A stretch of DNA of 64,000 bases from positions 1 through 64,000 of the forward strand of contig NZ_JAHHXM010000002.1 in NCBI RefSeq assembly GCF_019037185.1, in the 5' to 3' direction. This document shows, piece after piece, positions 1-64,000 of this stretch. Numbering within the stretch: the stretch's first letter is position 1; each line of letters opens with the position of its first letter. The position numbers and the translations under genes are program-made. The notes beneath the pieces are model-generated. The model did not search any database. It had not been told where the DNA came from and worked only from the letters and a program-made list of their open reading frames with translations. Origin of the DNA: Oceanobacillus caeni (lineage in GTDB: Bacteria > Bacillota > Bacilli > Bacillales > Amphibacillaceae).

Positions 1-74
1 GGCTCCACAGGTAGGATTCGAACCTACGACCGATCGGTTAACAGCCGATTGCTCTACCACTGAGCTACTGTGGA
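1..74 (-). tRNA. tRNA-Asn (anticodon GTT)
   Basis: The reverse complement folds as a full cloverleaf: acceptor arms TCCACAG and CTGTGGA, D-arm AGCTCAGTGGTAGAGC, anticodon loop CTGTTAA with GTT, and T-arm GTTCGAATC. The discriminator G and two C of the 3' CCA are encoded; the final A would lie just outside the window, so the gene is complete except for that base. Neighbouring tRNAs, if any, are outside the window. Confidence 0.95.
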
Positions 75-207
75 ATAGTGAAATGTTAATATTTAACAAC
101 GATATAAAATTTACCATGTATTTTTTCGTTTGTCAACACTATTTATTAATCTCGACAAACATAAACAACGTCTATTATAATATCACCTTTTATTCTTATT
201 TGCAATT

Positions 208-239
208 AAAAAAGAGAAGGTTTTATCCCTTCTCTTTTA
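208..239 (-). terminator. Intrinsic terminator of the Na/Pi cotransporter gene
   Basis: Inverted repeat AAAAGAGAAGG / CCTTCTCTTTT with a short loop, followed on the minus strand by a T-run. It lies a few bases after the stop codon. Confidence 0.85.
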
Positions 240-241
240 TT

Positions 242-1873
242 TTAATCATGATGACCTAAAACATACTCAGCAATGTTCACTGCGTGGTCACCAATACGCT
301 CTAAATTACTTATGATATCAACAAATACTATACCTGCTGAACCACTGCAAAGCCCTTCATTCATACGAATAATATGTCGCTTACGATAATCTCTTTCCAT
401 CTTATCAATTTCTTCTTCTCGTTGAACAACTTCTAAGGCTTTCTCTCTATCAGACTCACTTAAAGCATCTACAGCTTGTTTAACAGTCATATTAGTTAAG
501 TCAAACATAGTGTTTAACTCACCCATCGCCTTATCTGAAATTTGGACTTTATTAGAAATTTTGTAATCCACCAACTCAATTAAATTTTCAAAGTGATCCC
601 CTATTCGTTCAATATCACGGACGGAGTTCATTAATGCTGTATGTTTTTCACTTTCCTGTTCAGATAGAGATCTTCCTGATACCGTCACTAAATATTCTGT
701 AATATTACGATCTAGGTTATTTATGGCTCCCTCAATTTGCATAGCCATATCTGAATGTTTTTGAGAACTTGTAGTTAAATATCGATTGGATTCTTCTAGA
801 CCTTTACAAGCATATTCTCCCATTCGGGCTATTTCCTTTTTCGCTTGATCTAAAGCTAAAGCAGAAGATCTCTCAATGAAAATCGGATCCAAGAATTTTG
901 GTTTATATTCAATAGTCGTATCTTTACCCGGGATTATTTTCGTAACAATCCATGCCAATCCAGCTATAAACGGAAATTGTATAATCGTGTTCATAACATT
1001 AAAGCTTCCGTGTGCAAATGCAATCGTCATTTCTGGATTCAAATTTAATTTTGTCTGTAAGAATGATACAAAAGCTACAAATGGAATTAATAATATAAGA
1101 AAAATAATAGAACCCATCACATTAAAAATTACGTGAGTCAACGCTGCTCGTCTTGCCGCAACAGAAGCGCCGATTGCTGCTAACACCGCAGTAATTGTTG
1201 TTCCAATATTATCACCAAATAAAACAGGAATAGCTGCGTCTAAAGCTATAGCTCCTTCAGAAAATAGTCCTTGTAAAATACCAACCGTTGCACTTGAGCT
1301 TTGTACGATTAATGTAAAGACTGTTCCGATGATAACACCAAGAATTGGATTATCACTCATACTTACTGTTAATTCATGAAAAGCCTCAAGTGAACGTAAG
1401 GGTTTCATACCACTACTCATTAACTCTAAGCCATAAAACAAAGCACCAAAACCAAAAAGAGCTTGTCCTAGTGCAGTAATAATTGGTTTCTTAAAGAAAA
1501 AGATTAAAAATGCACCTACTGCAAGAATTGGTAAAGCATATTCACCAATATCAATACCAATAATAAAAGCGGTAATAGTTGTTCCAATATTCGCTCCCAT
1601 AATAACACCAATTGCTTGTCTTAATGTCATAAAACCTGCATTAACAAGCCCTACTGTTAATACGGTCGTACCTGAACTACTTTGAATTAACATCGTTACA
1701 ACCATTCCGGCAAGCACGCCAAGGAAAGGATTACTTGTAAATCGATCAAGTATATCTCTTAATCGATCACCTGCAGACTTTTGTAAACCATCTCCCATAA
1801 ATTTAATACCTAAAAGGAAGATCCCAAGTCCACCAAAAAATTCAAAGAGTAGTGTCTGAATATCTACATCCAA
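242..1873 (-). CDS. Na/Pi cotransporter family protein with C-terminal PhoU domain
   Basis: A 543-residue membrane protein predicted to import phosphate with sodium. Two copies of the PNaS repeat are visible, each with the signature QSSS (QSSSGTT near residue 64 and QSSSATV near 192), embedded in eight or more hydrophobic segments over residues 1-310. Residues about 340-540 are hydrophilic and helical, with two PhoU-like blocks containing ERIGDH (both near the end of a helical repeat). The start is TTG, placed 8 nt after a GAAAGGATG ribosome site. The gene stands alone with its own terminator. A possible PhoP box lies upstream. It is NptA/YjbB-like; the transported ion is inferred from family membership. 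Confidence 0.88.
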   Translation of the reverse strand: MDVDIQTLLFEFFGGLGIFLLGIKFMGDGLQKSAGDRLRDILDRFTSNPFLGVLAGMVVTMLIQSSSGTTVLTVGLVNAGFMTLRQAIGVIMGANIGTTITAFIIGIDIGEYALPILAVGAFLIFFFKKPIITALGQALFGFGALFYGLELMSSGMKPLRSLEAFHELTVSMSDNPILGVIIGTVFTLIVQSSSATVGILQGLFSEGAIALDAAIPVLFGDNIGTTITAVLAAIGASVAARRAALTHVIFNVMGSIIFLILLIPFVAFVSFLQTKLNLNPEMTIAFAHGSFNVMNTIIQFPFIAGLAWIVTKIIPGKDTTIEYKPKFLDPIFIERSSALALDQAKKEIARMGEYACKGLEESNRYLTTSSQKHSDMAMQIEGAINNLDRNITEYLVTVSGRSLSEQESEKHTALMNSVRDIERIGDHFENLIELVDYKISNKVQISDKAMGELNTMFDLTNMTVKQAVDALSESDREKALEVVQREEEIDKMERDYRKRHIIRMNEGLCSGSAGIVFVDIISNLERIGDHAVNIAEYVLGHHD

Positions 1874-1924
1874 TGATATTACATCCTTTCATCCGATTAT
1901 CATTAATTAAAAAACCCTACTCTA

Positions 1925-1952
1925 TCTTAAGGTTAGGTTAATTCCTTGTAAA
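1925..1952 (-). promoter_or_regulatory. Possible PhoP box upstream of the Na/Pi cotransporter
   Basis: On the minus strand three TT-rich hexamers, TTTACA, TTAACC and TTAAGA, follow each other with exactly 5-nt spacers (11-bp period). The Bacillus PhoP recognition unit is TT(A/C/T)A(C/T)A repeated every 11 bp; one unit matches fully and two match 5 of 6. Position 50-80 bp upstream of a phosphate transporter fits, but the match is short enough to arise by chance in AT-rich DNA. Confidence 0.35.
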
Positions 1953-2031
1953 GATATTTCGTCATAATTTTACATTAAATTTACAATCATCAACAAAAAC
2001 GAATTATTACTCTACCTTCAAAAATAACAAT

Positions 2032-2097
2032 AAAAAAGACTGTTATGTCAAGATCCCAAATACACTTCTCTTTAGGACTCTTAACTTACAGTCTTTT
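2032..2097 (-). terminator. Probable terminator of the short nfeD gene
   Basis: Arms AAAAGACTGT and ACAGTCTTTT flank a loop of about 45 nt, with a T-run on the minus strand. The arms are perfect but the loop is unusually long, so efficiency is uncertain. Confidence 0.55.
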
Positions 2098-2103
2098 ACG
2101 TTG

Positions 2104-2739
2104 TTACGATTTGATTTTTTCAACTAATATTTTTGTCCCATCAACCTGAATTACTTGTATATGGGTATTTTTCTCGATCCATTGTCCGTTAGATACCGCG
2201 CTATAATCCTTTTTATTTACTTCGATTGTTCCAACAGGGCGTAAATCTGTTTTGGTGATTCCACTTTGACCTAAAAGTTTTTCATATTCCTTGTTCAAGG
2301 AGTTATATCCTTCCTCACTTGTTAATTGATCCTTTAAAGCTATTTTTGTCCACATTTCCCGCTTCTTAAAGACTTTTAAGAATAAAAAAGAGCCTGCAGT
2401 ACCTAAAATTACTCCAAGTACAGCGTACAACCCCGAGGTAAATGAAGGTGCTACTAAAGCAACGGAAACTAGCATAATGGCTACACCAATAGTCGCTAAT
2501 GTACCATCATTTAGAATTTTTCCATCAATAATGATTAGTATTAGTCCTAAAAAGTATAAAATAAGCATAATTATAAAGAAACTTGTTTCTACAACATACG
2601 CACCAAAATAAATGGTAATAAAACCAATTCCCAATAAACCAAAAATTCCTCTAGCATTTACTAACACTTCACCGATTAAAAACAATGACCCTATACCTGT
2701 TAAAACAAAGCCAATCCATACTAATTCAAAAATTTCCAA
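2104..2739 (-). CDS. NfeD family membrane protein (short form)
   Basis: A 211-residue protein with about five transmembrane segments in residues 1-125 and a soluble C-terminal OB-fold-like domain (residues about 145-210) containing DLRPVGTIEV, typical of NfeD. The N-terminal ClpP-like protease domain of the long NfeD form is absent. NfeD proteins work with flotillins in membrane microdomains; the long NfeD/flotillin pair lies at 26.5-28.8 kb, so this is a second copy without an adjacent flotillin. TTG start after AAAGGAGGGGTG. Function inferred from family only. Confidence 0.8.
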   Translation of the reverse strand: MEIFELVWIGFVLTGIGSLFLIGEVLVNARGIFGLLGIGFITIYFGAYVVETSFFIIMLILYFLGLILIIIDGKILNDGTLATIGVAIMLVSVALVAPSFTSGLYAVLGVILGTAGSFLFLKVFKKREMWTKIALKDQLTSEEGYNSLNKEYEKLLGQSGITKTDLRPVGTIEVNKKDYSAVSNGQWIEKNTHIQVIQVDGTKILVEKIKS

Positions 2740-2863
2740 TTACACCCCTCCTTTATATTTATTATACGAAAAAATTGAGATTAAGTTTCATTTTAAAAAT
2801 CCAAGCTCTCAGGCAGACAACGAAAAACAGTTTTCTTAGGTATTAAAAAAGGAGAAATTAAAT

Positions 2864-3187
2864 ATGTCCTTTTCCAAACGATTAATTCTATATATGTTCA
2901 TTATACTGCTAGTAGCAAGTATATATAAAGATTTATCGTTAGGAGATGATATGATTAATCAGTACCAAGATATAGAAACTTTTATAACAAAGGATAGTCA
3001 ATACACGATAATAAAAGTAAAAGTTGAATGGGGGGACACTGTATTATCTATTATTAAAGATTTAAATGAAGGAAAAATAAAAGTACCTTTTGAAAAAATT
3101 ATAAATGATTTTCAAGAATTGAATCCCAATATAGATCCAAATTCCATGGAGCCAGAGAATTACTATTATTTTCCGCTATATAAATAA
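2864..3187 (+). CDS. yqfZ: YqfZ-like protein with a LysM-type C-terminal domain
   Basis: A 107-residue protein with an N-terminal transmembrane anchor (residues 7-22) and an outward-facing domain. The stretch VEWGDTVLSI near residue 54, LNPN near 87 and a final FPLY match the start and end of a LysM repeat, which binds peptidoglycan. Start ATG follows AAAAAAGGAGAAA. It is divergent from the nfeD gene and convergent with the yqfX-like gene, with a shared terminator. B. subtilis YqfZ is of similar size and neighbourhood; identification rests on that and on the domain. Confidence 0.65.
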   Translation: MSFSKRLILYMFIILLVASIYKDLSLGDDMINQYQDIETFITKDSQYTIIKVKVEWGDTVLSIIKDLNEGKIKVPFEKIINDFQELNPNIDPNSMEPENYYYFPLYK

Positions 3188-3217
3188 AAATGGAGACTGT
3201 ATTTAGTCTCCATTTTT
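3188..3217. terminator. Bidirectional terminator between yqfZ and yqfX
   Basis: AAAATGGAGACT and AGTCTCCATTTT form a 12-bp stem with a 6-nt loop, A-rich before and T-rich after, between two convergent genes. Confidence 0.9.
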
Positions 3218-3220
3218 AAT

Positions 3221-3577
3221 CTAAACGAAAGGCAATATAAATAAGGTTACTAATATAGAAATTGCTCCTGCAGCAATTGCAATATTTCCTAAAGTATCAG
3301 CACCACGGGCTCTAGAGACAAACCCTAAAATGATACCTGCTGCACCTAGAACGATTGGCCAAACAAAGAAGGAAATAATCGATAAAGCTAGACCAATCCA
3401 TCCATACATACTATTTACATCAGCATCGTCATTATCATTTACAGCATAATCATCGGCTGTAAACTCTGCAGCAAATTCCTCATTTCTAGAGCTATCAGGT
3501 TCTATTTCAACAAAATCCTGATTTTTAGCCTCTTCACCGCGTCTTGGAGCATTTTCTATATCTTTATAATCCGCCAT
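3221..3577 (-). CDS. yqfX: YqfX-like small membrane protein (DUF4190-like)
   Basis: A 118-residue protein. Residues 1-55 are acidic (many E and D) and probably cytoplasmic. Residues 57-118 hold two hydrophobic segments linked by GFVSRARGAD, as in DUF4190-type proteins. ATG start after AAAGGAGGTC with a 9-nt spacer. Position near yqfZ, yqfT and nfo matches the B. subtilis yqf cluster. No enzymatic motif is visible and no function is assigned. Confidence 0.65.
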   Translation of the reverse strand: MADYKDIENAPRRGEEAKNQDFVEIEPDSSRNEEFAAEFTADDYAVNDNDDADVNSMYGWIGLALSIISFFVWPIVLGAAGIILGFVSRARGADTLGNIAIAAGAISILVTLFILPFV

Positions 3578-3755
3578 GGGTAATGACCTCCTTTTTTAGT
3601 CGAGGTGCATTTATAGTGTATGGAATCCCCTCAAGTTTATAATGTTAGTTTGTGGAAACATAGTTAAAAGGTAGTTTTATTTCATAATACAAGTTTATTT
3701 TATCTTAATGAATGCATATATAGTACAACAGGTTCTTTTTAAAGGAGGTACGAAA

Positions 3756-4040
3756 ATGTCCATTATCATCAAAGAATTAGTACGGAGGAAGCTTAAACAA
3801 ATAAGTTATAACGATTTATTAGATCACTCTCATCAGTACGGTTTCTCTATTTCAAAGGAACAGGCTAAGCAGATATCCCACTATTTAAAACATTATAATG
3901 GTGATCCATTTAAACACGATGATCGAGAAACGATGTTTAGGGAATTAGCAAATATTACTGATATAGAAACAGCAAGGGCAGCAAGAAAATTACTTAATGA
4001 ACTTATTAAGTCTTATGGATTAGAATATTTATTTGAATAA
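3756..4040 (+). CDS. yqfT: YqfT-like DUF2624 protein
   Basis: A 94-residue soluble protein matching the DUF2624 family (YqfT): conserved LKQISYNDLL near residue 12, YGFSISKEQA near 28, and a basic-acidic helical remainder. The start was chosen at 3756 because AAAGGAGGT ends 6 nt before this ATG; an in-frame ATG at 3708 has no ribosome site. Convergent with nfo, sharing a terminator. Function unknown in the family. Confidence 0.75.
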   Translation: MSIIIKELVRRKLKQISYNDLLDHSHQYGFSISKEQAKQISHYLKHYNGDPFKHDDRETMFRELANITDIETARAARKLLNELIKSYGLEYLFE

Positions 4041-4073
4041 AAATAGGGCTAACCTTAGGTTACCCCTATTTTT
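4039..4073. terminator. Bidirectional terminator between yqfT and nfo
   Basis: AAAAATAGGG-TAACC pairs with GGTTA-CCCTATTTTT around a 4-nt loop; A-run before and T-run after serve both converging genes. Confidence 0.9.
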
Positions 4074-4074
4074 A

Positions 4075-4968
4075 TTAACTATTTTGTATTTTTTCCTTCA
4101 AGTTTTCTTCAAAATGGCCATTTTTAATCATTTCAATTTCAAATCGATATGGAGCCTTTTTATTTTTCTTATCTTCACCAACATACGGAGTTTCTAATAT
4201 TTTAGGCAACTCTTGAAACTGGGGGTGGTGGATAATATCATGTAACGCTTTAAATCCAATATGGCCGAAACCAATATTTTCATGGCGGTCTTTATGAGCT
4301 CCTTTCTCATTTTTACTATCATTTACATGTACAACTTTTATTCTTTCCACACCGATGATTTTATCAAATTCATTTAAAACCCCATCAAAATCATTTACAA
4401 TATCATATCCGGCGTCGTGAATATGACAAGTATCCATACAAACGGATAATTTTTCATTCAAGGTAACCCCATCGATAATTTGAGCAATTTCATCGAATGT
4501 ACGTCCAATTTCAGTTCCTTTACCGGCCATAGTTTCTAAAGCAATCTCTACATCATTATTTTTTTCAAGAACCTCATTTAACCCCTCGATGATCTTTTTA
4601 ATTCCATTATCAACCCCCGCTCCTACATGTGCACCGGGGTGTAGAACAATTTGTTTCGCTCCAATAGCCTCTGTACGTTCGATTTCACTTCTTAAGAAGT
4701 TAACACCAAGTTCAAAAGTTGCTGGTTTTGTCGTATTTCCAATATTTATAATATAAGGCGCATGTACGATGATATCAGTGAGACCATTCTTTTCCATATG
4801 TTCTCGACCAGCCTCAATATTCAACTCTTCTATTGGTTTCCTTCGCGTATTTTGGGGTGCACCTGTATAAATCATAAAGGTATTTGCTCCATAGGATGTA
4901 GCTTCTTCACTTGAACCTAATAACATTTTTTTACCATTCATTGATACATGTGATCCAATTTTTAACAA
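4075..4968 (-). CDS. nfo: Deoxyribonuclease IV (apurinic/apyrimidinic endonuclease)
   Basis: Zinc-dependent AP endonuclease of base excision repair, 297 residues, the same length as B. subtilis Nfo. Family motifs are visible: GSHVSM near the N-terminus, [55 protein letters not shown], and LETP near the end, which supply the metal ligands. The start is taken as TTG at 4968, giving M-LKIGSH as in homologues, with GGGAGAG about 10 nt upstream; an ATG 24 nt earlier has a weaker site. It sits just downstream of cshB. Confidence 0.93.
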
Positions 4969-5009
4969 TATTGATACACTCTCCCTCTTCATTTCATCTC
5001 TGTTTATTT

Positions 5010-6323
5010 CTATTTTTTATGCTTCGTATTTTTTTGCAATTGTTTTTTTATAGAGACTTGCTGCTTTTTTAGTTTTTTCTTATAGCCGGGTTTTACTTTT
5101 TTAACTTTCGGAACCCTTTTCCAAGCTTCTTTTTCAAGATCAGTGGTTGTATTCTTTCTTAATTGACGGTCATTCCATGATTTAGCTTTCGTCCATTCGC
5201 CATTTTTAACATCCACATATTGGAATGAAAGACCTTTATCTTCAAGTTTTTGGATTAGTTTTAAGTCGGCTTCTTGGTATAAACTTATAGCCGTACCTTC
5301 CATACCTGCTCTTGCGGTTCTTCCAACCCTATGAATATAAAATTCTTCTTCTTTCGGTAGGTCTGCGTTAATAACATGACTAACACCCTTAATATCAATT
5401 CCTCTTGCAGCCAGATCAGTGGCAACAATGTATTGGTACCGAAGATTTTGGATATCTTTAAGTACTCGTTTTCTTTCTCTAGGTGTTAAACCACCATGAA
5501 TAATCCCTACGTCTATACCTTTTTCTTGCAGTTCAGATGCAAGTTCATCTGCTTGTTTCTTACCATTCGTAAAAATAATGCTAATATAAGGATTGATTGC
5601 TTTTGAAATTTCCAAAATAATATCCGCTTTTTCTTTATGCTTAACCGCAATTAATAAATGCTCCATTGTTTCCGGTGAAAAATGATCATTTATTTTGACA
5701 TAAATCGGATTTTCTAAATACTTTTTAAAAAAGTGCTGTAATCGTACAGGGATTGTAGCTGAAAATACCAATAATTGGATATCCCTTTTTGCTCGTACCA
5801 AAAGTTGGTCTACATCGTTAATAAACCCTAGATCTAGCATTAAATCCGCCTCATCTATAACAAAGGATTTTGCGGAATATATCGAAAGCGCCTCTTCTTT
5901 AACTAAATCTAAAATTCTCCCAGGCGTTCCTACGATAATATGTGGAGGCTGCTTTAATTTTTCCATCATTTTTTGTTTGTCTGTTCCACCTACTAATAAC
6001 TTAGCTACCAATTCTCCTTCTTTATTAGAAAATTGGATGATTTTCTTCACTTCATCATAAATTTGCATTGCCAATTCTCTAGTAGGGGCAGTAATGACAA
6101 ATTGTACTTCCCTTTTTGTACTATCTAATTGATTAAATAGGGGTAGTAAATAGGCATGGGTCTTACCAGATCCTGTTCTCGATTGACCTATAACACTATT
6201 TCCTTTTATAATGTTTGGAATAATTTTCTCCTGAATTTCAGTAGGCTTCTTAAATTTTAAATGATGGATGACTTCAAGTATATTAGGTTTCAAATCTAAT
6301 TGTTCAAATTGATTTTCTGTCAT
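5010..6323 (-). CDS. cshB: DEAD-box RNA helicase CshB
   Basis: ATP-dependent RNA helicase, 437 residues (B. subtilis CshB is about the same). Motifs in order: Q-motif (KKPTEIQ near 26), motif I SRTGSGKT near 50, Ia PTREL, Ib TPGR, II DEAD near 160, III SAT near 190, then the second RecA domain with IV, V ([10 protein letters not shown]) and [12 protein letters not shown] near 330. A lysine-rich tail (residues 370-437) is expected to bind RNA. In B. subtilis CshB acts in cold adaptation and mRNA metabolism. ATG after AAAGGAGC. Confidence 0.93.
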
Positions 6324-6349
6324 ATAATAAATGCTCCTTTTTTTGATAC

Positions 6350-6410
6350 TTTGCTATTAGCAAATGCCTTAGTTGTACTATTACAGGATAAGAAAGTTTT
6401 TATCTTCCTA
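6350..6410 (+). repeat. Family A intergenic repeat, copy 1 (degenerate)
   Basis: Between cshB and nif3. Retains GCTATTAG, AAATGCCTTAGTTG and the second hairpin GATAAGAAAG / CTTTCCTA-like end (TATCTTCCTA), but the first hairpin is eroded. The stop codon of the nif3 gene lies inside its right end. Confidence 0.6.
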
Positions 6411-7529
6411 AACAAACTGAAAGGGATCGGTGTTTGTTTCAGACATAAGAATTTCTACAGAAGGATGATGTTTTAATTCATTTTTTAAATAATCCACAGT
6501 ATGTTTTTTCATAATATTTTCTATATAATGGCCAGCATCAATGACAGATAACCCCATTTGCCAAGCATCCTGTGCTGTATGGAAAGACATATCTCCAGTA
6601 ATATAAACATCCGCACCTTTTTGTTTAGCTGTATGGATATATTTCTCTCCACTTCCACCTAACACCGCAACCTTCTTAACTTCTTTCTGTAAATCACCAG
6701 TAACCCTTAATCCTGAGATATTAAGAGATTTTTTAATTTGAGAACATAACTTTTCAAGGGTTATTTTTTGAGGTAACAGACCAACGCGACCAATCCCAAA
6801 ACGTTTTCCACTGTTTTTTAGAGGATATATATCGTATGCTGGCTCCTCATATGGATGAGCCTTTAATATGGACGAAATGACTTTATTAAGTTTCTCTTCG
6901 GGCAGAATAGTTTCGATTCGAACTTCATCTACTAACTCTAATTGATTAGTTGTACCAATATAAGGATTTGTCCCCTCCAATGGTTTAAATGTTCCTTCAC
7001 CTTTTGTTTGGAAAGTACAATGACTATAATTCCCAATATGTCCTGCGCCGCTATCAGATAGGGCATTTCTAATTTCCTCTTCATGGGTCTTTGGAACATA
7101 TACAACTATCTTAAGTAAACGCTGTGTGAATGTATCTAGCAAATTACTTGTGGATTGTATTCCAATTGATTGGCAAAGCATATCATTTACACCGCCAACA
7201 GCAGCATCTAGATTAGTGTGAGCCGCGTATACCGTAATTTGATGATCAATCAATTTTCTGATCAATCTTCCTTGTGGGGAGTCAAAATTAATTTGCTTGA
7301 TAGGTTTAAATAATAAGGGATGATGGGCAATAATTAAATTTACCCCTTTCTGGATCGCCTCATCAACAACTGTTTCTAATACATCTAATGTAACCATTAT
7401 TTTATTCACATTTTGATGATACGAACCTACTTGTAATCCAACATTGTCCCAATCATATGCTAAATGTTTGGGTGCCCATTTCTCCATTAATTGAAAAACA
7501 TTAGAATTATTAATTGGATGCTTTTTCAT
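6408..7529 (-). CDS. yqfO: Nif3-like dinuclear metal centre protein YqfO
   Basis: A 373-residue member of the NIF3 / GTP cyclohydrolase I type 2-like family, which forms hexameric rings with a di-metal site. Metal ligands visible: HHPLLF near residue 66, HTNLDAAVGGVND near 100, and GHYIEN near 335. The middle part (about 130-240) is the PII-like insertion seen in Bacillus YqfO. Start ATG one base after the trmK stop, with GGAGGAAC overlapping the trmK end, so both are co-translated. The stop lies in a family A repeat. Biological role is not settled in the family. Confidence 0.9.
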   Translation of the reverse strand: MKKHPINNSNVFQLMEKWAPKHLAYDWDNVGLQVGSYHQNVNKIMVTLDVLETVVDEAIQKGVNLIIAHHPLLFKPIKQINFDSPQGRLIRKLIDHQITVYAAHTNLDAAVGGVNDMLCQSIGIQSTSNLLDTFTQRLLKIVVYVPKTHEEEIRNALSDSGAGHIGNYSHCTFQTKGEGTFKPLEGTNPYIGTTNQLELVDEVRIETILPEEKLNKVISSILKAHPYEEPAYDIYPLKNSGKRFGIGRVGLLPQKITLEKLCSQIKKSLNISGLRVTGDLQKEVKKVAVLGGSGEKYIHTAKQKGADVYITGDMSFHTAQDAWQMGLSVIDAGHYIENIMKKHTVDYLKNELKHHPSVEILMSETNTDPFQFV

Positions 7530-7530
7530 C

Positions 7531-8232
7531 TTATAGTTCCTCCTCCATCCATACTAATTCTTTTTCAAACTGTACTATTTTTTCAGTGTTACGTACCTTT
7601 GCACTTTTCATTTGTGCTACAACTTGTTGCATTTTTTCATATTCATGCTGCCACTTCTTATAAAATTCACTTTTTTTGTTTCTTAATAATATTGGACCAA
7701 ATAATAGTTCTTTTTCATTAAGTATGTCCATTTGTAAAGATTTTGTTTGTTCAGCAACAATTATTTCATAAATATGGCCGTTTTCTTCTATAATGGATTC
7801 ATTTATAATTTTAAAATTATTACTTACAAACCATCGCCGTACATTTCTAGCATCGATATTGGGCTGGGCAATGATACGTTTAACATCAGTAAGTTTTTTC
7901 TTACCTTCTTCTAAAATCGTTTTAATTAAGGATCCACCCATTCCAGCAATAACAACATGATCAATGTTATCATCTTGTGTTATGATCTCCAAACCATTCC
8001 CTAATCGCACTTCAATAACATCATTGAGTTTAGTAGCACTTACCATATTCTTCGCACTATTAAAAGGTCCTTCATTTATTTCTCCAGCAATGGCACGAGC
8101 TGTTTTGTCTTTTAGGCATATATAACAAGGTAAATAAGCATGATCTGAACCAATATCTGCAAATTTTGCACCTTTATTAATAAAGTTTGCTACTTCAGTT
8201 AATCGACTGGATAAATTTATCGTAATTGTCAT
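7531..8232 (-). CDS. trmK: tRNA (adenine(22)-N1)-methyltransferase TrmK
   Basis: SAM-dependent enzyme that methylates A22 in the D-arm of bacterial tRNAs. The 233-residue protein shows motif I ADIGSDHAYLP near residue 21, GMGGSLI near 97 and QPN near 120, typical of the TrmK family. A helical C-terminal part (residues 170-233) follows. It lies directly upstream of yqfO in an overlapping arrangement conserved in Bacillaceae. ATG start after GGAGAGAACC. Confidence 0.92.
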   Translation of the reverse strand: MTITINLSSRLTEVANFINKGAKFADIGSDHAYLPCYICLKDKTARAIAGEINEGPFNSAKNMVSATKLNDVIEVRLGNGLEIITQDDNIDHVVIAGMGGSLIKTILEEGKKKLTDVKRIIAQPNIDARNVRRWFVSNNFKIINESIIEENGHIYEIIVAEQTKSLQMDILNEKELLFGPILLRNKKSEFYKKWQHEYEKMQQVVAQMKSAKVRNTEKIVQFEKELVWMEEEL

Positions 8233-8300
8233 GGTTCTCTCCTTCCAAGCTAGTCCAGACTTTTAAATTTAATCATTATTATACTTTCCAAACAAGCAAA

Positions 8301-8332
8301 AAGAAAAGCTTTCTGATTATAACAGAAAGCTT
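8301..8332 (-). terminator. Intrinsic terminator of cccA
   Basis: Perfect 10-bp stem AAGCTTTCTG / CAGAAAGCTT with a 6-nt loop, followed on the minus strand by TTTTCTTTTT. Confidence 0.9.
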
Positions 8333-8342
8333 AACTTTATTA

Positions 8343-8720
8343 TTATTGTTTTTCACTAAGCCAATCAGATAGTAATTCTATTTCCTCTGGGGCAAGTGAT
8401 CCACCAAATGGAGGCATTCCTCCATCTGTACCATTTTGGATAATTTCTGAAATTTCATCAGCACTGTATTTAGACCCAATTGTCGTTAACTCCGGACCTG
8501 CTCCACCGGATAAATCTGCACCGTGGCATGAAGAACAGTTAGCAGAAAAGATTTCTTCAGGATCCGTTGATGCTTCTCCTTCTTCAACAGCTTGTTCTCC
8601 GCCTTCTTCTGCCTGTTGAATCGCTTCTCGTTGATTCACCCCAATAAATGAAATAATAATGATAGCTAGTACCCCTACTACAGCAATAATTGCGTATGGT
8701 ATGACTGGGTTCTTTTTCAT
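8343..8720 (-). CDS. cccA: Cytochrome c-550, membrane-anchored
   Basis: A 125-residue small c-type cytochrome. An uncleaved transmembrane anchor covers residues about 7-28, followed by an acidic linker (residues 33-55) and a heme domain with the covalent heme site CSSCHG near residue 62 and the methionine ligand in GGMPPFGG near 100. It carries electrons on the outer face of the cytoplasmic membrane. Same position next to trmK and rpoD as B. subtilis cccA. ATG start after AAGGAGGAAACG. Confidence 0.93.
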   Translation of the reverse strand: MKKNPVIPYAIIAVVGVLAIIIISFIGVNQREAIQQAEEGGEQAVEEGEASTDPEEIFSANCSSCHGADLSGGAGPELTTIGSKYSADEISEIIQNGTDGGMPPFGGSLAPEEIELLSDWLSEKQ

Positions 8721-8759
8721 TACGTTTCCTCCTTATGTAATCCCCTTTTTTCTTTAGTA

Positions 8760-8838
8760 AACAGAAAGTTAAAAAAACTCCTATCTACATAAGTGCAACT
8801 ATGACATTCACCAAATACTTGGCGAATGCCAAGTTTTT
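8760..8838 (-). repeat. Family A intergenic repeat, copy 2 (reverse orientation)
   Basis: The minus strand reads AAAAACTTGGCATTCGCC, then TAGTTGCACTTATGTAG, matching the family consensus. It is one of two copies in this orientation. On the plus strand it ends GGCGAATGCCAAGTTTTT, a hairpin arm plus T-run. Lies upstream of cccA. Confidence 0.75.
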
Positions 8839-8896
8839 AATGGTTTTTATTAAGGCTATATATAGTTTACTCGAAAATCATCTAAGTTTAAAGAAT

Positions 8897-9442
8897 TTAG
8901 ATAATAAATTTTATAAAATAATATAAAATGGCAAAAATCAGGCCAATAATACTTGCATATTTTAAATACTTTAACTGTTTTATATAACCCAAAAAGAACC
9001 AACAAATAAAATTTAATAAAATTGTAATATAGACAAAAAAATTACCACTTGCCAAAGTTTTTCCTAAATGAATACTAAACAAAAGCATAATAAATAAAGC
9101 GTTTACGAGAGCTACATGAGACAAATTGTTTGTATGTTTCTTTAAGGATTTAAAACACCATATTGCGTAAATAAGAAAAAGAAATAAAATCGTGAGTTGC
9201 AAAACATCTTCAAATCTCGTAAAATATATCACAAGAAAAGAAAACGGTAACAGTAACGTACATAGTACGAGTTGCAAAATTGGAATCACCGTTTGAAACG
9301 AGCTTGATTTAGAAAAATCATCGCTCTCTCCCTTCGTATACAATGCTAAAAGGTAATCGCAGTATGTATCGGGCAGCAATTTATTACGCTTCCAATAATT
9401 TATTTCATTAACAATGATATTGATACGATTGTTGTCAGGCAT
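8897..9442 (-). CDS. Unknown five-segment membrane protein
   Basis: Not recognised as a named family. The 181-residue protein has a soluble N-terminus (residues 1-48) with EINYWKRNKLLP and a YCDYLLALYTKGE block, a motif seen in some uncharacterised Bacillaceae membrane proteins, followed by five hydrophobic segments at about 50-72, 81-97, 108-126, 134-153 and 161-181. ATG start after GGGAAGGAC. It is between rpoD and cccA and may be read from rpoD. No catalytic residues are evident. Confidence 0.7.
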   Translation of the reverse strand: MPDNNRINIIVNEINYWKRNKLLPDTYCDYLLALYTKGESDDFSKSSSFQTVIPILQLVLCTLLLPFSFLVIYFTRFEDVLQLTILFLFLIYAIWCFKSLKKHTNNLSHVALVNALFIMLLFSIHLGKTLASGNFFVYITILLNFICWFFLGYIKQLKYLKYASIIGLIFAILYYFIKFII

Positions 9443-9524
9443 ATAAAGTCCTTCCCTGAAAAAACAAAATTAACAAAGAGAAGAGCCATTGAAAACTAAA
9501 GTCGTTTCCAATGACTACAACTAT

Positions 9525-10643
9525 TTAGTCCATAAAGTCTTTTAGTCGCTTACTGCGGCTAGGGTGTCTAAGTTTACGTAAAGCCTTAGCCTCAATTTGA
9601 CGGATACGTTCTCGAGTAACACCAAAAACTTTTCCTACTTCTTCAAGTGTTCGAGTACGTCCATCATCAAGACCAAAACGAAGTCGTAAAACATTCTCTT
9701 CTCTATCCGTAAGCGTATCAAGAACATCTTCTAATTGTTCTTTAAGAAGTTCATATGCAGCATGATCTGATGGCGAAATAGCTTCCTGATCTTCAATAAA
9801 ATCACCTAAATGGGAATCATCTTCTTCTCCAATAGGAGTTTCTAATGAAACAGGTTCCTGAGCAATCTTTAGAATCTCTCGGACTTTATCAGGTGCTAGT
9901 TCCATTTCTTCGCCGATTTCTTCTGGAGTTGGTTCCCTACCAAGATCTTGTAAAAGCGAACGTTGCACTCGAATTAATTTATTAATCGTTTCAACCATGT
10001 GAACTGGAATACGAATGGTTCTAGCTTGATCCGCAATTGCTCTAGTAATGGCCTGACGTATCCACCAAGTAGCATACGTACTAAATTTAAAACCTTTTCG
10101 ATAATCAAACTTTTCAACAGCTTTCATCAGACCCATGTTACCTTCTTGAATTAAATCGAGAAATAACATTCCACGTCCAACATATCTCTTAGCGATACTT
10201 ACAACCAGTCTTAAGTTAGCTTCAGCTAGTCTTCTTTTTGCTTCCTCATCGCCCTCTTCTATGCGGTTTGCAAGTTCAATCTCTTCTGCTGCGGAAAGTA
10301 AATTAACACGGCCAATTTCTTTCAAATACATTCTTACGGGATCATTTATTTTTATTCCAAGAGGTACACTTAAATCCTCTACATTGAATTCTTCTTCTTT
10401 AGCAATTTCCTTCATATTAGGATCATCTTCAGATTCACCTATTACTTCGACACCTTGTTCTTCCAATTGTTCATAGAACTCATCCATTTGATCTGATTCA
10501 ATCTCAAAATTAGATAAACGGTCCGCAACCTCTTCATATGCTAAAGTTCCCCGTTTTTTTCCTAATTCCATTAAACCCTCTTTAATTTGCTCAAGAGTTT
10601 GTTCAGTTTCTTTAATTTGTTGTGATTGTTCTTTATCAGCCAT
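9525..10643 (-). CDS. rpoD: RNA polymerase primary sigma factor SigA (RpoD)
   Basis: Housekeeping sigma factor, 372 residues (B. subtilis SigA: 371). Acidic region 1.1 (residues 1-95), region 1.2 [11 protein letters not shown] near 100, region 2.4 for the -10 element ([14 protein letters not shown] near 205), region 3, and region 4.2 helix-turn-helix for the -35 element ([20 protein letters not shown] near 335). Start ATG 10643 was chosen because AAGGAGGGGG precedes it and the product matches homologues; eight upstream codons are open but not translated. It follows dnaG by 32 nt, the conserved macromolecular synthesis operon. Confidence 0.97.
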
Positions 10644-10675
10644 GAGTCCCCCTCCTTCCAATTCCATAGAAAAAA

Positions 10676-12499
10676 TTAATTTGTGCGTTTCGATTGCTTT
10701 TTAATTTCAATAATTTGCATTGCAATTTGGGCAGCTTTTAATGGATCACTTTGTTGTTCAGCTAATCTTTGTTCCTCTTTTAATGTTTGAATATGAACAT
10801 AATCATCATTTTGAACCTTAATAATTCGTATATAATCACTAATTTCTTGATCACTTATGTTCTCCAATGTAGGATACATGGCTATCTCTGATGCTAACTT
10901 TTGTAATTCAGGTTCTTTCAATCTTTCTATAAATAAACTAACATCTGCCTTATGACCCTCTTCATAAAAAGCATATAAATGAGTGGCAATGATTTTATGC
11001 ATATCTAAATTAAATCTTGCCCCTAAATCTTCCTGAACTTTTTCAGCAATTAATTCGTCTTGGAGCATGTAGGCCAATAACTTTCTTTCGGCATTTTGAT
11101 ATGCCGGTAATAGTTTCTTGTTGTTATGTTGAATATTTGCTCTATTATTATGACTGTATCCAGATGAATTATCCTTATTTCGAGATTGGTCTTTATATCT
11201 CCTTCTCTGGATTTCCACTTCTTCTGTAAGTGATTCCATAGAGATATTAAATTCATTATGAAGGTCCTTTAAATAATATTCTCTTTCGACCAAACTATTA
11301 ACGGTTGAAATTTCCCTTATTACTTTTTCTATATAATCAATGCGATCTCCTTCCACATGAAGATTATAATCTTTCTTCAGATATCGCATGTAAAAACTTA
11401 AGTAGGTTTCACTCGTATCCAATACTTTGTTTTGGAAAGCCTCTCCCCCATTAAGTTTTATATAACTATCTGGGTCTAAGCCTTCTTTTAAATTAGCTAT
11501 TTTGACTTGGCATCCTACACTTTGAAGTAATCGAACTGCTTTATATGTCGCTTCAAGTCCAGCTTTATCCCCGTCATAACAAACAACTACCGTATCAACA
11601 TATCGTTTTAATAATTTAGCCTGTGTTTCCGTTAATGCGGTACCTAATGTAGCAACTACATTTTTAATTCCTGCCTGATAAGCAGCAATAACATCCATAT
11701 ACCCTTCAAATAATATTACTTCATTTTCCTTACGAATATGTTTCTTTGCTAAATCAAAATTATATAAAATTTTTCCTTTTTGGAATAACTCACTTTCCGG
11801 ACTGTTCAAATATTTTGGTCCACCGTCTGCTAGTAATCTTCCTCCGAATGCTACGGTTTTGCCTAGGTGATTGCGAATAGGAAATATAATTCTTCCTCTA
11901 AATCGGTCAGTTACACTATTGTCATTTTGTAAAGAAAGTAAACCTTCTTTTACCAGTAAAGCTTGATTGAATCCCTTTTTCTTCAAAAACTCTGCGGTAA
12001 AACTTTTTGCAGTCGTAGCAAAACCTAACTGAAATTCATCAATTGCGTGATCATTTATTCCTCTTTCAATTAAATATTGATACCCTTCTTTACCATCCCT
12101 TGTATATCTCAATAAATGATGATATAGTTTCGTTAACCAATCATAAGCGGTTAATATATTTTGACTTTCTTGGGATATAGTAAACTCGTTTTGACTGCTT
12201 GTAATAGGAAGATTTATCCCACAACGCTCGGCCAAATGGGTGATTGCTTCAATAAAGGAAAACTTCTCCATTTCCATCATAAACGTAACGACGTTTCCAC
12301 CTTTTCCACAACCAAAACAATGGAAAATTTGTTTATCTTGTGTCACGGAAAAAGAAGGTGTCTTCTCACCATGGAATGGACAGAGACCAACAAAGTTTTT
12401 ACCTTGTTTTTTTAACTGTACATACTCTCCTATAACATCCACAATATCATTAGACTTACGAACTTCCTCAATCATTTCCTCTGGGATTTGATAGGCCAT
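10676..12499 (-). CDS. dnaG: DNA primase DnaG
   Basis: Makes RNA primers at the replication fork; 607 residues. Zinc-binding domain with [11 protein letters not shown] and HCFGCGKGG near residues 40-65; RNA polymerase core with the TOPRIM motifs FEGYMDV near 265 and DGDKAG near 310; C-terminal helicase-binding domain from about 450. Start ATG 12499 (M-AYQIPEE) follows GGTGG by 5 nt; an ATG 12 nt upstream has no ribosome site. Operon with rpoD downstream. yqxD, usually upstream in B. subtilis, is absent here. Confidence 0.96.
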
Positions 12500-12823
12500 T
12501 TGAACCACCATACTTTAAGTATTCGACAAAAATTATAATATCCCTTCATATTTCGACATTTTTTTCTTAAAACTAGAAAAAAATTTCTACCCTAGTTGAG
12601 TGAATAATGAAAGGATAGTAAATAATCTATAAGGAATCCCTTTAATTGACTTATAATATATTTCTACATAATCTTGTAAGATTCCTTCTTTATCATAGAT
12701 GTTTTATTTTTCAGAATATGTCTAAGTAAACTAACATTACTATATATCTTTACACAAATTATTATTATAATACAATTTCAATAGAATTTCTATAAAAATC
12801 TTTAACTTTTTTTAAATCAGAAG
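12500..12823. other. AT-rich spacer upstream of dnaG
   Basis: About 320 nt without a gene. I see no family A or B repeat. AAGGAATC near 12631 and GATTCCTT near 12680 form a distant inverted pair. Possible -10 boxes TATAAT/TATTATAAT near 12770 (minus strand) lack a clear -35, so the dnaG promoter is probably here but not pinned down. Confidence 0.5.
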
Positions 12824-12862
12824 AAAAACATTCTACAACCGCCATGTGAGTAGAATGTTTTT
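12824..12862 (-). terminator. Terminator of the ccpN-ppsR pair
   Basis: Perfect 13-bp arms AAAAACATTCTAC and GTAGAATGTTTTT around a 13-nt loop, just after the ppsR stop, with flanking T residues on the minus strand. Confidence 0.88.
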
Positions 12863-12881
12863 CATCAATTATTTATTATCA

Positions 12882-13685
12882 TTACTTGTGGATCTTTTGT
12901 AAAATCACATTTGCAGTTTCTTCAACTGCTTTATTAGAGACGTCTATTACGTTACAACCTATTCTTTCCACTATTTTATTAAAATAGTCAAGTTCTTGAG
13001 AAATTCTATCAATATTTGCATATGTTGCTTGATTTCCCAAACCTAATGCTTTTAAACGTTCTTTTCTAATTTCATTAAGTTTTTCTGGTCGGATTCTTAA
13101 ACCGATGCATTTGGCTGGATCCACCTCGAACAATTCTTCTGGCGGATCTACCTCAGGTACAATTGGTACATTGGCAACCTTTAATCTTTTATGAGCTAAA
13201 TATTGTGACAGTGGAGTTTTGGAAGTACGTGAAACCCCGATGAGTATAATGTCGGCTCTTGCAATCCCTCGTGGATCTCTACCATCATCATATTTCACAG
13301 CGAACTCTATTGCCTCTACTCGTTTAAAATAATCTTCATCAAGTTTATGAACTAATCCAGCTTCTAGTCTAGGCTCTTTTTTAAAAACACGTTCCATCGC
13401 GCTAATCATGGGTCCCATAATATCAATTGCTTCTATTTTTAGCTTTCTTGCTTGATCATTTAAATAATTTCTTAATGTTGGATTAACCAAAGTAAAACCG
13501 ATTAGGCCATTATTTTCTATGGCTAATTGTAACGTTTCGTCAATGGTTTGTTGATCTTCTACATACGGAATCCGTGAAATTTTATAATCTTGACTATTAA
13601 ATTGACTTAAACCTGCTTTCACTACTAATTCAGCAGTTTCCCCAACAGAATCCGATATAACATAAACAAGTCGTTCGGAACTCAT
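12882..13685 (-). CDS. ppsR: Pyruvate, phosphate dikinase regulatory protein (bifunctional kinase/phosphorylase)
   Basis: A 267-residue DUF299/YqfL family protein (UPF0085) that in relatives adds and removes phosphate on pyruvate phosphate dikinase or PEP synthase using ADP. N-terminal SDSVGETAE near 12 and P-loop [15 protein letters not shown] near 148 are visible. Start ATG 13685 has GGAGAGGT 4 nt upstream; an ATG 18 nt earlier has none. Only 23 nt behind ccpN, which in B. subtilis co-transcribes with it and controls gluconeogenesis. The target enzyme is not in the window. Confidence 0.9.
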
Positions 13686-13708
13686 AACTACCTCTCCATT
13701 CATACAAA

Positions 13709-14338
13709 TTAAACAATTTTTGCTGAAGCGAGCTCAACAAAAACTCTTGTAATCGTTGTTTTTGTTACTCTTCCAACAACTGTTAAGCCTTTTTCATCGT
13801 CTTTTACTACTGGCATTCCATCAATTTGTTTATTGATTAGTTTCTGCGCAACATCGATTAAAGAATCATCTTTTCGACAAACCGTAATGTTAGGCATCCT
13901 CGTCATAATTATGTGGACAGCTACACTGTTAAGATCTTGTTGTCCAATGCTTGCGCGTAATAAATCCTTTCGAGACAAAACACCAGATAAGCAACCTTTT
14001 TCATTTAGTACAAATAGGGTTCCGACATCTTCTAGAAACATCGTAGAAATTGCATCATAAACAGAAACATCTTCTTTTACGACAATAGGAATTTGTAGAA
14101 ATTCAGCTACTTTATATTTCTTTATTTTCTCTGATAATAATTCAAATCCAGTTTTGCCTGTGTAAAAATAACCTACTCTCGGTCTTGCATCGAGAAATCC
14201 GGACATTGTTAAAATGGCTAAGTCTGGACGTAATGTTGCGCGAGTTAAGCTTAACTTTTCCGCAATATTTTCTCCGGTTATTGGGCCATTTTCTTTAACT
14301 ATCTCAATAATCTCCTCTTGCCTTTTCGATAATTCCAC
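13709..14338 (-). CDS. ccpN: Transcriptional repressor CcpN (CBS-domain)
   Basis: A 209-residue DeoR-like winged-helix regulator fused to a CBS pair. HTH residues about 8-55 ([18 protein letters not shown]), CBS domains at about 78-140 and 142-205. In B. subtilis CcpN represses gluconeogenic genes (gapB, pckA) and the small RNA sr1 on glucose, sensing ATP/ADP. GTG start after GGTGGTGAAAGG. Leads an operon with ppsR, the same as in B. subtilis. A TATAAT with TTCCCT 17 nt upstream near 14375 could be its promoter. Confidence 0.9.
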
Positions 14339-14514
14339 CCTTTCACCACCTTACTAATAAAAAAACACACTAATAAGAATAATTATATACTATTTAAAAT
14401 AGAAAGGGAATTTAGGTTATCATTAATTCACTAAGAAAGTCTAAATTAAATATTTTCTTAAGAAAGACAGGCAGGCGTTGCGTTCTTAGCCTGTAAGAGC
14501 ACTGCCGCCTTTAT

Positions 14515-16599
14515 TTATTGATGTTGTTTCCACTCAATTAATGTTAATTCAGCGTAATTTTTAATCATATTTGCAATATGATTCACTAATGCCAAACGAT
14601 TATTTCGGACATTGTCATCATCAGCCATTACCATATTGTTATCGAAGAAATCATGTATTGGATTGGATAAATGACTTAATTGTAATAACGCCCCATCCGC
14701 ATCAAAGTTGTTTAAAGCGTGATTGTAATCTGTAACAATATTTTGGTACGTTTCAAATAAAACTTTTTCAGACTCTGTTTCAAACAACTTTGTATCAATA
14801 TTCATATTTTCCGTTTTGCCAGCTAAGTTTAGTACTCGCACTAATGCTTCTTCAATCGATTTGAAGTTTGGATCATTTCGTTTTTCGGATAGTACTCTTG
14901 CTTTTTTCTCTGTAAATACATAAACACCAATTCCATTATCTGTTACAGCTTGAATGACATCAGACTCAACATTGTTTTCTTTTAATAGATAAGAAGCACG
15001 ATGTTGGAAAAACTCTTTTAATGTGTGTGTAACTTCTGCTTTATCATGAATTTCAATTTCAGTATTTTTATAGGTAGATTTAGCTATTTCTAGAAGAGAT
15101 TCTAAAGAAATGTTCCATTTTTTATCGCTTAAAATCCGTAATATTCCTGTAGCTTGTCGACGTAAACCATAAGGATCTTGAGAACCAGTTGGTACTAAAC
15201 CAATTAAAATACAACCTACAATGGTATCTAATTTATCAGCTATACTAACAATGGATCCTATTTGAGTTTCTGGTAAATCTCCGTTAGCCTGTTTTGGTAA
15301 ATAATGTTCTCTTATCGCCTTAGCTATTTCTTCATCTTCACCAAAAATAGTGGCATATTTTTCTCCAATAATTCCTTGAAGTTCTGTAAATTCATCTACC
15401 ATATTCGTCATTAAATCAAATTTGCTAATTTCAGCTACCCTGATTGCTTTATTCATCGTTATTTCATCCAGATGCAATTCATTACAAATCTCTTTTGTAA
15501 GGGAAACAACACGATTAACTTTATCCGAATAGGTTCCTAATTTTTCTTGGAAAACAACACGTTGTAATTTCTCTAAATAGAAATCAATAGATTGTTTTTG
15601 GTCTTCTTCATAGAAAAATTCAGCATCTGATAATCTAGCACGCAGTACCTTTTCATTTCCTTTAACTACTGTGGAAATGGATTGGTTATCCCCGTTTCGA
15701 ACACCTATGAATTTTGCTAATAATTCATTGTCATTAGACATGACAGGAAAATATCTTTGATGTTCTTTCATAGAAGTAATTAATACTTCAGACGGCAATT
15801 TTAAGTATTCTTCCTCAAATGATCCTACAAATACGGTAGGATACTCTACTAAATTACGTACCTCATTTAAAAGGTCTTTATCAATGGGAATCATAACATT
15901 CTCTTTTTCTTCCATGTTCTTTATTTGATCTAGTATCATTTGTTCACGTTCATTTGAATCCACAATCACATATTCTTCACGTAATAAAGATTCATATTGT
16001 TGTGGTTCTTGGATAGTTATTTCATTTCCTAGGAACCTGTGACCAAATGTTTTATTACCTGTTTTAACTGTCGCCACCTCAAACGGAACCACTTCCTCAC
16101 CGTATAGTGCAACAAGCCAACGAATAGGACGAGCATATCTCATTGTTTGCGTAGACCATCGCATATTCTTTCCAAACTGAATGGACGTGATTATATTTTT
16201 AAATTCTGGAAGTAATTCGAAGGTTTTTTGACCTTCAATATGTTTTTTCACGTAGATATAAGAGATCCCATTAACTTCTTTAAAATAAATATCGTCTACC
16301 GTTTTTCCTTGACTTTTTGTAAAGCCAATAGCTGCTTTCGTCCAATTGCCTTCTGAATCTTTTGCGATACTTTCGGATGGACCTTTCACTTCTTCTTCAA
16401 CACTTTCTTGAAATTCTTCCATGTTTTGAACTAAAACAGCTAATCTTCTTGGGGTAGAATATGTTTTAATATTATCTGAGGAGATGCGTAAATCCGTTAA
16501 CCATTTTGCTGTTTTTTCATATAATTGCTTTTCAGCATCATCAATAAAGCGAGCGGGTAATTCCTCTAAACCAATTTCAAATAATACATTTTTCGCCAT
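14515..16599 (-). CDS. glyS: Glycyl-tRNA synthetase beta subunit
   Basis: 694-residue beta chain of the alpha2-beta2 glycyl-tRNA synthetase, involved in tRNA recognition. N-terminal LFEIGLEELPARF, GPSESIAKD, MRWSTQTMRYARPIRWLVAL near 160 and RADFY-like/HD domain block (VGCILIGLVPTGSQDPYGLRR, split around residues 470-490) are family hallmarks; the C-terminal DALR anticodon domain covers about 590-690. ATG directly after the glyQ stop (TAAATG), with AAGGAGGAG in glyQ, so the two are translationally coupled. Expressed through the upstream glycine T-box. Confidence 0.95.
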   Translation of the reverse strand: MAKNVLFEIGLEELPARFIDDAEKQLYEKTAKWLTDLRISSDNIKTYSTPRRLAVLVQNMEEFQESVEEEVKGPSESIAKDSEGNWTKAAIGFTKSQGKTVDDIYFKEVNGISYIYVKKHIEGQKTFELLPEFKNIITSIQFGKNMRWSTQTMRYARPIRWLVALYGEEVVPFEVATVKTGNKTFGHRFLGNEITIQEPQQYESLLREEYVIVDSNEREQMILDQIKNMEEKENVMIPIDKDLLNEVRNLVEYPTVFVGSFEEEYLKLPSEVLITSMKEHQRYFPVMSNDNELLAKFIGVRNGDNQSISTVVKGNEKVLRARLSDAEFFYEEDQKQSIDFYLEKLQRVVFQEKLGTYSDKVNRVVSLTKEICNELHLDEITMNKAIRVAEISKFDLMTNMVDEFTELQGIIGEKYATIFGEDEEIAKAIREHYLPKQANGDLPETQIGSIVSIADKLDTIVGCILIGLVPTGSQDPYGLRRQATGILRILSDKKWNISLESLLEIAKSTYKNTEIEIHDKAEVTHTLKEFFQHRASYLLKENNVESDVIQAVTDNGIGVYVFTEKKARVLSEKRNDPNFKSIEEALVRVLNLAGKTENMNIDTKLFETESEKVLFETYQNIVTDYNHALNNFDADGALLQLSHLSNPIHDFFDNNMVMADDDNVRNNRLALVNHIANMIKNYAELTLIEWKQHQ

Positions 16600-17478
16600 T
16601 TATTTCTCCTCCTTCTTTAGCATAGGAAATCCAAGACGTTCACGTTCAGCAACATATGCTTTCGCAATTTTTCGTGCCAAATTACGAATTCGTGAAATAT
16701 AACCTGTACGTTCCGTTACAGAAATGACCCCTTTTGCATCTAATAAATTAAAAGTATGGGAACATTTTAGTACATAGTCGTAAGCTGGAAAGACAAGTCC
16801 TTTTTCCATTGTTGCTTTTGCTTCTTTCTCATACATCGTAAACAAATCGAATAACATTTCTGTATTGGATTCTTCAAACGTATATTTAGAATGTTCGAAC
16901 TCAGGCTGATAAAAAATATCGTGAACCGTAACACCATTATTCCATTCGAGTTCAAATACGTTTTCTTTATTTTGAATGTAAGAAGCTAATCTTTCTATCC
17001 CATAGGTTAACTCTACAGCAACTGGATTTGCTTCTAAACCGCCAATTTGCTGAAAATAAGTGAACTGGGTAATCTCCATTCCATCAAGCCATACTTCCCA
17101 TCCTAAACCAGCAGCACCTAATGTAGGATTTTCCCAATTATCTTCAACGAAACGAATATCATGTTCTAATGGATTAATACCTAATGCTTTTAAAGAGTCT
17201 AAATATAACTCTTGGATATTATCGGGAGATGGTTTCATAATGACTTGGAATTGATGGTGTTGGTACAATCTATTTGGATTTTCACCATAGCGACCATCAT
17301 CGGGTCTCCTGGATGGTTCCACATAAGCTACGTTCCAAGGCTCTGGCCCTAAACTTCTAAGTAAAGTCATTGGAGACATGGTTCCTGCACCTTTTTCTAC
17401 ATCATAAGCCTGCATTAAAATACAATTCTGATTCGACCAATATTTTTGAAGCGTTAATATCATATTCTGGATATTCAT
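16600..17478 (-). CDS. glyQ: Glycyl-tRNA synthetase alpha subunit
   Basis: 292-residue catalytic chain that activates glycine. The class II core is visible: [14 protein letters not shown] near 24, [16 protein letters not shown] near 58 (split across motif 2), QHHQFQVI near 75, and IERLASY near 178 (motif 3). ATG after TAGGAGGAATGAATCGAT. First gene of the glyQS pair, placed right after a T-box leader with a glycine specifier, so it is induced when tRNA-Gly is uncharged. Confidence 0.96.
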
Positions 17479-17510
17479 ATCGATTCATTCCTCCTAAAAT
17501 TAGTAAAATT

Positions 17511-17555
17511 AAAAGCCGTCCCTATGCCTTATTCATAAGACATAGGGACGGCTTT
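17511..17555 (-). terminator. Attenuator terminator of the glyQS T-box
   Basis: 17-bp near-perfect stem with a short AT loop and trailing T residues; the antiterminator form uses the overlapping T-box sequence. Confidence 0.92.
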
Positions 17556-17730
17556 CACCGCGGTTCCACCCTATTTGCTCAAACGTTTGAGCCACTTTAT
17601 AAAAATGCTCCGGAGCGCCTTTCTCTGTACCCCTATTATCCAGCTTACACCAACCTGGACTCGCTTAAAATAGGCGATAACAGATACTCCTCTCCATCTC
17701 TGCACGATTCACTTTTTTATCGAATTATGT
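17511..17730 (-). promoter_or_regulatory. Glycine T-box riboswitch (glyQS leader)
   Basis: The minus-strand leader holds all T-box landmarks: the conserved T-box AGGGTGGAACCGCGG (17558-17572), which pairs with the uncharged tRNA 3' end, a competing terminator with arms AAAGCCGTCCCTATG and CATAGGGACGGCTTT (17511-17555) followed by T residues, and a Stem I with GGC in the specifier position (GAAAGGCGC near 17616), the glycine codon. It controls glyQ-glyS downstream. Confidence 0.95.
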
Positions 17731-17734
17731 ACAA

Positions 17735-17763
17735 ATCATACTGTATCATGATAAACTTGTCAA
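17735..17763 (-). promoter_or_regulatory. Sigma A promoter of glyQS
   Basis: Minus strand: perfect -35 TTGACA (17758-17763), 17-nt spacer, and -10 TATGAT (17735-17740). It starts just before the T-box leader, inside the 5' side of recO's 3' neighbour spacer. Confidence 0.85.
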
Positions 17764-17774
17764 CTTTCACCGAA

Positions 17775-18518
17775 TTATTTCAACAAATCCAATTGGTTTA
17801 AAAATTTTCTTGCCTTGATATAGTATCCACCATAACGATCATAGTAATTATCTAGAATTTGTCTCATTATATTTTTATTTTCATCCTTAACTGAGATATT
17901 ATTCACTCTTTCCAACCCGATTTCGGAAAAAATGTATAGTAGTTTAGGCAATGGTTTGGGTAGAAAAGTTGATTCTGGATCTATATGTCTGCAACGAGAA
18001 CATAATAGACCTCCTTCGTTTATAGAAAAAGCAACAAGTTCCTCTTTTCTGCCGCAATTGACACAACTGTCTACCTTTGGTGCAAATCCACCTTTTTTAT
18101 ATAATTTCATTTCATACATAATAACAGGTATCTCACAAGCCTCATTTTCTGCAATATAATCCATTGTATGTTGTAATTGCTCAAAAATATAGGGCTCACC
18201 TTGTCGATCTTCCAATATTTTATCTGTTAACTCCATAACATAAGCAGTATAGGCCGTCTTTATAATATCTTCACGAATAGAACGATTTGAATTAATAATT
18301 TCGCCCTGTTGAATGGTACTTAAACCTTTGTTAACGTAAATAAAAAATTGGGCAAATATGAATGGCTGGGTCACCGCAGCCATTCTACTTTTTGGCTTTT
18401 TTGCACCTCTGGCCAATGCAGTAATTTTTCCAAACTTCTTACTAAAAATGGTTACTATTCTATGTGTTTCGCCATAATCTTTGGATTTCATTATAATTCC
18501 ATTAATTTTTTCAAGCAT
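17775..18518 (-). CDS. recO: DNA repair protein RecO
   Basis: 247 residues. RecO loads RecA in the RecFOR recombination pathway. N-terminal OB fold (residues 1-80: LEKINGIIMKSKDYGE), helical middle, and a zinc finger CVNCGRKEE...CSRCRH near residues 146-170. ATG after GGTGAATTGAT. Follows yqzL and precedes glyQS; its stop is close to the -35 box of the glyQS promoter. Same order as in B. subtilis (era-yqzL-recO). Confidence 0.94.
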   Translation of the reverse strand: MLEKINGIIMKSKDYGETHRIVTIFSKKFGKITALARGAKKPKSRMAAVTQPFIFAQFFIYVNKGLSTIQQGEIINSNRSIREDIIKTAYTAYVMELTDKILEDRQGEPYIFEQLQHTMDYIAENEACEIPVIMYEMKLYKKGGFAPKVDSCVNCGRKEELVAFSINEGGLLCSRCRHIDPESTFLPKPLPKLLYIFSEIGLERVNNISVKDENKNIMRQILDNYYDRYGGYYIKARKFLNQLDLLK

Positions 18519-18575
18519 ATCAATTCACCATCTCCAAATAGATATGCCGAGAACGGATCTAAAACTAAGGTTACA

Positions 18576-18725
18576 TTATAAATTCGATTCTAACGATGAT
18601 TCTTTATCGTTTTCCATTTGACCGAATTCATTAGAATCATGCTGGTCGTTTTCTAGCTCCTTAAACAATAAATACGATTCAATACTTCCAGTTTCTTTAA
18701 AGAGTTTCCATGTAAGGTCAATCAC
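18576..18725 (-). CDS. yqzL: YqzL family small protein
   Basis: A 49-residue ORF read directly from the sequence. It begins with GTG after AAGGTGGT and encodes a protein whose first part, M-IDLTWKLFKETG followed by SIESYLLFKELE, closely matches the YqzL family (B. subtilis version about 47 residues, starting MLDFTWKVF). The C-terminal half is acidic and less conserved. It is between era and recO, exactly where yqzL sits in B. subtilis. Function unknown; probably co-transcribed with recO. Confidence 0.88.
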   Translation of the reverse strand: MIDLTWKLFKETGSIESYLLFKELENDQHDSNEFGQMENDKESSLESNL

Positions 18726-18819
18726 GAAAAAAACCACCTTTCAGTAAGTTTGTGATAATGTAACGTATACTTAGGTTGACCCAGACTCAAACAATCATAA
18801 GTATTAAAATTTACCATGT

Positions 18820-18962
18820 ATAAGGTCGTTCAAAAAGACCGGTGAAAATGACACTTCGGTACTAACGATACTCATTGGCAAGACTCATCGCTATGTGTAG
18901 GGCTAGCGTGGCAATAGCATGTAGCGCATTTTGCCGATCTCGGCCCTTTTTGAACGCGCGTT
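18820..18962. mobile_element. MITE-like element between yqzL and era
   Basis: About 140 bp bounded by perfect 11-bp terminal inverted repeats CGTTCAAAAAG (18827-18837) and CTTTTTGAACG (18946-18956), with the similarity extending a few more bases (ACCGG against CGGCC). There is no coding frame. TTTACCA occurs on both sides (near 18811 and 18961) and might be a target duplication. The GC-richer, structured interior differs from the surrounding AT-rich spacer. No transposase is nearby. Confidence 0.7.
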
Positions 18963-18973
18963 TACCAATTCAA

Positions 18974-19879
18974 TTAGTACTCATCTTTACGGAATCCAAA
19001 TTCATATAATTGACTTTGTTTATTTCGCCAATCCTTCTTAACTTTCACCCATAATTCAAGATATACTTTTGATCCTAGTAAGGCTTCGATATCTTTCCGA
19101 GCTTTCTTCCCAATTTCTTTTAGCATACTTCCTTGTTTACCAATAAGGATTCCTTTTTGTGTTTTCCTTTCCGTAACAATAGTTGCTTGTATAAAAACAG
19201 CGTTTGATTCCCTTTGTTCCAGGTTTTCCAATACAACTGCGATAGAATGAGGTATTTCTTCTCTTGTTAATTCCAACACTTTTTCTCTTATTAATTCCGT
19301 TATAATAAACCTTTCTGGGTGGTCAGTAATTTGCTCTTCAGGATAATATTGTGGTCCCTTAGGTAAATGGCCTTTTAATACATCTAGTAAATGTGTAACA
19401 TTATTTCCTTGTAAAGCCGAGATGGGAATAATTTCATCAAAGTCGACTTTATCCTTATATTCATCGATTAAAGGGAATAAATCATCTGGATGAATTAAAT
19501 CAATTTTATTAATAACTAGAAACACGGGAGTTTTTGCCTTTTGTAGCAAATCCATAATAAATTGATCTCCTCTTCCGTACCCTTCTTTCGCGTTAATCAT
19601 AAAGATAACTGCATCTACTTCATTTAGTGTGTTCTCAGCTACTTGAACCATAAAGTCGCCTAAACGATGTTTTGGTTTGTGAATTCCCGGTGTATCAATA
19701 AAAACCATTTGTGCATCATTCGTAGTTAAAACACCTTGAATTTTATTTCGTGTTGTTTGCGGTTTATCACTCATAATAGCAATTTTTTGTCCAATGACTT
19801 TATTTAAAAATGTTGATTTTCCAACATTTGGTCGACCTATTATAGCAATAAACCCCGATTTGTAATTATTATTTTCCAT
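18974..19879 (-). CDS. era: GTPase Era
   Basis: Essential ribosome assembly GTPase, 301 residues, binding the 3' end of 16S rRNA. G1 GRPNVGKS near residue 15, G2 region TTRNKIQG, G3 DTPGIHKP near 62, G4 NKID near 124, then a C-terminal KH domain with [11 protein letters not shown] near 240. Start ATG 19879 ([10 protein letters not shown]) follows GTGGAGG by 7 nt; eleven open codons upstream are excluded. In B. subtilis cdd lies directly upstream; here a repeat cluster takes that place. Confidence 0.96.
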
Positions 19880-19948
19880 GTTGCAACCTCCACGAACGTC
19901 AGATTTATACATATCATACTATAACTTGTGCAATCTTTCATACTTTAT

Positions 19949-20040
19949 ATTAGAAAACTTGGCATTCGCTATTAGGTTGGGCGAATGCCTTAGTTGCACT
20001 TATGTAGACGGGAAAGATTTTTATACTTTCCTACCTGCTA
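19949..20040 (+). repeat. Family A intergenic repeat, copy 3 (near consensus)
   Basis: Hairpin 1 arms GGCATTCGC and GCGAATGCC around an 11-nt loop, then TAGTTGCACTTATGTAGAC, then hairpin 2 GGGAAAG / CTTTCCT. On the minus strand the end reads GGCATTCGC...GCGAATGCC-AAGTTTTC, terminator-like, downstream of dgkA. Confidence 0.85.
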
Positions 20041-20157
20041 AAGAAAACTTCCATCAGTGGGGGTTCTTCATCCTCTCTGATGGTTAGTCGTACTTTTCGG
20101 ACCTTTACGGGCAGTTGGTCTCCAACCAACCTTCTTAGCTTGAGGTGGGATAATTTT
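20041..20157 (+). repeat. Family B structured repeat, copy 1
   Basis: Begins ACTTCCATCAGTGGGGG and pairs with a CTGATGG arm before TTAGTCG; then GGACCTTTACGGGCAGTTGG and a final GAGGTGGGATAA. It abuts family A copy 3. Read on the minus strand it ends with the CCATCAG/CTGATGG hairpin followed by AAGTTTTCTTT, downstream of dgkA. Confidence 0.7.
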
Positions 20158-20205
20158 CTAGTTTTTAATCGCTAAAAAATAAGCCCTATAGAAAAGGACT
20201 TATTA

Positions 20206-20580
20206 TCATAATAACTTATATAAACTTGGAATAAAAATAATTGTACCAATGATGACCGCAATAATTACAGAAATAAGAACTGCACCCGCTGCAGCATCTT
20301 TTATATATTTGGCTTGCGGGTGATATTCCGGTTTTATGTAATCAACTATAGCTTCGGTTACACTGTTAATCATTTCAGTAACTAATACCAAACCAATCGC
20401 GAAAAACACAAACATCCATTCTAACAATGAAATTTCAAATATAAATCCGCAAACGACTACAACAAGGGTGGCCGCCAAATGAATACGAAAATTGTATTCA
20501 TTTTTTACGGTTTCCTTAATCCCATTCCACGCATGCGAAAAACCAATCTTTTTTTTCTTATCTTTCAAGACCAAATTCAC
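20206..20580 (-). CDS. dgkA: Diacylglycerol/undecaprenol kinase family protein DgkA
   Basis: 124 residues with three transmembrane helices (about 33-52, 55-75, 97-120). The DgkA signature TEMINSVTEAIVD near residue 68 and KDAAAGAV near 93 hold the active-site Glu and Asn. In Bacillus this protein is mainly an undecaprenol kinase recycling the cell wall lipid carrier. Taken from GTG 20580; a TTG at 20568 has a better site (AGGTGA, 8-nt spacer) and may be the true start. Overlaps ybeY's end, so the two are coupled. Confidence 0.9.
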   Translation of the reverse strand: MNLVLKDKKKKIGFSHAWNGIKETVKNEYNFRIHLAATLVVVVCGFIFEISLLEWMFVFFAIGLVLVTEMINSVTEAIVDYIKPEYHPQAKYIKDAAAGAVLISVIIAVIIGTIIFIPSLYKLL

Positions 20581-21028
20581 CTAGGATTTCTTCTTGCCTT
20601 GCAAACATTTTCTTTTCATCTTGTTCATTCATGTGATCATAACCGAGTAAATGAAGAAGTCCATGTACTGCGAGAAAACCTAATTCTCTTTCATAAGAAT
20701 GATTATATTCTTCTGCTTGCTCTTTCGCTTTCTCAATAGAGATAATGATATCACCAAGCGTTTCTGGGATATCCATATCTTCATCGATAATCTCTAATTC
20801 GCCTTCAACGGACTCCTGCATTGCAAATGAAATAACATCAGTTGGAGTATCCTTACCTCGATAATCTCTATTAATTTCTTGAATTTCTTTATTAGTAACA
20901 AAATTAATCGAAATCTCGGCCTCTTCGTTTATATTTTCCTTTTCTGCTGCAAATTGAAGTAAACGTTCTAGTAAATCAATAATCTCTTTGTCCATATTCT
21001 GCGTATTATCTTGAAAATCTATATTCAT
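20558..21028 (-). CDS. ybeY: Endoribonuclease YbeY (16S rRNA maturation)
   Basis: 156-residue zinc hydrolase acting in 16S rRNA 3'-end processing and ribosome quality control. The catalytic zinc site HGLLHLLGYDH is near residue 125, and NKEIQEINRDYRGKDTPTDVISF (split around residues 48-70) is the conserved core. ATG overlaps the pgpH stop by one base (TAATG). Part of a phoH-pgpH-ybeY-dgkA operon, the standard Bacillus order (phoH-yqfF-yqfG-dgkA). Confidence 0.95.
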   Translation of the reverse strand: MNIDFQDNTQNMDKEIIDLLERLLQFAAEKENINEEAEISINFVTNKEIQEINRDYRGKDTPTDVISFAMQESVEGELEIIDEDMDIPETLGDIIISIEKAKEQAEEYNHSYERELGFLAVHGLLHLLGYDHMNEQDEKKMFARQEEILGEFGLER

Positions 21029-23142
21029 TATTTTTCCTCCTCTTTTGGATATTGAATTCTGGAATGAAATATTCCTTTTAATGTATCGAATAACGTTTGT
21101 TGAATAATTTTTAGTTCCTTTAGTGTAAGAGGACTTTCATCTAGTTGCCCATCAGACATACGATCATGAATAATAGACGTGATAATATCCTCTATTTTTT
21201 CTTCCGTTGGTTCTTTTAATGAACGGACTGCTGCCTCCACTGAATCACATATATTGATTATCGCTGCTTCTTTCGTTTGTGGTTTTGGACCAGGGTACCT
21301 AAAGTCCAGTTCTTTCACATGATTATTTTTTTCCTTTTCTTTAAAATAAAAGTATTTTAATAAAGATGTTCCATGATGCTGTAGTGCAATGTCTATGATC
21401 TCTTTAGGCATTTTATATTTTTTTAAATAGTTTGCACCGTCATACGGATGACGAATTATGATTTCTGCACTCTGCTTTGGACTAATAAAATCATGTGGAT
21501 TTTGAATGGATAATTGATTTTCTACAAAATAATGAGGTTTCACGGTTTTGCCAATATCGTGATAGTATGCACCGACTCTTGCCAATAAACCATTCGCCCC
21601 TATAGCTTCACAAGCTGTTTCACTTAAATTAGCAACCATAACTGAATGATGGTACGTACCTGGTGCCTCAGTCAATAACTTTTTTAATAATGGTTGATTA
21701 GGATTAGACAGTTGTAGTAATTTCACATCAGATAGCATATTTAATCCCGCTTCAAAGAATGGAAGTAATCCAATCGTAAGCACAGCCGATAAGAATGCAG
21801 CAAACATAGCAAACCCTAATTGAATAAAAAGATCTTGTATGGAATATTTTTCAAAAGACAAAAATATAAATAGAAGTACGGTCATCGTATTTACAACCAT
21901 AATCCCTAGCCCAGACTTTAGAATTGCAGTTCTATCTTTCACATTCATCAGAAAGTATAAACCCGCGACCTGTGAAATTAATATGTAAAGACCCGCTTCC
22001 GCATTTAAATATCCCGTGATTTTCCCATTGAAAATAAAGCCAGCTAAAATCGCATAAATAATAGCCATTACAAATGCCATTCGTTCATTTATTAAAAGTT
22101 TTAATAATAAAGCACTAGTCGCAATCGGTACGATATAAAAAATTTCATTATACTCCTCCGTATATAGACTAACTATTTTCATTAGGGCAATCCCAATAAC
22201 GGTAACGATAACAATCGTAATTATTTTATTATTATCCAAATTATTATCTTTGTTCATTCGATACATTTCAAAACCGATTACTAGTGAAATAAGAACAATT
22301 AATAACAACATACCTAATAGAGGGAAAATATTCCTCTGACTGTCAAGAACACCAACTAATTCAAGATTCTCATAGATTTGATTAGTAATAGTTTGTCCCT
22401 CACGTACAATAACTTCTCCAGCCCTAATCATAACTGGATCAACACTTCCTGCAGCTTCCTTCCTTGCTTCCATCGTTTGTTCCACGTCAAAGAATGAATT
22501 TTCCACTACAAGAAATTTAGTTAGTTCCGTCAGTGGTTTTTTAATATTATCGTTTAGGGTAGAATATTTAATTTTATCCTGAACATTAGCAATGGCGGTT
22601 TGTAAATTCTCAGTTCTCACTCCATCATTCAACGTTTCACGGAGAGCTTGGATTAATAATGTAAAACCTTTTTCCCGGTCTTCTTTAGAAGCCTCAATTA
22701 ATTGTAAAAAAGTTTGGTCCTTTACCGACATAGAAATATCTTCTGATAACAATTGATTTAATTTTTGAACCTTTTCTTGTCCTGTCATTGGTTTATTATC
22801 TGTAACTTCTTTGCCTTCTTCATGAAGCGTATGTATCGCTTCTCTTATTTCTTCTGCAAAACTAATTCTTTCTTTCGTTACTTCATCAGATACAAGATAT
22901 CGATCGGAAACAGATTGAACCGTCTCCCTTGTTTTTCGTTCTGTTTCTTTTTCATCCTCTATCGTAATTGGGGAACGAATCGTTTCTTTTGCTGTACTAA
23001 AGCGAGTAATATCGTATGTCTTAGTGTTTACATTATCTAATGTAATAAAAAAGAAGAAAATACCTAACAAGACTACCGATGGAATAATGAAAAGTCCAGA
23101 GGTGTGCTTTTTAAATAGTGAACGAAACCATTTCTTTTTCAA
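21028..23142 (-). CDS. pgpH: Cyclic-di-AMP phosphodiesterase PgpH (7TM-HD)
   Basis: 704-residue membrane HD-domain enzyme that degrades c-di-AMP. One N-terminal TM helix (about 14-34), an extracellular 7TMR-HDED domain (40-270), seven TM helices (about 275-470), then the cytosolic HD domain with HHSVMVANLSE near 505, YYHDIGKT near 535, RHPYDG and LQHHG. Start is TTG 23142: AGGGGTGA lies 5 nt upstream, while the ATG 21 nt earlier lacks a site. Name pgpH/yqfF. c-di-AMP controls potassium and osmotic balance, relevant in a salt-tolerant host. Confidence 0.94.
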   Translation of the reverse strand: MKKKWFRSLFKKHTSGLFIIPSVVLLGIFFFFITLDNVNTKTYDITRFSTAKETIRSPITIEDEKETERKTRETVQSVSDRYLVSDEVTKERISFAEEIREAIHTLHEEGKEVTDNKPMTGQEKVQKLNQLLSEDISMSVKDQTFLQLIEASKEDREKGFTLLIQALRETLNDGVRTENLQTAIANVQDKIKYSTLNDNIKKPLTELTKFLVVENSFFDVEQTMEARKEAAGSVDPVMIRAGEVIVREGQTITNQIYENLELVGVLDSQRNIFPLLGMLLLIVLISLVIGFEMYRMNKDNNLDNNKIITIVIVTVIGIALMKIVSLYTEEYNEIFYIVPIATSALLLKLLINERMAFVMAIIYAILAGFIFNGKITGYLNAEAGLYILISQVAGLYFLMNVKDRTAILKSGLGIMVVNTMTVLLFIFLSFEKYSIQDLFIQLGFAMFAAFLSAVLTIGLLPFFEAGLNMLSDVKLLQLSNPNQPLLKKLLTEAPGTYHHSVMVANLSETACEAIGANGLLARVGAYYHDIGKTVKPHYFVENQLSIQNPHDFISPKQSAEIIIRHPYDGANYLKKYKMPKEIIDIALQHHGTSLLKYFYFKEKEKNNHVKELDFRYPGPKPQTKEAAIINICDSVEAAVRSLKEPTEEKIEDIITSIIHDRMSDGQLDESPLTLKELKIIQQTLFDTLKGIFHSRIQYPKEEEK

Positions 23143-23178
23143 TTGTATCACCCCTAAATTCATTCATGATACAGAAAT

Positions 23179-23202
23179 AAGACCCATGGATGCGAGGGTC
23201 TT
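23179..23202 (-). terminator. Hairpin between phoH and pgpH
   Basis: AAGACCC / GGGTCTT with a 10-nt loop, followed by ATTTCTG rather than a clean T-run. Likely weak terminator or mRNA processing/stabilising hairpin inside the operon. Confidence 0.45.
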
Positions 23203-23207
23203 ACATC

Positions 23208-24179
23208 TTATTGTATATCATGAATCGCTTTTTCATAGGCTTCAATTATTTTCTGTACCAAAGGATGTCTAACTACATCTGATTGTTGTAAATATACAAA
23301 CGAAATATCTTTGACATCTGTTAATAAGTCTTTAGCAACTTTTAATCCAGATGTGGCCCCTTTAGGTAAATCAATTTGTGTGATATCTCCTGTAATAACC
23401 ATTTTGGAACCAAACCCTAACCTCGTTAAGAACATTTTCATTTGTGCCGTTGTTGTATTTTGTGCTTCATCTAATATTACAAATGCATCATCCAATGTTC
23501 TTCCTCGCATATACGCTAATGGAGCAATTTCAATCGTTTCCCTTTCGACTAGGCGCAAAGTATGTTCTGCCCCTAAAACATCATGTAATGCATCATATAA
23601 AGGACGTAAATAAGGATCAACTTTTTCTTTCAAATCCCCTGGTAAAAAACCAAGGCTTTCGCCAGCTTCAACTGCTGGACGAGTAAGGATAATTCGTTTT
23701 ACTTCTCCTTTTTTTAATGCATGTACAGCCATAACAACAGCTAAATAAGTTTTACCAGTTCCAGCTGGACCAATTCCAAATACCAAATCTTTAGATTTAA
23801 TTGCTGAAATGTAATTCTTCTGACCAAGGGTTTTAACTCTAATCGATTTACCGTTTGCATTTTTTGTGATTTCATCTTCAAAAAGCGTTTCTAATTGATT
23901 AATTTTCCCTACCTTAGCTAAATCAACAGCATAAACGATGTCACGTTCAGAAATAGTAATTCCTTTCCTGACAATGGTTAATAGGCTTGTTAAAATTTCT
24001 TGCACAAGCTTAATTGCGTAATCATCACCTGAAACCCTAACAAGTTCACCTCTTGATACAATAGAGACCTGTAGTTTCTTTTCTATTAATTTCAAGTGTT
24101 TGTCATTAGTACCAAATAAAGCCAATGCTTCATTAGGATCTGCAACATGCAAATTAATTTCTGTTAAATGTTCAGCCAT
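23208..24179 (-). CDS. phoH: PhoH family ATPase
   Basis: 323-residue PhoH-like P-loop ATPase, thought to act with YbeY in RNA metabolism. Walker A GPAGTGKTYLAV near residue 130, GFLPGDLKEKVDPYLRPLYD near 175, Walker B ILDEAQN near 233. An N-terminal KH-like region covers about 1-90. ATG 24179 (M-AEHLTEINLH) follows AAGGAGATTAGCT; the open frame upstream runs into a family B repeat and is not coding. First gene of the phoH-pgpH-ybeY-dgkA group. Confidence 0.93.
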   Translation of the reverse strand: MAEHLTEINLHVADPNEALALFGTNDKHLKLIEKKLQVSIVSRGELVRVSGDDYAIKLVQEILTSLLTIVRKGITISERDIVYAVDLAKVGKINQLETLFEDEITKNANGKSIRVKTLGQKNYISAIKSKDLVFGIGPAGTGKTYLAVVMAVHALKKGEVKRIILTRPAVEAGESLGFLPGDLKEKVDPYLRPLYDALHDVLGAEHTLRLVERETIEIAPLAYMRGRTLDDAFVILDEAQNTTTAQMKMFLTRLGFGSKMVITGDITQIDLPKGATSGLKVAKDLLTDVKDISFVYLQQSDVVRHPLVQKIIEAYEKAIHDIQ

Positions 24180-24225
24180 AGCTAATCTCCTTGATTTATC
24201 ACGTCTTAACTGTCCGCAATACCCC

Positions 24226-24305
24226 ATTTATCGGGACAGGCAGCCAGTAGAGCCCTGATAAGTTCAACTAACATTCAGTCAGGATAAGATCCCCACCTGA
24301 GTGTG
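24226..24305 (+). repeat. Family B-related repeat (divergent), copy 2
   Basis: Contains GATAAGTTCAACTAACATTC and an imperfect hairpin CATTCAGTCAGG / CCCCACCTGAGTG, matching the distal part of the copy at 56.4-56.6 kb (TTCAGTGGG / CCCACTGAA). Lies between yqfD's end and phoH. Confidence 0.5.
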
Positions 24306-24307
24306 TT

Positions 24308-25519
24308 TCACTTTATAGGTTGTACACGTGCAATATTTTCCTCAACTGTAAATATTATATTCATTTTAACTTTACCATTCTCCATACGTTCATGCAAAAC
24401 TTTTTCTGACATTATTTTGGCATCTTTTCCTAACTTTAACAATAATTCTGACCTAGCTTGTTCCATTCCTGTTTGGATTGCTTCTTCTTTTGTTCTTTCT
24501 CCTTTATAGGATACCTTCTCACTTAGAACGGTATCTACAATTTTTATCGGCAATTCCCACTTCAAAAAATTAATCGAACTTACTTTCGTATCATAATGAA
24601 TTTGTTCATATTCTGGATCTCCGAAACCCCAAACCGGAAATTTAAAATCCGCAATTTGAATATAATATTTGGTTTCTTTATTGCCTGTCAGTTCTTCATA
24701 ACTATATTCTATGGGGGATGCAACTTTTACTTCATACCAAGTCTCAGCAGTAATTTCTCCTTCTGCGGCAACATAATTAACTTTTTTCTCCTTCTCTTTC
24801 TCACTTTCTTCCTCTTGATCATTCGAACTAATTTTGCCCGATACTAGTAAATCTCCCGGTTCAACATAATCATTTACTTGAACCATCGGAAGTCCTTTAG
24901 CTACATACATTTTTTTTATTACACCCTTTTTTGTAGCTATAAGATTTCGAGGCCCTTGTTTTTCCTCTTCCTTAACAATTAGTTTTTCTACTCCTTCAAG
25001 GGAATAGGTTGTCCCTCTTTGATTTACACCAACCCATAAGAGTTCAGGAACATCTTCAACTAATTTTTGCTGAATTAAATTAGGTTGGTCTATGGAGAAC
25101 ATCCAAGCACCTCGATGAATTCCATATTCATCTAATTGTTTAATTATTTTTTCTTCAATATCTTTAGGTACACCGGTAATCTCCACTTTCCAAAGAATAT
25201 TAGATAAGAAAAAAGCTAATAAGACACTTAAAAAGATTGCTAATAAGAGGGGTCTTTTCTTAATAAATCTATTGAAGATAAAAGGGTAACCTTTCTTATT
25301 AATAAAAGTTAATTTATAATGTGTGCCCCTAATAATTAATCTTAAATGACTAATATCTTTCAATCTAACATTACCTTCACAAGCATCTTGTTCAACTTTT
25401 CTTATATTCCAAACGGTTATCCCTTTTTTTGTACATTCTTGGAAAAATAATTCAGGATAATTTCCTTTAACTAGAATCGTGACATACCCGCTAAAAAAAG
25501 TCCCCTGTACCTGTCTCAT
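24308..25519 (-). CDS. yqfD: Sporulation protein YqfD
   Basis: 403 residues, one transmembrane helix at about 88-107 and large outer domain; YqfD is in the sigma E regulon and needed for efficient sporulation. Conserved pieces: VKGNYPELFFQEC near 17, RGTHYKLTFINKKGYPF (split near 64), ITGVPKDIEEKI near 115, and a basic lysine/glutamate-rich insertion at about 235-250. ATG after AGGAGGAGGAA, 26 nt downstream of yqfC. Homologous to stage IV type proteins; biochemical role unknown. Confidence 0.92.
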   Translation of the reverse strand: MRQVQGTFFSGYVTILVKGNYPELFFQECTKKGITVWNIRKVEQDACEGNVRLKDISHLRLIIRGTHYKLTFINKKGYPFIFNRFIKKRPLLLAIFLSVLLAFFLSNILWKVEITGVPKDIEEKIIKQLDEYGIHRGAWMFSIDQPNLIQQKLVEDVPELLWVGVNQRGTTYSLEGVEKLIVKEEEKQGPRNLIATKKGVIKKMYVAKGLPMVQVNDYVEPGDLLVSGKISSNDQEEESEKEKEKKVNYVAAEGEITAETWYEVKVASPIEYSYEELTGNKETKYYIQIADFKFPVWGFGDPEYEQIHYDTKVSSINFLKWELPIKIVDTVLSEKVSYKGERTKEEAIQTGMEQARSELLLKLGKDAKIMSEKVLHERMENGKVKMNIIFTVEENIARVQPIK

Positions 25520-25545
25520 TTCCTCCTCCTATTGCTACAACAAAA

Positions 25546-25827
25546 TTAATTGGATAAAAATTTAATATCCGTTATGGTGCCTTCTAATAAGATTTCTTCG
25601 GGTAGCATCATTTTTAAAACAAATGAATTCCCTTTAATCTGAACATATCCTTTATTCACTTTTAATTTTAATTCCGTGTCAGAATACGTTACCAACCCTT
25701 GGTGATTTTCTATATACACGTGAATCTGTCCAATTACTGTAATCCGAGGTAACTCAAGGATCACATCAGAAGGAAGTGCAAAAGAATTAATTAATAATGA
25801 TTGGACACGTTGCCTGAATTTTTTCAC
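25546..25827 (-). CDS. yqfC: Sporulation protein YqfC
   Basis: 93 residues, same size as B. subtilis YqfC, a sigma E-dependent protein of unknown biochemistry. Family features: LELPRITVIGQIHVYIENHQG (near 23-43), and a beta-rich C-terminal half. GTG start after GAGGGGGATG. Pairs with yqfD downstream in the conserved yqfC-yqfD order; a spacer of 130 nt upstream should hold their promoter. Confidence 0.92.
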   Translation of the reverse strand: MKKFRQRVQSLLINSFALPSDVILELPRITVIGQIHVYIENHQGLVTYSDTELKLKVNKGYVQIKGNSFVLKMMLPEEILLEGTITDIKFLSN

Positions 25828-25904
25828 GTATGCATCCCCCTCTCATTTCCATCTTATGTATCAAATAAATAGTTAAGAACTTAACTAATCCATTAATCAA
25901 GAAA

Positions 25905-25946
25905 TTAAAAAAGCCACCAGCTATAAATAATTTCTTCGCTGGTGGC
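25905..25946 (-). terminator. Terminator after the YqfB-like gene
   Basis: Perfect 9-bp GC-rich stem GCCACCAGC / GCTGGTGGC, then TTTTTTAATTT on the minus strand. Confidence 0.92.
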
Positions 25947-25959
25947 ATTCTTCATTATT

Positions 25960-26466
25960 TTATTTTACTTTTCTTTCCTTTATAACAGAACGGTAAGGTT
26001 TCTTTGAACGCGGTGAACCTAATACTTCGGACAAAATAATACCCTGAACTAGGTCATTGCTTTTTAATTGCATATTAAAATCTGAACGTTTCTTGATCTT
26101 CTTGGTTTTCAATATTTCAGAATTTGAGAAGCTCGGACCTTGTTCTATTGTTCGACCAATTTCTTTATTTGTATTAATTTTTTTGGCTAAACGTTCCATT
26201 TGGGCTTTTTGTTGTTCCCCAATAGAAGGCTGTTGTACGGATTCTTCCATTGTATCTTCCATTTTGGAAGTGTAAACAGGTCTTTTATTCGTTGTTTGTG
26301 TCTTCCTTGAAGAAGTTTGGACTGTTTTCGGTATAGTTTTTGGCTTATTAGGCTTTTTATTTTTCTTTTGTTCTTCAGCATTCTTTTTAAAAAAACTAAA
26401 TATTCCTGAGAGGATAACTAGAATTAAAAAGAAGTTACTAAAAATCGCATCTAATATTGCATCCAT
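25960..26466 (-). CDS. YqfB-like membrane-anchored protein of unknown function
   Basis: 168 residues: one N-terminal transmembrane segment (about 8-25), then a basic, low-complexity cytoplasmic stretch (residues 28-65, many K, T, Q, P), and a better conserved end with LVQGIILSEVLGSPRSKKPY near 137-156. It follows floA by 27 nt and lies where yqfB sits in B. subtilis, so it likely belongs to the yqeZ-floA operon, ended by the strong terminator at 25905-25946. No enzyme motif; a microdomain-related role is only suggested by context. Confidence 0.65.
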   Translation of the reverse strand: MDAILDAIFSNFFLILVILSGIFSFFKKNAEEQKKNKKPNKPKTIPKTVQTSSRKTQTTNKRPVYTSKMEDTMEESVQQPSIGEQQKAQMERLAKKINTNKEIGRTIEQGPSFSNSEILKTKKIKKRSDFNMQLKSNDLVQGIILSEVLGSPRSKKPYRSVIKERKVK

Positions 26467-26493
26467 GTTACCCTTCCTTTCACATGGAAGTGA

Positions 26494-27489
26494 TTAATTA
26501 TTTTCATGATCGTCATCATTTTCTTTAGACAATTTACCAATAGAATCGCGCATATCAGTATCTGCATTGATATTTTGGTAATTTAGATAGTCCATGACAC
26601 CCATTTTTCCAGAGCGAAGTGCTTCTGCTAATGCTAGCGGTACATCTGCTTCCGCTTCTACTACTCTAGCACGCATTTCTTGAACACGGGCCACCATTTC
26701 TTGTTCTTGAGCTACTGCCATTGCACGACGTTCCTCTGCTTTAGCCTGTGCAATATTTTTATCTGCTTCAGCCTGGTCAGTTTGTAAAATAGCTCCAATG
26801 TTTTTACCGATGTCCACATCTGCAATATCAATGGATAGGATTTCAAACGCTGTTCCAGCATCAAGTCCCTTTTCTAATACAGTATGAGAAATAGAGTCAG
26901 GATTTTCTAGTACTTTTGCATGTGTTTCAGAACCACCGATTGTACTAACAACCCCTTCACCTACACGAGCAATGATGGTTTCTTCGCCGGCACCACCGAC
27001 TAAACGATCAATATTGGCACGAACAGTTATTCTTGCTTTTGCCTTCACTTCTATACCATCAATAGCAATACCAGAAATAAAAGGAGTTTCAATCACTTCT
27101 GGGTTAACACTCATTTGTACCGCTTCAAGAACATCACGACCTGCTAAATCAATTGCTGCTGCCCTTTCAAAGCTAAGCTCAATATTCGCTCGGTGTGCAG
27201 CAATTAACGCATTAACAACACGGTCAACATTCCCACCTGCTAAATAATGACTCTCTAGTTGGTTAATTTTCACATTTAATCCTGCCTTATGAGCTTTAAT
27301 TAATGGGTTAATAACCCTGTTCGGCACTACTCGACGTAAACGCATACCAACTAACGTGAAAATACTAACTTTTACCCCAGCTGCTAATGCGCTAATCCAA
27401 AGTGCTACTGGAATAAATGTAAATAATATAACTACCGCAATGATAATAATTGCAATGATTATAAGCGGCATTAAATCGTAAATCAACAT
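26494..27489 (-). CDS. floA: Flotillin-like protein FloA
   Basis: 331-residue scaffold of functional membrane microdomains. An N-terminal hydrophobic hairpin (residues 6-45), SPFH/PHB-like domain, long helical region with [21 protein letters not shown]-type EA repeats around 235-275. ATG after TTAGGAGGAAATTAG. It follows yqeZ (NfeD) by 11 nt, the typical NfeD-flotillin operon. In B. subtilis FloA influences membrane fluidity, secretion and biofilm signalling. Confidence 0.95.
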
Positions 27490-27500
27490 CTAATTTCCTC

Positions 27501-28844
27501 CTAATAATTGTTTTTTTCTCTTACAACAACTCTTACACCTTCTACCTTCACTACTTTTATTTGACTTCCTTTGTCAATAAAGCTACCATCTGAAACAACA
27601 TCAACACGCTCATCTTCAATATCAGCTATTCCTGAGGGTCTTAAGGAAGTTACGGCTATACCTTCTTTATCTACAAGCTCCAATCGGTTGGAATAGGAAA
27701 CATACCCTAATTCAGTGGATGTACTATCCTTAAGAATGATATGTCTAAAAACCCCCTTATCCATACCTATTCTTCTAAGTAAAATGATACTTGCAATAAC
27801 GGCTACCAAGAACGCAATTCCAACACTTATAGACATTTGACCAATATCATAACCAGACATGAATAAGGAAACAAGAATAGCTCCTATACCAAGTATTCCA
27901 AGTATACCACCGGGAACGAAAAGCTCTGCAACAATAAGAGCAATACCTAATAACAATAATATAATTGCTTCCATTCCTGCTAACCCAGCAACGATATGTC
28001 CATAGAAAAAGAGAAGTAATGCTGTTAAGCCCATAATACCAGGAATACCAAAACCCGGTGAATATAATTCAACAATAAGACCAAGACTTGCTATTGATAG
28101 TAATATGGAGTATACAATAGGATTCGTTAAAAACCTTGCTACTTCTTCCGCTAATGTAGGATTTGTTTCAATAATTGTAGCGTTATCCAAACCTAAATGA
28201 TGGAGTAGTTCCACCCTATCGTTTACTATTCCTTCCGCATAACCTACTTCCAATGCATCCGTTGGCCCCAACGTTAAAAATGAACCTTCAGGAGCACCGT
28301 ACTCTGGCAAATCTATACTAGAATCGGCCATAGCTTCTGCATAGATTGGATCCCTACCTTTTGATTCCGCTGCTGCTGCCATTCTTTTTTTCCAAGCTGA
28401 CTGTGCCTTTTCATCAGCAGCAGTACCATCTCCATTTATTACCCCACTCGCTCCCATTGTCGCATGTGGTACAAAATAAATTTTATCTGTATTTAATGCA
28501 ATGTAAGACCCCGCGGATAATGCTTCATTAATAATAAACGAAGTGGTAGGAACCTTTAAATCCTGTAGTATTGTACCAATTTGACCAGCTGAATCAACTC
28601 TTCCACCAGGTGTATCAATTTCAAAAATAATATGATCTGCACCCGATTCCATTGCCTCATTGGTTGTTCTTTTTAGAAAAGCTTCTAAACCACGTTCTAC
28701 CTCTCGTTCGATTGGAATGACATAAACTGTTTTACCACTTCCATCATCTTTATTCGCATGAACTACTTCTTGTACGTTGAAGAAAGAAAAAGAAAAAACA
28801 ATCCCTATCAGAACTATGTATAATTTTATGAAGTTATTCCGCAA
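27501..28844 (-). CDS. yqeZ: NfeD family protein, long form (YqeZ)
   Basis: 447 residues. Signal-like segment (residues 8-28), then a ClpP-type serine protease domain with IDTPGGRVDSA near 79 and SAGSYIAL near 112 (probable nucleophile Ser), transmembrane cluster at about 240-360, and a C-terminal OB-fold (residues 370-447, TSLRPSG). The family cleaves stomatin-like partners. TTG start after AAAGGAGGTG. Operon with floA. Confidence 0.9.
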   Translation of the reverse strand: MRNNFIKLYIVLIGIVFSFSFFNVQEVVHANKDDGSGKTVYVIPIEREVERGLEAFLKRTTNEAMESGADHIIFEIDTPGGRVDSAGQIGTILQDLKVPTTSFIINEALSAGSYIALNTDKIYFVPHATMGASGVINGDGTAADEKAQSAWKKRMAAAAESKGRDPIYAEAMADSSIDLPEYGAPEGSFLTLGPTDALEVGYAEGIVNDRVELLHHLGLDNATIIETNPTLAEEVARFLTNPIVYSILLSIASLGLIVELYSPGFGIPGIMGLTALLLFFYGHIVAGLAGMEAIILLLLGIALIVAELFVPGGILGILGIGAILVSLFMSGYDIGQMSISVGIAFLVAVIASIILLRRIGMDKGVFRHIILKDSTSTELGYVSYSNRLELVDKEGIAVTSLRPSGIADIEDERVDVVSDGSFIDKGSQIKVVKVEGVRVVVREKNNY

Positions 28845-28907
28845 ATATTATCACCTCCTTTAATAAGTAATACGGAAACTATTTCAAAAAGTTTCATATA
28901 AAGTAAA

Positions 28908-29015
28908 TTTTCATCAGTAGGGGTTTTCCTTCATCCACCACCTTACCTTCTTTCCTAGAAGCTTAAGAAGAGAGTCTTGTTGCCCATTTAGGTGGAATAT
29001 ATAGGGTTTACCCAT
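28908..29015 (+). repeat. Family B structured repeat, copy 3 (truncated)
   Basis: Shares TCATCAGTAGGGGTTTTCC, CCACCACCTTACCTTCTTTC, AGTCTTGTTGCCCATTTAGG with the other copies but lacks one hairpin arm. It abuts family A copy 4 in the yqeY-yqeZ spacer. Confidence 0.6.
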
Positions 29016-29018
29016 ATA

Positions 29019-29110
29019 ATTGGAAATCGTGGCATCAGCTATTAGGTTAGATGAATACTATAGTTGCACTTTTGTAGACGAGAAAGATTTTGATTCTTTC
29101 CTAACTGCCA
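29019..29110 (+). repeat. Family A intergenic repeat, copy 4
   Basis: GGCATCAGCTATTAGGTTAG, GAATAC, TAGTTGCACTTTTGTAGACG and hairpin 2 GAAAG...CTTTCCTAACTGCC. Hairpin 1 is partly degraded. Located directly after the yqeY terminator. Confidence 0.75.
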
Positions 29111-29143
29111 AAAAAGGTTCCTATCTAAAGATAAGAACCTTTT
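29110..29143 (-). terminator. Terminator of rpsU-yqeY
   Basis: AAAAAAGGTTC-TATC pairs with GATA-GAACCTTTTTC around a 4-nt loop, T-run on the minus strand, immediately after the yqeY stop. Confidence 0.9.
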
Positions 29144-29145
29144 TC

Positions 29146-29592
29146 TTAATTTAAATATTTTAAAACAATATCTTTTATCTGGGAACCGTCAGCTTTACCT
29201 TTCACTTTCGGCATTACTGCGCTCATGACTTTCCCCATATCTTTCTTAGTTGTTGCATTTACTTCCTGAATCGTTTGCTGAATTATTTCTGAGAGCTCTC
29301 CCTCAGAAAGTTGTTCAGGCATATATCTTTGAACGATAGAAATCTCTGTTTCCATTTTTTTAACAAGATCATCGCGTCCAGCAGATTTAAATTCTTGGAG
29401 GGAATCTTTTCTTTGTTTTACCTCTCTAGACAAGATGGTTAAATCTTCATCTTCTGTTAGTGTATCTTTTCCAAGTTTAATCGATTCATTCTGTATTGAA
29501 GCTTTTATCATGCGAATGACGCCTAGCGTTTCTTTATCTCTATTCTTCATCGCTTGCTTCATATCTTCGTTTAATTTTTCGAGTAATGACAT
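29146..29592 (-). CDS. yqeY: YqeY / GatB-like protein
   Basis: 148 residues. The domain is like the tail of GatB, the tRNA amidotransferase subunit, and may bind tRNA. Conserved [22 protein letters not shown] (around 6-27), [12 protein letters not shown] near 98, and [20 protein letters not shown] near 117-136 are visible. ATG after GAGGGTGCGGACTC, 15 nt downstream of rpsU and probably in the same operon. Function not established. Confidence 0.92.
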
Positions 29593-29607
29593 GAGTCCGC
29601 ACCCTCT

Positions 29608-29784
29608 TTAATATTTACGCTTTCTAGCAGCTTCAGATTTTTTCTTACGGCGAACGCTAGGTTTTTCATAGTATTCACGCTTACGATATTCTGATAGTGT
29701 ACCACTTTTTGACACACTACGTTTAAAGCGACGAAGAGCATCTTCAAGAGACTCGTTTTTACGAACGCGAGTTGTATTTGACAT
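29608..29784 (-). CDS. rpsU: Ribosomal protein bS21
   Basis: 58 residues, highly basic; small-subunit protein near the anti-Shine-Dalgarno region. [20 protein letters not shown] near residues 7-26 and the [14 protein letters not shown] tail are typical. Start ATG 29784 follows GGAGGGAGGG; open codons further upstream are not used. First gene of rpsU-yqeY, behind a strong promoter. Confidence 0.97.
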
Positions 29785-29857
29785 GCTAATTTCCCTCCCT
29801 CCGAAGCAAAGAACCAAAAATTTAATGACATGTATTATTTCATATATGCCACTATAA

Positions 29858-29886
29858 AGTATAATATAATAATATTAATAGGTCAA
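29858..29886 (-). promoter_or_regulatory. Sigma A promoter of rpsU
   Basis: Minus strand -35 TTGACC (29881-29886), 17-nt spacer, -10 TATACT (29858-29863), about 75 nt upstream of the rpsU start. Confidence 0.8.
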
Positions 29887-29938
29887 CTGATTATTCACAT
29901 GTGTATGAATGTAATATTAAGTAAGATGGGCAATCTTA

Positions 29939-30610
29939 TTAATATCCATCCACTCCTTCATTCCCCTTTAAAATCTCCACACCGGCGCTAGCACCGATGC
30001 GGGTTGCACCAGCTTCTATCATCGCTTTCATCGTTTGTAAATCTCGAACACCGCCAGATGCTTTTACCCCCATATCTGGGCCAACTGTTTCACGCATTAA
30101 CCTAATATCCTCAATCGTTGCCCCACCATTCGAAAAACCCGTTGAAGTTTTAACGTAGTTAGCACCGGCTTCTTTTGCAAGTTTACATGCCGTTATTTTT
30201 TCCTCATCCGTTAAAAGCGATGTTTCGATAATCACTTTCGTCAAAGCATCCCCTTTAGTCGCTTGAACTACAGCTACTATATCATTTTTTACCTTTTCTA
30301 AATTTCCCGATTTTAATTCACCAATGTTTATGACCATATCCACTTCTGTAGCACCATCTTTAATTGCTTGCATTGTTTCAAATACTTTCGTTTCTGTAGA
30401 TGTTGCACCTAGAGGAAAACCTATAACTGTACAAACCTTTACCGAAGTATTCTTTAGTCGTTCATAACAATGAGCAACCCATGTAGGATTAATACATACA
30501 GAAGCAAACTCATATTGTATTGCTTCTTCGATAATTTTATCAATTTGTTTTTTTGTTGATTCTGGTTTTAATAGGGTATGATCAATATATTTTGCAAGAT
30601 TTGTATTCAT
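29939..30610 (-). CDS. deoC: Deoxyribose-phosphate aldolase
   Basis: 223-residue class I aldolase converting deoxyribose-5-phosphate to glyceraldehyde-3-phosphate and acetaldehyde in deoxynucleoside breakdown. [10 protein letters not shown] near 10, the Schiff-base lysine in YVKTSTGF near 150, and KASGGVRDL near 181 are present. Start ATG 30610 ([11 protein letters not shown]) follows AAGGACGG; the upstream open frame overlaps rsmE and is excluded. In B. subtilis deoC sits elsewhere with nupC-pdp, and this slot carries mtaB (yqeV). Confidence 0.94.
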
Positions 30611-30632
30611 ATTTACCGTCCTTTTCGACTTT

Positions 30633-31382
30633 TTATTGTTCTTCAAAATGGTAGGAAATGGCGGATAACGCATACAATGGTGCCGTCTCCGTACGTAATA
30701 TCCTTGGCCCTAATCGTATTGGATGAAAATCGTTCACTTTTAATATATTAGCTTCTTCCTCTGAAAAGCCACCCTCTGGACCAATACAAACCAATAATTT
30801 TTGATTCGAATTTATTTGTTTCAAAATGGAACCAAACGTATGATAGTTATTTACTTTAGCTTCTTCCTCATAGGCAAATATTTTTAAATCATATTGCGAA
30901 CTTTCCTCAATTAATTCTGTTATTGACATTGGGTTACTTATGGTTGGCACATAGGAACGGTGACTTTGTTCACTAGCCTCTTTCACTATTTTATTAAAAC
31001 GTTGTAACTTTTTAGCCCATTTTTTCTTATCCCATATGACAATAGATCTTTCCGATTGAAAAGGTATATACTTATGTGCGCCAAGTTCAGTACCTTTTTG
31101 TAACACAATCTCAAATTTATCAGCTTTTGGTATACCGTGAACAATTGTCACTTCAATTGGTAATTCATTATTTTCTTCTAACCAATGAAGTATAGCTACA
31201 ACGACAAAGTCTTTATCGATTTCCAAAATTTCACATTGGGCAGCTACGCCATTTTCATCATTACAAATGATTTTTTCGCCAACTGTAAAACGCATTACTC
31301 TTGTTATATGGTGTACATCGTCACCAGTAATCCTAATTCTATCGTCATACCATGCTTTTTTCGGAATAAAATACCGTTGCAT
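30633..31382 (-). CDS. rsmE: 16S rRNA (uracil1498-N3)-methyltransferase RsmE
   Basis: 249-residue SPOUT-class methyltransferase modifying U1498 of 16S rRNA. N-terminal PUA-like domain ([13 protein letters not shown] near 20), and the knot region with [11 protein letters not shown] near 199 and [11 protein letters not shown] near 224. ATG after AAAGTAGGTG. It follows prmA in the conserved dnaJ-prmA-rsmE order, though a repeat now separates the two. Confidence 0.94.
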
Positions 31383-31396
31383 TTATACACCTACTT

Positions 31397-31560
31397 TATT
31401 AGAAAACTTGGCATCTGCTATTGGCCCGGAAAATACTTTAATTCATTTATCCCACCTAAATGAGCAATGCGACTAACCATCAGCGGGGGATGTGGAACCC
31501 CCTCATTGATGGAAGTCTTCTTTATACAGGAAAGAAAGTTTAAGCTTTCTTTTCCCGCCT
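31397..31560 (+). repeat. Family A copy 5, split by an inserted family B copy
   Basis: Left part TTAGAAAACTTGGCATCTGC (31390-31427) and right part TATACAGGAAAGAAAG with CTTTCTTTTCCCGCC (31522-31560) belong to A. Between them lies a full B element in the opposite orientation (31428-31521). This is a nested insertion in the prmA-rsmE spacer. Confidence 0.75.
31428..31521 (-). repeat. Family B structured repeat, copy 4 (inside family A copy 5)
   Basis: Plus strand reads TTTATCCCACCTAAATGAGC, then GACTAACCATCAGCGGGGG and its partner CCCCCTCATTGATGGAAGTC, a strong hairpin with TCTTCTTT after it. The reverse complement aligns with copy 1. Confidence 0.78.
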
Positions 31561-31567
31561 AGAAACG

Positions 31568-32509
31568 CTAACTATTCTTTTTAGCAACAATAGAAATCCA
31601 GCCTTCCATTTCATTCATTGCAATAATTTCAAAACCTTTTTCCTTTAATTTGTCTTTAACCAGTTCTTTCTTATTTTGAATAATACCTGAGGTAATAAAA
31701 AATCCGCCTTTTTTTAAATTATTCCATGCTTCTTCTACAAATCGAACTATAATTTCAGCCAAAATATTAGATACAACAACATCAACTTTCATATCAACAT
31801 TATCTAATAAATTATTTTGTTTAGCTGTAATTTTATTTTCTAACCCATTTAACTTTACGTTTTCTTCTGTACTTTTAACTGCAACATCATCTAAATCATA
31901 CGCGAAAACTTCTTTCGCACCCAATAAAGCAGAGGCTATGCTTAATACACCGGAACCACTACCTACATCAATTACAGTATCATCTTTATTAACATACTGC
32001 TCCAAAGACTGAATGCTTAATACCGTTGTTGGATGGGTTCCTGTACCGAAAGCCATACCAGGATCCAATTCAATGATGACTTCATCACTAGAAACTGGTG
32101 TATATTCTTCCCAAGTTGGTTTAATGGTGACTTTTTGAGAGATTTTGACTGGATGATAATATTTTTTCCAGGCGTGAGCCCAGTCCTCTTCTTTAACTTC
32201 ACTAATAGTTACTTTATTAGGACCAATATCAATATCATAAACTAATAAGTTATTAATGGCCTGTTTGATTTCCTCAACTGTTTCTATTAAAAAACTATTT
32301 AGTGGTAAATAAGCTTTAATCCGTACACCTTCATCTGGATAGTCATCTGGATTTAACTCATACACTTCACCAAATGGCGCATTTCTAATTGCATCAAAAT
32401 CCTGAGAATCTTCAATGACTAATCCACTTGCACCCGTTTCGTGTAATATGTTAGAGATTGGTTCTATTGCTTCATTGGTTGTATGAATACTTATTTCAGA
32501 CCATTTCAT
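31568..32509 (-). CDS. prmA: Ribosomal protein L11 methyltransferase PrmA
   Basis: 313 residues; trimethylates ribosomal protein L11. N-terminal substrate-recognition domain (MKWSEISIHTT), linker, and SAM domain with DPGMAFGTGTHPTT near 148 and DVGSGSGVLSIASALLGA near 178, then NILAEI near 243. Start ATG 32509 has GGGTG 10 nt upstream; a GTG 9 nt earlier is too close to it. It follows dnaJ, as in B. subtilis. Confidence 0.95.
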   Translation of the reverse strand: MKWSEISIHTTNEAIEPISNILHETGASGLVIEDSQDFDAIRNAPFGEVYELNPDDYPDEGVRIKAYLPLNSFLIETVEEIKQAINNLLVYDIDIGPNKVTISEVKEEDWAHAWKKYYHPVKISQKVTIKPTWEEYTPVSSDEVIIELDPGMAFGTGTHPTTVLSIQSLEQYVNKDDTVIDVGSGSGVLSIASALLGAKEVFAYDLDDVAVKSTEENVKLNGLENKITAKQNNLLDNVDMKVDVVVSNILAEIIVRFVEEAWNNLKKGGFFITSGIIQNKKELVKDKLKEKGFEIIAMNEMEGWISIVAKKNS

Positions 32510-32565
32510 ACGGATCACGCACCCATTCTATAAAGTGAAACTTATTCAATCCAATATAAATTGAA

Positions 32566-33684
32566 CTAGTTTTTAAAAGCATTTCTAAAACGTTTAAAAA
32601 TGGAATTATCCTGTTCTTCTGTTGAATCGTTCCCACCTAATTCATTAAATTCTCTGATTAAGTCTTTTTGCTTTTCCGTTAAATTCATTGGAGTTACTAC
32701 CCTAACTTTGATAATTTGATCTCCTTGGCCGCGTCCACGTACATTTGGCGCTCCTTTTCCTTTTAGGCGAAACATCTTTCCTGTCTGGGTTCCAGCAGGT
32801 ACTTTTAATTTCACTTTTCCATGTACAGTCGGTACCTCTAACTCATCGCCTAACGCTGCTTGAGCAAAATTTATTGGTAGTTCACAATGGATGTCGTCCC
32901 CTTCACGTTCAAAGAAGTCATGATCCCTAACATGAATAACGACAAATAAGTCACCTGCAGGACCACCATTAATTCCTGGTTCCCCTTTTCCAGCTACACG
33001 TATTTGTTGTCCTTCATCTATACCTGCGGGGATATTGATATGGATTTTTTTATTTTTCTTCACACGACCGTTTCCACCACAAGTATTACATTTTTCCTTA
33101 ATCAACTTCCCAGAACCATTACAATAATGACAAACTCTGCGGTTTACGACTCTGCCAAAAGGTGTATTCTGTTCTTGGTTCAATTGACCGCTACCATGAC
33201 AATGGGAACAAGTTTCAACTTTTGTCCCAGGTTTTGCCCCTGATCCATGGCACGTTTCGCAAGTTTCTTCTTTTGGAACACGTATATCCATTTCTTTACC
33301 AAAAATGGCTTCATGGAATTCTAACACGACGGAGTACTGTAAATCATTTCCTTGTTGTGGCGCATTAGGATCTCGTCTTCTTCCACCACCAAAGAACATA
33401 TCAAAAATATCACCAAAACCACCAAAGTCTTCTGCTCCTCCAAAGCCTCCAAAACCTTGACCGTTAGTCGCCGAATGGCCGAATTGATCATATTGGGCAC
33501 GTTTATTTTCATCACTTAAAACTTCATATGCCTCTTTTACTTCCTTGAATTTTTCTTCAGCATCTTCTTCTTTACTTACATCAGGGTGATATTTTCTTGC
33601 TAACTTCCGATAAGCCTTTTTTATTTCTTCTTTTGATGCGCCTTTGTCAATTCCTAATACCTCATAATAATCTCGCTTACTCAC
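32566..33684 (-). CDS. dnaJ: Chaperone DnaJ
   Basis: 372-residue Hsp40 co-chaperone. J domain 1-70 with HPD near 33, glycine/phenylalanine-rich linker (residues 73-115), four zinc repeats CxxCxGxG from about 140 to 215 ([32 protein letters not shown]), and C-terminal substrate domains. GTG start after TCGGGAGAG. Separated from dnaK by a terminator and a family A repeat, so it may be transcribed partly independently. Confidence 0.96.
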
Positions 33685-33763
33685 AGTAATTCACTCTCCC
33701 GACACACTTTAGCATAGATTTTATATTATCATCATTTTGCTTATAATGGCAAATATCCTATTT

Positions 33764-33884
33764 TAAAAACTTGGCTTCGCTATTAGGCTTTAGCTAATGC
33801 CAAAGTTGGACTTATGCAGATCTGTACGGTGGGGCGTGTAACCGGAGCCCCAAACGGGAAAGTTTCTATACTTTCCTATCTGCC
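33764..33884 (+). repeat. Family A copy 6 with an internal insertion
   Basis: AAAAACTTGGCTTCGCTATTAGGC, ATGCCAAAGTTGGACTTATGCAG-like parts, and hairpin 2 GGGAAAG / CTTTCCTATCTGCC. Between them an extra block of about 36 nt carries its own hairpin GGGGC...GCCCC (33831-33852). Directly after the dnaK terminator. Confidence 0.75.
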
Positions 33885-33885
33885 T

Positions 33886-33924
33886 AAAAAAGTCAAAGCC
33901 AAGATAGCCCTGACTTTGACTTTT
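33886..33924 (-). terminator. Terminator after dnaK
   Basis: AAAAGTCAAAG / CTTTGACTTTT with a 15-nt loop and T-run on the minus strand, between dnaK and dnaJ. Confidence 0.85.
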
Positions 33925-33947
33925 ATTTAAAATAAATATATTACAAA

Positions 33948-35798
<1,851 letters not shown>

Positions 35799-35813
35799 TT
35801 AACTACTAGAAGC

Positions 35814-36368
35814 TTATTTATTTACCTTTACCATCGCAGGTCGAATCACCCGATCATTTAACATATAGCCTCTTTGCAATTCTTCTACAATTTTATCCGA
35901 TTCAATAGAGTCATCTTCTACTTGCATGACAGCATGGTGAAGATTCGGATCAAAGTCTTTTCCTTCTGTCTCAATTATTTCCACACCCTGGGACTTTAAT
36001 GCTTCTATGAGTTGCTTGTGTACCATCGTAATCCCATCAATTAAGCTTTTTGTTTCCTCAGTAACTTCTACTTGTAATGCACGTTCAAAATTATCAATAG
36101 CAGGTAATAGTTCTTGAACTAAATCTTGAGCTTTATATTTTCTATCTGCTTCACGTTCTTTAAGCGTGCGTTTCTTATAATTATCAAATTCTGCTTGCAG
36201 TCTTAACAGTCGATTATATATTTCTTCTTTTTCTGATTGTAGTAGATTAATTTTTTCTTCTAATTCGTTAGTAGATTGTTCATTGTTAGTCTCAACAGGT
36301 TCATTATCAACTTGTTTATCTTGTTCTTCCACTAATTCTGCATCCACTGCATTATTCTTTTCTTCCAT
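35814..36368 (-). CDS. grpE: Nucleotide exchange factor GrpE
   Basis: 184 residues. Acidic N-terminus (about 1-45), long coiled-coil helix (46-95, LRLQAEFDNYKKRT), and the beta-domain ending GYMLNDRVIRPAMVKV. Exchanges ADP on DnaK. Start ATG 36368 follows GGAGGTGG; the ATG at 36383 contains no ribosome site of its own. Lies between hrcA and dnaK; a strong hairpin precedes it. Confidence 0.96.
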   Translation of the reverse strand: MEEKNNAVDAELVEEQDKQVDNEPVETNNEQSTNELEEKINLLQSEKEEIYNRLLRLQAEFDNYKKRTLKEREADRKYKAQDLVQELLPAIDNFERALQVEVTEETKSLIDGITMVHKQLIEALKSQGVEIIETEGKDFDPNLHHAVMQVEDDSIESDKIVEELQRGYMLNDRVIRPAMVKVNK

Positions 36369-36475
36369 TATTGCCACCTCCATTTTTAAGATTCCATCAG
36401 CTGTTTTTGTTCAAAAATCACACTAATGTAAAACAAATTTATTTTTATATTTAAATAATCATAAGCAACCACAAG

Positions 36476-36504
36476 GAATGTGGCAGGTATACCCTACCAC
36501 ATTC
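36476..36504. other. Strong hairpin between hrcA and grpE
   Basis: GAATGTGGCAGG and CCTACCACATTC pair over 12 positions (one wobble) around a 5-nt loop. There is no T-run after it, so it is more likely an mRNA processing or stability element than a terminator. Confidence 0.6.
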
Positions 36505-36516
36505 TAAGCAAAAATC

Positions 36517-37548
36517 CTATTCAGAAGTCTTATACCATTTATAAAGAGCTTCTGATAATTCCTTAGATAAACTTGATAATAGTGATATAACCTTTTTATA
36601 CTCCATTCGAGTAGGTCCTAATAGAGCTATAGTCCCCATTTGGTCTTTACCAAGTTGATAGGTTGCAGTTATTAAACTTAGATCCTTTATTGCTTCAACC
36701 TTATTTTCGTTACCAATGGAAACACCGATACCATCTTTTTTACTTTTTAATAAATTAGCTATTTCATTTTCATTTTCAATCATGGAATAGAATGATCTTA
36801 TTTTATCAACATCATTAAATTCTGGTTGCATTAATATATTAGATTTTCCACCAATATATACTTTCACTGGATTACTTTGTGAAATAATAGCCTGTAAATA
36901 ATGCTGAGAAGATCCAAAGTCATCTATATAACGTTTTAAAAGACCAACTATCTCCTTTTGAAAAACTTCCTCTAATCGAATGATAGGAACACCTTTTAAT
37001 CGATCATTTAAGATATTAACTACTTTTTCTAGATCAGACAAATCAATTTTCCCTGGGACTGTAAAGGAACGATGCTCTACATGCCCCGTATCTGTCACTA
37101 AAATGGCAACAGCTGTATGGGTGGATAAAGGCAATATTTCCAATTGTTTTAATTTCGTTTCACTTAATTCTGGACCTAAAATAATAGAAGTATAATTGGT
37201 TAATTCAGATAACACCTCAGCAGACATTTGAACAATTTGTTCAAACTCATAAATACCCTCTTTCATTATGTTTCGGATAATCCTAATATTTTGTTCACTC
37301 GATAAAGGAGCGATAAGATGATCCACATAATATCGGTACCCTTTTTCAGAAGGGATTCTCCCTGAGGATGAATGTGTTTTCTCTAAAAATCCCATATCCT
37401 CTAGATCTGCCATATCATTTCTTATTGTAGCAGCACTGTATGGAATACTTCCTTTTTTAGATAGGGCACGGGAGCCAACCGGATGGGCAGTTTCGATGAA
37501 GTCATCAATAATTATTTGTAATACTAATAATTGCCTTTCTGTTAGCAT
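36517..37548 (-). CDS. hrcA: Heat-inducible transcription repressor HrcA
   Basis: 343 residues, same length as B. subtilis HrcA. N-terminal winged helix (residues 1-75, with GSRALSKKGSIPYSAATIRN spanning 32-51) and the inserted dimerisation and GAF-like domain. Binds the CIRCE operator, with GroEL as activity partner in B. subtilis. Start ATG 37548 follows GGGGTGAT; the upstream open codons overlap CIRCE and are excluded. First gene of the hrcA-grpE-dnaK cluster and so auto-repressed. Confidence 0.96.
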   Translation of the reverse strand: MLTERQLLVLQIIIDDFIETAHPVGSRALSKKGSIPYSAATIRNDMADLEDMGFLEKTHSSSGRIPSEKGYRYYVDHLIAPLSSEQNIRIIRNIMKEGIYEFEQIVQMSAEVLSELTNYTSIILGPELSETKLKQLEILPLSTHTAVAILVTDTGHVEHRSFTVPGKIDLSDLEKVVNILNDRLKGVPIIRLEEVFQKEIVGLLKRYIDDFGSSQHYLQAIISQSNPVKVYIGGKSNILMQPEFNDVDKIRSFYSMIENENEIANLLKSKKDGIGVSIGNENKVEAIKDLSLITATYQLGKDQMGTIALLGPTRMEYKKVISLLSSLSKELSEALYKWYKTSE

Positions 37549-37562
37549 TTTGATCACCCCTG

Positions 37563-37589
37563 TTAGCACTCGTATCATTTGAGTGCTAA
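37563..37589. promoter_or_regulatory. CIRCE operator (HrcA binding site)
   Basis: Exact match to the consensus: TTAGCACTC, 9-nt spacer, GAGTGCTAA. It lies between the hrcA promoter and the ribosome site. Confidence 0.99.
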
Positions 37590-37599
37590 TACTAATAAT

Positions 37600-37628
37600 A
37601 AATTATCAAATCCCATATTTTTTGTCAA
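37600..37628 (-). promoter_or_regulatory. Sigma A promoter of the hrcA cluster
   Basis: Minus strand -35 TTGACA (37623-37628), which includes the hemW stop codon TGA, a 17-nt spacer, and -10 TAATTT (37600-37605). CIRCE starts 11 nt downstream, as in other CIRCE operons. Confidence 0.75.
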
Positions 37629-38791
37629 TAAATCCGTTGTAAATCAGAATCTTCTAACATAAATTCTTCAAATACTTTATTTGCTAAAAGTAGACCACTT
37701 TCCGTTAAATATAGTGTTTCATTGTTTACGTATAATAAATCCATTTTAATAAACTTTTTTATTTGTTCTTTAAATAATAAATCTAAGGTGAACCCAAATT
37801 TAGCCTGGAATTGTTTTTTACTTAATCCTTCCATTCTTCTTAGACCCAAAAATATTTCTTCCTCAATGTTTTCCTTAAGCGTAATGCGTTCTTCTTCTAA
37901 AATTGGATGTCCATCTTTCATTGCTTTCTTAACATAAGCTGGCAAAGGACGTAAATTGGTTATTCTTCTTCCAGGCAAATACCCATGCGCGCCTGCACCA
38001 AAGCCATAATAATAGTCATTACTCCAATAATTTAAATTATGTTTACTTTCAAACCCAGGCTTTGCAAAATTACTAATCTCATATTGGTGAATACCGTTTC
38101 CGTTCATTGTACTCCTAAGAATCTGATACATTTCTATTTCGGCTTCTTCGGTTGGACGGTTGAGTTGTCCTTTTTTATGTTTTAAATAAAAAACCGTTTT
38201 TGGTTCAATTTGTAACCCATAAGTCGCATAATGCGGTAGGTCAAATTGTAATGCTAAATCTAATGAATGCTGAAACTGTTCGACTGATTGATTTGGTAAT
38301 GCATACATCAAATCAAGGCTTATATTGCTAAAATGATATTGGCGGAACAAATCTACGGTTTTATAAACATCTTTGACACGGTGGACCCTACCAATTTCCT
38401 TTAGTAGTTGATCGTCCATTACTTGCACTCCAAAAGAAATTCTGGAAACACCATTTTCTTTTAATAATTTTGCCTTTTCTTGATCGATATCTCCTGGATT
38501 CACTTCAATTGTAAATTCCTCACAAGAATCCATGTCAAATTTTTTGTTTAAAAACTCAAGTAAAAATTTCAATTGCTTATAATTTAGCGCTGTAGGTGTA
38601 CCACCACCAATATATAATGTCCGTACGTTATTATATTTCCCTTTGATATTCATATTTATTTCATTTATTAACGCATCTATATATTCCGTTGCCAACTTTT
38701 CATTATAGAAAAACTTAACAAAATCACAATAATGACAGATTTGCGTACAGAAAGGAATATGAATATATACGGATTGAACTTCTTGTTCCAT
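37625..38791 (-). CDS. hemW: Heme chaperone HemW (radical SAM)
   Basis: 388 residues. The radical SAM cluster motif C-TQI-C-HY-C is near residue 17, preceded by VYIHIPFC; GGGTPTAL near 67 and SFGVQ near 125 follow. It resembles oxygen-independent coproporphyrinogen oxidase but belongs to the HemW group, which transfers heme rather than making it. Start ATG 38791 has GGAG 9 nt upstream; the ATG at 38800 sits directly on that site. Between lepA and hrcA as in B. subtilis (hemN). Confidence 0.92.
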   Translation of the reverse strand: MEQEVQSVYIHIPFCTQICHYCDFVKFFYNEKLATEYIDALINEINMNIKGKYNNVRTLYIGGGTPTALNYKQLKFLLEFLNKKFDMDSCEEFTIEVNPGDIDQEKAKLLKENGVSRISFGVQVMDDQLLKEIGRVHRVKDVYKTVDLFRQYHFSNISLDLMYALPNQSVEQFQHSLDLALQFDLPHYATYGLQIEPKTVFYLKHKKGQLNRPTEEAEIEMYQILRSTMNGNGIHQYEISNFAKPGFESKHNLNYWSNDYYYGFGAGAHGYLPGRRITNLRPLPAYVKKAMKDGHPILEEERITLKENIEEEIFLGLRRMEGLSKKQFQAKFGFTLDLLFKEQIKKFIKMDLLYVNNETLYLTESGLLLANKVFEEFMLEDSDLQRIY

Positions 38792-38817
38792 TTTTATCAT
38801 CTCCTAATTAACAAAGA

Positions 38818-38849
38818 CAAAAAGGAAAACCTAGTCCCCTAAGTTTTCC
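38818..38849 (-). terminator. Terminator of lepA
   Basis: GGAAAACCTAG / CTAAGTTTTCC with a 4-nt loop, followed on the minus strand by TTTTTG. Confidence 0.9.
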
Positions 38850-38862
38850 CCTTCGTTAGACC

Positions 38863-40671
38863 TTAATCTTCTCCCATTTCGAGTACCGCCATAAACGCTT
38901 CTTGCGGTACTTCAACGGAACCGACCATTTTCATCCGCTTTTTACCTTCTTTTTGTTTCTCCAACAATTTACGTTTACGTGAGATATCTCCACCGTAAAG
39001 TTTTGCAGTTACATCTTTTCTTACTGCTTTAATGGTTGAACGTGCAATAATTTTATTCCCGATAGCAGCTTGAACCGGAACTTCAAATTGCTGTCTCGGA
39101 ATTAATTCCTTTAATTTATCTACTATTTGTTTCCCACGAGTATAAGCAAAATCATGATGAACAATAAAGGATAAAGCATCAATCGTATCACCATTAAGTA
39201 AAATGTCCATTTTAACTAGTTTTGATGGTTGATAGCCGATTAACTCGTAATCAAAGGATGCATATCCTTTTGTTTGTGATTTCAATTGATCAAAGAAATC
39301 ATACACTATTTCAGAAAGCGGAATATGGTAAATAACATTGACACGAATATCATCTAAATACTGCATATCGATGAAGTTCCCGCGTTTTTTCTGGGAAATC
39401 TCCATTACTGCCCCAACATAATCATTAGGAACCATTATTGTAGCTTTAACATATGGTTCGCTAATTTCTTGTATTTTTTGTGGATCTGGCATTTCAGATG
39501 GGTTATCTACAGAAATCGTTTCACCGTCTGTCTTCTCTACTTCGAAAATAACGCTTGGAGCAGTTGTAATTAGATTAATATTAAATTCCCTTTCAATACG
39601 CTCTTGGATGATTTCCATATGCAATAATCCTAGGAATCCGCAACGAAAACCAAATCCTAACGCTTGTGACGTTTCAGGCTCATATTGAAGTGATGAATCA
39701 TTTAACTCTAGTCGCTCTAATGCTTCTCTTAAATCGTTATAATCATTTGAATCAACAGGATAAAGGCCACAATATACCATCGGATTTAAACGACGATACC
39801 CAGGTAAAGCTTCCTCTGCGGGACGATTGGCATTGGTAATCGTATCCCCAACATGAATATCCCCTACACTCTTGATGGAAGCTGTTATAAATCCAACATC
39901 CCCTACTGTGAGTTCATCACGTGAAGTAGCTTTCGGTGTAAATACTCCGACTTCATTTACTTCATATTCCTTATCTGTCGCCATCATTTTTATTTTATCA
40001 CCAACTTTAATGGACCCTTCTTTTATACAAACATAAGCAATTACACCACGGTAAGAATCATATAAAGAATCAAATATAAGTGCTTTTAGAGGTTCATTTT
40101 CATCACCAGCCGGTTCTGGAACTACTTCTACAATTCTTTCTAAAATATCCTCAATACCGATATTAGCTTTTGCTGATGCTAAGATGGCATCGTCACCATC
40201 AATTCCAAGAACATCCTCTAATTCTTGTTTAACTCTATCAGGATCCGCGCTTGGTAGGTCGATTTTATTGATTACTGGAATAATTTCTAAATCATTTTCC
40301 ATTGCTAAATATACGTTAGCAAGTGTTTGTGCTTCAATTCCCTGTGCTGCATCGACTACAAGAATGGCACCTTCGCAAGCTGCAAGGCTTCGAGATACTT
40401 CATAAGTAAAATCGACGTGTCCAGGTGTATCAATTAAATGAAAAATATATTCTTCTCCATTTTTACTGAGATATTTAAGCTGTACTGCGTTTAATTTAAT
40501 GGTAATACCACGCTCACGTTCCAGATCCATCCCATCGAGAAGTTGTTCCTTCATCTCTCTTTTAGAAACAGTTTGCGTGTTTTCTAAAATTCTATCAGCC
40601 AATGTAGATTTTCCATGATCGATATGCGCTATTATTGAAAAATTACGTACCTTTCTTCTTTTGCTCCCCAT
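38863..40671 (-). CDS. lepA: Elongation factor 4 (LepA)
   Basis: 602-residue translational GTPase that can back-translocate ribosomes. G1 AHIDHGKST near 16, G3 DTPGHVDF near 80, G4 NKIDLP near 134, and the LepA-specific C-terminal domain ([14 protein letters not shown] region near 440, then 540-602). Start ATG 40671 ([10 protein letters not shown]) follows AGGAGTGA by 8 nt; the GTG 12 nt earlier is part of the ribosome site. Own terminator; a repeat precedes it. Confidence 0.96.
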
Positions 40672-40734
40672 TCTATTGCTCACTCCTACAAATTCTATAG
40701 AGGTTCTTCATACAGTTTTTAAAACATCAGACTC

Positions 40735-40822
40735 TTAAAAAACTTGGCATTCGCTATTTAGTTCGGCGAATGCCTTGGTTGCACTTATTCAGTAAGAAAG
40801 TTTTATACTTTCCTATCTGCCA
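40735..40822 (+). repeat. Family A intergenic repeat, copy 7 (near consensus)
   Basis: Hairpin 1 GGCATTCGC / GGCGAATGCC, TGGTTGCACTTATTCAGTA, hairpin 2 GAAAG / CTTTCCTATCTGCC. The minus strand ends in GCGAATGCCAAGTTTTTT, a terminator shape, downstream of yqxA. Confidence 0.85.
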
Positions 40823-40908
40823 AGAATAATCAATAAAGTTGATTATAGCAATTGAATGTGGGATATTCAATCAAGAACATACATTAGCCTCCATACATTT
40901 TAGCTTTA

Positions 40909-41256
40909 TCAAAAAAATATGTCAGCTACATGATACATGATTCCGACTACCACTTCATAAAACCCCTGAACACTTGTTTCAAGAAATGAAGCTGTTTTCT
41001 GGGTTAAGTGGAATTCGTTTTCCATCATCATAAGGTCCTGATCTACTGTTGGTGTCACATTCTCTTGCTTTACTGTTTCTATATCTTTTTCTGTAATTAT
41101 TTTTTCTTCTACTAATTTTTCTTCTATTTCATTTCCATTTATTACATTTTCATTCGATGCCATACTTTTTTCTTCACCACTTTGATTTATCCCATATAAC
41201 GTTCCAGATAGGAAAAAAACAGCCAATAGTAACACCGTTATAAGAACACGGACCAT
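40909..41256 (-). CDS. yqxA: YqxA family protein (DUF3679)
   Basis: 115 residues. N-terminal signal-anchor (residues 4-22, LYGINQ after it), acidic linker, then the amphipathic end SVQGFYEVVVGIMYHVADIF. It matches DUF3679/YqxA in size, topology and position between spoIIP and lepA. Probably in the spoIIP operon; starts with GTG or ATG near 41256 after AAGGGGGAAG. Function unknown. Confidence 0.82.
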   Translation of the reverse strand: MVRVLITVLLLAVFFLSGTLYGINQSGEEKSMASNENVINGNEIEEKLVEEKIITEKDIETVKQENVTPTVDQDLMMMENEFHLTQKTASFLETSVQGFYEVVVGIMYHVADIFF

Positions 41257-41269
41257 TTATACTTCCCCC

Positions 41270-42427
41270 TTAAGAATCCCCTTCAACGGACTCAGCATCC
41301 CAATAATATTTACTAAACACTTCTGCAAAAGCATCGGCTGAACGATACATTTCATCTAAATTATTTTCCGGTCCACCAAATTCAATTAATAGTGCATTTT
41401 CTGATAAGTCCTGGTTGAAGATTCCATTTGTCCCTGATCCACCTTTTCTTAGTACACCGCGACTCAATCCTGGGTATTTCTCCTCTAATAAATAATGCAA
41501 TTCAGTTGCTAGCTGTAAATTCTTTTCAAATTTAGGGTGGTCTTCACCAACAACAAAAATAATTCTTGCGTAATCTTTTCCTTCCATTTCCTTTGTGGTG
41601 TGCTTTCTATTCAATGCATCTCGATGTAAATCAAAAGAAAATTGTATATCTTTATTAGCAGCAAATGCTTCTTGAACAACACCTCTAGAAGCTTCATAGG
41701 ATTGCCAGTATTCCATTCCTTTTTCATCTAAAAGATTTCCTATATCTTTATCTTCTACTTCTGCACCTATTCCTTTTGCCTCTAAAGATTTAGCCAATCT
41801 ATCACTTACCATAGTAATATTCACTTTGGAATGGTGTGCTTGATCAGGATCGTTTACATCTGGTAAATGAGGTAGAAAAGATTCTCGGTTATGTGAGTTA
41901 TAGATATAAACGACTTTTCTATCACCTGTTGATTGTGAATTCTCCTCTTCTTTTACCTCATCTTCTTCCGTCTCTACAATTGCCTCTCTATCTTTTAATA
42001 CTTCTTCTAATGGAGGAGAAGATTCATAAGGGAGGTTTGTATAATCTGTTCCTTCACCTGCAATTAAGATTTGACTATCATAGATGGAGAAACCAGGAAT
42101 TTCATTACCTAATAAGCTTCTCGGATCCTTTGGTTTAATACTTGTTGCTACTTGAAATAACGAAGATGACCAACTAGGTAATGGGGTCTCTTCCGGAAAA
42201 GCCTGATTAAAAGCTCTATTTTCCATTCCAAGTAAATGGAGAAAAACAGAGCCATCTATATCGTTTGTCCATTTTGTTATCGTACCTGAAGATATACGAT
42301 AAGCTGGTTGAATAGTAGTTAATAATCCAATTAGCACAAATAAAACGATAACACTCGTTAGATATAATCCACCTTTTTTATAAAAACGAAACGGACGGTT
42401 CTTTGGAAATTTACTTTTGGAACTCAT
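41270..42427 (-). CDS. spoIIP: Stage II sporulation protein P
   Basis: 385 residues; amidase and endopeptidase that hydrolyses septal peptidoglycan with SpoIID and SpoIIM during engulfment. One N-terminal transmembrane helix (about 23-42), a long linker, and the amidase domain from about 165 with YIYNSHNRESF, FDLHRDA near 255, and LIEFGGPENNLDE near 350, containing the zinc-binding residues. Start ATG 42427 follows AGAGGTGG. It follows gpr by 108 nt, the same as B. subtilis gpr-spoIIP. Confidence 0.94.
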   Translation of the reverse strand: MSSKSKFPKNRPFRFYKKGGLYLTSVIVLFVLIGLLTTIQPAYRISSGTITKWTNDIDGSVFLHLLGMENRAFNQAFPEETPLPSWSSSLFQVATSIKPKDPRSLLGNEIPGFSIYDSQILIAGEGTDYTNLPYESSPPLEEVLKDREAIVETEEDEVKEEENSQSTGDRKVVYIYNSHNRESFLPHLPDVNDPDQAHHSKVNITMVSDRLAKSLEAKGIGAEVEDKDIGNLLDEKGMEYWQSYEASRGVVQEAFAANKDIQFSFDLHRDALNRKHTTKEMEGKDYARIIFVVGEDHPKFEKNLQLATELHYLLEEKYPGLSRGVLRKGGSGTNGIFNQDLSENALLIEFGGPENNLDEMYRSADAFAEVFSKYYWDAESVEGDS

Positions 42428-42534
42428 TCTTCCACCTCTTTCTAATGGCACTCCTAGTAAAATCTATGAGAACCAGTTAGAAAGTAGAACACTTTTCGTA
42501 TCCTTTCTATCAAAAATAATAGGGAGATCATTTA

Positions 42535-43656
42535 TCATCTAGAGTACTGGGCGAAATTAGTGACATCTACTTTTTCATGTAATGCAGCGTTAATTCCTTC
42601 TGCAATAAGATTTGCCATATCAATCATAAAACCATCTACTTCTTTTGGGGTAACCATAAGATTATGTCCTAGTGGAGTTAATACTTCTTGAATTAATTTA
42701 CGTTTTTCTTCCTCCGATAAAGTACCGACAATCCCCATAAAGGTTTGTCTTTTTTGTTCATCTGGAAGATCCTCATCCGTAAATTCCTTTCCTCCAAATG
42801 TCATTCCAGCTGGGGCTAATGCTTTAGATGGTCTATCTTTTTCATTCCACTCTCTACCAAAATGTTTTAAAATAAAATCTATCGTATCACTAGTTATTGT
42901 AACGGCATCTACTACTGTTGGTACACCAACCGCAATTACCGGAACTCCTAGAGTTTCTTTACTCAATTCCTTACGTTTATTACCAACACCAGATCCGGGG
43001 TGGATACCTGAATCTGAAAGCTGTATCGTCTCATTAATTCTTTCAATCGACCTGGAAGCTAACGCATCAATCGCAATAATAAAATCTGGTTGAAACTTTT
43101 CTACAATACCAAAAATAATGTCACTTGTTTCTATACCTGTAACCCCCATTACCCCTGGTGTTACAGCAGCTACTGGACGATACCCTTCTGCAACAGATTC
43201 AAATTCAAGTCTAAATAAATGACTCGTTACTAACGCTTTTTCTACAGCCATCGGTCCAAGTGCATCGGGTGTAACATTCCAATTACCAAGGCCAACAATT
43301 AATCCCGTTCCATCCCTTGGGATTTCATTTTTTTCTACTAATGTTTCGAGTTCACGAGCAAGGATCTTTGCTGCAACTTCCTGACGTTTCGTATCCTGTC
43401 TTTTGACCCCATCAGCATATATAGTTACATAAGAACCGGGTTTCTTACCTACTAATTTTGCTCCCTCTTCATCAATATCAACATAAGATATTTTAACACC
43501 CTCCTGATCTCTTTCTTTAAACGTTACGCCTTTTATTTCTTCTGATTTTTTTTTCTGTTTCTTTTTTTGCTCCGACTTTACATACATATCTCTCGCTTCA
43601 ACAGCTAAATCTGTTCTTACCTGGTATACTTGTTCTTGTTCATTGTTATTTCGCAT
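42535..43656 (-). CDS. gpr: Germination protease GPR
   Basis: 373 residues. Aspartic endoprotease that degrades small acid-soluble spore proteins in germination. A propeptide of about 15 residues ends near [11 protein letters not shown], the usual autoprocessing region. [14 protein letters not shown] near 125 and [15 protein letters not shown] near 168 are family signatures. Start ATG 43656 follows AAAGGA by 10 nt. Behind a sigma F/G-type promoter, so forespore-specific. Confidence 0.95.
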
Positions 43657-43688
43657 ACGATGACATTCCTTTCCCATTTTCTTATTAT

Positions 43689-43717
43689 TAGAATGAACAA
43701 TTTAGCAAAAACAATAC
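43689..43717 (-). promoter_or_regulatory. Sigma F/sigma G-type promoter of gpr
   Basis: Minus strand -35-like GTATT (43713-43717), a 17-nt spacer, and -10 CATTCTA (43689-43695), matching CATnnTA. Position 33 nt upstream of the gpr start fits its known forespore control in B. subtilis. Confidence 0.65.
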
Positions 43718-43779
43718 GATTTCTTGTGAAGGGTTGTTTAATATAATTATTAAAATTTTATCCGCATGTAAGAAATTTA

Positions 43780-43808
43780 TTGAAAAGAGAGAGTTCCTTT
43801 GGTAAAAT
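43780..43808 (+). promoter_or_regulatory. Sigma A promoter of rpsT
   Basis: -35 TTGAAA (43780-43785), 17-nt spacer, -10 TAAAAT (43803-43808), about 95 nt upstream of the rpsT start, leaving a leader with no obvious known motif. Confidence 0.75.
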
Positions 43809-43904
43809 ATCATATGTTAACCTGCAAGTAATAAATGGTAGACTCTATAAACATAAATTTGAAAAATGAAAGTCTTACCGTGTCCTATTTAGGAGGTGAA
43901 ATAC

Positions 43905-44171
43905 ATGGCAAATATTAAATCTGCAATTAAACGTGTTGACATTAATAATAAAAAACGTTCAGCTAACCAATCTCAAAAATCTGAAATGCGTACTGCTATT
44001 AAAAATGTTGAAAAATTAGTAGAAGCTAAAGATATTGATGCTGCAAAAACAGCACTTACAGCTACTGTTAAACAAATTGACAAAGCTGTACAAAAAGGGA
44101 TTATCCATAAAAATAATGGAAACCGTCAAAAATCACGCTTAGTGAAAAAAGTAAATAGTATTACTGCTTAA
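43905..44171 (+). CDS. rpsT: Ribosomal protein bS20
   Basis: 88 residues, lysine-rich and helical, binding 16S rRNA. MANIKSAIKR start and RQKSRLVKKVN tail are typical. Start ATG 43905 follows TAGGAGGTGAAATAC. Stands alone on the plus strand, divergent from gpr and convergent with holA, as in B. subtilis. Confidence 0.97.
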   Translation: MANIKSAIKRVDINNKKRSANQSQKSEMRTAIKNVEKLVEAKDIDAAKTALTATVKQIDKAVQKGIIHKNNGNRQKSRLVKKVNSITA

Positions 44172-44207
44172 CTAAAAAAACGATCCATCTGGATCGTTTT
44201 TTTAGTT
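44170..44207. terminator. Bidirectional terminator between rpsT and holA
   Basis: ACTAAAAAAACGATCCA pairs with TGGATCGTTTTTTTAGT (4-nt loop overlap at centre); A-run and T-run serve both converging genes. Confidence 0.95.
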
Positions 44208-45222
44208 AAGCATTTATTAAATCATATAAAAGAAGTTCAAACGAAAGTTGTTTATCCATATTCCCTTGTTTCATCACAGCATCTGTATTCGCTAATTTGT
44301 CTATAATACTCTCTAATTTTTGAACCGAAAATTGTTTTTCCCTGCTTAAAGCAATCTTAATAACATAAGGGTGAGCCCCTAACTGCTTCTGCATTTGAAA
44401 TTGGGTATAGCCTTTTTGCTTTAACAATTTCACGCGTAATATCATTCTAAATTGGAATGCAAGTAACCCAATTAACGCGATAGGTTCTTCATTCATTTTT
44501 TCTAAATCTTTAAAAATAGAAATTGCTTTATGTAAATTTCTATCTATAACGGCATCAACTAATCTTAAAGAGGAAATATTCGATGTATGGGAAATGAGAT
44601 TTTCTACTACTTCTTTTGTAACAAGACCTCCCTCACCGACAAATGTAGAAAATTTCTTTAGTTCACTTTCCAATAATTGCAAATTAGTTGATAATTCGTT
44701 TTCAATCATCTCTACTGCATCACGTTCCATTGTAATATGAAATTGACTCGCTAAAGATTGGATCCAACTTGATACATCTTTTTCTTTAATGGCTTCACAA
44801 TTTACATATTTAGCGTGTTTTTTAAGTACTTTACTAACTTTTTTTCGTTCATCTATTTTTTCATACGGAGCAATTATTACAAAAATGGAATAGTCAACTG
44901 GATTTTCCAGGTAGGTTATAAGGCTATCCAAATCATGTTCAAAAGGGGTCTTATCGGGTTTTGCTTTTAAAAATACCGGGTTTGAAGCAATAATTAATTT
45001 TTTTTCACCAAAAAAAGGATATGTTTCAACATCCCCTATTACTTCTTGAATTGGAACTTCCTCTAAATCATAGGTAGATAAATTTTCCTTATCTTCTCCA
45101 AGTACCCGAATGATAATTTCTTTTTTAATATTTTCAATAAAAAAATCCTCTGATCCATATAGCAAATATACTGGAGCTATTTTGTTCGTTTTCAGTTCTT
45201 TTAATACTTCTAGATATGACAT
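44206..45222 (-). CDS. holA: DNA polymerase III delta subunit
   Basis: 338-residue clamp-loader subunit that opens the sliding clamp. N-terminal PVYLLYGSEDFFIE near 17, FFGEKKLIIASNP near 74, and helical C-terminal collar domain (residues 215-338, KLANTDAVMKQG). ATG after AAAGTAATGG-like site. Monocistronic; upstream is a 390-nt spacer with two large inverted repeats. Same position as B. subtilis yqeN. Confidence 0.93.
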   Translation of the reverse strand: MSYLEVLKELKTNKIAPVYLLYGSEDFFIENIKKEIIIRVLGEDKENLSTYDLEEVPIQEVIGDVETYPFFGEKKLIIASNPVFLKAKPDKTPFEHDLDSLITYLENPVDYSIFVIIAPYEKIDERKKVSKVLKKHAKYVNCEAIKEKDVSSWIQSLASQFHITMERDAVEMIENELSTNLQLLESELKKFSTFVGEGGLVTKEVVENLISHTSNISSLRLVDAVIDRNLHKAISIFKDLEKMNEEPIALIGLLAFQFRMILRVKLLKQKGYTQFQMQKQLGAHPYVIKIALSREKQFSVQKLESIIDKLANTDAVMKQGNMDKQLSFELLLYDLINA

Positions 45223-45317
45223 TTATATACACCATTACTTTCTAAAATTGAACTTTTTAAGTTTTTATTTGAATACTTATATGGTAAATTGTATATTAAG
45301 TTATATCAAGAAGTAAA

Positions 45318-45363
45318 TGGAGGGAAATATTTTTGACCATAATTCTTAAGCAATTTCCCTCCA
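45318..45363. repeat. Inverted repeat with 11-bp perfect arms
   Basis: TGGAGGGAAAT (45318-45328) and ATTTCCCTCCA (45353-45363) with a 24-nt loop. Not followed by a T-run. Confidence 0.8.
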
Positions 45364-45376
45364 GAATCTATATCAA

Positions 45377-45413
45377 CGTTTAACATATAGCTCTAGAAAC
45401 TATATGTTAAACG
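45377..45413. repeat. Inverted repeat with 14-bp perfect arms
   Basis: CGTTTAACATATAG (45377-45390) and CTATATGTTAAACG (45400-45413) around CTCTAGAAA. Could be an operator for a dimeric regulator or an RNA hairpin; no T-run follows. Confidence 0.85.
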
Positions 45414-45609
45414 ATATTTGTTTAAAGATGATGCTCAATCACTTATAGCATATGTCTTCTCAAAAATTATATAGATGTAAAGTCTTTCTAATTTAAGTAA
45501 TAAAGTAATAATTATGTTAAAATTGTTATATATGGAAAATTTTTATAATGATAAGTAGATTTTTTCAACTTATTATTTTATACTAATGATGGTAACAGGA
45601 GGGGTAAAA

Positions 45610-45747
45610 GTGAACGAATTCGAAAATAATCCACAATCAAAACATAGTAATGATGTTGTAGATTCCATCAAGGGATTTGTTGGCTCATTTGTTTTCTTCG
45701 TAGCCATTTTTGCAATTGGAGTTATTATTAGTGTAGTAGCAGGTTAA
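45610..45747 (+). CDS. yqzM: YqzM family small membrane protein
   Basis: A 45-residue ORF read from the sequence: M-NEFENNPQSKHSNDVVDS followed by one transmembrane helix (about 22-43). The start GTG is 5 nt behind AGGAGGGG. The opening MNEFE...QSK and NDVVDS, and the position between holA and comEC, match B. subtilis YqzM (about 44 residues). A terminator follows. Function unknown. Confidence 0.88.
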   Translation: MNEFENNPQSKHSNDVVDSIKGFVGSFVFFVAIFAIGVIISVVAG

Positions 45748-45763
45748 TAAACGTATCGTTTGG

Positions 45764-45792
45764 AAAAGAGACTGAATAACAGTCTCTTTTTT
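45764..45792 (+). terminator. Terminator of yqzM
   Basis: AAAAGAGACT / AGTCTCTTTT with a 7-nt loop and T-run. Confidence 0.92.
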
Positions 45793-45843
45793 CATGGTTT
45801 AGGAATTACAAAATTTGCTTCATATGGATAATTATTCAGAATA

Positions 45844-45865
45844 GGCCACGTCCGGCTCCAGCGCC
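45844..45865. repeat. Fragment resembling a Bacillaceae dispersed GC-rich repeat
   Basis: GGCCACGTCCGGCTCCAGCG stands out as GC-rich in AT-rich spacer. Similar CGTCCAGCTCCAGCGCC blocks are common intergenic repeats in Bacillaceae as I remember them; only this fragment is present. Confidence 0.4.
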
Positions 45866-45899
45866 TTTGTTCTTTTTTTAAAATCAGTGCTTAAAACCA

Positions 45900-48182
45900 T
45901 TACTCGCTATTATAATATGGCAAAGTAGTTGAAAATGTTCCAGAATTTCCTTTAAAGTGATATTGAACGGCACCATGCTCATCTGTTCGAAAAATAATGG
46001 TTTCATTATCCTTAATCCTTTGAATGATTTCATCGGATGGATGTCCATAACGGTTATTTTTCCCAACAGAAATTAAAGCAACCTTGGGATTAATTTGATC
46101 TAAAAATTCTGCGCTTGTTGATGTATTACTACCATGATGACCTACTTTTAACACATCTGCTTTTAAATTGGGATAATTTTTAATTAAATTTTTTTCCGTT
46201 TCTATCCCCATATCCCCGGTAAATAACCATGTTAAACCCCCAATTTCTGTAAACAATACGACAGAATTTTCATTCGGATCATTGGCATTTTTTAACGGTC
46301 CAAGGACATGGAACGGATGACCTTTTATATTCAGCACGTCTGAACCTTTGACCTTTACTATTTTCTTATCTTTCCATTGTTCCTCTTCTATTTCATAATA
46401 AGCATGCACATAAATTCGATCTACATCCATCTCCTCCACGATAAACGGCGCACTTCCGACATGGTCTAAATCTTCATGGGTTAAAATTAATGCATCTACT
46501 TTTTGAATGCCTTGTAAATATAAATATGGTTTAATAATTCGTTTATAGATATTTTCGCTAACTGTACCATCAGAGAAGGAAAATGTAGCTCCAGCATCTA
46601 TCATGATGACACCTTTTCGATAAGGTAATTCAATTATATAAGCGTCACCTTGACCAATATCCAACATCGTCACCCTTCCTTCAGGAGATAGATAGGGTTT
46701 TGCTACAAGTAAAAATAACAACAAAGTGATTAATATTCCTATTTTAAATCCCTTTATTGATTCATTCCATTCAACTTCCATCATCATTATTAAAAAGAGA
46801 ATAAAATATAAACAAGTTATACTTATAGAAAATGTGCCAATTACCCATGGGGTATCGGCAATTTTATCAAACCAGAAAATAAATTGTAAAACGAATTGAT
46901 GGATGAACATAAAAGCTTGATCTAAAAATTTAACAATAGGGAAGGGTAATAATGTAAGGGGAAGTAAAATATACATAAATGGGATCACAAATAAAGAGAA
47001 ATAAGGAATAATTATAACATTTAATATAATGGATAACGGTTGAAAAAAGGAAAAATAATTAAATTGTAAAGGTAAAATGATCATTTGTGCGACAAAACTT
47101 ATTTTCAAAGCTTGCATAGAAGGGTTTTTATCGGCGGATAGCCATCTTCCGGAGAGTAAGATACTAAACGTAACTAAAAATGAAAATTGGAACCCAACAT
47201 GATAAATTAATAAAGGATCCCATACAATCAATAGAATAAAAACGATTGCTAGTACGTCTGTGACACTATATTTGCCCTTTGTTTTAAGGAAAAGAATAAA
47301 TATAATAGCCATGATACTAGCACGCCATATCGATGGTTCTCCACCTGCCAAAATAGCATATATAGGCATAAAAAAAATAACAAACCATTGAGCTTTTTCC
47401 TTCGTTATAATGGACAATTTAATTAATACGAAATACATGAAGGTAAGTAAGATTGACACATGTGTACCTGAAATAGCGATAATATGCGACAGGCCCCATT
47501 TACGAAACAATTGTACCGATTCATCATCTAAAGATGAATCATCTCCAAGAACTAGAGAGTTTAGCCACGAAGCACTAAACGGTGTCAATTCATTTTGAAT
47601 ATTAGCAAGGAGCTTGGAACGTACGGAATATAATTTATCGAGAAATTTAAATCCGTCACAATGAATATGATTCATGGAAGATAACGTTATTTGTACATCA
47701 ATTCCCTGTTTCTTCAAGAAATCCCGGTAATCAAATTCTCCTGGGTTTCTCCCTTCATTCGGAATTTCTTTCTTTCCATTAACAATACAGGTTGCACCAT
47801 ATTTTAAAAAATGAGTAGAGAACTGTTCTTTTTCATTAGGAAAATAAATCACAACTATTCTCTCTCCTGTAATGGATTCTTTAAGGATAAATTCGACTTT
47901 CTTGTCGGTTTTGTCAATGGGACTTATTATCTCTCCATATATTGGGTTAGGGGTTACAGAAGTCTCTTCTTCGGAGGGTAATGTACTTGTTTGCGGGTAG
48001 TGAAGCAGAAAAAATACGAGGAAGGTTAAGGAAACAATCACATGGAGTTTCCTTAACCGCTTCAAATAATATAAAATTCCTATCCAGATCAAAAATACTA
48101 TAATAAAAAGAAAATGATGATAATGAATAAATAATATAGCACATATTGCGGTAAATGCAACGATATGCCAGTAACCTTTCAT
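45900..48182 (-). CDS. comEC: DNA internalization competence protein ComEC/Rec2
   Basis: 760-residue channel that carries single-stranded transforming DNA across the membrane. N-terminal TM cluster and OB-like soluble part (60-200), ComEC core with WLNSLVLGDDSSL near 210 and GLSHIIAISGTHVSILL near 240, 8-10 TM helices, and a C-terminal metallo-beta-lactamase-like nuclease domain (MLDIGQGDAYII near 510, LTHEDLDHVGS near 568, KVGHHGSNTS near 675). Start ATG after AATAGGGTGAGC. Follows comEB by 14 nt. Confidence 0.95.
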   Translation of the reverse strand: MKGYWHIVAFTAICAILFIHYHHFLFIIVFLIWIGILYYLKRLRKLHVIVSLTFLVFFLLHYPQTSTLPSEEETSVTPNPIYGEIISPIDKTDKKVEFILKESITGERIVVIYFPNEKEQFSTHFLKYGATCIVNGKKEIPNEGRNPGEFDYRDFLKKQGIDVQITLSSMNHIHCDGFKFLDKLYSVRSKLLANIQNELTPFSASWLNSLVLGDDSSLDDESVQLFRKWGLSHIIAISGTHVSILLTFMYFVLIKLSIITKEKAQWFVIFFMPIYAILAGGEPSIWRASIMAIIFILFLKTKGKYSVTDVLAIVFILLIVWDPLLIYHVGFQFSFLVTFSILLSGRWLSADKNPSMQALKISFVAQMIILPLQFNYFSFFQPLSIILNVIIIPYFSLFVIPFMYILLPLTLLPFPIVKFLDQAFMFIHQFVLQFIFWFDKIADTPWVIGTFSISITCLYFILFLIMMMEVEWNESIKGFKIGILITLLLFLLVAKPYLSPEGRVTMLDIGQGDAYIIELPYRKGVIMIDAGATFSFSDGTVSENIYKRIIKPYLYLQGIQKVDALILTHEDLDHVGSAPFIVEEMDVDRIYVHAYYEIEEEQWKDKKIVKVKGSDVLNIKGHPFHVLGPLKNANDPNENSVVLFTEIGGLTWLFTGDMGIETEKNLIKNYPNLKADVLKVGHHGSNTSTSAEFLDQINPKVALISVGKNNRYGHPSDEIIQRIKDNETIIFRTDEHGAVQYHFKGNSGTFSTTLPYYNSE

Positions 48183-48196
48183 CCGCTCACCCTATT

Positions 48197-48766
48197 CTAT
48201 TTTTTCATAAACAGTCTTTGTGCTTGTTCTTTTATCAAGGTTATTTCTTGCTCGTCTCTATCGGTATTACTTTCCAACTTATGGATTAATTCATAAACAA
48301 ATTCATTCTTTTTCTGAAAATTAGTGTCGACTAATAAATAGTCTAGTTCGACTTTTCTCGTCTTAACGCCAGCTTCTTTAAATAACGTTATTGCATATTC
48401 ATTATTATGATAATCTTCTGCATAATAAACATTCTTAATCCCACTTTGTATAATTTGCTTACAACATTGCAAACAAGGAAAATGTGTTACATAAATATCT
48501 GCGTTATCCGTAGGTACTCCAAATTTAGCGCATTGTAATAGTGCATTAGCCTCGGCATGAACGGTTCTTACACAATGGCCATCTACTACAAGACACCCTT
48601 CATCAATACAATGAACGCCTCCTGAAACACTTCCATTATAACCACCAGCTATAATACGTTTATCCCGTACAATGGTAGCACCTACCATTAGTCTTGTACA
48701 TGTACTTCTTAATGAAAGAAGATGACTTTGAGCCATAAAATATTGATCCCAAGAAATTCTATCCAT
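48197..48766 (-). CDS. comEB: ComE operon protein 2 (deoxycytidylate deaminase-like)
   Basis: 189 residues with the zinc deaminase fold: HAEANALL near 70 (zinc His and catalytic Glu) and PCLQCCKQI near 97 (two zinc Cys). Encoded in comE operons but not required for DNA uptake in B. subtilis; likely acts on dCMP. ATG after GATAGAGGGGATAT. Downstream of comEA by 112 nt. Confidence 0.94.
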   Translation of the reverse strand: MDRISWDQYFMAQSHLLSLRSTCTRLMVGATIVRDKRIIAGGYNGSVSGGVHCIDEGCLVVDGHCVRTVHAEANALLQCAKFGVPTDNADIYVTHFPCLQCCKQIIQSGIKNVYYAEDYHNNEYAITLFKEAGVKTRKVELDYLLVDTNFQKKNEFVYELIHKLESNTDRDEQEITLIKEQAQRLFMKK

Positions 48767-48878
48767 ATATATCCCCTCTATCTGTAATATTACATGTTAA
48801 GTTTACATTTCGTTACGAAAGCCCGTCAATCATCATTTTGAAAACCACCTGCTAAAAAGGTTGTCGTTCAAAAAATGA

Positions 48879-49505
48879 TTACGGAATTTGAATATTATCT
48901 TTCATGTTTTCTAACGTTTTTTCACCGATACCAGAGATTTCAAGTAAATCCTCCACAGTTTGAAATAATCCAAACTCTTCACGGTGTTGAATGATTGCTT
49001 GTGCTTTAGAAGGTCCTATGCCTGGTAATGTTTCAATTTCATCTTGTGTGGCATAGTTAATTCTAACTTTACCATCTATATTACTACTTACAGTATCCGC
49101 GGTTTGTCCTGAATCTACATTTAAATCTGGAAGTTCCGGTACCATTATAATCATTTCGTCGTGCACCTTTTGTGCTAGATTAACTTGTGACTGATCCGCA
49201 TCCTTGGTTAATCCGCCAGCTTTTTCGATAACATCTTTCACTCTATTTTCTGTAGTCATTTCATAAACTCCCGGTTGTTCAACAGCACCTTTTACGTCTA
49301 CAAATATTGTATCTTGCTGGGATGCTGAATCATTTAAAACTTCTTTCACCGGAATTTCACTATTTAACGTAGAGGCTGAAGATATTAATTCTTCGTCTTT
49401 TGGTATACTTTCGTCTTTAGAGAAGAAAAAGATAAAAATAATGACAATGGAAATTAAAATAAAGAAGGAACTCTTTTTGAGAAGATCTAACAAGTGGAAC
49501 CACAT
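48879..49505 (-). CDS. comEA: DNA receptor ComEA
   Basis: 208 residues, membrane-anchored DNA-binding receptor for transformation. TM helix at about 12-29, an oligomerisation SLBB-like domain (FVDVKGAVEQPGVYEM near 72), and C-terminal helix-hairpin-helix DNA-binding motifs (INYATQDEIETLPGIGPSKA near 149, and DLLEISGIGEKTL near 185). The ATG is hard against AGG, so a TTG 12 nt further in is a possible alternative start. First gene of the comE operon; comER of B. subtilis is not present. Confidence 0.93.
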   Translation of the reverse strand: MWFHLLDLLKKSSFFILISIVIIFIFFFSKDESIPKDEELISSASTLNSEIPVKEVLNDSASQQDTIFVDVKGAVEQPGVYEMTTENRVKDVIEKAGGLTKDADQSQVNLAQKVHDEMIIMVPELPDLNVDSGQTADTVSSNIDGKVRINYATQDEIETLPGIGPSKAQAIIQHREEFGLFQTVEDLLEISGIGEKTLENMKDNIQIP

Positions 49506-49588
49506 CCTATTTTTATTATTAGAGGATGAGAATGGATAGAACGTGGGATATACATAACAATATTCGACACCGAATAGAAATTTCCTTT

Positions 49589-49626
49589 AAAAAAACACGA
49601 GATTAATTAAAAATCTCATGTTTTTT
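49589..49626 (-). terminator. Terminator of the yqeG-yqeM group
   Basis: AAAAAACACGAGATT / AATCTCATGTTTTTT with an AT loop; the yqeM stop codon lies in the upstream arm. Confidence 0.88.
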
Positions 49627-50356
49627 CTGCAACAAAGAAAATTCTTTCTGATTGGTCATGTAGATGTTCCGGTTCTAAAGAAAAATCGGCATAAACCTTG
49701 ACGTTGGTAAATCCCACTTCTTTTAGTGTTTTTTTATAAAACGAAATAGGATATGTCCGCTCATGGTGATACTCATCAAATCTTACATATTTACCATTAT
49801 CTAAGACAAAAAAAGTTAAATCGTGAAACATTTCCCCGGTTTTCTCACCCTCGGAGCAAAACCAGATATAAGACATATCTTCTAATACGTCAGCAAAGGT
49901 TTGATTTTTATAATTTTGTTCCACTTGAAAAATAGAATGAACGTCAAATATAAACATACCACTTTGATTTAAACTGTTATATGTTCGCCTGAATACCTCT
50001 TTAATTTGAGCTTTGCCGGTAATATAATTTATGACATCGCAATAACTTATAGCTAAGTCTATACCTTCTAGACCTTCCATTTCTGTTAGATCTTGATGTA
50101 ACCAAGTGACAGAAACGTTTTTTTCGTTTGCTTTACTTGCCGCATACGTTAACATATCTTCTGAATAATCTATTCCAATTATTTCAAAACCTAGCTCTCT
50201 CAACCTAATTGAGATTTCTCCAGTTCCACAACCTAAATCAGCAATTCGTTTTATTTGACGATCTCCTAGAACACTTTGTGTAAAATGAACCCATTCATCA
50301 TATGGTGCATCTGCCATAAATTTATCGTATACATATGCCATTTGTTTATAAACCAT
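49616..50356 (-). CDS. yqeM: SAM-dependent methyltransferase YqeM
   Basis: 246 residues, class I methyltransferase. SAM motif ADLGCGTGEISIRL near 39, acidic loop GIDYSEDML near 61, and DLAISYCDVINY near 103. In B. subtilis yqeM lies behind yqeL and is of unknown substrate. ATG after AAGGGAT, 3 nt behind rsfS. Last gene of the yqeG-yqeM group. Confidence 0.88.
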   Translation of the reverse strand: MVYKQMAYVYDKFMADAPYDEWVHFTQSVLGDRQIKRIADLGCGTGEISIRLRELGFEIIGIDYSEDMLTYAASKANEKNVSVTWLHQDLTEMEGLEGIDLAISYCDVINYITGKAQIKEVFRRTYNSLNQSGMFIFDVHSIFQVEQNYKNQTFADVLEDMSYIWFCSEGEKTGEMFHDLTFFVLDNGKYVRFDEYHHERTYPISFYKKTLKEVGFTNVKVYADFSLEPEHLHDQSERIFFVAEKT

Positions 50357-50359
50357 ATC

Positions 50360-50716
50360 TTATCCCTTAAGTTCAATCTCCAAAGGTAATTTTTCCGCAT
50401 CGCCCCATAAACGTTCAAGATTATAGTAGTTTCGTTCCTCTTTGTGGAATACATGACAAACAATATCTCCTATATCTACTAAAATCCATCTTGCTTGTTC
50501 GAACCCTTCCATTCGTTTTACATCAATGTCCATTTCATCCATTTTATCTTTAATTTCTCGTGCGATTGATTGTACCTGTCTTTCATTATTTCCATGACAA
50601 ATAACGAAATAGTCAGCAACAAGTGATACATCCTTCATGTCTAAAGCAATAATATCCTCTGCTCGTTTATCATCACATGCTACTGCAATCTTTTGTACAA
50701 TTTCATTACTTTCCAT
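50360..50716 (-). CDS. rsfS: Ribosomal silencing factor RsfS
   Basis: 118 residues; binds L14 on the large subunit and blocks subunit joining in starvation. VADYFVICHGNNERQVQ near 33, MEGFEQARWILVDIGDIVCHVF (near 70-91) and YNLERLWGDA near 98 are conserved. Start ATG 50716 matches the usual N-terminus (M-ESNEIVQK); the ATG at 50725 is only 2 nt from GGAGG. Overlaps the end of yqeK. Confidence 0.94.
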   Translation of the reverse strand: MESNEIVQKIAVACDDKRAEDIIALDMKDVSLVADYFVICHGNNERQVQSIAREIKDKMDEMDIDVKRMEGFEQARWILVDIGDIVCHVFHKEERNYYNLERLWGDAEKLPLEIELKG

Positions 50717-51293
50717 ATATTCCATTACCTCCGTTTGTACGTTTAGTTAAATCATTATATGCATAAAATGTATCAGGGTATATTGTTGCATTTTTTTTCA
50801 TTAAAAAAGAAATGGTATTTTTAGATGCCATCCAGCAAGCTAGAGCTAGATCTTTTTTTGCGGTTTCACGAACATCGACAACCCCAGGAAAATCTCTACC
50901 AGGTTCTATATAATCAGCTAGAAAAATAATCATTTCCAACTTACTCATATTTGCCCTTCCAGTCGTATGTGAATAGATTGCTTGTTTAATTTCACCATCA
51001 TCTATTCCATACTCTTGATCAATTAAAACGGATGCCACAGGACCATGCCATAGTTCATGATGGAAATTTAACAAATCTTTTGGCAAAGATGTCGTTTTAA
51101 TAATCCTTTTCATTTCATCTAATGATCTGTACTTACAATAATCATGAAAAACAGCTGCTAATTCTGCTTTCTCTATAGATTCATCGTATAATTTTGCCAA
51201 ATTTATTGCCGTATCTTTAACTCTAAGTGTATGTTCGAATCTTTTTTGAGTTAAATGAGGCTCTACTATCCGTATTGCTTCATCTATTTTCAT
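50706..51293 (-). CDS. yqeK: HD-domain protein YqeK (Ap4A hydrolase, symmetrical)
   Basis: 195 residues with the HD metal-site residues: H near 20 (KRFEHTLRVKD), HDYCKYRS near 49, HHELWHGPVA near 77, HTTGRANMS near 110, and FLADYIEPGRDFPG near 124. In related proteins this enzyme splits diadenosine tetraphosphate into two ADP. Overlaps nadD by 14 nt and rsfS by 11 nt, so coupled expression. ATG after TAGGGAGT. Confidence 0.92.
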   Translation of the reverse strand: MKIDEAIRIVEPHLTQKRFEHTLRVKDTAINLAKLYDESIEKAELAAVFHDYCKYRSLDEMKRIIKTTSLPKDLLNFHHELWHGPVASVLIDQEYGIDDGEIKQAIYSHTTGRANMSKLEMIIFLADYIEPGRDFPGVVDVRETAKKDLALACWMASKNTISFLMKKNATIYPDTFYAYNDLTKRTNGGNGIYGK

Positions 51294-51849
51294 ACAATTT
51301 ATACTCCCTAATATAACGATATACAGGATCTGGTAACATATATTTTACCGATCTCTCATTAAAAATTCTCTCTCTAATCATGGAAGATGAAATATCCACC
51401 ATTGGTATATCTACTGTAATAATTGGATAAGAAGTTTCCAATTTATAACCAAATCTCTTCACACCAATAAAGCGAATTAATTCAATTAATTCATCTATCT
51501 TATACCAATTTGGTAAATATTCCACCATATCTGCACCAATGATAAAGCAAAATTCATGGTCAGAATACTTCATCTTTAATTCTTTTATAGTTTGAAGGGT
51601 ATATGACTTCCCTTTTCTTTCCAGTTCTATTGTGTTTAATTTAAAATATTCATTGTCACGTATTGCCAGATCCAACATATTTAAACGATCTGATGCATCT
51701 ATTTTTGATTCGTCTTTATGTGGTGGTGTATAAGTTGGAATAAACCAAATTTCTTCTAATTCCATTGCAATACGAACTTCTTCTGCAATCCATAAGTGAC
51801 CTAAATGAGGTGGGTTAAACGTTCCACCTAAAATTCCAACTCGTTTCAT
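51280..51849 (-). CDS. nadD: Nicotinate-nucleotide adenylyltransferase
   Basis: 189 residues, NAD biosynthesis. GILGGTFNPPHLGH near 5 (adenylyltransferase HxGH), IGADMVEYLPNW near 103, and ISSSMIRER near 152 (ISSxxIR) are clear. ATG a few bases after the yhbY stop, with GGAGTTAC inside it. Part of the yqeG operon. Confidence 0.96.
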   Translation of the reverse strand: MKRVGILGGTFNPPHLGHLWIAEEVRIAMELEEIWFIPTYTPPHKDESKIDASDRLNMLDLAIRDNEYFKLNTIELERKGKSYTLQTIKELKMKYSDHEFCFIIGADMVEYLPNWYKIDELIELIRFIGVKRFGYKLETSYPIITVDIPMVDISSSMIRERIFNERSVKYMLPDPVYRYIREYKLYENR

Positions 51850-51851
51850 AT

Positions 51852-52142
51852 TTATGGTAACTCCAACTGTTTATTTTCCTTTGACTCTTTATATAAAACA
51901 ATATTATTTCCAATGATTTGGACTAATTCGGAATCAGTTCCATCTACCAACTGTTCGGCAACTGTATTTTTGTCTTCCACGCAATTTTGTAAAATACTAA
52001 CTTTTAATAGTTCTCTCTTTTCTAAAGCTTCACCAATTTGCGTTATCATGTTGTCATTAACCCCATCTTTTCCAACTTGAAAAATAGGCTTTAGATGGTG
52101 TGCTTCAGATCGTAAAAAACGTTTTTGTTTTCCTGTTAACAT
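51852..52142 (-). CDS. yhbY: YhbY family RNA-binding protein (YqeI)
   Basis: 96 residues with a CRM domain (LTGKQKRFLRSEAHHLKPIF near 2-21, QVGKDGV near 22), associated with large-subunit assembly. Start ATG 52142 follows GGAAGGAAG; the frame upstream overlaps aroE's end and is excluded. One base after aroE's stop, so coupled. Confidence 0.94.
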   Translation of the reverse strand: MLTGKQKRFLRSEAHHLKPIFQVGKDGVNDNMITQIGEALEKRELLKVSILQNCVEDKNTVAEQLVDGTDSELVQIIGNNIVLYKESKENKQLELP

Positions 52143-52143
52143 A

Positions 52144-52995
52144 TTATCTTCCTTCCAAAACTTGTTGTAATTCTTCATCCATATTATTAATATCTACACT
52201 TAAACCTGTCCATATTTCAAATGCATATAAGGCTTGGTATAAAAGCATTGTATGGCCATAATGAATTCTTGCACCTAAATTTTCAGCTTCCTTAAGGAAT
52301 TTCGTTTTAATTGGCTGATATACAATATCACTTACAATTACATCTTTCTTTATAGAGTTTAAATGAATAATAGTGTTTTCCGTAGTAGGTTTCATACCAA
52401 CAGAAGTTGTTTGAATTATAATATCATATTTCAATAAATTATTTTCTGCCTCTTTAAGCGTTAATATGTCTGTATTCGTTAATTCACTTCTTAGCTCTGC
52501 GATTTCCCATGCTTTCTCTGTTGTTCGATTCGCTATATCGATATTAACATATCCTGCAAAATCTAAACCACAATATATGCCACGAGCTGCTCCGCCGGCT
52601 CCTAATATTAAAACATGTTTAGACTTTCTTTCCTTCGTCAATTCTGGATATTTTGTTTCTAAAGCACGAACATAACCGGTAGAATCTGTATTATAACCTA
52701 TCCACTTTCCATCCTTATTTAAAACGGTATTAACCGCCCCAAGTGTCTTAGCATTCTTATCTAACGAATCTAAATACGGTATGATTTTTTGTTTATATGG
52801 AACAGTAACATTAAATCCATTTAATTCTTTATTATTTTTCATTTCCATTATTTTTTCTTCAAACGAATGTTGCGGATCTATTTCATTAATTTCATAAGTA
52901 CCTTGTAAGTTAGCCTTGCTTAAAAAGCGTTCATGTATCCATGGTGATAATGAATGCTGTATTGGATAACCAATTAGTTGAAATTGTAAAGACAT
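52144..52995 (-). CDS. aroE: Shikimate dehydrogenase (NADP+)
   Basis: 283 residues; reduces 3-dehydroshikimate in aromatic amino acid synthesis. N-terminal GYPIQHSLSPWIHE near 9, GFNVTVPYKQ near 60 (catalytic Lys), NAD-binding LGAGGAARG near 132, and C-terminal GHTMLLYQALYAFE near 250. ATG after GCTGGAGGAGAAACA. In the yqeH-aroE-yhbY order usual for Bacillaceae. Confidence 0.95.
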   Translation of the reverse strand: MSLQFQLIGYPIQHSLSPWIHERFLSKANLQGTYEINEIDPQHSFEEKIMEMKNNKELNGFNVTVPYKQKIIPYLDSLDKNAKTLGAVNTVLNKDGKWIGYNTDSTGYVRALETKYPELTKERKSKHVLILGAGGAARGIYCGLDFAGYVNIDIANRTTEKAWEIAELRSELTNTDILTLKEAENNLLKYDIIIQTTSVGMKPTTENTIIHLNSIKKDVIVSDIVYQPIKTKFLKEAENLGARIHYGHTMLLYQALYAFEIWTGLSVDINNMDEELQQVLEGR

Positions 52996-53030
52996 TGTTT
53001 CTCCTCCAGCCCCTCTATATCATTTAATAT

Positions 53031-54131
53031 CTAAATTAAAGAATTTCGTTTAGTTACTGCTACTCCCTTTGGACTATGCGCTCGAACAGTCGCACCCTCT
53101 CCAGACAAACTCACCCAACCTAATCCTGGAAATACGATGTCTGTTTTTTCTCCAGCTACTTTAAACGTACTTTCCGTTAGCTCAGGCAAAATTTCTAGCG
53201 TTTTACTATTTGGTGGAGTTAATAAATCCCCTAAATGCTTGCTGTATAAGTTATTAGCATTTTCCAGTTTTGTTCGATGTATTTCTAATAAATTGGAAAA
53301 ATAACAGATAAATGATTGTCTTTCACCCTTTATGAAATCCAATCGAGCTAATCCACCAAAAAACAAAGTTTGTCCACTATTTAACTGATAGACCTTTGGT
53401 TTTATTTCATTTTTTGGTGTGATTATTTTCATATCTTCCTCAGAAATGTAATGAGAAATTTGTTGCCTATTAACAATTCCAGGTGTATCAACTAATGATG
53501 TTTTCTCATCTAAGGGAATTTCTATAAAACCTAATGTCGTTCCAGGAAAATAGGAGGTTGTAATTACGTCATTAGCTCCAGTTGACTGTTTGATCAAACG
53601 GTTTATGAAAGTTGACTTTCCTACATTCGTCGTTCCAACAATAAATACATCTTTGTTATTGCGATAATGTTCTATCTGACCTGATAACTCTCCTATTCCA
53701 TGGCCTTTTTTGGAGGAAATTAAGAAGACATCTAAAACTTTAATCCCAGCATCTTTCGCTTGGGATCTCAGCCACTGTATTAATTTTCGCTGATTCGTCG
53801 ATTTAGGTAAAAGATCCACTTTATTACCAACTAAAATAATTGGGTTATCACCCGTTATACGCGGTAAACTCTTGATTAAACTTCCATTCACATCAAAAAT
53901 GTCGATAAGATGAACTACTAACCCATTTGCATTCCTAACAGAACTAACCATCTTTAAAAAGTCATCATCCGTTATGGAAACATCTTGTATTTCATTATAA
54001 TGTTTTAAACGAAAACACCTTTTACAAAGAATGTCTTCTTTCCCTAATGATGATTTTGGCGTATACCCTGGTTTGTCTGGACTTATCGTTTGAATTTGTG
54101 CCCCACAACCTTGGCAAAATATTTCTTCCAA
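53031..54131 (-). CDS. yqeH: Ribosome biogenesis GTPase YqeH
   Basis: 366 residues, circularly permuted GTPase required for 30S assembly and replication control. N-terminal zinc finger CQGCGAQ...CKRCFRLKHY (near 5-45), then G4 (GNKVDLLPKS near 104), G1 GTTNVGKSTFI near 170, G3 DTPGIVN near 216, and a C-terminal NTD-like domain. TTG start behind GGGAGG, which overlaps the yqeG stop. Confidence 0.95.
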   Translation of the reverse strand: MEEIFCQGCGAQIQTISPDKPGYTPKSSLGKEDILCKRCFRLKHYNEIQDVSITDDDFLKMVSSVRNANGLVVHLIDIFDVNGSLIKSLPRITGDNPIILVGNKVDLLPKSTNQRKLIQWLRSQAKDAGIKVLDVFLISSKKGHGIGELSGQIEHYRNNKDVFIVGTTNVGKSTFINRLIKQSTGANDVITTSYFPGTTLGFIEIPLDEKTSLVDTPGIVNRQQISHYISEEDMKIITPKNEIKPKVYQLNSGQTLFFGGLARLDFIKGERQSFICYFSNLLEIHRTKLENANNLYSKHLGDLLTPPNSKTLEILPELTESTFKVAGEKTDIVFPGLGWVSLSGEGATVRAHSPKGVAVTKRNSLI

Positions 54132-54133
54132 CT

Positions 54134-54649
54134 CTATTCCTCCCAGCTGATTTTCCCTTGATTTCTTAACTTTTTCAATATAATACGTTCAATTTTTCGA
54201 TTTATCCTTGTAATCTTCCCATCAGTTTGGACAATTGGAACAACTAAAATAGTATATAAACCTGCACTATTTCCTCCAAGAACATCTGTTAAAACTTGAT
54301 CGCCAATGACAACAATCTCTTCTTTTTTTAAGCCCATATTTTTTTGAACTTTTTTAAATGCTCGCTTTAATGGCTTCCTTGCACTATAAATAAATGGCGT
54401 ATCTAATGGTTCTGAAAAAACCTTTACTCGATCGACATTATTGTTTGATATAATCGTTATTTTAATATCATGTTCCTTCATTAAGTTAAACCACTCGATT
54501 ACTTCAGGTGTCGCATGTTCAACATCCCAAGCTACCAATGTATTATCTAAGTCGGTAATAATCCCCTTGATTCCCTTATCTTTTAATGATTCAGGTTGGA
54601 TATCGAAAATACTTTTTACATACTTATTTGGTAAAAATCTACTTAGCAC
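54134..54649 (-). CDS. yqeG: YqeG family HAD phosphatase
   Basis: 171 residues, HAD superfamily IIIA. Motif I DLDNTLVAWD near 33, motif II TIISNN near 75, motif III K near 95, motif IV GDQVLTDVLGGN near 117. Substrate unknown. GTG start after AAGGAGAAATAAG. First gene of the yqeG-yqeH-aroE-yhbY-nadD-yqeK-rsfS-yqeM set. The spacer upstream carries DnaA boxes and two family A copies. Confidence 0.93.
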   Translation of the reverse strand: MLSRFLPNKYVKSIFDIQPESLKDKGIKGIITDLDNTLVAWDVEHATPEVIEWFNLMKEHDIKITIISNNNVDRVKVFSEPLDTPFIYSARKPLKRAFKKVQKNMGLKKEEIVVIGDQVLTDVLGGNSAGLYTILVVPIVQTDGKITRINRKIERIILKKLRNQGKISWEE

Positions 54650-54809
54650 CTTATTTCTCCTTATCGTGTTTTAAATATAATTGTTGCTCGTCGCTTTATT
54701 CAAATTCTTCTCGTTAACGTTCATACAGCTAATTAAGAAGTAATACACTAATCCTACAATAATTTACCATATAATAAAAGTTCTATACTATTCCTTTTTT
54801 TGTAAAGCT

Positions 54810-54887
54810 ATTAAAAAATTTGGCGTTCGTCATTAAGTTTGGCGAATGCTTTGTTGCACTTATACAGGAGATGAAATTTCATAATTG
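54810..54887 (+). repeat. Family A intergenic repeat, copy 8
   Basis: AAAAAATTTGGCGTTCGTC and GGCGAATGC, TTGTTGCACTTATACAGGAG; hairpin 2 is replaced by GAAATTTC. Upstream of yqeG, not following a gene 3' end. Confidence 0.7.
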
Positions 54888-54984
54888 AAGAAAATAGAAA
54901 TTATATGCTAAATTTCATGAAAAATACCCAATTTTTCGATAAAAAATCAAGAAATCGTTCGACAAATTTCAACACATTCCGAGT

Positions 54985-55088
54985 TGTGGATAACATTACT
55001 AACATTTTCAACAGTCGTTACACTTTGTAATACAAGGAAAAATCCATTATTACCCACAACTTATCTACAGTCCATTGTAGATAAGTTG
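54985..55088. promoter_or_regulatory. DnaA-box cluster upstream of sda/yqeG
   Basis: One perfect DnaA box TTATCCACA (minus, 54985-54993) and three with one mismatch: TTACCCACA (55050-55058), TTATCTACA (55061-55069) and its inverted copy (minus, 55076-55084). The last two form a 13-bp perfect inverted repeat CAACTTATCTACA / TGTAGATAAGTTG with a 6-nt loop. In B. subtilis DnaA binds near yqeG and activates sda; the position here is equivalent. Confidence 0.8.
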
Positions 55089-55092
55089 CGTC

Positions 55093-55121
55093 TTGTCCTA
55101 GTTTAAGAAACATGTTAAATT
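55093..55121 (+). promoter_or_regulatory. Candidate sigma A promoter of sda
   Basis: -35 TTGTCC (55093-55098), 17-nt spacer, -10 TAAATT (55116-55121). It starts immediately after the last DnaA box, as expected for direct DnaA control. A leader of about 150 nt, containing family A copy 9, would precede sda. Confidence 0.55.
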
Positions 55122-55142
55122 ATTATTAACTTAAAGTTAAGT

Positions 55143-55222
55143 AACTTATTATTCGCTATTAGGTTGGGCGAATGCACACCTATGCAGATTATAAAGTTTA
55201 TACTTTTACTTTGACAATCTGC
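55143..55222 (+). repeat. Family A copy 9, in the predicted sda leader
   Basis: AACTTATTATTCGCTATTAG, GGTTGGGCGAATGC, then TATGCAGATTATAAAG and ACAATCTGC. Truncated relative to consensus. Lies between the candidate promoter and the sda start, so it would be transcribed in the leader. Confidence 0.65.
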
Positions 55223-55278
55223 TAAGAGAGTATTTTTTGAAGGATGGCGCAATAAAGTATTTTTTAGGAGGGCTGCGA

Positions 55279-55425
55279 ATGGAACATTTATCTGATGAAC
55301 TACTATTAGAATCATACTACACAGCCAACGATTTAAATTTAAGCCCTGACTTCATTTCCTTAATTGAAGAAGAAATCCATAGAAGAAGTCTTTCACACAA
55401 GATTAAACGAATTAAATCTAGTTAA
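55279..55425 (+). CDS. sda: Sporulation checkpoint protein Sda
   Basis: 48 residues: [18 protein letters not shown] then [15 protein letters not shown] and a basic tail, closely matching Sda (LSDELLIESYF, LNRDFIELIENEI in B. subtilis). Sda inhibits histidine kinase KinA so that sporulation does not begin during replication stress. Start ATG 55279 follows AGGAGGG by 7 nt; the open frame upstream is excluded. Flanked by DnaA boxes upstream and a terminator downstream. Confidence 0.95.
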
Positions 55426-55463
55426 TCCTTAACGTGAAATTCTCTTGTTAACTTTTCCTATTA

Positions 55464-55495
55464 TCCTACCTTATTTATAAGGTAGGATTTTTTTT
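55464..55495 (+). terminator. Terminator of sda
   Basis: Perfect TCCTACCTTA / TAAGGTAGGA stem, 4-nt loop, then TTTTTTTT. Confidence 0.95.
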
Positions 55496-55501
55496 ACAAG
55501 T

Positions 55502-55590
55502 ATGGAAAGGTTTAAAATCTTTCCAGTTTGTTTAGGAACGATTAAGACATCCGCCCAACCTAAAGCAAGCGGGAAACTTTTTAATCGAGC
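55502..55590 (-). repeat. Family A copy 12 (reverse, degenerate)
   Basis: Plus strand reads GGAAAGGTTTAAAATCTTTCC, TTAAGACATCCGCCCAACCT, AAAGCAAGCGGGAAACTTTT; this aligns base for base with the reverse complement of the consensus. It follows the sda terminator on the plus strand. It makes the open frame before sigK look longer than the gene. Confidence 0.7.
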
Positions 55591-55717
55591 CAAAATTAAT
55601 GTTCCTAATTTAATTTCTATGGACAGGCACGAAACAAGCTACCGCCTCATAAAGATGTTATATAGGCAAATACCCAAGCAAGATCGATGGATTTACCACT
55701 TTAGGAGGTGCATGTGT

Positions 55718-56425
55718 TTGTCTGGAATATTAACCGTTCTTGCTCTTCTTGTTAAGGAAGTACTCTTTTTTGTATCCTATGTAAAAAATCATGCCTTTCC
55801 TCAACCTTTACCACCGGAAGAAGAATTAAAGTATATTAAAGAAATGCAAGATGGCAGTAAAATTGCACGTAATAAACTTATTGAGCATAACTTACGGCTA
55901 GTAGCTCATATTGTAAAAAAATTTGAAAATACCGGGGAAGATATAGAGGATCTAATCTCAATCGGTACAATAGGATTAATCAAAGGGGTAGAAAGTTTTT
56001 CATTAAATAAAGGTACTAAACTAGCAACATACGCAGCACGTTGTATAGAAAATGAAATTCTAATGCATTTGAGGGCATTAAAAAAGGTTAAAAAAGATGT
56101 CTCCCTACATGACCCGATTGGCCAAGATAAAGAAGGAAACGAGATTAGTCTTATAGATATATTAGAGGCAGAAAACGAGAATATCATTGAGTACATCCAG
56201 TTAAATATGGAAATTGAAAAAATGCAGGAATATTTTACTATTCTAGATAAACGTGAGCGTGAGGTTATCATTTACCGATATGGCTTAAACAATACTAAAG
56301 AAATGACTCAAAGAGAAATTGCAAAAAAATTAAATATTTCACGAAGTTACGTATCCCGAATTGAGAAAAGAGCATTAATGAAAGTGTTTCATGAGTATTA
56401 TCGAAAAGAAAGAGATAACTCTTAA
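55718..56425 (+). CDS. sigK: Sporulation sigma factor SigK (pro-sigma K), intact
   Basis: 235 residues. The late mother-cell sigma factor. Hydrophobic pro-sequence [20 protein letters not shown], then [12 protein letters not shown] (Tyr at 21, near the known cleavage point), region 2 ([21 protein letters not shown] and [17 protein letters not shown]), and region 4 HTH ([20 protein letters not shown]). Start TTG 55718 is 9 nt behind AGGAGG and gives the canonical N-terminus; ATG 55712 is only 3 nt from the site. The gene is not split by a skin-type element. The frame upstream of the start is repeat sequence. Confidence 0.9.
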
Positions 56426-56434
56426 AAGACATAA

Positions 56435-56633
56435 TGAAACTTATTCAGTGGGATTTCTTTCAACCCCACTGAATGTAGTTGAATCTGAACATTTATCACA
56501 CCTAAACGGGCAGTAAGACCCCCTACATCAATCCCAAAAGAAGGTGGTGGGAGACCGACTGTCCGTAAAGATTCGATATACGACTAACCATCAATAAGAT
56601 ATGAAGGAACTCCCCATTAATGGTAGTCTTTTT
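56435..56633 (-). repeat. Family B structured repeat, copy 5 (longest)
   Basis: Three hairpins on the plus strand: TTCAGTGGG / CCCACTGAA (56443-56472); ACGGGCAGT / ACTGTCCGT (56505-56566); and GACTAACCAT / ATGGTAGTC (56582-56629) followed by TTTTTATTTA. The last is a terminator shape downstream of sigK. The reverse complement aligns with copies 1, 3 and 4. Confidence 0.75.
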
Positions 56634-56635
56634 AT

Positions 56636-57325
56636 TTACAGTCTCTTTATCATTAACATAATTAATTCAGCAGCATGTTTAGCAGCTTTATCAAGGAATT
56701 GGTCAAAAGAGATAGATGATTCTTTCCCCGCAATATCTGATAACGCTCGAATGATAACAAAAGGTCTCCCATATTGATAACATACTTGAGCAACTGCAGC
56801 AGCTTCCATTTCTGCAGCAATCATTGTTGGAAATTTTTCCCTTACGAGTTCTACCCTTTTAGAATTATCCATGAAAGAATCTCCCGTTGCAATAATCCCT
56901 TCCGCATAATTCAATCCGATTTCTTTGATGGCTTCTATTGCCGATTGAACTAAATTTTGATCAGCTTCAAACATTGGTGGTTGACCAGGAACTTGTCCAT
57001 ACTCATAGTCAAATGCAGTAACATCCACATCATGATGTACAACTCTATTGGAAATAACAACATCCCCAACTTCTAATTGTTCCGAAAATCCACCCGCTGA
57101 ACCAGTATTGATAACAGTAGTTGGAGAAAATCTTTCATGCATGATGGTTGTCGCCATTGCCGCATTTACCTTACCAATTCCGGATTTTAATAATACAACT
57201 TTTTTTCCTTGTAATTGACCTTCAACAAAGAAACAACCAGCAACAGTATGTTCACTTTTGTTAGTCATGTTTTCTAGTAATAAACTTATTTCTTCATCCA
57301 TCGCTCCTATTATGCCGATTGTCAT
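56636..57325 (-). CDS. mtnN: 5'-Methylthioadenosine/S-adenosylhomocysteine nucleosidase
   Basis: 229 residues, cleaves MTA and SAH to adenine and thiosugars for methyl recycling and autoinducer-2 formation. [11 protein letters not shown] near 3, NTGSAGGF near 75, and the active-site ATGDSF near 145 and [15 protein letters not shown] (near 169) with the catalytic RALSDIAG near 193. ATG after GGAGGTAAC. Convergent with sigK's repeat region; yrrS is just upstream. Confidence 0.95.
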
Positions 57326-57353
57326 AAAAATGTTACCTCCATTTTACATTCGT

Positions 57354-58019
57354 TTACTGATATTTTTTCCAGTCATTTTCTTTTAATAATTCAATTTTTG
57401 TAGGTTGCCAACCTTCCCCATCTTTCCAAGATAGATATACACGATATACCTCTGACTGATTTGAATCCGAAACAGTAGCAACCACTTTTTGATCGCCACC
57501 ATTTGCTATCCACCATTCTTGATAATTACCATCTACCAATCCTGTAGCGGATTGAATAGCATCTGTCATCTCTTTTCGATCTTGTGACCCTTCTGAATAA
57601 TTTACAGTATGAGGTCCTTCTTGTTCGGTTCCAACCGGTTGCCAATCTCCCTCATATGCTTTAACTACATTATCATCTGAAGGATCAACTTCTTTTGTTG
57701 TAACCTCTTGATCCTCTTCTTGATTTTCCTCTTTATTCTCTTTATTCTCTTTCTCTAATTCTTCCCCATCATTTCCTTTATTTTCTGATGATGGATCTTC
57801 TTGTTTATTGTTCGTACTAGATCCTGTTTCAGTTGTTGTATCATTTTGTGCTTGTTCTGTTTCTTCTGTAGGAGTACTATCTCCACCACCAAACAACCAA
57901 ATACTTATTAAAGAAATAAGAAGGATAATACCAAAAACGATTAAAAATGAAATTAACTTTGTGCTTTTTCGACGTTTATCATATTTATTAATACGTGAGC
58001 TTTTTTGTTCTGCAGTCAC
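57354..58019 (-). CDS. yrrS: YrrS family protein (DUF1510)
   Basis: 221 residues. TM helix at about 23-43 after a basic N-terminus, an acidic low-complexity linker rich in E, N and K (48-110), and the conserved extracellular end with DWQPVGTEQEGPHTVNYSEG near 125-144, VDGNYQEWWIANGG near 162 and YLSWKDGEGWQPTKIE near 195. This is the DUF1510/YrrS family. GTG start after AGGGAGGGAG. Role unknown; encoded near penicillin-binding protein genes in B. subtilis but not here. Confidence 0.88.
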   Translation of the reverse strand: MTAEQKSSRINKYDKRRKSTKLISFLIVFGIILLISLISIWLFGGGDSTPTEETEQAQNDTTTETGSSTNNKQEDPSSENKGNDGEELEKENKENKEENQEEDQEVTTKEVDPSDDNVVKAYEGDWQPVGTEQEGPHTVNYSEGSQDRKEMTDAIQSATGLVDGNYQEWWIANGGDQKVVATVSDSNQSEVYRVYLSWKDGEGWQPTKIELLKENDWKKYQ

Positions 58020-58086
58020 TTAAACTCCCTCCCTACTTATTCTACTATTTTATCATAATTGAAATCATTACTAATATTAAAGTACC

Positions 58087-58164
58087 ATTAAAAAAACATG
58101 GCGTTCGCTTTAGGCTGGCGAATGTTTTAGTTACTCTGATCAAACAGGATAGAGCTTTCTGCCA
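58087..58164 (+). repeat. Family A copy 10
   Basis: AAAAAAACATGGCGTTCGC, GGCTGGCGAATG, TTTTAGTTACTCTGATCAAAC, then AGCTTTCTGCC. On the minus strand hairpin 1 ends in GCGAACGCCATGTTTTTTT, a good terminator shape. Follows the greA terminator. Confidence 0.75.
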
Positions 58165-58167
58165 AAA

Positions 58168-58197
58168 CGAAAAGCAGGAGTAGACTTCTCCTGCTTC
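58168..58197 (-). terminator. Terminator of greA
   Basis: AAGCAGGAG / CTCCTGCTT with a 7-nt loop, then TTCGTTTT on the minus strand. Confidence 0.85.
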
Positions 58198-58203
58198 ATT
58201 TGG

Positions 58204-58680
58204 CTATTCTACTTTAATTATTTTAACCTGTATGTCCCCACCAGGAGTTGATACAGTTACTTCTGAGCCAACTTCTTTTCCAATTAAACTTTTTGCCATT
58301 GGAGAATCATTTGAAATTTTTCCTTCAAAGGGATCTGCCTCAGCACTCCCTACTATTGTATATGTTTCTTCTTCGCCATTAGGAAGTTCCGCAAAAGTTA
58401 CAGATTTACCTAATGACACGATATTAGCATTTGCTTCATCATTTTCAATAATAACAGCATTTCGGATCATTTTTTCAAGCTGTGTAATTCGTTGTTCAAC
58501 AAACGCTTGCTCATCCTTAGCTGCATCATATTCAGAGTTCTCGGATAAGTCACCAAAATCGCGAGCTATTTTAATACGTTCCACTACTTCCTGTCTGCGA
58601 TCCGTTTTTAAGTATTCTAATTCCTTTTCAAGTTTCTCTTTCCCCTCAATTGTCATGTAATAACTTTTCTCTACGGCCAT
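58204..58680 (-). CDS. greA: Transcription elongation factor GreA
   Basis: 158 residues. N-terminal coiled coil (residues 1-80, [16 protein letters not shown]) reaching into the RNA polymerase channel to trigger cleavage of backtracked RNA, with acidic tip [12 protein letters not shown] near 47, and C-terminal FKBP-like domain (about 85-158, ending [17 protein letters not shown]). ATG after AAAGGAGTG. Followed by its own terminator. Confidence 0.96.
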
Positions 58681-58801
58681 TAAAAAACACTCCTTTTCGC
58701 ACTAAACATATCAAATGAACGATACAAAACGTTCTAAATATTAGTAGTTATAAATATGCTAATCATAACTATGGCAGAATTCAAACAAATAATCAAGAGT
58801 T

Positions 58802-59443
58802 TTATTTGTTATTTTCATGCTTCTTTGATAATATATTCTCTATTTTAGAAGCCATTAAATCAATTGCGACATGGTTTTCTCCACCTTCTGGAATGATAAT
58901 GTCTGCATAACGTTTCGTTGGCTCTATAAATTGTAAATGGGATGGTCTTACTTCAGTTAGATATTGTTCAATGACAGAATCCAAGGATCTACCACGTTCT
59001 TTAATATCACGTCTAAGCCTTCGTATCATTCGGATATCAGGATCCGTATCAACGAATACTTTTATATCCATTAAATTAAGTAATCGCTGATCTTCTAAAA
59101 TCAGGATACCTTCGATAATGATAACATCCTTTGGTTCAACAAAAATAGTTTTATTTGAACGGGTATGTAACTTATAGTCATAAATCGGTTTGTTTATCGA
59201 TTTATTGTCTAATAAATCATGCAAATGCTCTATAAGTAAATCATTATCAAATGCTAAAGGGTGATCATAGTTCGTCTTTAATCTTTCTTCAAATGGAAGG
59301 TGGCTTTGGTCTTTATAATAATAATCTTGTTCAATAACCAAAATGGTTTTATCCAAAAATTTATCACAAATAGATTTGGTCACGGAGGTTTTTCCACTAC
59401 CACTACCACCAGTAACACCAATAATAACTGGTTTTCTTTTCAT
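58802..59443 (-). CDS. udk: Uridine kinase
   Basis: 213 residues; phosphorylates uridine and cytidine in pyrimidine salvage. Walker [15 protein letters not shown] near 9, [17 protein letters not shown] near 38, [13 protein letters not shown] near 58, and [12 protein letters not shown] near 141. ATG after AAAAGGAGTTATAC. Follows trmR closely (14 nt); the order trmR-udk-greA matches B. subtilis except that yrrN and yrrO are missing. Confidence 0.96.
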
Positions 59444-59457
59444 ATGTATAACTCCTT

Positions 59458-60099
59458 TTATACCTTCTTACTACTAAGAGCGACTCCATCCCCTATTGGC
59501 ACGATAGATGTATTAAATTCAGGGTGATTCATTAGAAAATTATTATACTTTATTATTTTTTCAACCATTTTTTCATATCGTTTAGGGGTGGCTTCGGGGT
59601 TAGCTACAAACCCTCTAAACAAAACATTATCCGTAATGATTAATCCGTCTGAATTCAACAACGGTAAAGAAAGCTCAAAAAACCGTTGATACTGGCCTTT
59701 TGCAGCATCAATAAATATTAAATCAAACTTATCGTCTGTATCCATTAATTCATTGAGTTTCTCTAAAGCATCTCCAAAAATAACATCGATATTCTTTTCT
59801 TTATTTAAAAGTTTAATATTTTGAATAGCTTGTTTATAGCGAACCTCATCTCTCTCCATTGTTACAATTTGAGATTTCGGACTTGCCTCTAGCATTCGTA
59901 GTGCCGAATAGCCAATTGCTGTTCCTATTTCCAAAATCCTTTTTGGTCTTTTAATTTGAATAATTTGCGTTACAAAATGCATACTAACCTGATCCATAAT
60001 GGGAATATTATCTTCTATGGCTTGTTCTTCCAGCTCTTTAATCCAAATGTTTTTATCTGGAAGTGTATGTAACAAATAGTTATTTATTAAATCATCCAT
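59458..60099 (-). CDS. trmR: tRNA 5-hydroxyuridine methyltransferase TrmR (YrrM)
   Basis: 213-residue catechol-O-methyltransferase-like enzyme; in B. subtilis YrrM/TrmR turns ho5U34 into mo5U34 in tRNA. SAM motif [17 protein letters not shown] near 56, ERDEVRYK near 83, and [15 protein letters not shown] near 127 with DNVLFRGFV near 152. Start ATG 60099 has AGAGGT 7 nt upstream; the ATG at 60117 has none. Its usual partner hydroxylases TrhP1/TrhP2 (yrrN-yrrO) are not in this operon. Confidence 0.9.
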
Positions 60100-60117
60100 C
60101 TTAAGTACCTCTTTCAT

Positions 60118-60200
60118 TATTAGAAACTGGGTATTCGCTAGTCTCTAGCGAATACCCTAGCTACATTACGCAGGAGAAGAAAGTTTAAACTTTCTTCACT
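60118..60200 (+). repeat. Family A copy 11, perfect hairpin 1
   Basis: GGGTATTCGCTAG (60129-60141) and CTAGCGAATACCC (60145-60157) form a 13-bp perfect stem with a 3-nt loop; CTAGCTACATTACGCAGGAG and hairpin 2 GAAAGTTTAAACTTTC follow. Between mltG's end and trmR. Confidence 0.8.
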
Positions 60201-60232
60201 AAAAAAATTAGAAATATGAATGAACATCTTAT

Positions 60233-61342
60233 TTATTTCAAATATTTTTTTCTATTTTCATTATGTTCATCATAGGTTTTCGCATAATGTATTTTTCCTT
60301 TACGGTCATGTAAGAAAAATAAATAGTCGGAATCCTTCGGTTGCAATACCGCCTCTAAAGAGCTTTTAGAAAAATTCGCAATTGGACCGATCGGTAGACC
60401 TTTAATTCGGTAGGTATTATACGGTGATTCTACTTCTAAATGTTTGTATAAAGTAGTTTCTAAATGTTCACCAGTTGCATATGCAACTGTAGGATCTGTT
60501 TCTAATCGCATTCCTTTTTTCAATCGATTGTAAAACACACCTGCTATTTCTTTCCTTTGCTCATCATTACTAGCCTCTTTTTCAACTAGTGAAGCAAAAG
60601 TTAATACTTCATGGAGGCTAAATTCACTTTTTTCAATTTGGTCCATATAAGGTGATACAACATCTTGAGTTTGTGAAACCATCTTTTCAATTATAGATTG
60701 TATCGAAGGCTTCTCTTCATCATATCGATAAGTAGCAGCAAATAAATAACCTTCTAATGGTGAAATAATTTCATCCTTTAATATATCTTTAGGTAAGATA
60801 GAATATTTCTCCATCAGCTTAACTATAAAGTCTTTATCATTAGCGACTTGTAAGAATTCCTCTTTTGAAAAATTAAAGTTCTTTGCATAAATTTCAGCTA
60901 TTTGATCAATATTTAACCCTTCAGGAATCGTAACAGTATATAATGCTGTAGTTTTTCCCTTTTGTAGGCTTTCTGTTATTTCATCCAAAGTCATAGATGG
61001 GGTGAACGTATAATTACCCGCTTGAAAATTAGATTCATTATTTACTTTTATATAAAATAGATAAATGAGTGCATTTTTGATAACACCATTTTCCTCTAAA
61101 ATATTAGCTATAGTAGAAGAAGAAGAACCTAAAGGTATTTCTACGGTAATCTTCTTATCGCTGGTAGGATCTACTGGTTTTAAAGCAGATTTCACATAAA
61201 AATAGCCCGCTATACCACTTATACCTATTATTAAAACGATTGCTAAAATTACCAAAGATACTATCTTTCTAACCTTACTTGCTTCTTCATTAGTCGCAAT
61301 GAGATTGTCCACAAACTCACCTTTGGATTTCTTTTTGGACAT
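60233..61342 (-). CDS. mltG: Endolytic murein transglycosylase MltG
   Basis: 369 residues. TM helix at about 26-50, LysM-like subdomain (PLGSSSSTIANILEENGVI near 71), and the YceG catalytic domain with the active-site Glu in FASLVEKEAS near 250, plus RLETDPTVAYA near 280 and SPYNTYRIKGLPIGPIANF near 310. Cuts nascent glycan strands and sets their length. ATG after GAGGGGGGAACCGA. Confidence 0.95.
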   Translation of the reverse strand: MSKKKSKGEFVDNLIATNEEASKVRKIVSLVILAIVLIIGISGIAGYFYVKSALKPVDPTSDKKITVEIPLGSSSSTIANILEENGVIKNALIYLFYIKVNNESNFQAGNYTFTPSMTLDEITESLQKGKTTALYTVTIPEGLNIDQIAEIYAKNFNFSKEEFLQVANDKDFIVKLMEKYSILPKDILKDEIISPLEGYLFAATYRYDEEKPSIQSIIEKMVSQTQDVVSPYMDQIEKSEFSLHEVLTFASLVEKEASNDEQRKEIAGVFYNRLKKGMRLETDPTVAYATGEHLETTLYKHLEVESPYNTYRIKGLPIGPIANFSKSSLEAVLQPKDSDYLFFLHDRKGKIHYAKTYDEHNENRKKYLK

Positions 61343-61422
61343 TCGGTTCCCCCCTCATTCGACTTATTATACTAAAAAAGACTAATATTATCCATGATTT
61401 TCACTATACCTACGAAACATAA

Positions 61423-61453
61423 AAAAACTGACACCAAAATTGGTATCAGTTTA
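61423..61453 (-). terminator. Terminator after yrzB
   Basis: AAACTGACACCAA / TTGGTATCAGTTT with a 4-nt loop and a 7-T run on the minus strand. Confidence 0.9.
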
Positions 61454-61467
61454 GTTTCATTCACATT

Positions 61468-61749
61468 TTATGAATCCAATTCTTCATCAGCAAGAGTATT
61501 CAACATTTCTTCAACCATTTCCCATTCCTCATCAGATTCAATTGGAAATAACGTCAAATCCTCTTTTTCTGTTTCCTCATATTTAAAAGCATAAACCTCA
61601 ACTTCTTCATCATCAGCCTGCTCAACAGGTACTACCGCAATATAAGAGTCACCTGTTTGATCAACATCAAAAGTAAAAAGAACTTCAAATAAATGTTCTT
61701 CTCCATTTTCGTCAGGGACAATGATACGTTCTTTTTTATCCAGCGACAC
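61468..61749 (-). CDS. yrzB: DUF1292 protein YrzB
   Basis: 93 residues, very acidic; DUF1292 family (IIVPDENGEEHLFEVLFTFDV near 9-29, and an end rich in E and D). GTG start after GAGGTGAGAGT. In the conserved alaS-ireB-ruvX-yrzB order. Function unknown. Confidence 0.9.
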   Translation of the reverse strand: MSLDKKERIIVPDENGEEHLFEVLFTFDVDQTGDSYIAVVPVEQADDEEVEVYAFKYEETEKEDLTLFPIESDEEWEMVEEMLNTLADEELDS

Positions 61750-61758
61750 ACTCTCACC

Positions 61759-62172
61759 TCATTTTTGATCTAAATATCCTTGTAATATCATAACTGCAGC
61801 CATTTTATCAATCACTTTTTTTCTTTTTTTTCGACTAACATCTGCCTCTAACAGAATTCTTTCAGCAGCCATAGTTGTTAATCTTTCATCCCACATAACA
61901 GTTGGAATGTTAAAAGTGTCTTCAATATGTTCTGCGAAACGTTCAGATGCTTCTGCCCGCTCTCCTATTGTACCATTCATGTTCTTAGGAAGACCAACTA
62001 TAGCCTTACCAATTTCATGCTCTTTTATTATTTTAGAAAGTTCGTCATCTGCAGATGTTATATTTGTTTCATCCCAATAAATGGTGGTTAAGCCTTGTGC
62101 TGTCCAACCGAGTGCATCACTTATTGCAACTCCAATCGTTTTGGAGCCAACATCAAATCCTATAATTTTCAT
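61759..62172 (-). CDS. ruvX: Holliday junction resolvase-like protein RuvX (YqgF)
   Basis: 137 residues with an RNase H-like fold; in other bacteria linked to 16S rRNA 5' processing. [20 protein letters not shown] near 7, [10 protein letters not shown] near 60, WDERLTT near 95, and [14 protein letters not shown] near the end hold the acidic active-site residues. ATG abuts ireB's stop (TTAAATG), with AAGGCGG as ribosome site. Confidence 0.93.
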
Positions 62173-62439
62173 TTAATCCGCCTTTTTTTGTTCCAAATAA
62201 GATTTTACTAGTTCTTCTATCACTTCGTCACGTTCAACTTTTCTTATTAGATTTCTGGCATCATTATACCTAGGAATATATGCTGGGTCACCTGATAATA
62301 AATATCCGACAATTTGATTAATTGGATTATAACCTTTTTCTTTTAAAGAACCGTGGACTGTGAAAAGTATTTCTTTTATGTCCTGTTCGTATGGTTCTTC
62401 AGAAAAGTTAAACTTCATTGTTTTATCGATTGAACTCAT
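62173..62439 (-). CDS. ireB: IreB family regulatory phosphoprotein (YrzL)
   Basis: 88 residues of the DUF965/UPF0297 family (YrzL; IreB in Enterococcus, a substrate of the Ser/Thr kinase IreK). MKFNF near 8, [25 protein letters not shown] spanning 38-62. ATG after ACGGGGTGTCAAA. Between alaS and ruvX in the conserved order. The regulatory role in this organism is inferred. Confidence 0.9.
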
Positions 62440-62524
62440 TTTGACACCCCGTTCTTAGAAAAACTATCATTTTCTTTAACTATTGGAAGCATACCATATG
62501 TTTATATAAAGATAAACTTATTAT

Positions 62525-64000
62525 TTATTTAATTGTCTCCAACACGTAATCTTTTGCGGATTGAACAGCTTCCAAGATCTTAGCAGGATCTTTACCACCC
62601 GCTTGAGCCATATCTGGACGACCTCCCCCGCCGCCACCACAAATTTGTGCAGCCTGCTTAATTAACTTACCTGCATGGAAACCTTTCTCAACTAAATCCT
62701 TCGATACACCAGAAGCAAGTTGAACCTTTCCGTTGTTTTCTGTTGCTAATAAGATGATACAAGAACCTAACTTTTGTTTTAAATCATCAATCATATTTCT
62801 TAACTGGTTCATATCTCTCACATGAACTTGTTGAGCTAATAAGGTTACACCTTCTATGGTTTCAACCTGTTCCATAACCTGCGAACTTTCTGCATTTGCA
62901 AGTTTTGCACTTAATGATTCATTTTCTTTTTGCAATTGTTTCATTTCATGGAACATATTTTCAATACGTTCTGGAAGGCTTTCTTCATTTGATTTAAATA
63001 AATTAGCTGATGTATGCAAAATATTTAATTTTCCATTTAAATATTGATAAGCTTCTTTACTAGTTACAGCCTCAATCCTTCTAGTTCCTGCTCCAATCCC
63101 GCTTTCCGAAACAAGTTTAAATAGACCTATTTCGGATGTGTTTTTAACGTGGCATCCCCCACATAATTCTAAACTAAAATCTCCCATTTGCACGACACGA
63201 ACAATGTCTCCATATTTTTCACCAAATAGTGCCATGGCTCCCATTTCTTTCGCTTCTTGTAGTTTTTTAAGACTTATTTCCACTGGAATGGCTTCCCATA
63301 TTTTCTCATTAACAATTTCCTCGACTTTTCTTAACTCTTTATCAGATAATGGATTAAAATGAGAAAAGTCGAATCGTAATCTTTCTGGTGTTACTAAAGA
63401 GCCCGCCTGATTCACATGAGAACCGAGTACATCTTTTAACGCCTGATGAAGTAAGTGTGTTGCTGAATGGTTCTTAATAATAGAATTACGGAATTCAGAA
63501 TCCACAGCCGCTTTCACCGTATCATTTACATTTAATTCTCCATCTTTGACTATAACACGGTGAATATTCTGGCCTTTTGGAGACTTCTGTACATCCTCAA
63601 CAAGGGCAGAGGCATTATCAGTATAGATCCATCCCTTATCCGCAACTTGTCCGCCACTCTCAGCGTAAAATGGAGTTTTATTTAAAAATAGGAAAACCGT
63701 ATCTCCTGTTTTAGCAGTATTAATCATTTCACTTCCGTCAAATAATGCAACAACCTTGGTATCAATCTCTAAATTATCATAACCGATAAATTCACTGTCA
63801 ACTTCAATTTCACTTAATACAGTATCTTGAACTTGCATAGAGTCTACTTTTTGTCTTGCATTTCTTGCCCGGCTACGTTGTTTATCCATTTCTTTGTTAT
63901 ATCCAGCTTCATCAATAGAGAAACCATGTTCTTCCACATATTCCTCTGTTAATTCTTTAGGGAAACCGTATGTATCATATAAACGGAATACTTCCTCCCC
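62525..64000 (-). CDS. alaS: Alanyl-tRNA synthetase, 3' part
   Basis: Partial gene: the frame is open to the window edge, encoding the last 491 residues. The first visible part, GEEVFRLYDTYGFP, belongs to the end of the catalytic region. Next come the editing domain with HSATHLLHQAL near 175, FDFSHFNP near 205 and CGGCHVKNTSEIG near 278 (counted from the edge), and the C-Ala end with GGGGGGRPDMAQAGGKDP near 460, the glycine-rich tRNA-binding tail. The N-terminal aminoacylation core lies outside the window. Confidence 0.97.
   Translation of the reverse strand, partial: GEEVFRLYDTYGFPKELTEEYVEEHGFSIDEAGYNKEMDKQRSRARNARQKVDSMQVQDTVLSEIEVDSEFIGYDNLEIDTKVVALFDGSEMINTAKTGDTVFLFLNKTPFYAESGGQVADKGWIYTDNASALVEDVQKSPKGQNIHRVIVKDGELNVNDTVKAAVDSEFRNSIIKNHSATHLLHQALKDVLGSHVNQAGSLVTPERLRFDFSHFNPLSDKELRKVEEIVNEKIWEAIPVEISLKKLQEAKEMGAMALFGEKYGDIVRVVQMGDFSLELCGGCHVKNTSEIGLFKLVSESGIGAGTRRIEAVTSKEAYQYLNGKLNILHTSANLFKSNEESLPERIENMFHEMKQLQKENESLSAKLANAESSQVMEQVETIEGVTLLAQQVHVRDMNQLRNMIDDLKQKLGSCIILLATENNGKVQLASGVSKDLVEKGFHAGKLIKQAAQICGGGGGGRPDMAQAGGKDPAKILEAVQSAKDYVLETIK

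Follow-up and report, generated by a model that had tools for sequence, protein, structure and literature searches.

A short dispersed repeat inserted within another in the prmA-rsmE spacer of Oceanobacillus caeni

The described elements that stand closest to the repeats considered here are bcr1-bcr3, which are short, hairpin-rich, high-copy, mostly chromosomal and MITE-like, and whose mobility has been linked to TTTAT repetitions; bcr group A repeats are described as restricted to the Bacillus cereus group (PMC6542083, PMC3446304). Lagging-strand insertion at a fixed target is the behaviour given for IS608 and ISDra2 (see PMC6006769). REPs are 20-40 bp long and end in GTAG (PMC3733652).

In this study, a window of 64,000 nucleotides (the whole stretch of DNA that was analysed, C22:1-64000) was taken from the 3.57 Mb draft genome of O. 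caeni, which consists of 87 contigs. The window contains a 185-base spacer, between two genes that we take to be prmA and rsmE, within which lie one copy each of two short repeats, referred to here as A and B.

Compared with these systems, B resembles bcr1-bcr3 in being short, hairpin-rich, high-copy and bordered by TTTAT (on both sides for the focal copy), but it occurs in an Oceanobacillus-type genome and is spread over the order, i.e., beyond the B. cereus group. B works like a bcr-type element, yet it is not filed as bcr1, since the described restriction does not apply to it and the comparison with the bcr repeats covered their described features. With palindrome-associated elements derived from IS200/IS605, B shares two subterminal hairpins and the orientation bias expected of lagging-strand insertion, and it may also share a short fixed target with no duplication evident beyond that motif. 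B thus works like such a derivative as well; it differs in that no parent Y1 element sharing A or B ends was found at the loci scanned. Like REP and REPIN elements with their RAYT transposases, it is short, palindromic, intergenic, numerous and thought to be moved through single-stranded DNA, whereas its 156 bases, two different hairpins and TTTAT/ATAAA ends place it outside the REP definition. It also differs from classical MITEs of DDE transposases, as it has no terminal inverted repeats. No published description of A or B was found in a search that lay mostly outside the subscription literature, and no claim is made that they are undescribed.

The nested locus and its edges

The 316-aa ORF is presumably prmA, and the 249-aa ORF is presumably rsmE, as named in the original prediction. 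Relatives adjoin an rsmE-like gene in the same order at all 55 loci examined, and rsmE follows prmA in 28 of 28 genomes of the genus. The features of the locus are:

30633..31382, minus strand: 249-aa ORF (presumably rsmE), the gene on the downstream side in the minus direction
31397..~31560, plus strand: whole A element, split by B
31397..31445, plus strand: first part of A, with left end, diverged first hairpin and start of the linker (A-model match from 31400)
31446..31525, minus strand: B, internally deleted, counted with both pentamers (aligned with 30 full copies; B-model match 31463-31525)
31446..31450, no strand: TTTAT pentamer on one side of B (by reading; six equal-score cuts)
31446..31460, minus strand: tail of B (in B sense TTTAGGTGGGATAAA), without the right hairpin expected before it (alignment)
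31471..31517, minus strand: left hairpin of B (predicted fold; same hairpin in full copies)
31521..31525, no strand: TTTAT pentamer on the other side of B (by reading; equal-score cuts)
31526..31560, plus strand: second part of A, with the second hairpin; far end approximate (A-model match to 31554; rejoining test)
31568..32518, minus strand: 316-aa ORF (presumably prmA), the gene on the upstream side in the minus direction

The nested arrangement put forward in the original prediction was borne out, i.e., A is split by an oppositely oriented B in the prmA-rsmE spacer. Scored with an A model from which the focal copy had been left out, A reached 29.5 after removal of 31446-31520, or of five equivalent shifts up to 31451-31525, versus 19.9 with B left in place. 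This plateau of six equal cuts results from the TTTAT at 31446-31450, which occurs again at 31521-31525. Some shifted cuts scored higher, namely 32.1 (31440-31513 and 31441-31514) and 30.4 (31445-31518). The edge of B therefore cannot be taken from the A model alone; it was fixed by the ends of other B copies. The insertion place in the A consensus is CTTAT of the linker. As A rejoins across a TTTAT-flanked B, B would have entered a TTTAT of the A linker, and no A sequence seems to have been lost.

The details of the arrangement were less well predicted. The left part of A had been taken to end in TTGGCCC, but 31428-31445 reads as diverged A and not as B, and the corresponding cut (31428-31522) scored 16.5 versus 29.5. 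The B ends had been called near-exact and the copy complete; in fact, one edge had been set too far outward by ~19 bases, and the focal copy is a shortened one, aligning to the first 65 and the last 15 bases of B with the second hairpin deleted (80 versus 156 bases). The predicted fold of the whole 80-base copy has -12.1 kcal/mol and a z of -1.9, and 8 of 200 shuffles fold as well. Without its right hairpin, the focal B is probably immobile.

The mosaic could instead have arisen by recombination between A and B copies via a shared linker. By reading, the linker TTAGTYGCACTTAT is common to A and B, and a hybrid repeat is present at C11:222861-222917 and the bases that follow (L168), in which the left hairpin of B is followed by an A-like second half; this hybrid suggests an exchange between the two families. 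At the focal locus, however, both A parts are kept, they join up in register once B is taken out, and TTTAT flanks B on either side, while one crossover gives one A part only and two exchanges in opposite orientation would be needed, which makes recombination a highly improbable origin of the mosaic. From the shared linker and the similarity of the left ends of A and B, we infer that the two repeats are related.

The nested insertion is a real but ordinary example of tiny mobile repeats piling up. Among 149 B flanks tested (overlapping loci, some copies perhaps counted twice), nesting was found in one clear case, the focal locus being the only one with a clear rejoining to A (24.7 with the cut used there). 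The chance expectation, by our own arithmetic, is ~2.6 of 97 copies if B falls randomly in intergenic DNA, and B-in-A nesting is no commoner than that. Special targeting of A by B was rejected as well: 6 of 97 B copies have an A no more than 30 bases away, versus 3.5 expected, and 286 of 2000 random placements reach 6. Of two further candidates, L030 (score 8.9) reads as A beside B, and L293, considered as B-in-B, reads as a reverse-strand match over a single B copy. Removal of A copies revealed no nests among the 74 copies tested.

Order of insertion and comparison with relatives

The nearest genome is that of Oceanobacillus sp. Castelsardo (L039; G023), whose PrmA is 90.5% identical. In its 151-base spacer, the same flanks enclose an A-type element that contains no B. 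This element matches the A model at positions 4-61 of 95 only and has an extra hairpin, for which reasons it is not read as an identical pre-insertion allele. The spacers of the other 26 genomes of the genus are 8-79 bases long, and no matches to the A or B model were found in them (29 loci scanned). All relatives compared are other species. The comparison of spacers proposed at the outset returned a B-free A-type element in Castelsardo, but not an identical uninterrupted allele; the case that would speak against the predicted order, i.e., relatives with the same AB mosaic and no uninterrupted A, was looked for in the genomes of the genus and not found. With a sister species that has an A-type element without B, and 26 others that have neither, the predicted order in which A would have inserted first and B later is supported.

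On the two contigs used for comparison with the sister species, a B-like counterpart was present at the matching place for 1 of 14 B sites and an A-like counterpart for 9 of 19 A sites (our own reading), in keeping with A as the older of the two families here. Another dispersed block, the third (GTTGTTCAAAAAGTCCGGTGAAAA...), is present in one species where the other has none, namely, on C29 of G023 at the place matching window positions 33720-33890, and on C22 of the window genome at the place matching G023 C29:87704; it is possibly another mobile repeat.

Structure, target and orientation of the repeats

A is ~95 bases long and consists of TTAGAAAACTTGG, a first hairpin, the linker TTAGTTGCACTTAT and a second hairpin. 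Searching the window genome with A gave at least 44 matches, the best after itself showing 96% identity over 97 bases (best 40 of 156 candidates scored). A query with the focal locus gave at least 43 matches, of which 40 besides itself were to the B part and 2 to the A part (best 40 of 241 candidates scored). Both repeats are far above chance. A hand-picked A alignment with mixed orientations was left out of all counts. Several copies of A have additional features. An extra hairpin of ~30 bases lies within the A copy at window positions 33762-33890, and an extra segment of ~30 bases, seen as a gap between two matches, separates the A halves at C11:5923-6051, C11:265304-265410 and C33:169500-169623. 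By reading, the A copies at 40735-40827, 29020-29115 and 33763-33890 end just before terminator-like sites (A-rich foot, hairpin, T run). At window positions 19950-20150, an A copy and, directly after it, a B copy share one orientation, the start of B (TAAAGAAAACTTCC) abutting the end of A.

Alignment of 30 full copies gave a B of 156 bases, which starts with ATAAA and a left hairpin, continues through the linker TTAGTCGCACTTAT into a right hairpin, and closes with a tail that ends in GGTGGGATAA(A). Full copies have two subterminal hairpins, and the focal B retains the left one only. Folded as single-stranded DNA, one full copy gave -37.2 kcal/mol (z -8.1). In 31 aligned copies, the proposed hairpin pairs are formed in 84% of cells versus 35-47% when slid, and no covariation beyond that of shuffles was detected in the hairpins.

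The left pentamer reads ATAAA (TTTAT on the other strand) in 25 of 33 full B copies and the right pentamer in 23 of 33. Deviations occur in 8 left and 10 right pentamers; two copies deviate on both sides, neither with an identical pair. Such unmatched deviations speak against duplication of arbitrary target bases. This bears on the view of B as a classical MITE of a double-strand-cutting transposase, with the TTTAT pair as a 5-base target duplication under a strong site preference: although direct pentamers flank most full copies and B is short, high-copy and non-coding, a deviant pentamer is not followed by its partner, and a terminal inverted repeat is absent (when the pentamers are included, 4 of 15 end positions agree, and when they are excluded, 2 of 15). 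As the strand bias of B (see below) is also unexplained by it, this view is very unlikely to be correct.

In 14 tandem regions, chosen for abutting or closely spaced B matches, head-to-tail B copies are joined via one shared pentamer in 11 (ATAAA in nine, a variant in two). These head-to-tail arrays, of two or three B copies with one ATAAA-type pentamer per junction, come from other genera of the family and order and from the genus genome G003 (L376-L386). Of 35 B hits examined for B-free sites, 27 were placed, 6 had no syntenic flanks and 2 were too long; many of the 27 automatic placements ran into AT-rich flanks, most sites were too diverged for locating the joint, and several of the mafft alignments were misaligned. 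A clean B-free partner, AAAATA/AATAGT, was found on C22 for the sister-species B copy at C29:141228. For the window genome, the cleanest B-free case is C11:202592, for which the relative reads GGAT/GTATTATT, without ATAAA at the joint; this joint does not fit a fixed target unless the site has changed.

The orientation of both repeats follows the GC skew. The C-rich strand carries the B sense in 80 of 97 copies and the A sense in 43 of 54; in the sister species, A is on the C-rich strand in 15 of 16 copies and B in one of two. Sorted by neighbouring genes (89 of 97 copies classified; low-skew stretches and copies without two neighbours were dropped), B orientation is 47 to 8 beside genes that run with the fork, 5 to 2 beside genes that run against it, 12 to 2 between convergent genes, 7 to 4 between divergent genes and 1 to 1 within genes. 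The bias is also seen at places where it is not dictated by the genes. An asymmetric target word might in itself produce such a bias, but outside ORFs and repeats the C-rich strand has slightly fewer ATAAA words (825 to 1042), so the target word does not explain the bias of B. Insertion into the lagging-strand template would give this pattern, with replication direction taken from GC skew. The focal B itself is in the minority orientation.

The same data bear on a view in which A and B are retained for a role as functional RNAs or terminator-like elements, with mobility incidental and orientation following transcription. The hairpins are strong, the repeats rarely lie inside ORFs of at least 100 aa (B 4 of 97 copies, A 3 of 54), and most are antisense to flanking genes, both neighbours being antisense in 48 of 86 classified B copies. 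Yet the bias persists between convergent genes (12 to 2), and the sister species has a B-like counterpart at only 1 of 14 sites. An Rfam scan at the gathering score detected a T-box leader (17541-17709, minus strand) and a tRNA gene (3-74, minus strand) and nothing else in the window, and matches at the locus and six B loci were all sub-threshold; A and B were accordingly rejected as RNAs described in Rfam. No terminator-like site was found in 31300-31650. Retention for such a function is therefore extremely unlikely.

B is best interpreted as a non-autonomous element, similar in kind to bcr1 of the B. cereus group, that would insert via single-stranded DNA. In the proposed sequence of events, an A element would first have been present in the prmA-rsmE spacer, and B would then have entered it on the other strand at the TTTAT of the A linker, leaving the A sequence intact; the right hairpin of the focal B may have been lost later still or may already have been missing on arrival. 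B would move as single-stranded DNA, its two subterminal hairpins being recognised by an enzyme supplied in trans that would cut at TTTAT on the lagging-strand template, and joining would leave one TTTAT on each side, a mode that may be likened to that of IS200/IS605-type elements with their own fixed targets. Built on the two repeat families, the in-register rejoining of A, the TTTAT on both sides, the B-free element of the sister species and the strand bias, this reading is given a probability of roughly 0.6. A different mode has been suggested for bcr repeats, in which B would exist as a double-stranded circle and be integrated at a TTTAT core site by a site-specific recombinase. It would equally give TTTAT on both sides and head-to-tail copies that share one pentamer, but does not by itself predict the strand bias of 80 of 97 copies; the target word is not biased that way, and this mode has no special place for two strong hairpins; we regard it as unlikely.

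Helper enzymes and range of the B family

The single-stranded reading calls for an enzyme in trans, and Y1 transposases were searched as candidates. The window genome has one intact Y1 transposase gene (C2:85203-85565), two fragments and four TnpB-type matches, and no convincing A or B ends were found at these Y1 and TnpB-type loci. Among those listed, 32 Y1 loci were scanned with flanks of up to ~1.5 kb; apart from a B match of 19.8 at L340, located outside the mapped element, no match exceeded 7.9, and a parent element with A or B ends was not found at any of the 32. The weak B matches of 7.6 and 7.9 are in L189 and L191, two loci with a resident IS605-like element. In L189, the match (1324-1384) covers the right hairpin region and lies just upstream of the intact Y1 gene of the genome, and the same holds for L191. 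That B is an end of the resident IS605-like element was rejected, as default settings gave no match and full sensitivity gave 7.6 and 7.9 only, although the position of the L189 match keeps it as a possible lead.

A Y1 match is absent from 7 of 28 genomes of the genus, 3 of which have at least five B matches. It is present in 7 of 10 genomes with at least five B matches and in 14 of the 18 others (best 30 B matches per genome scored), and Y1 presence is a weak correlate of B number. With no convincing ends at Y1 loci and with B-rich genomes free of Y1 matches, no helper enzyme for B could be named from the 28 genus genomes and 32 Y1 loci.

The A family occurs in 23 of 28 genomes of the genus. 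B matches at E <= 0.001 were likewise found in 23 of these 28. Within the family, 90 of 159 genomes had them, representing 33 of 46 genera; in a sample taken from the whole order, the corresponding figures were 92 of 397 and 48 of 135. Plasmids rarely carry B (3 of 72,556 records at E <= 0.01), and the B consensus gave no bcr-like hit to a B. cereus plasmid among these 72,556 records. It is conceivable, though doubtful, that A and B form two branches of a superfamily of minute mobile DNAs extending through the order, with a shared linker, a fixed-pentamer target (TTTAT for B), lagging-strand insertion and an unrecognised enzyme, which may perhaps also serve bcr1; such an enzyme is proposed because copy-rich genomes can lack any Y1 match.

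As a small-scale record of one insertion followed by another, the locus is useful for dating repeat families. The family behind B, which is little described, is more interesting than the focal copy: it is matched in roughly one in four of the genomes drawn from the order, has a fixed target motif and shows an orientation tied to GC skew. With B, it becomes possible to test in harmless laboratory species, beyond the B. cereus group, by what means bcr1-like repeats are moved.
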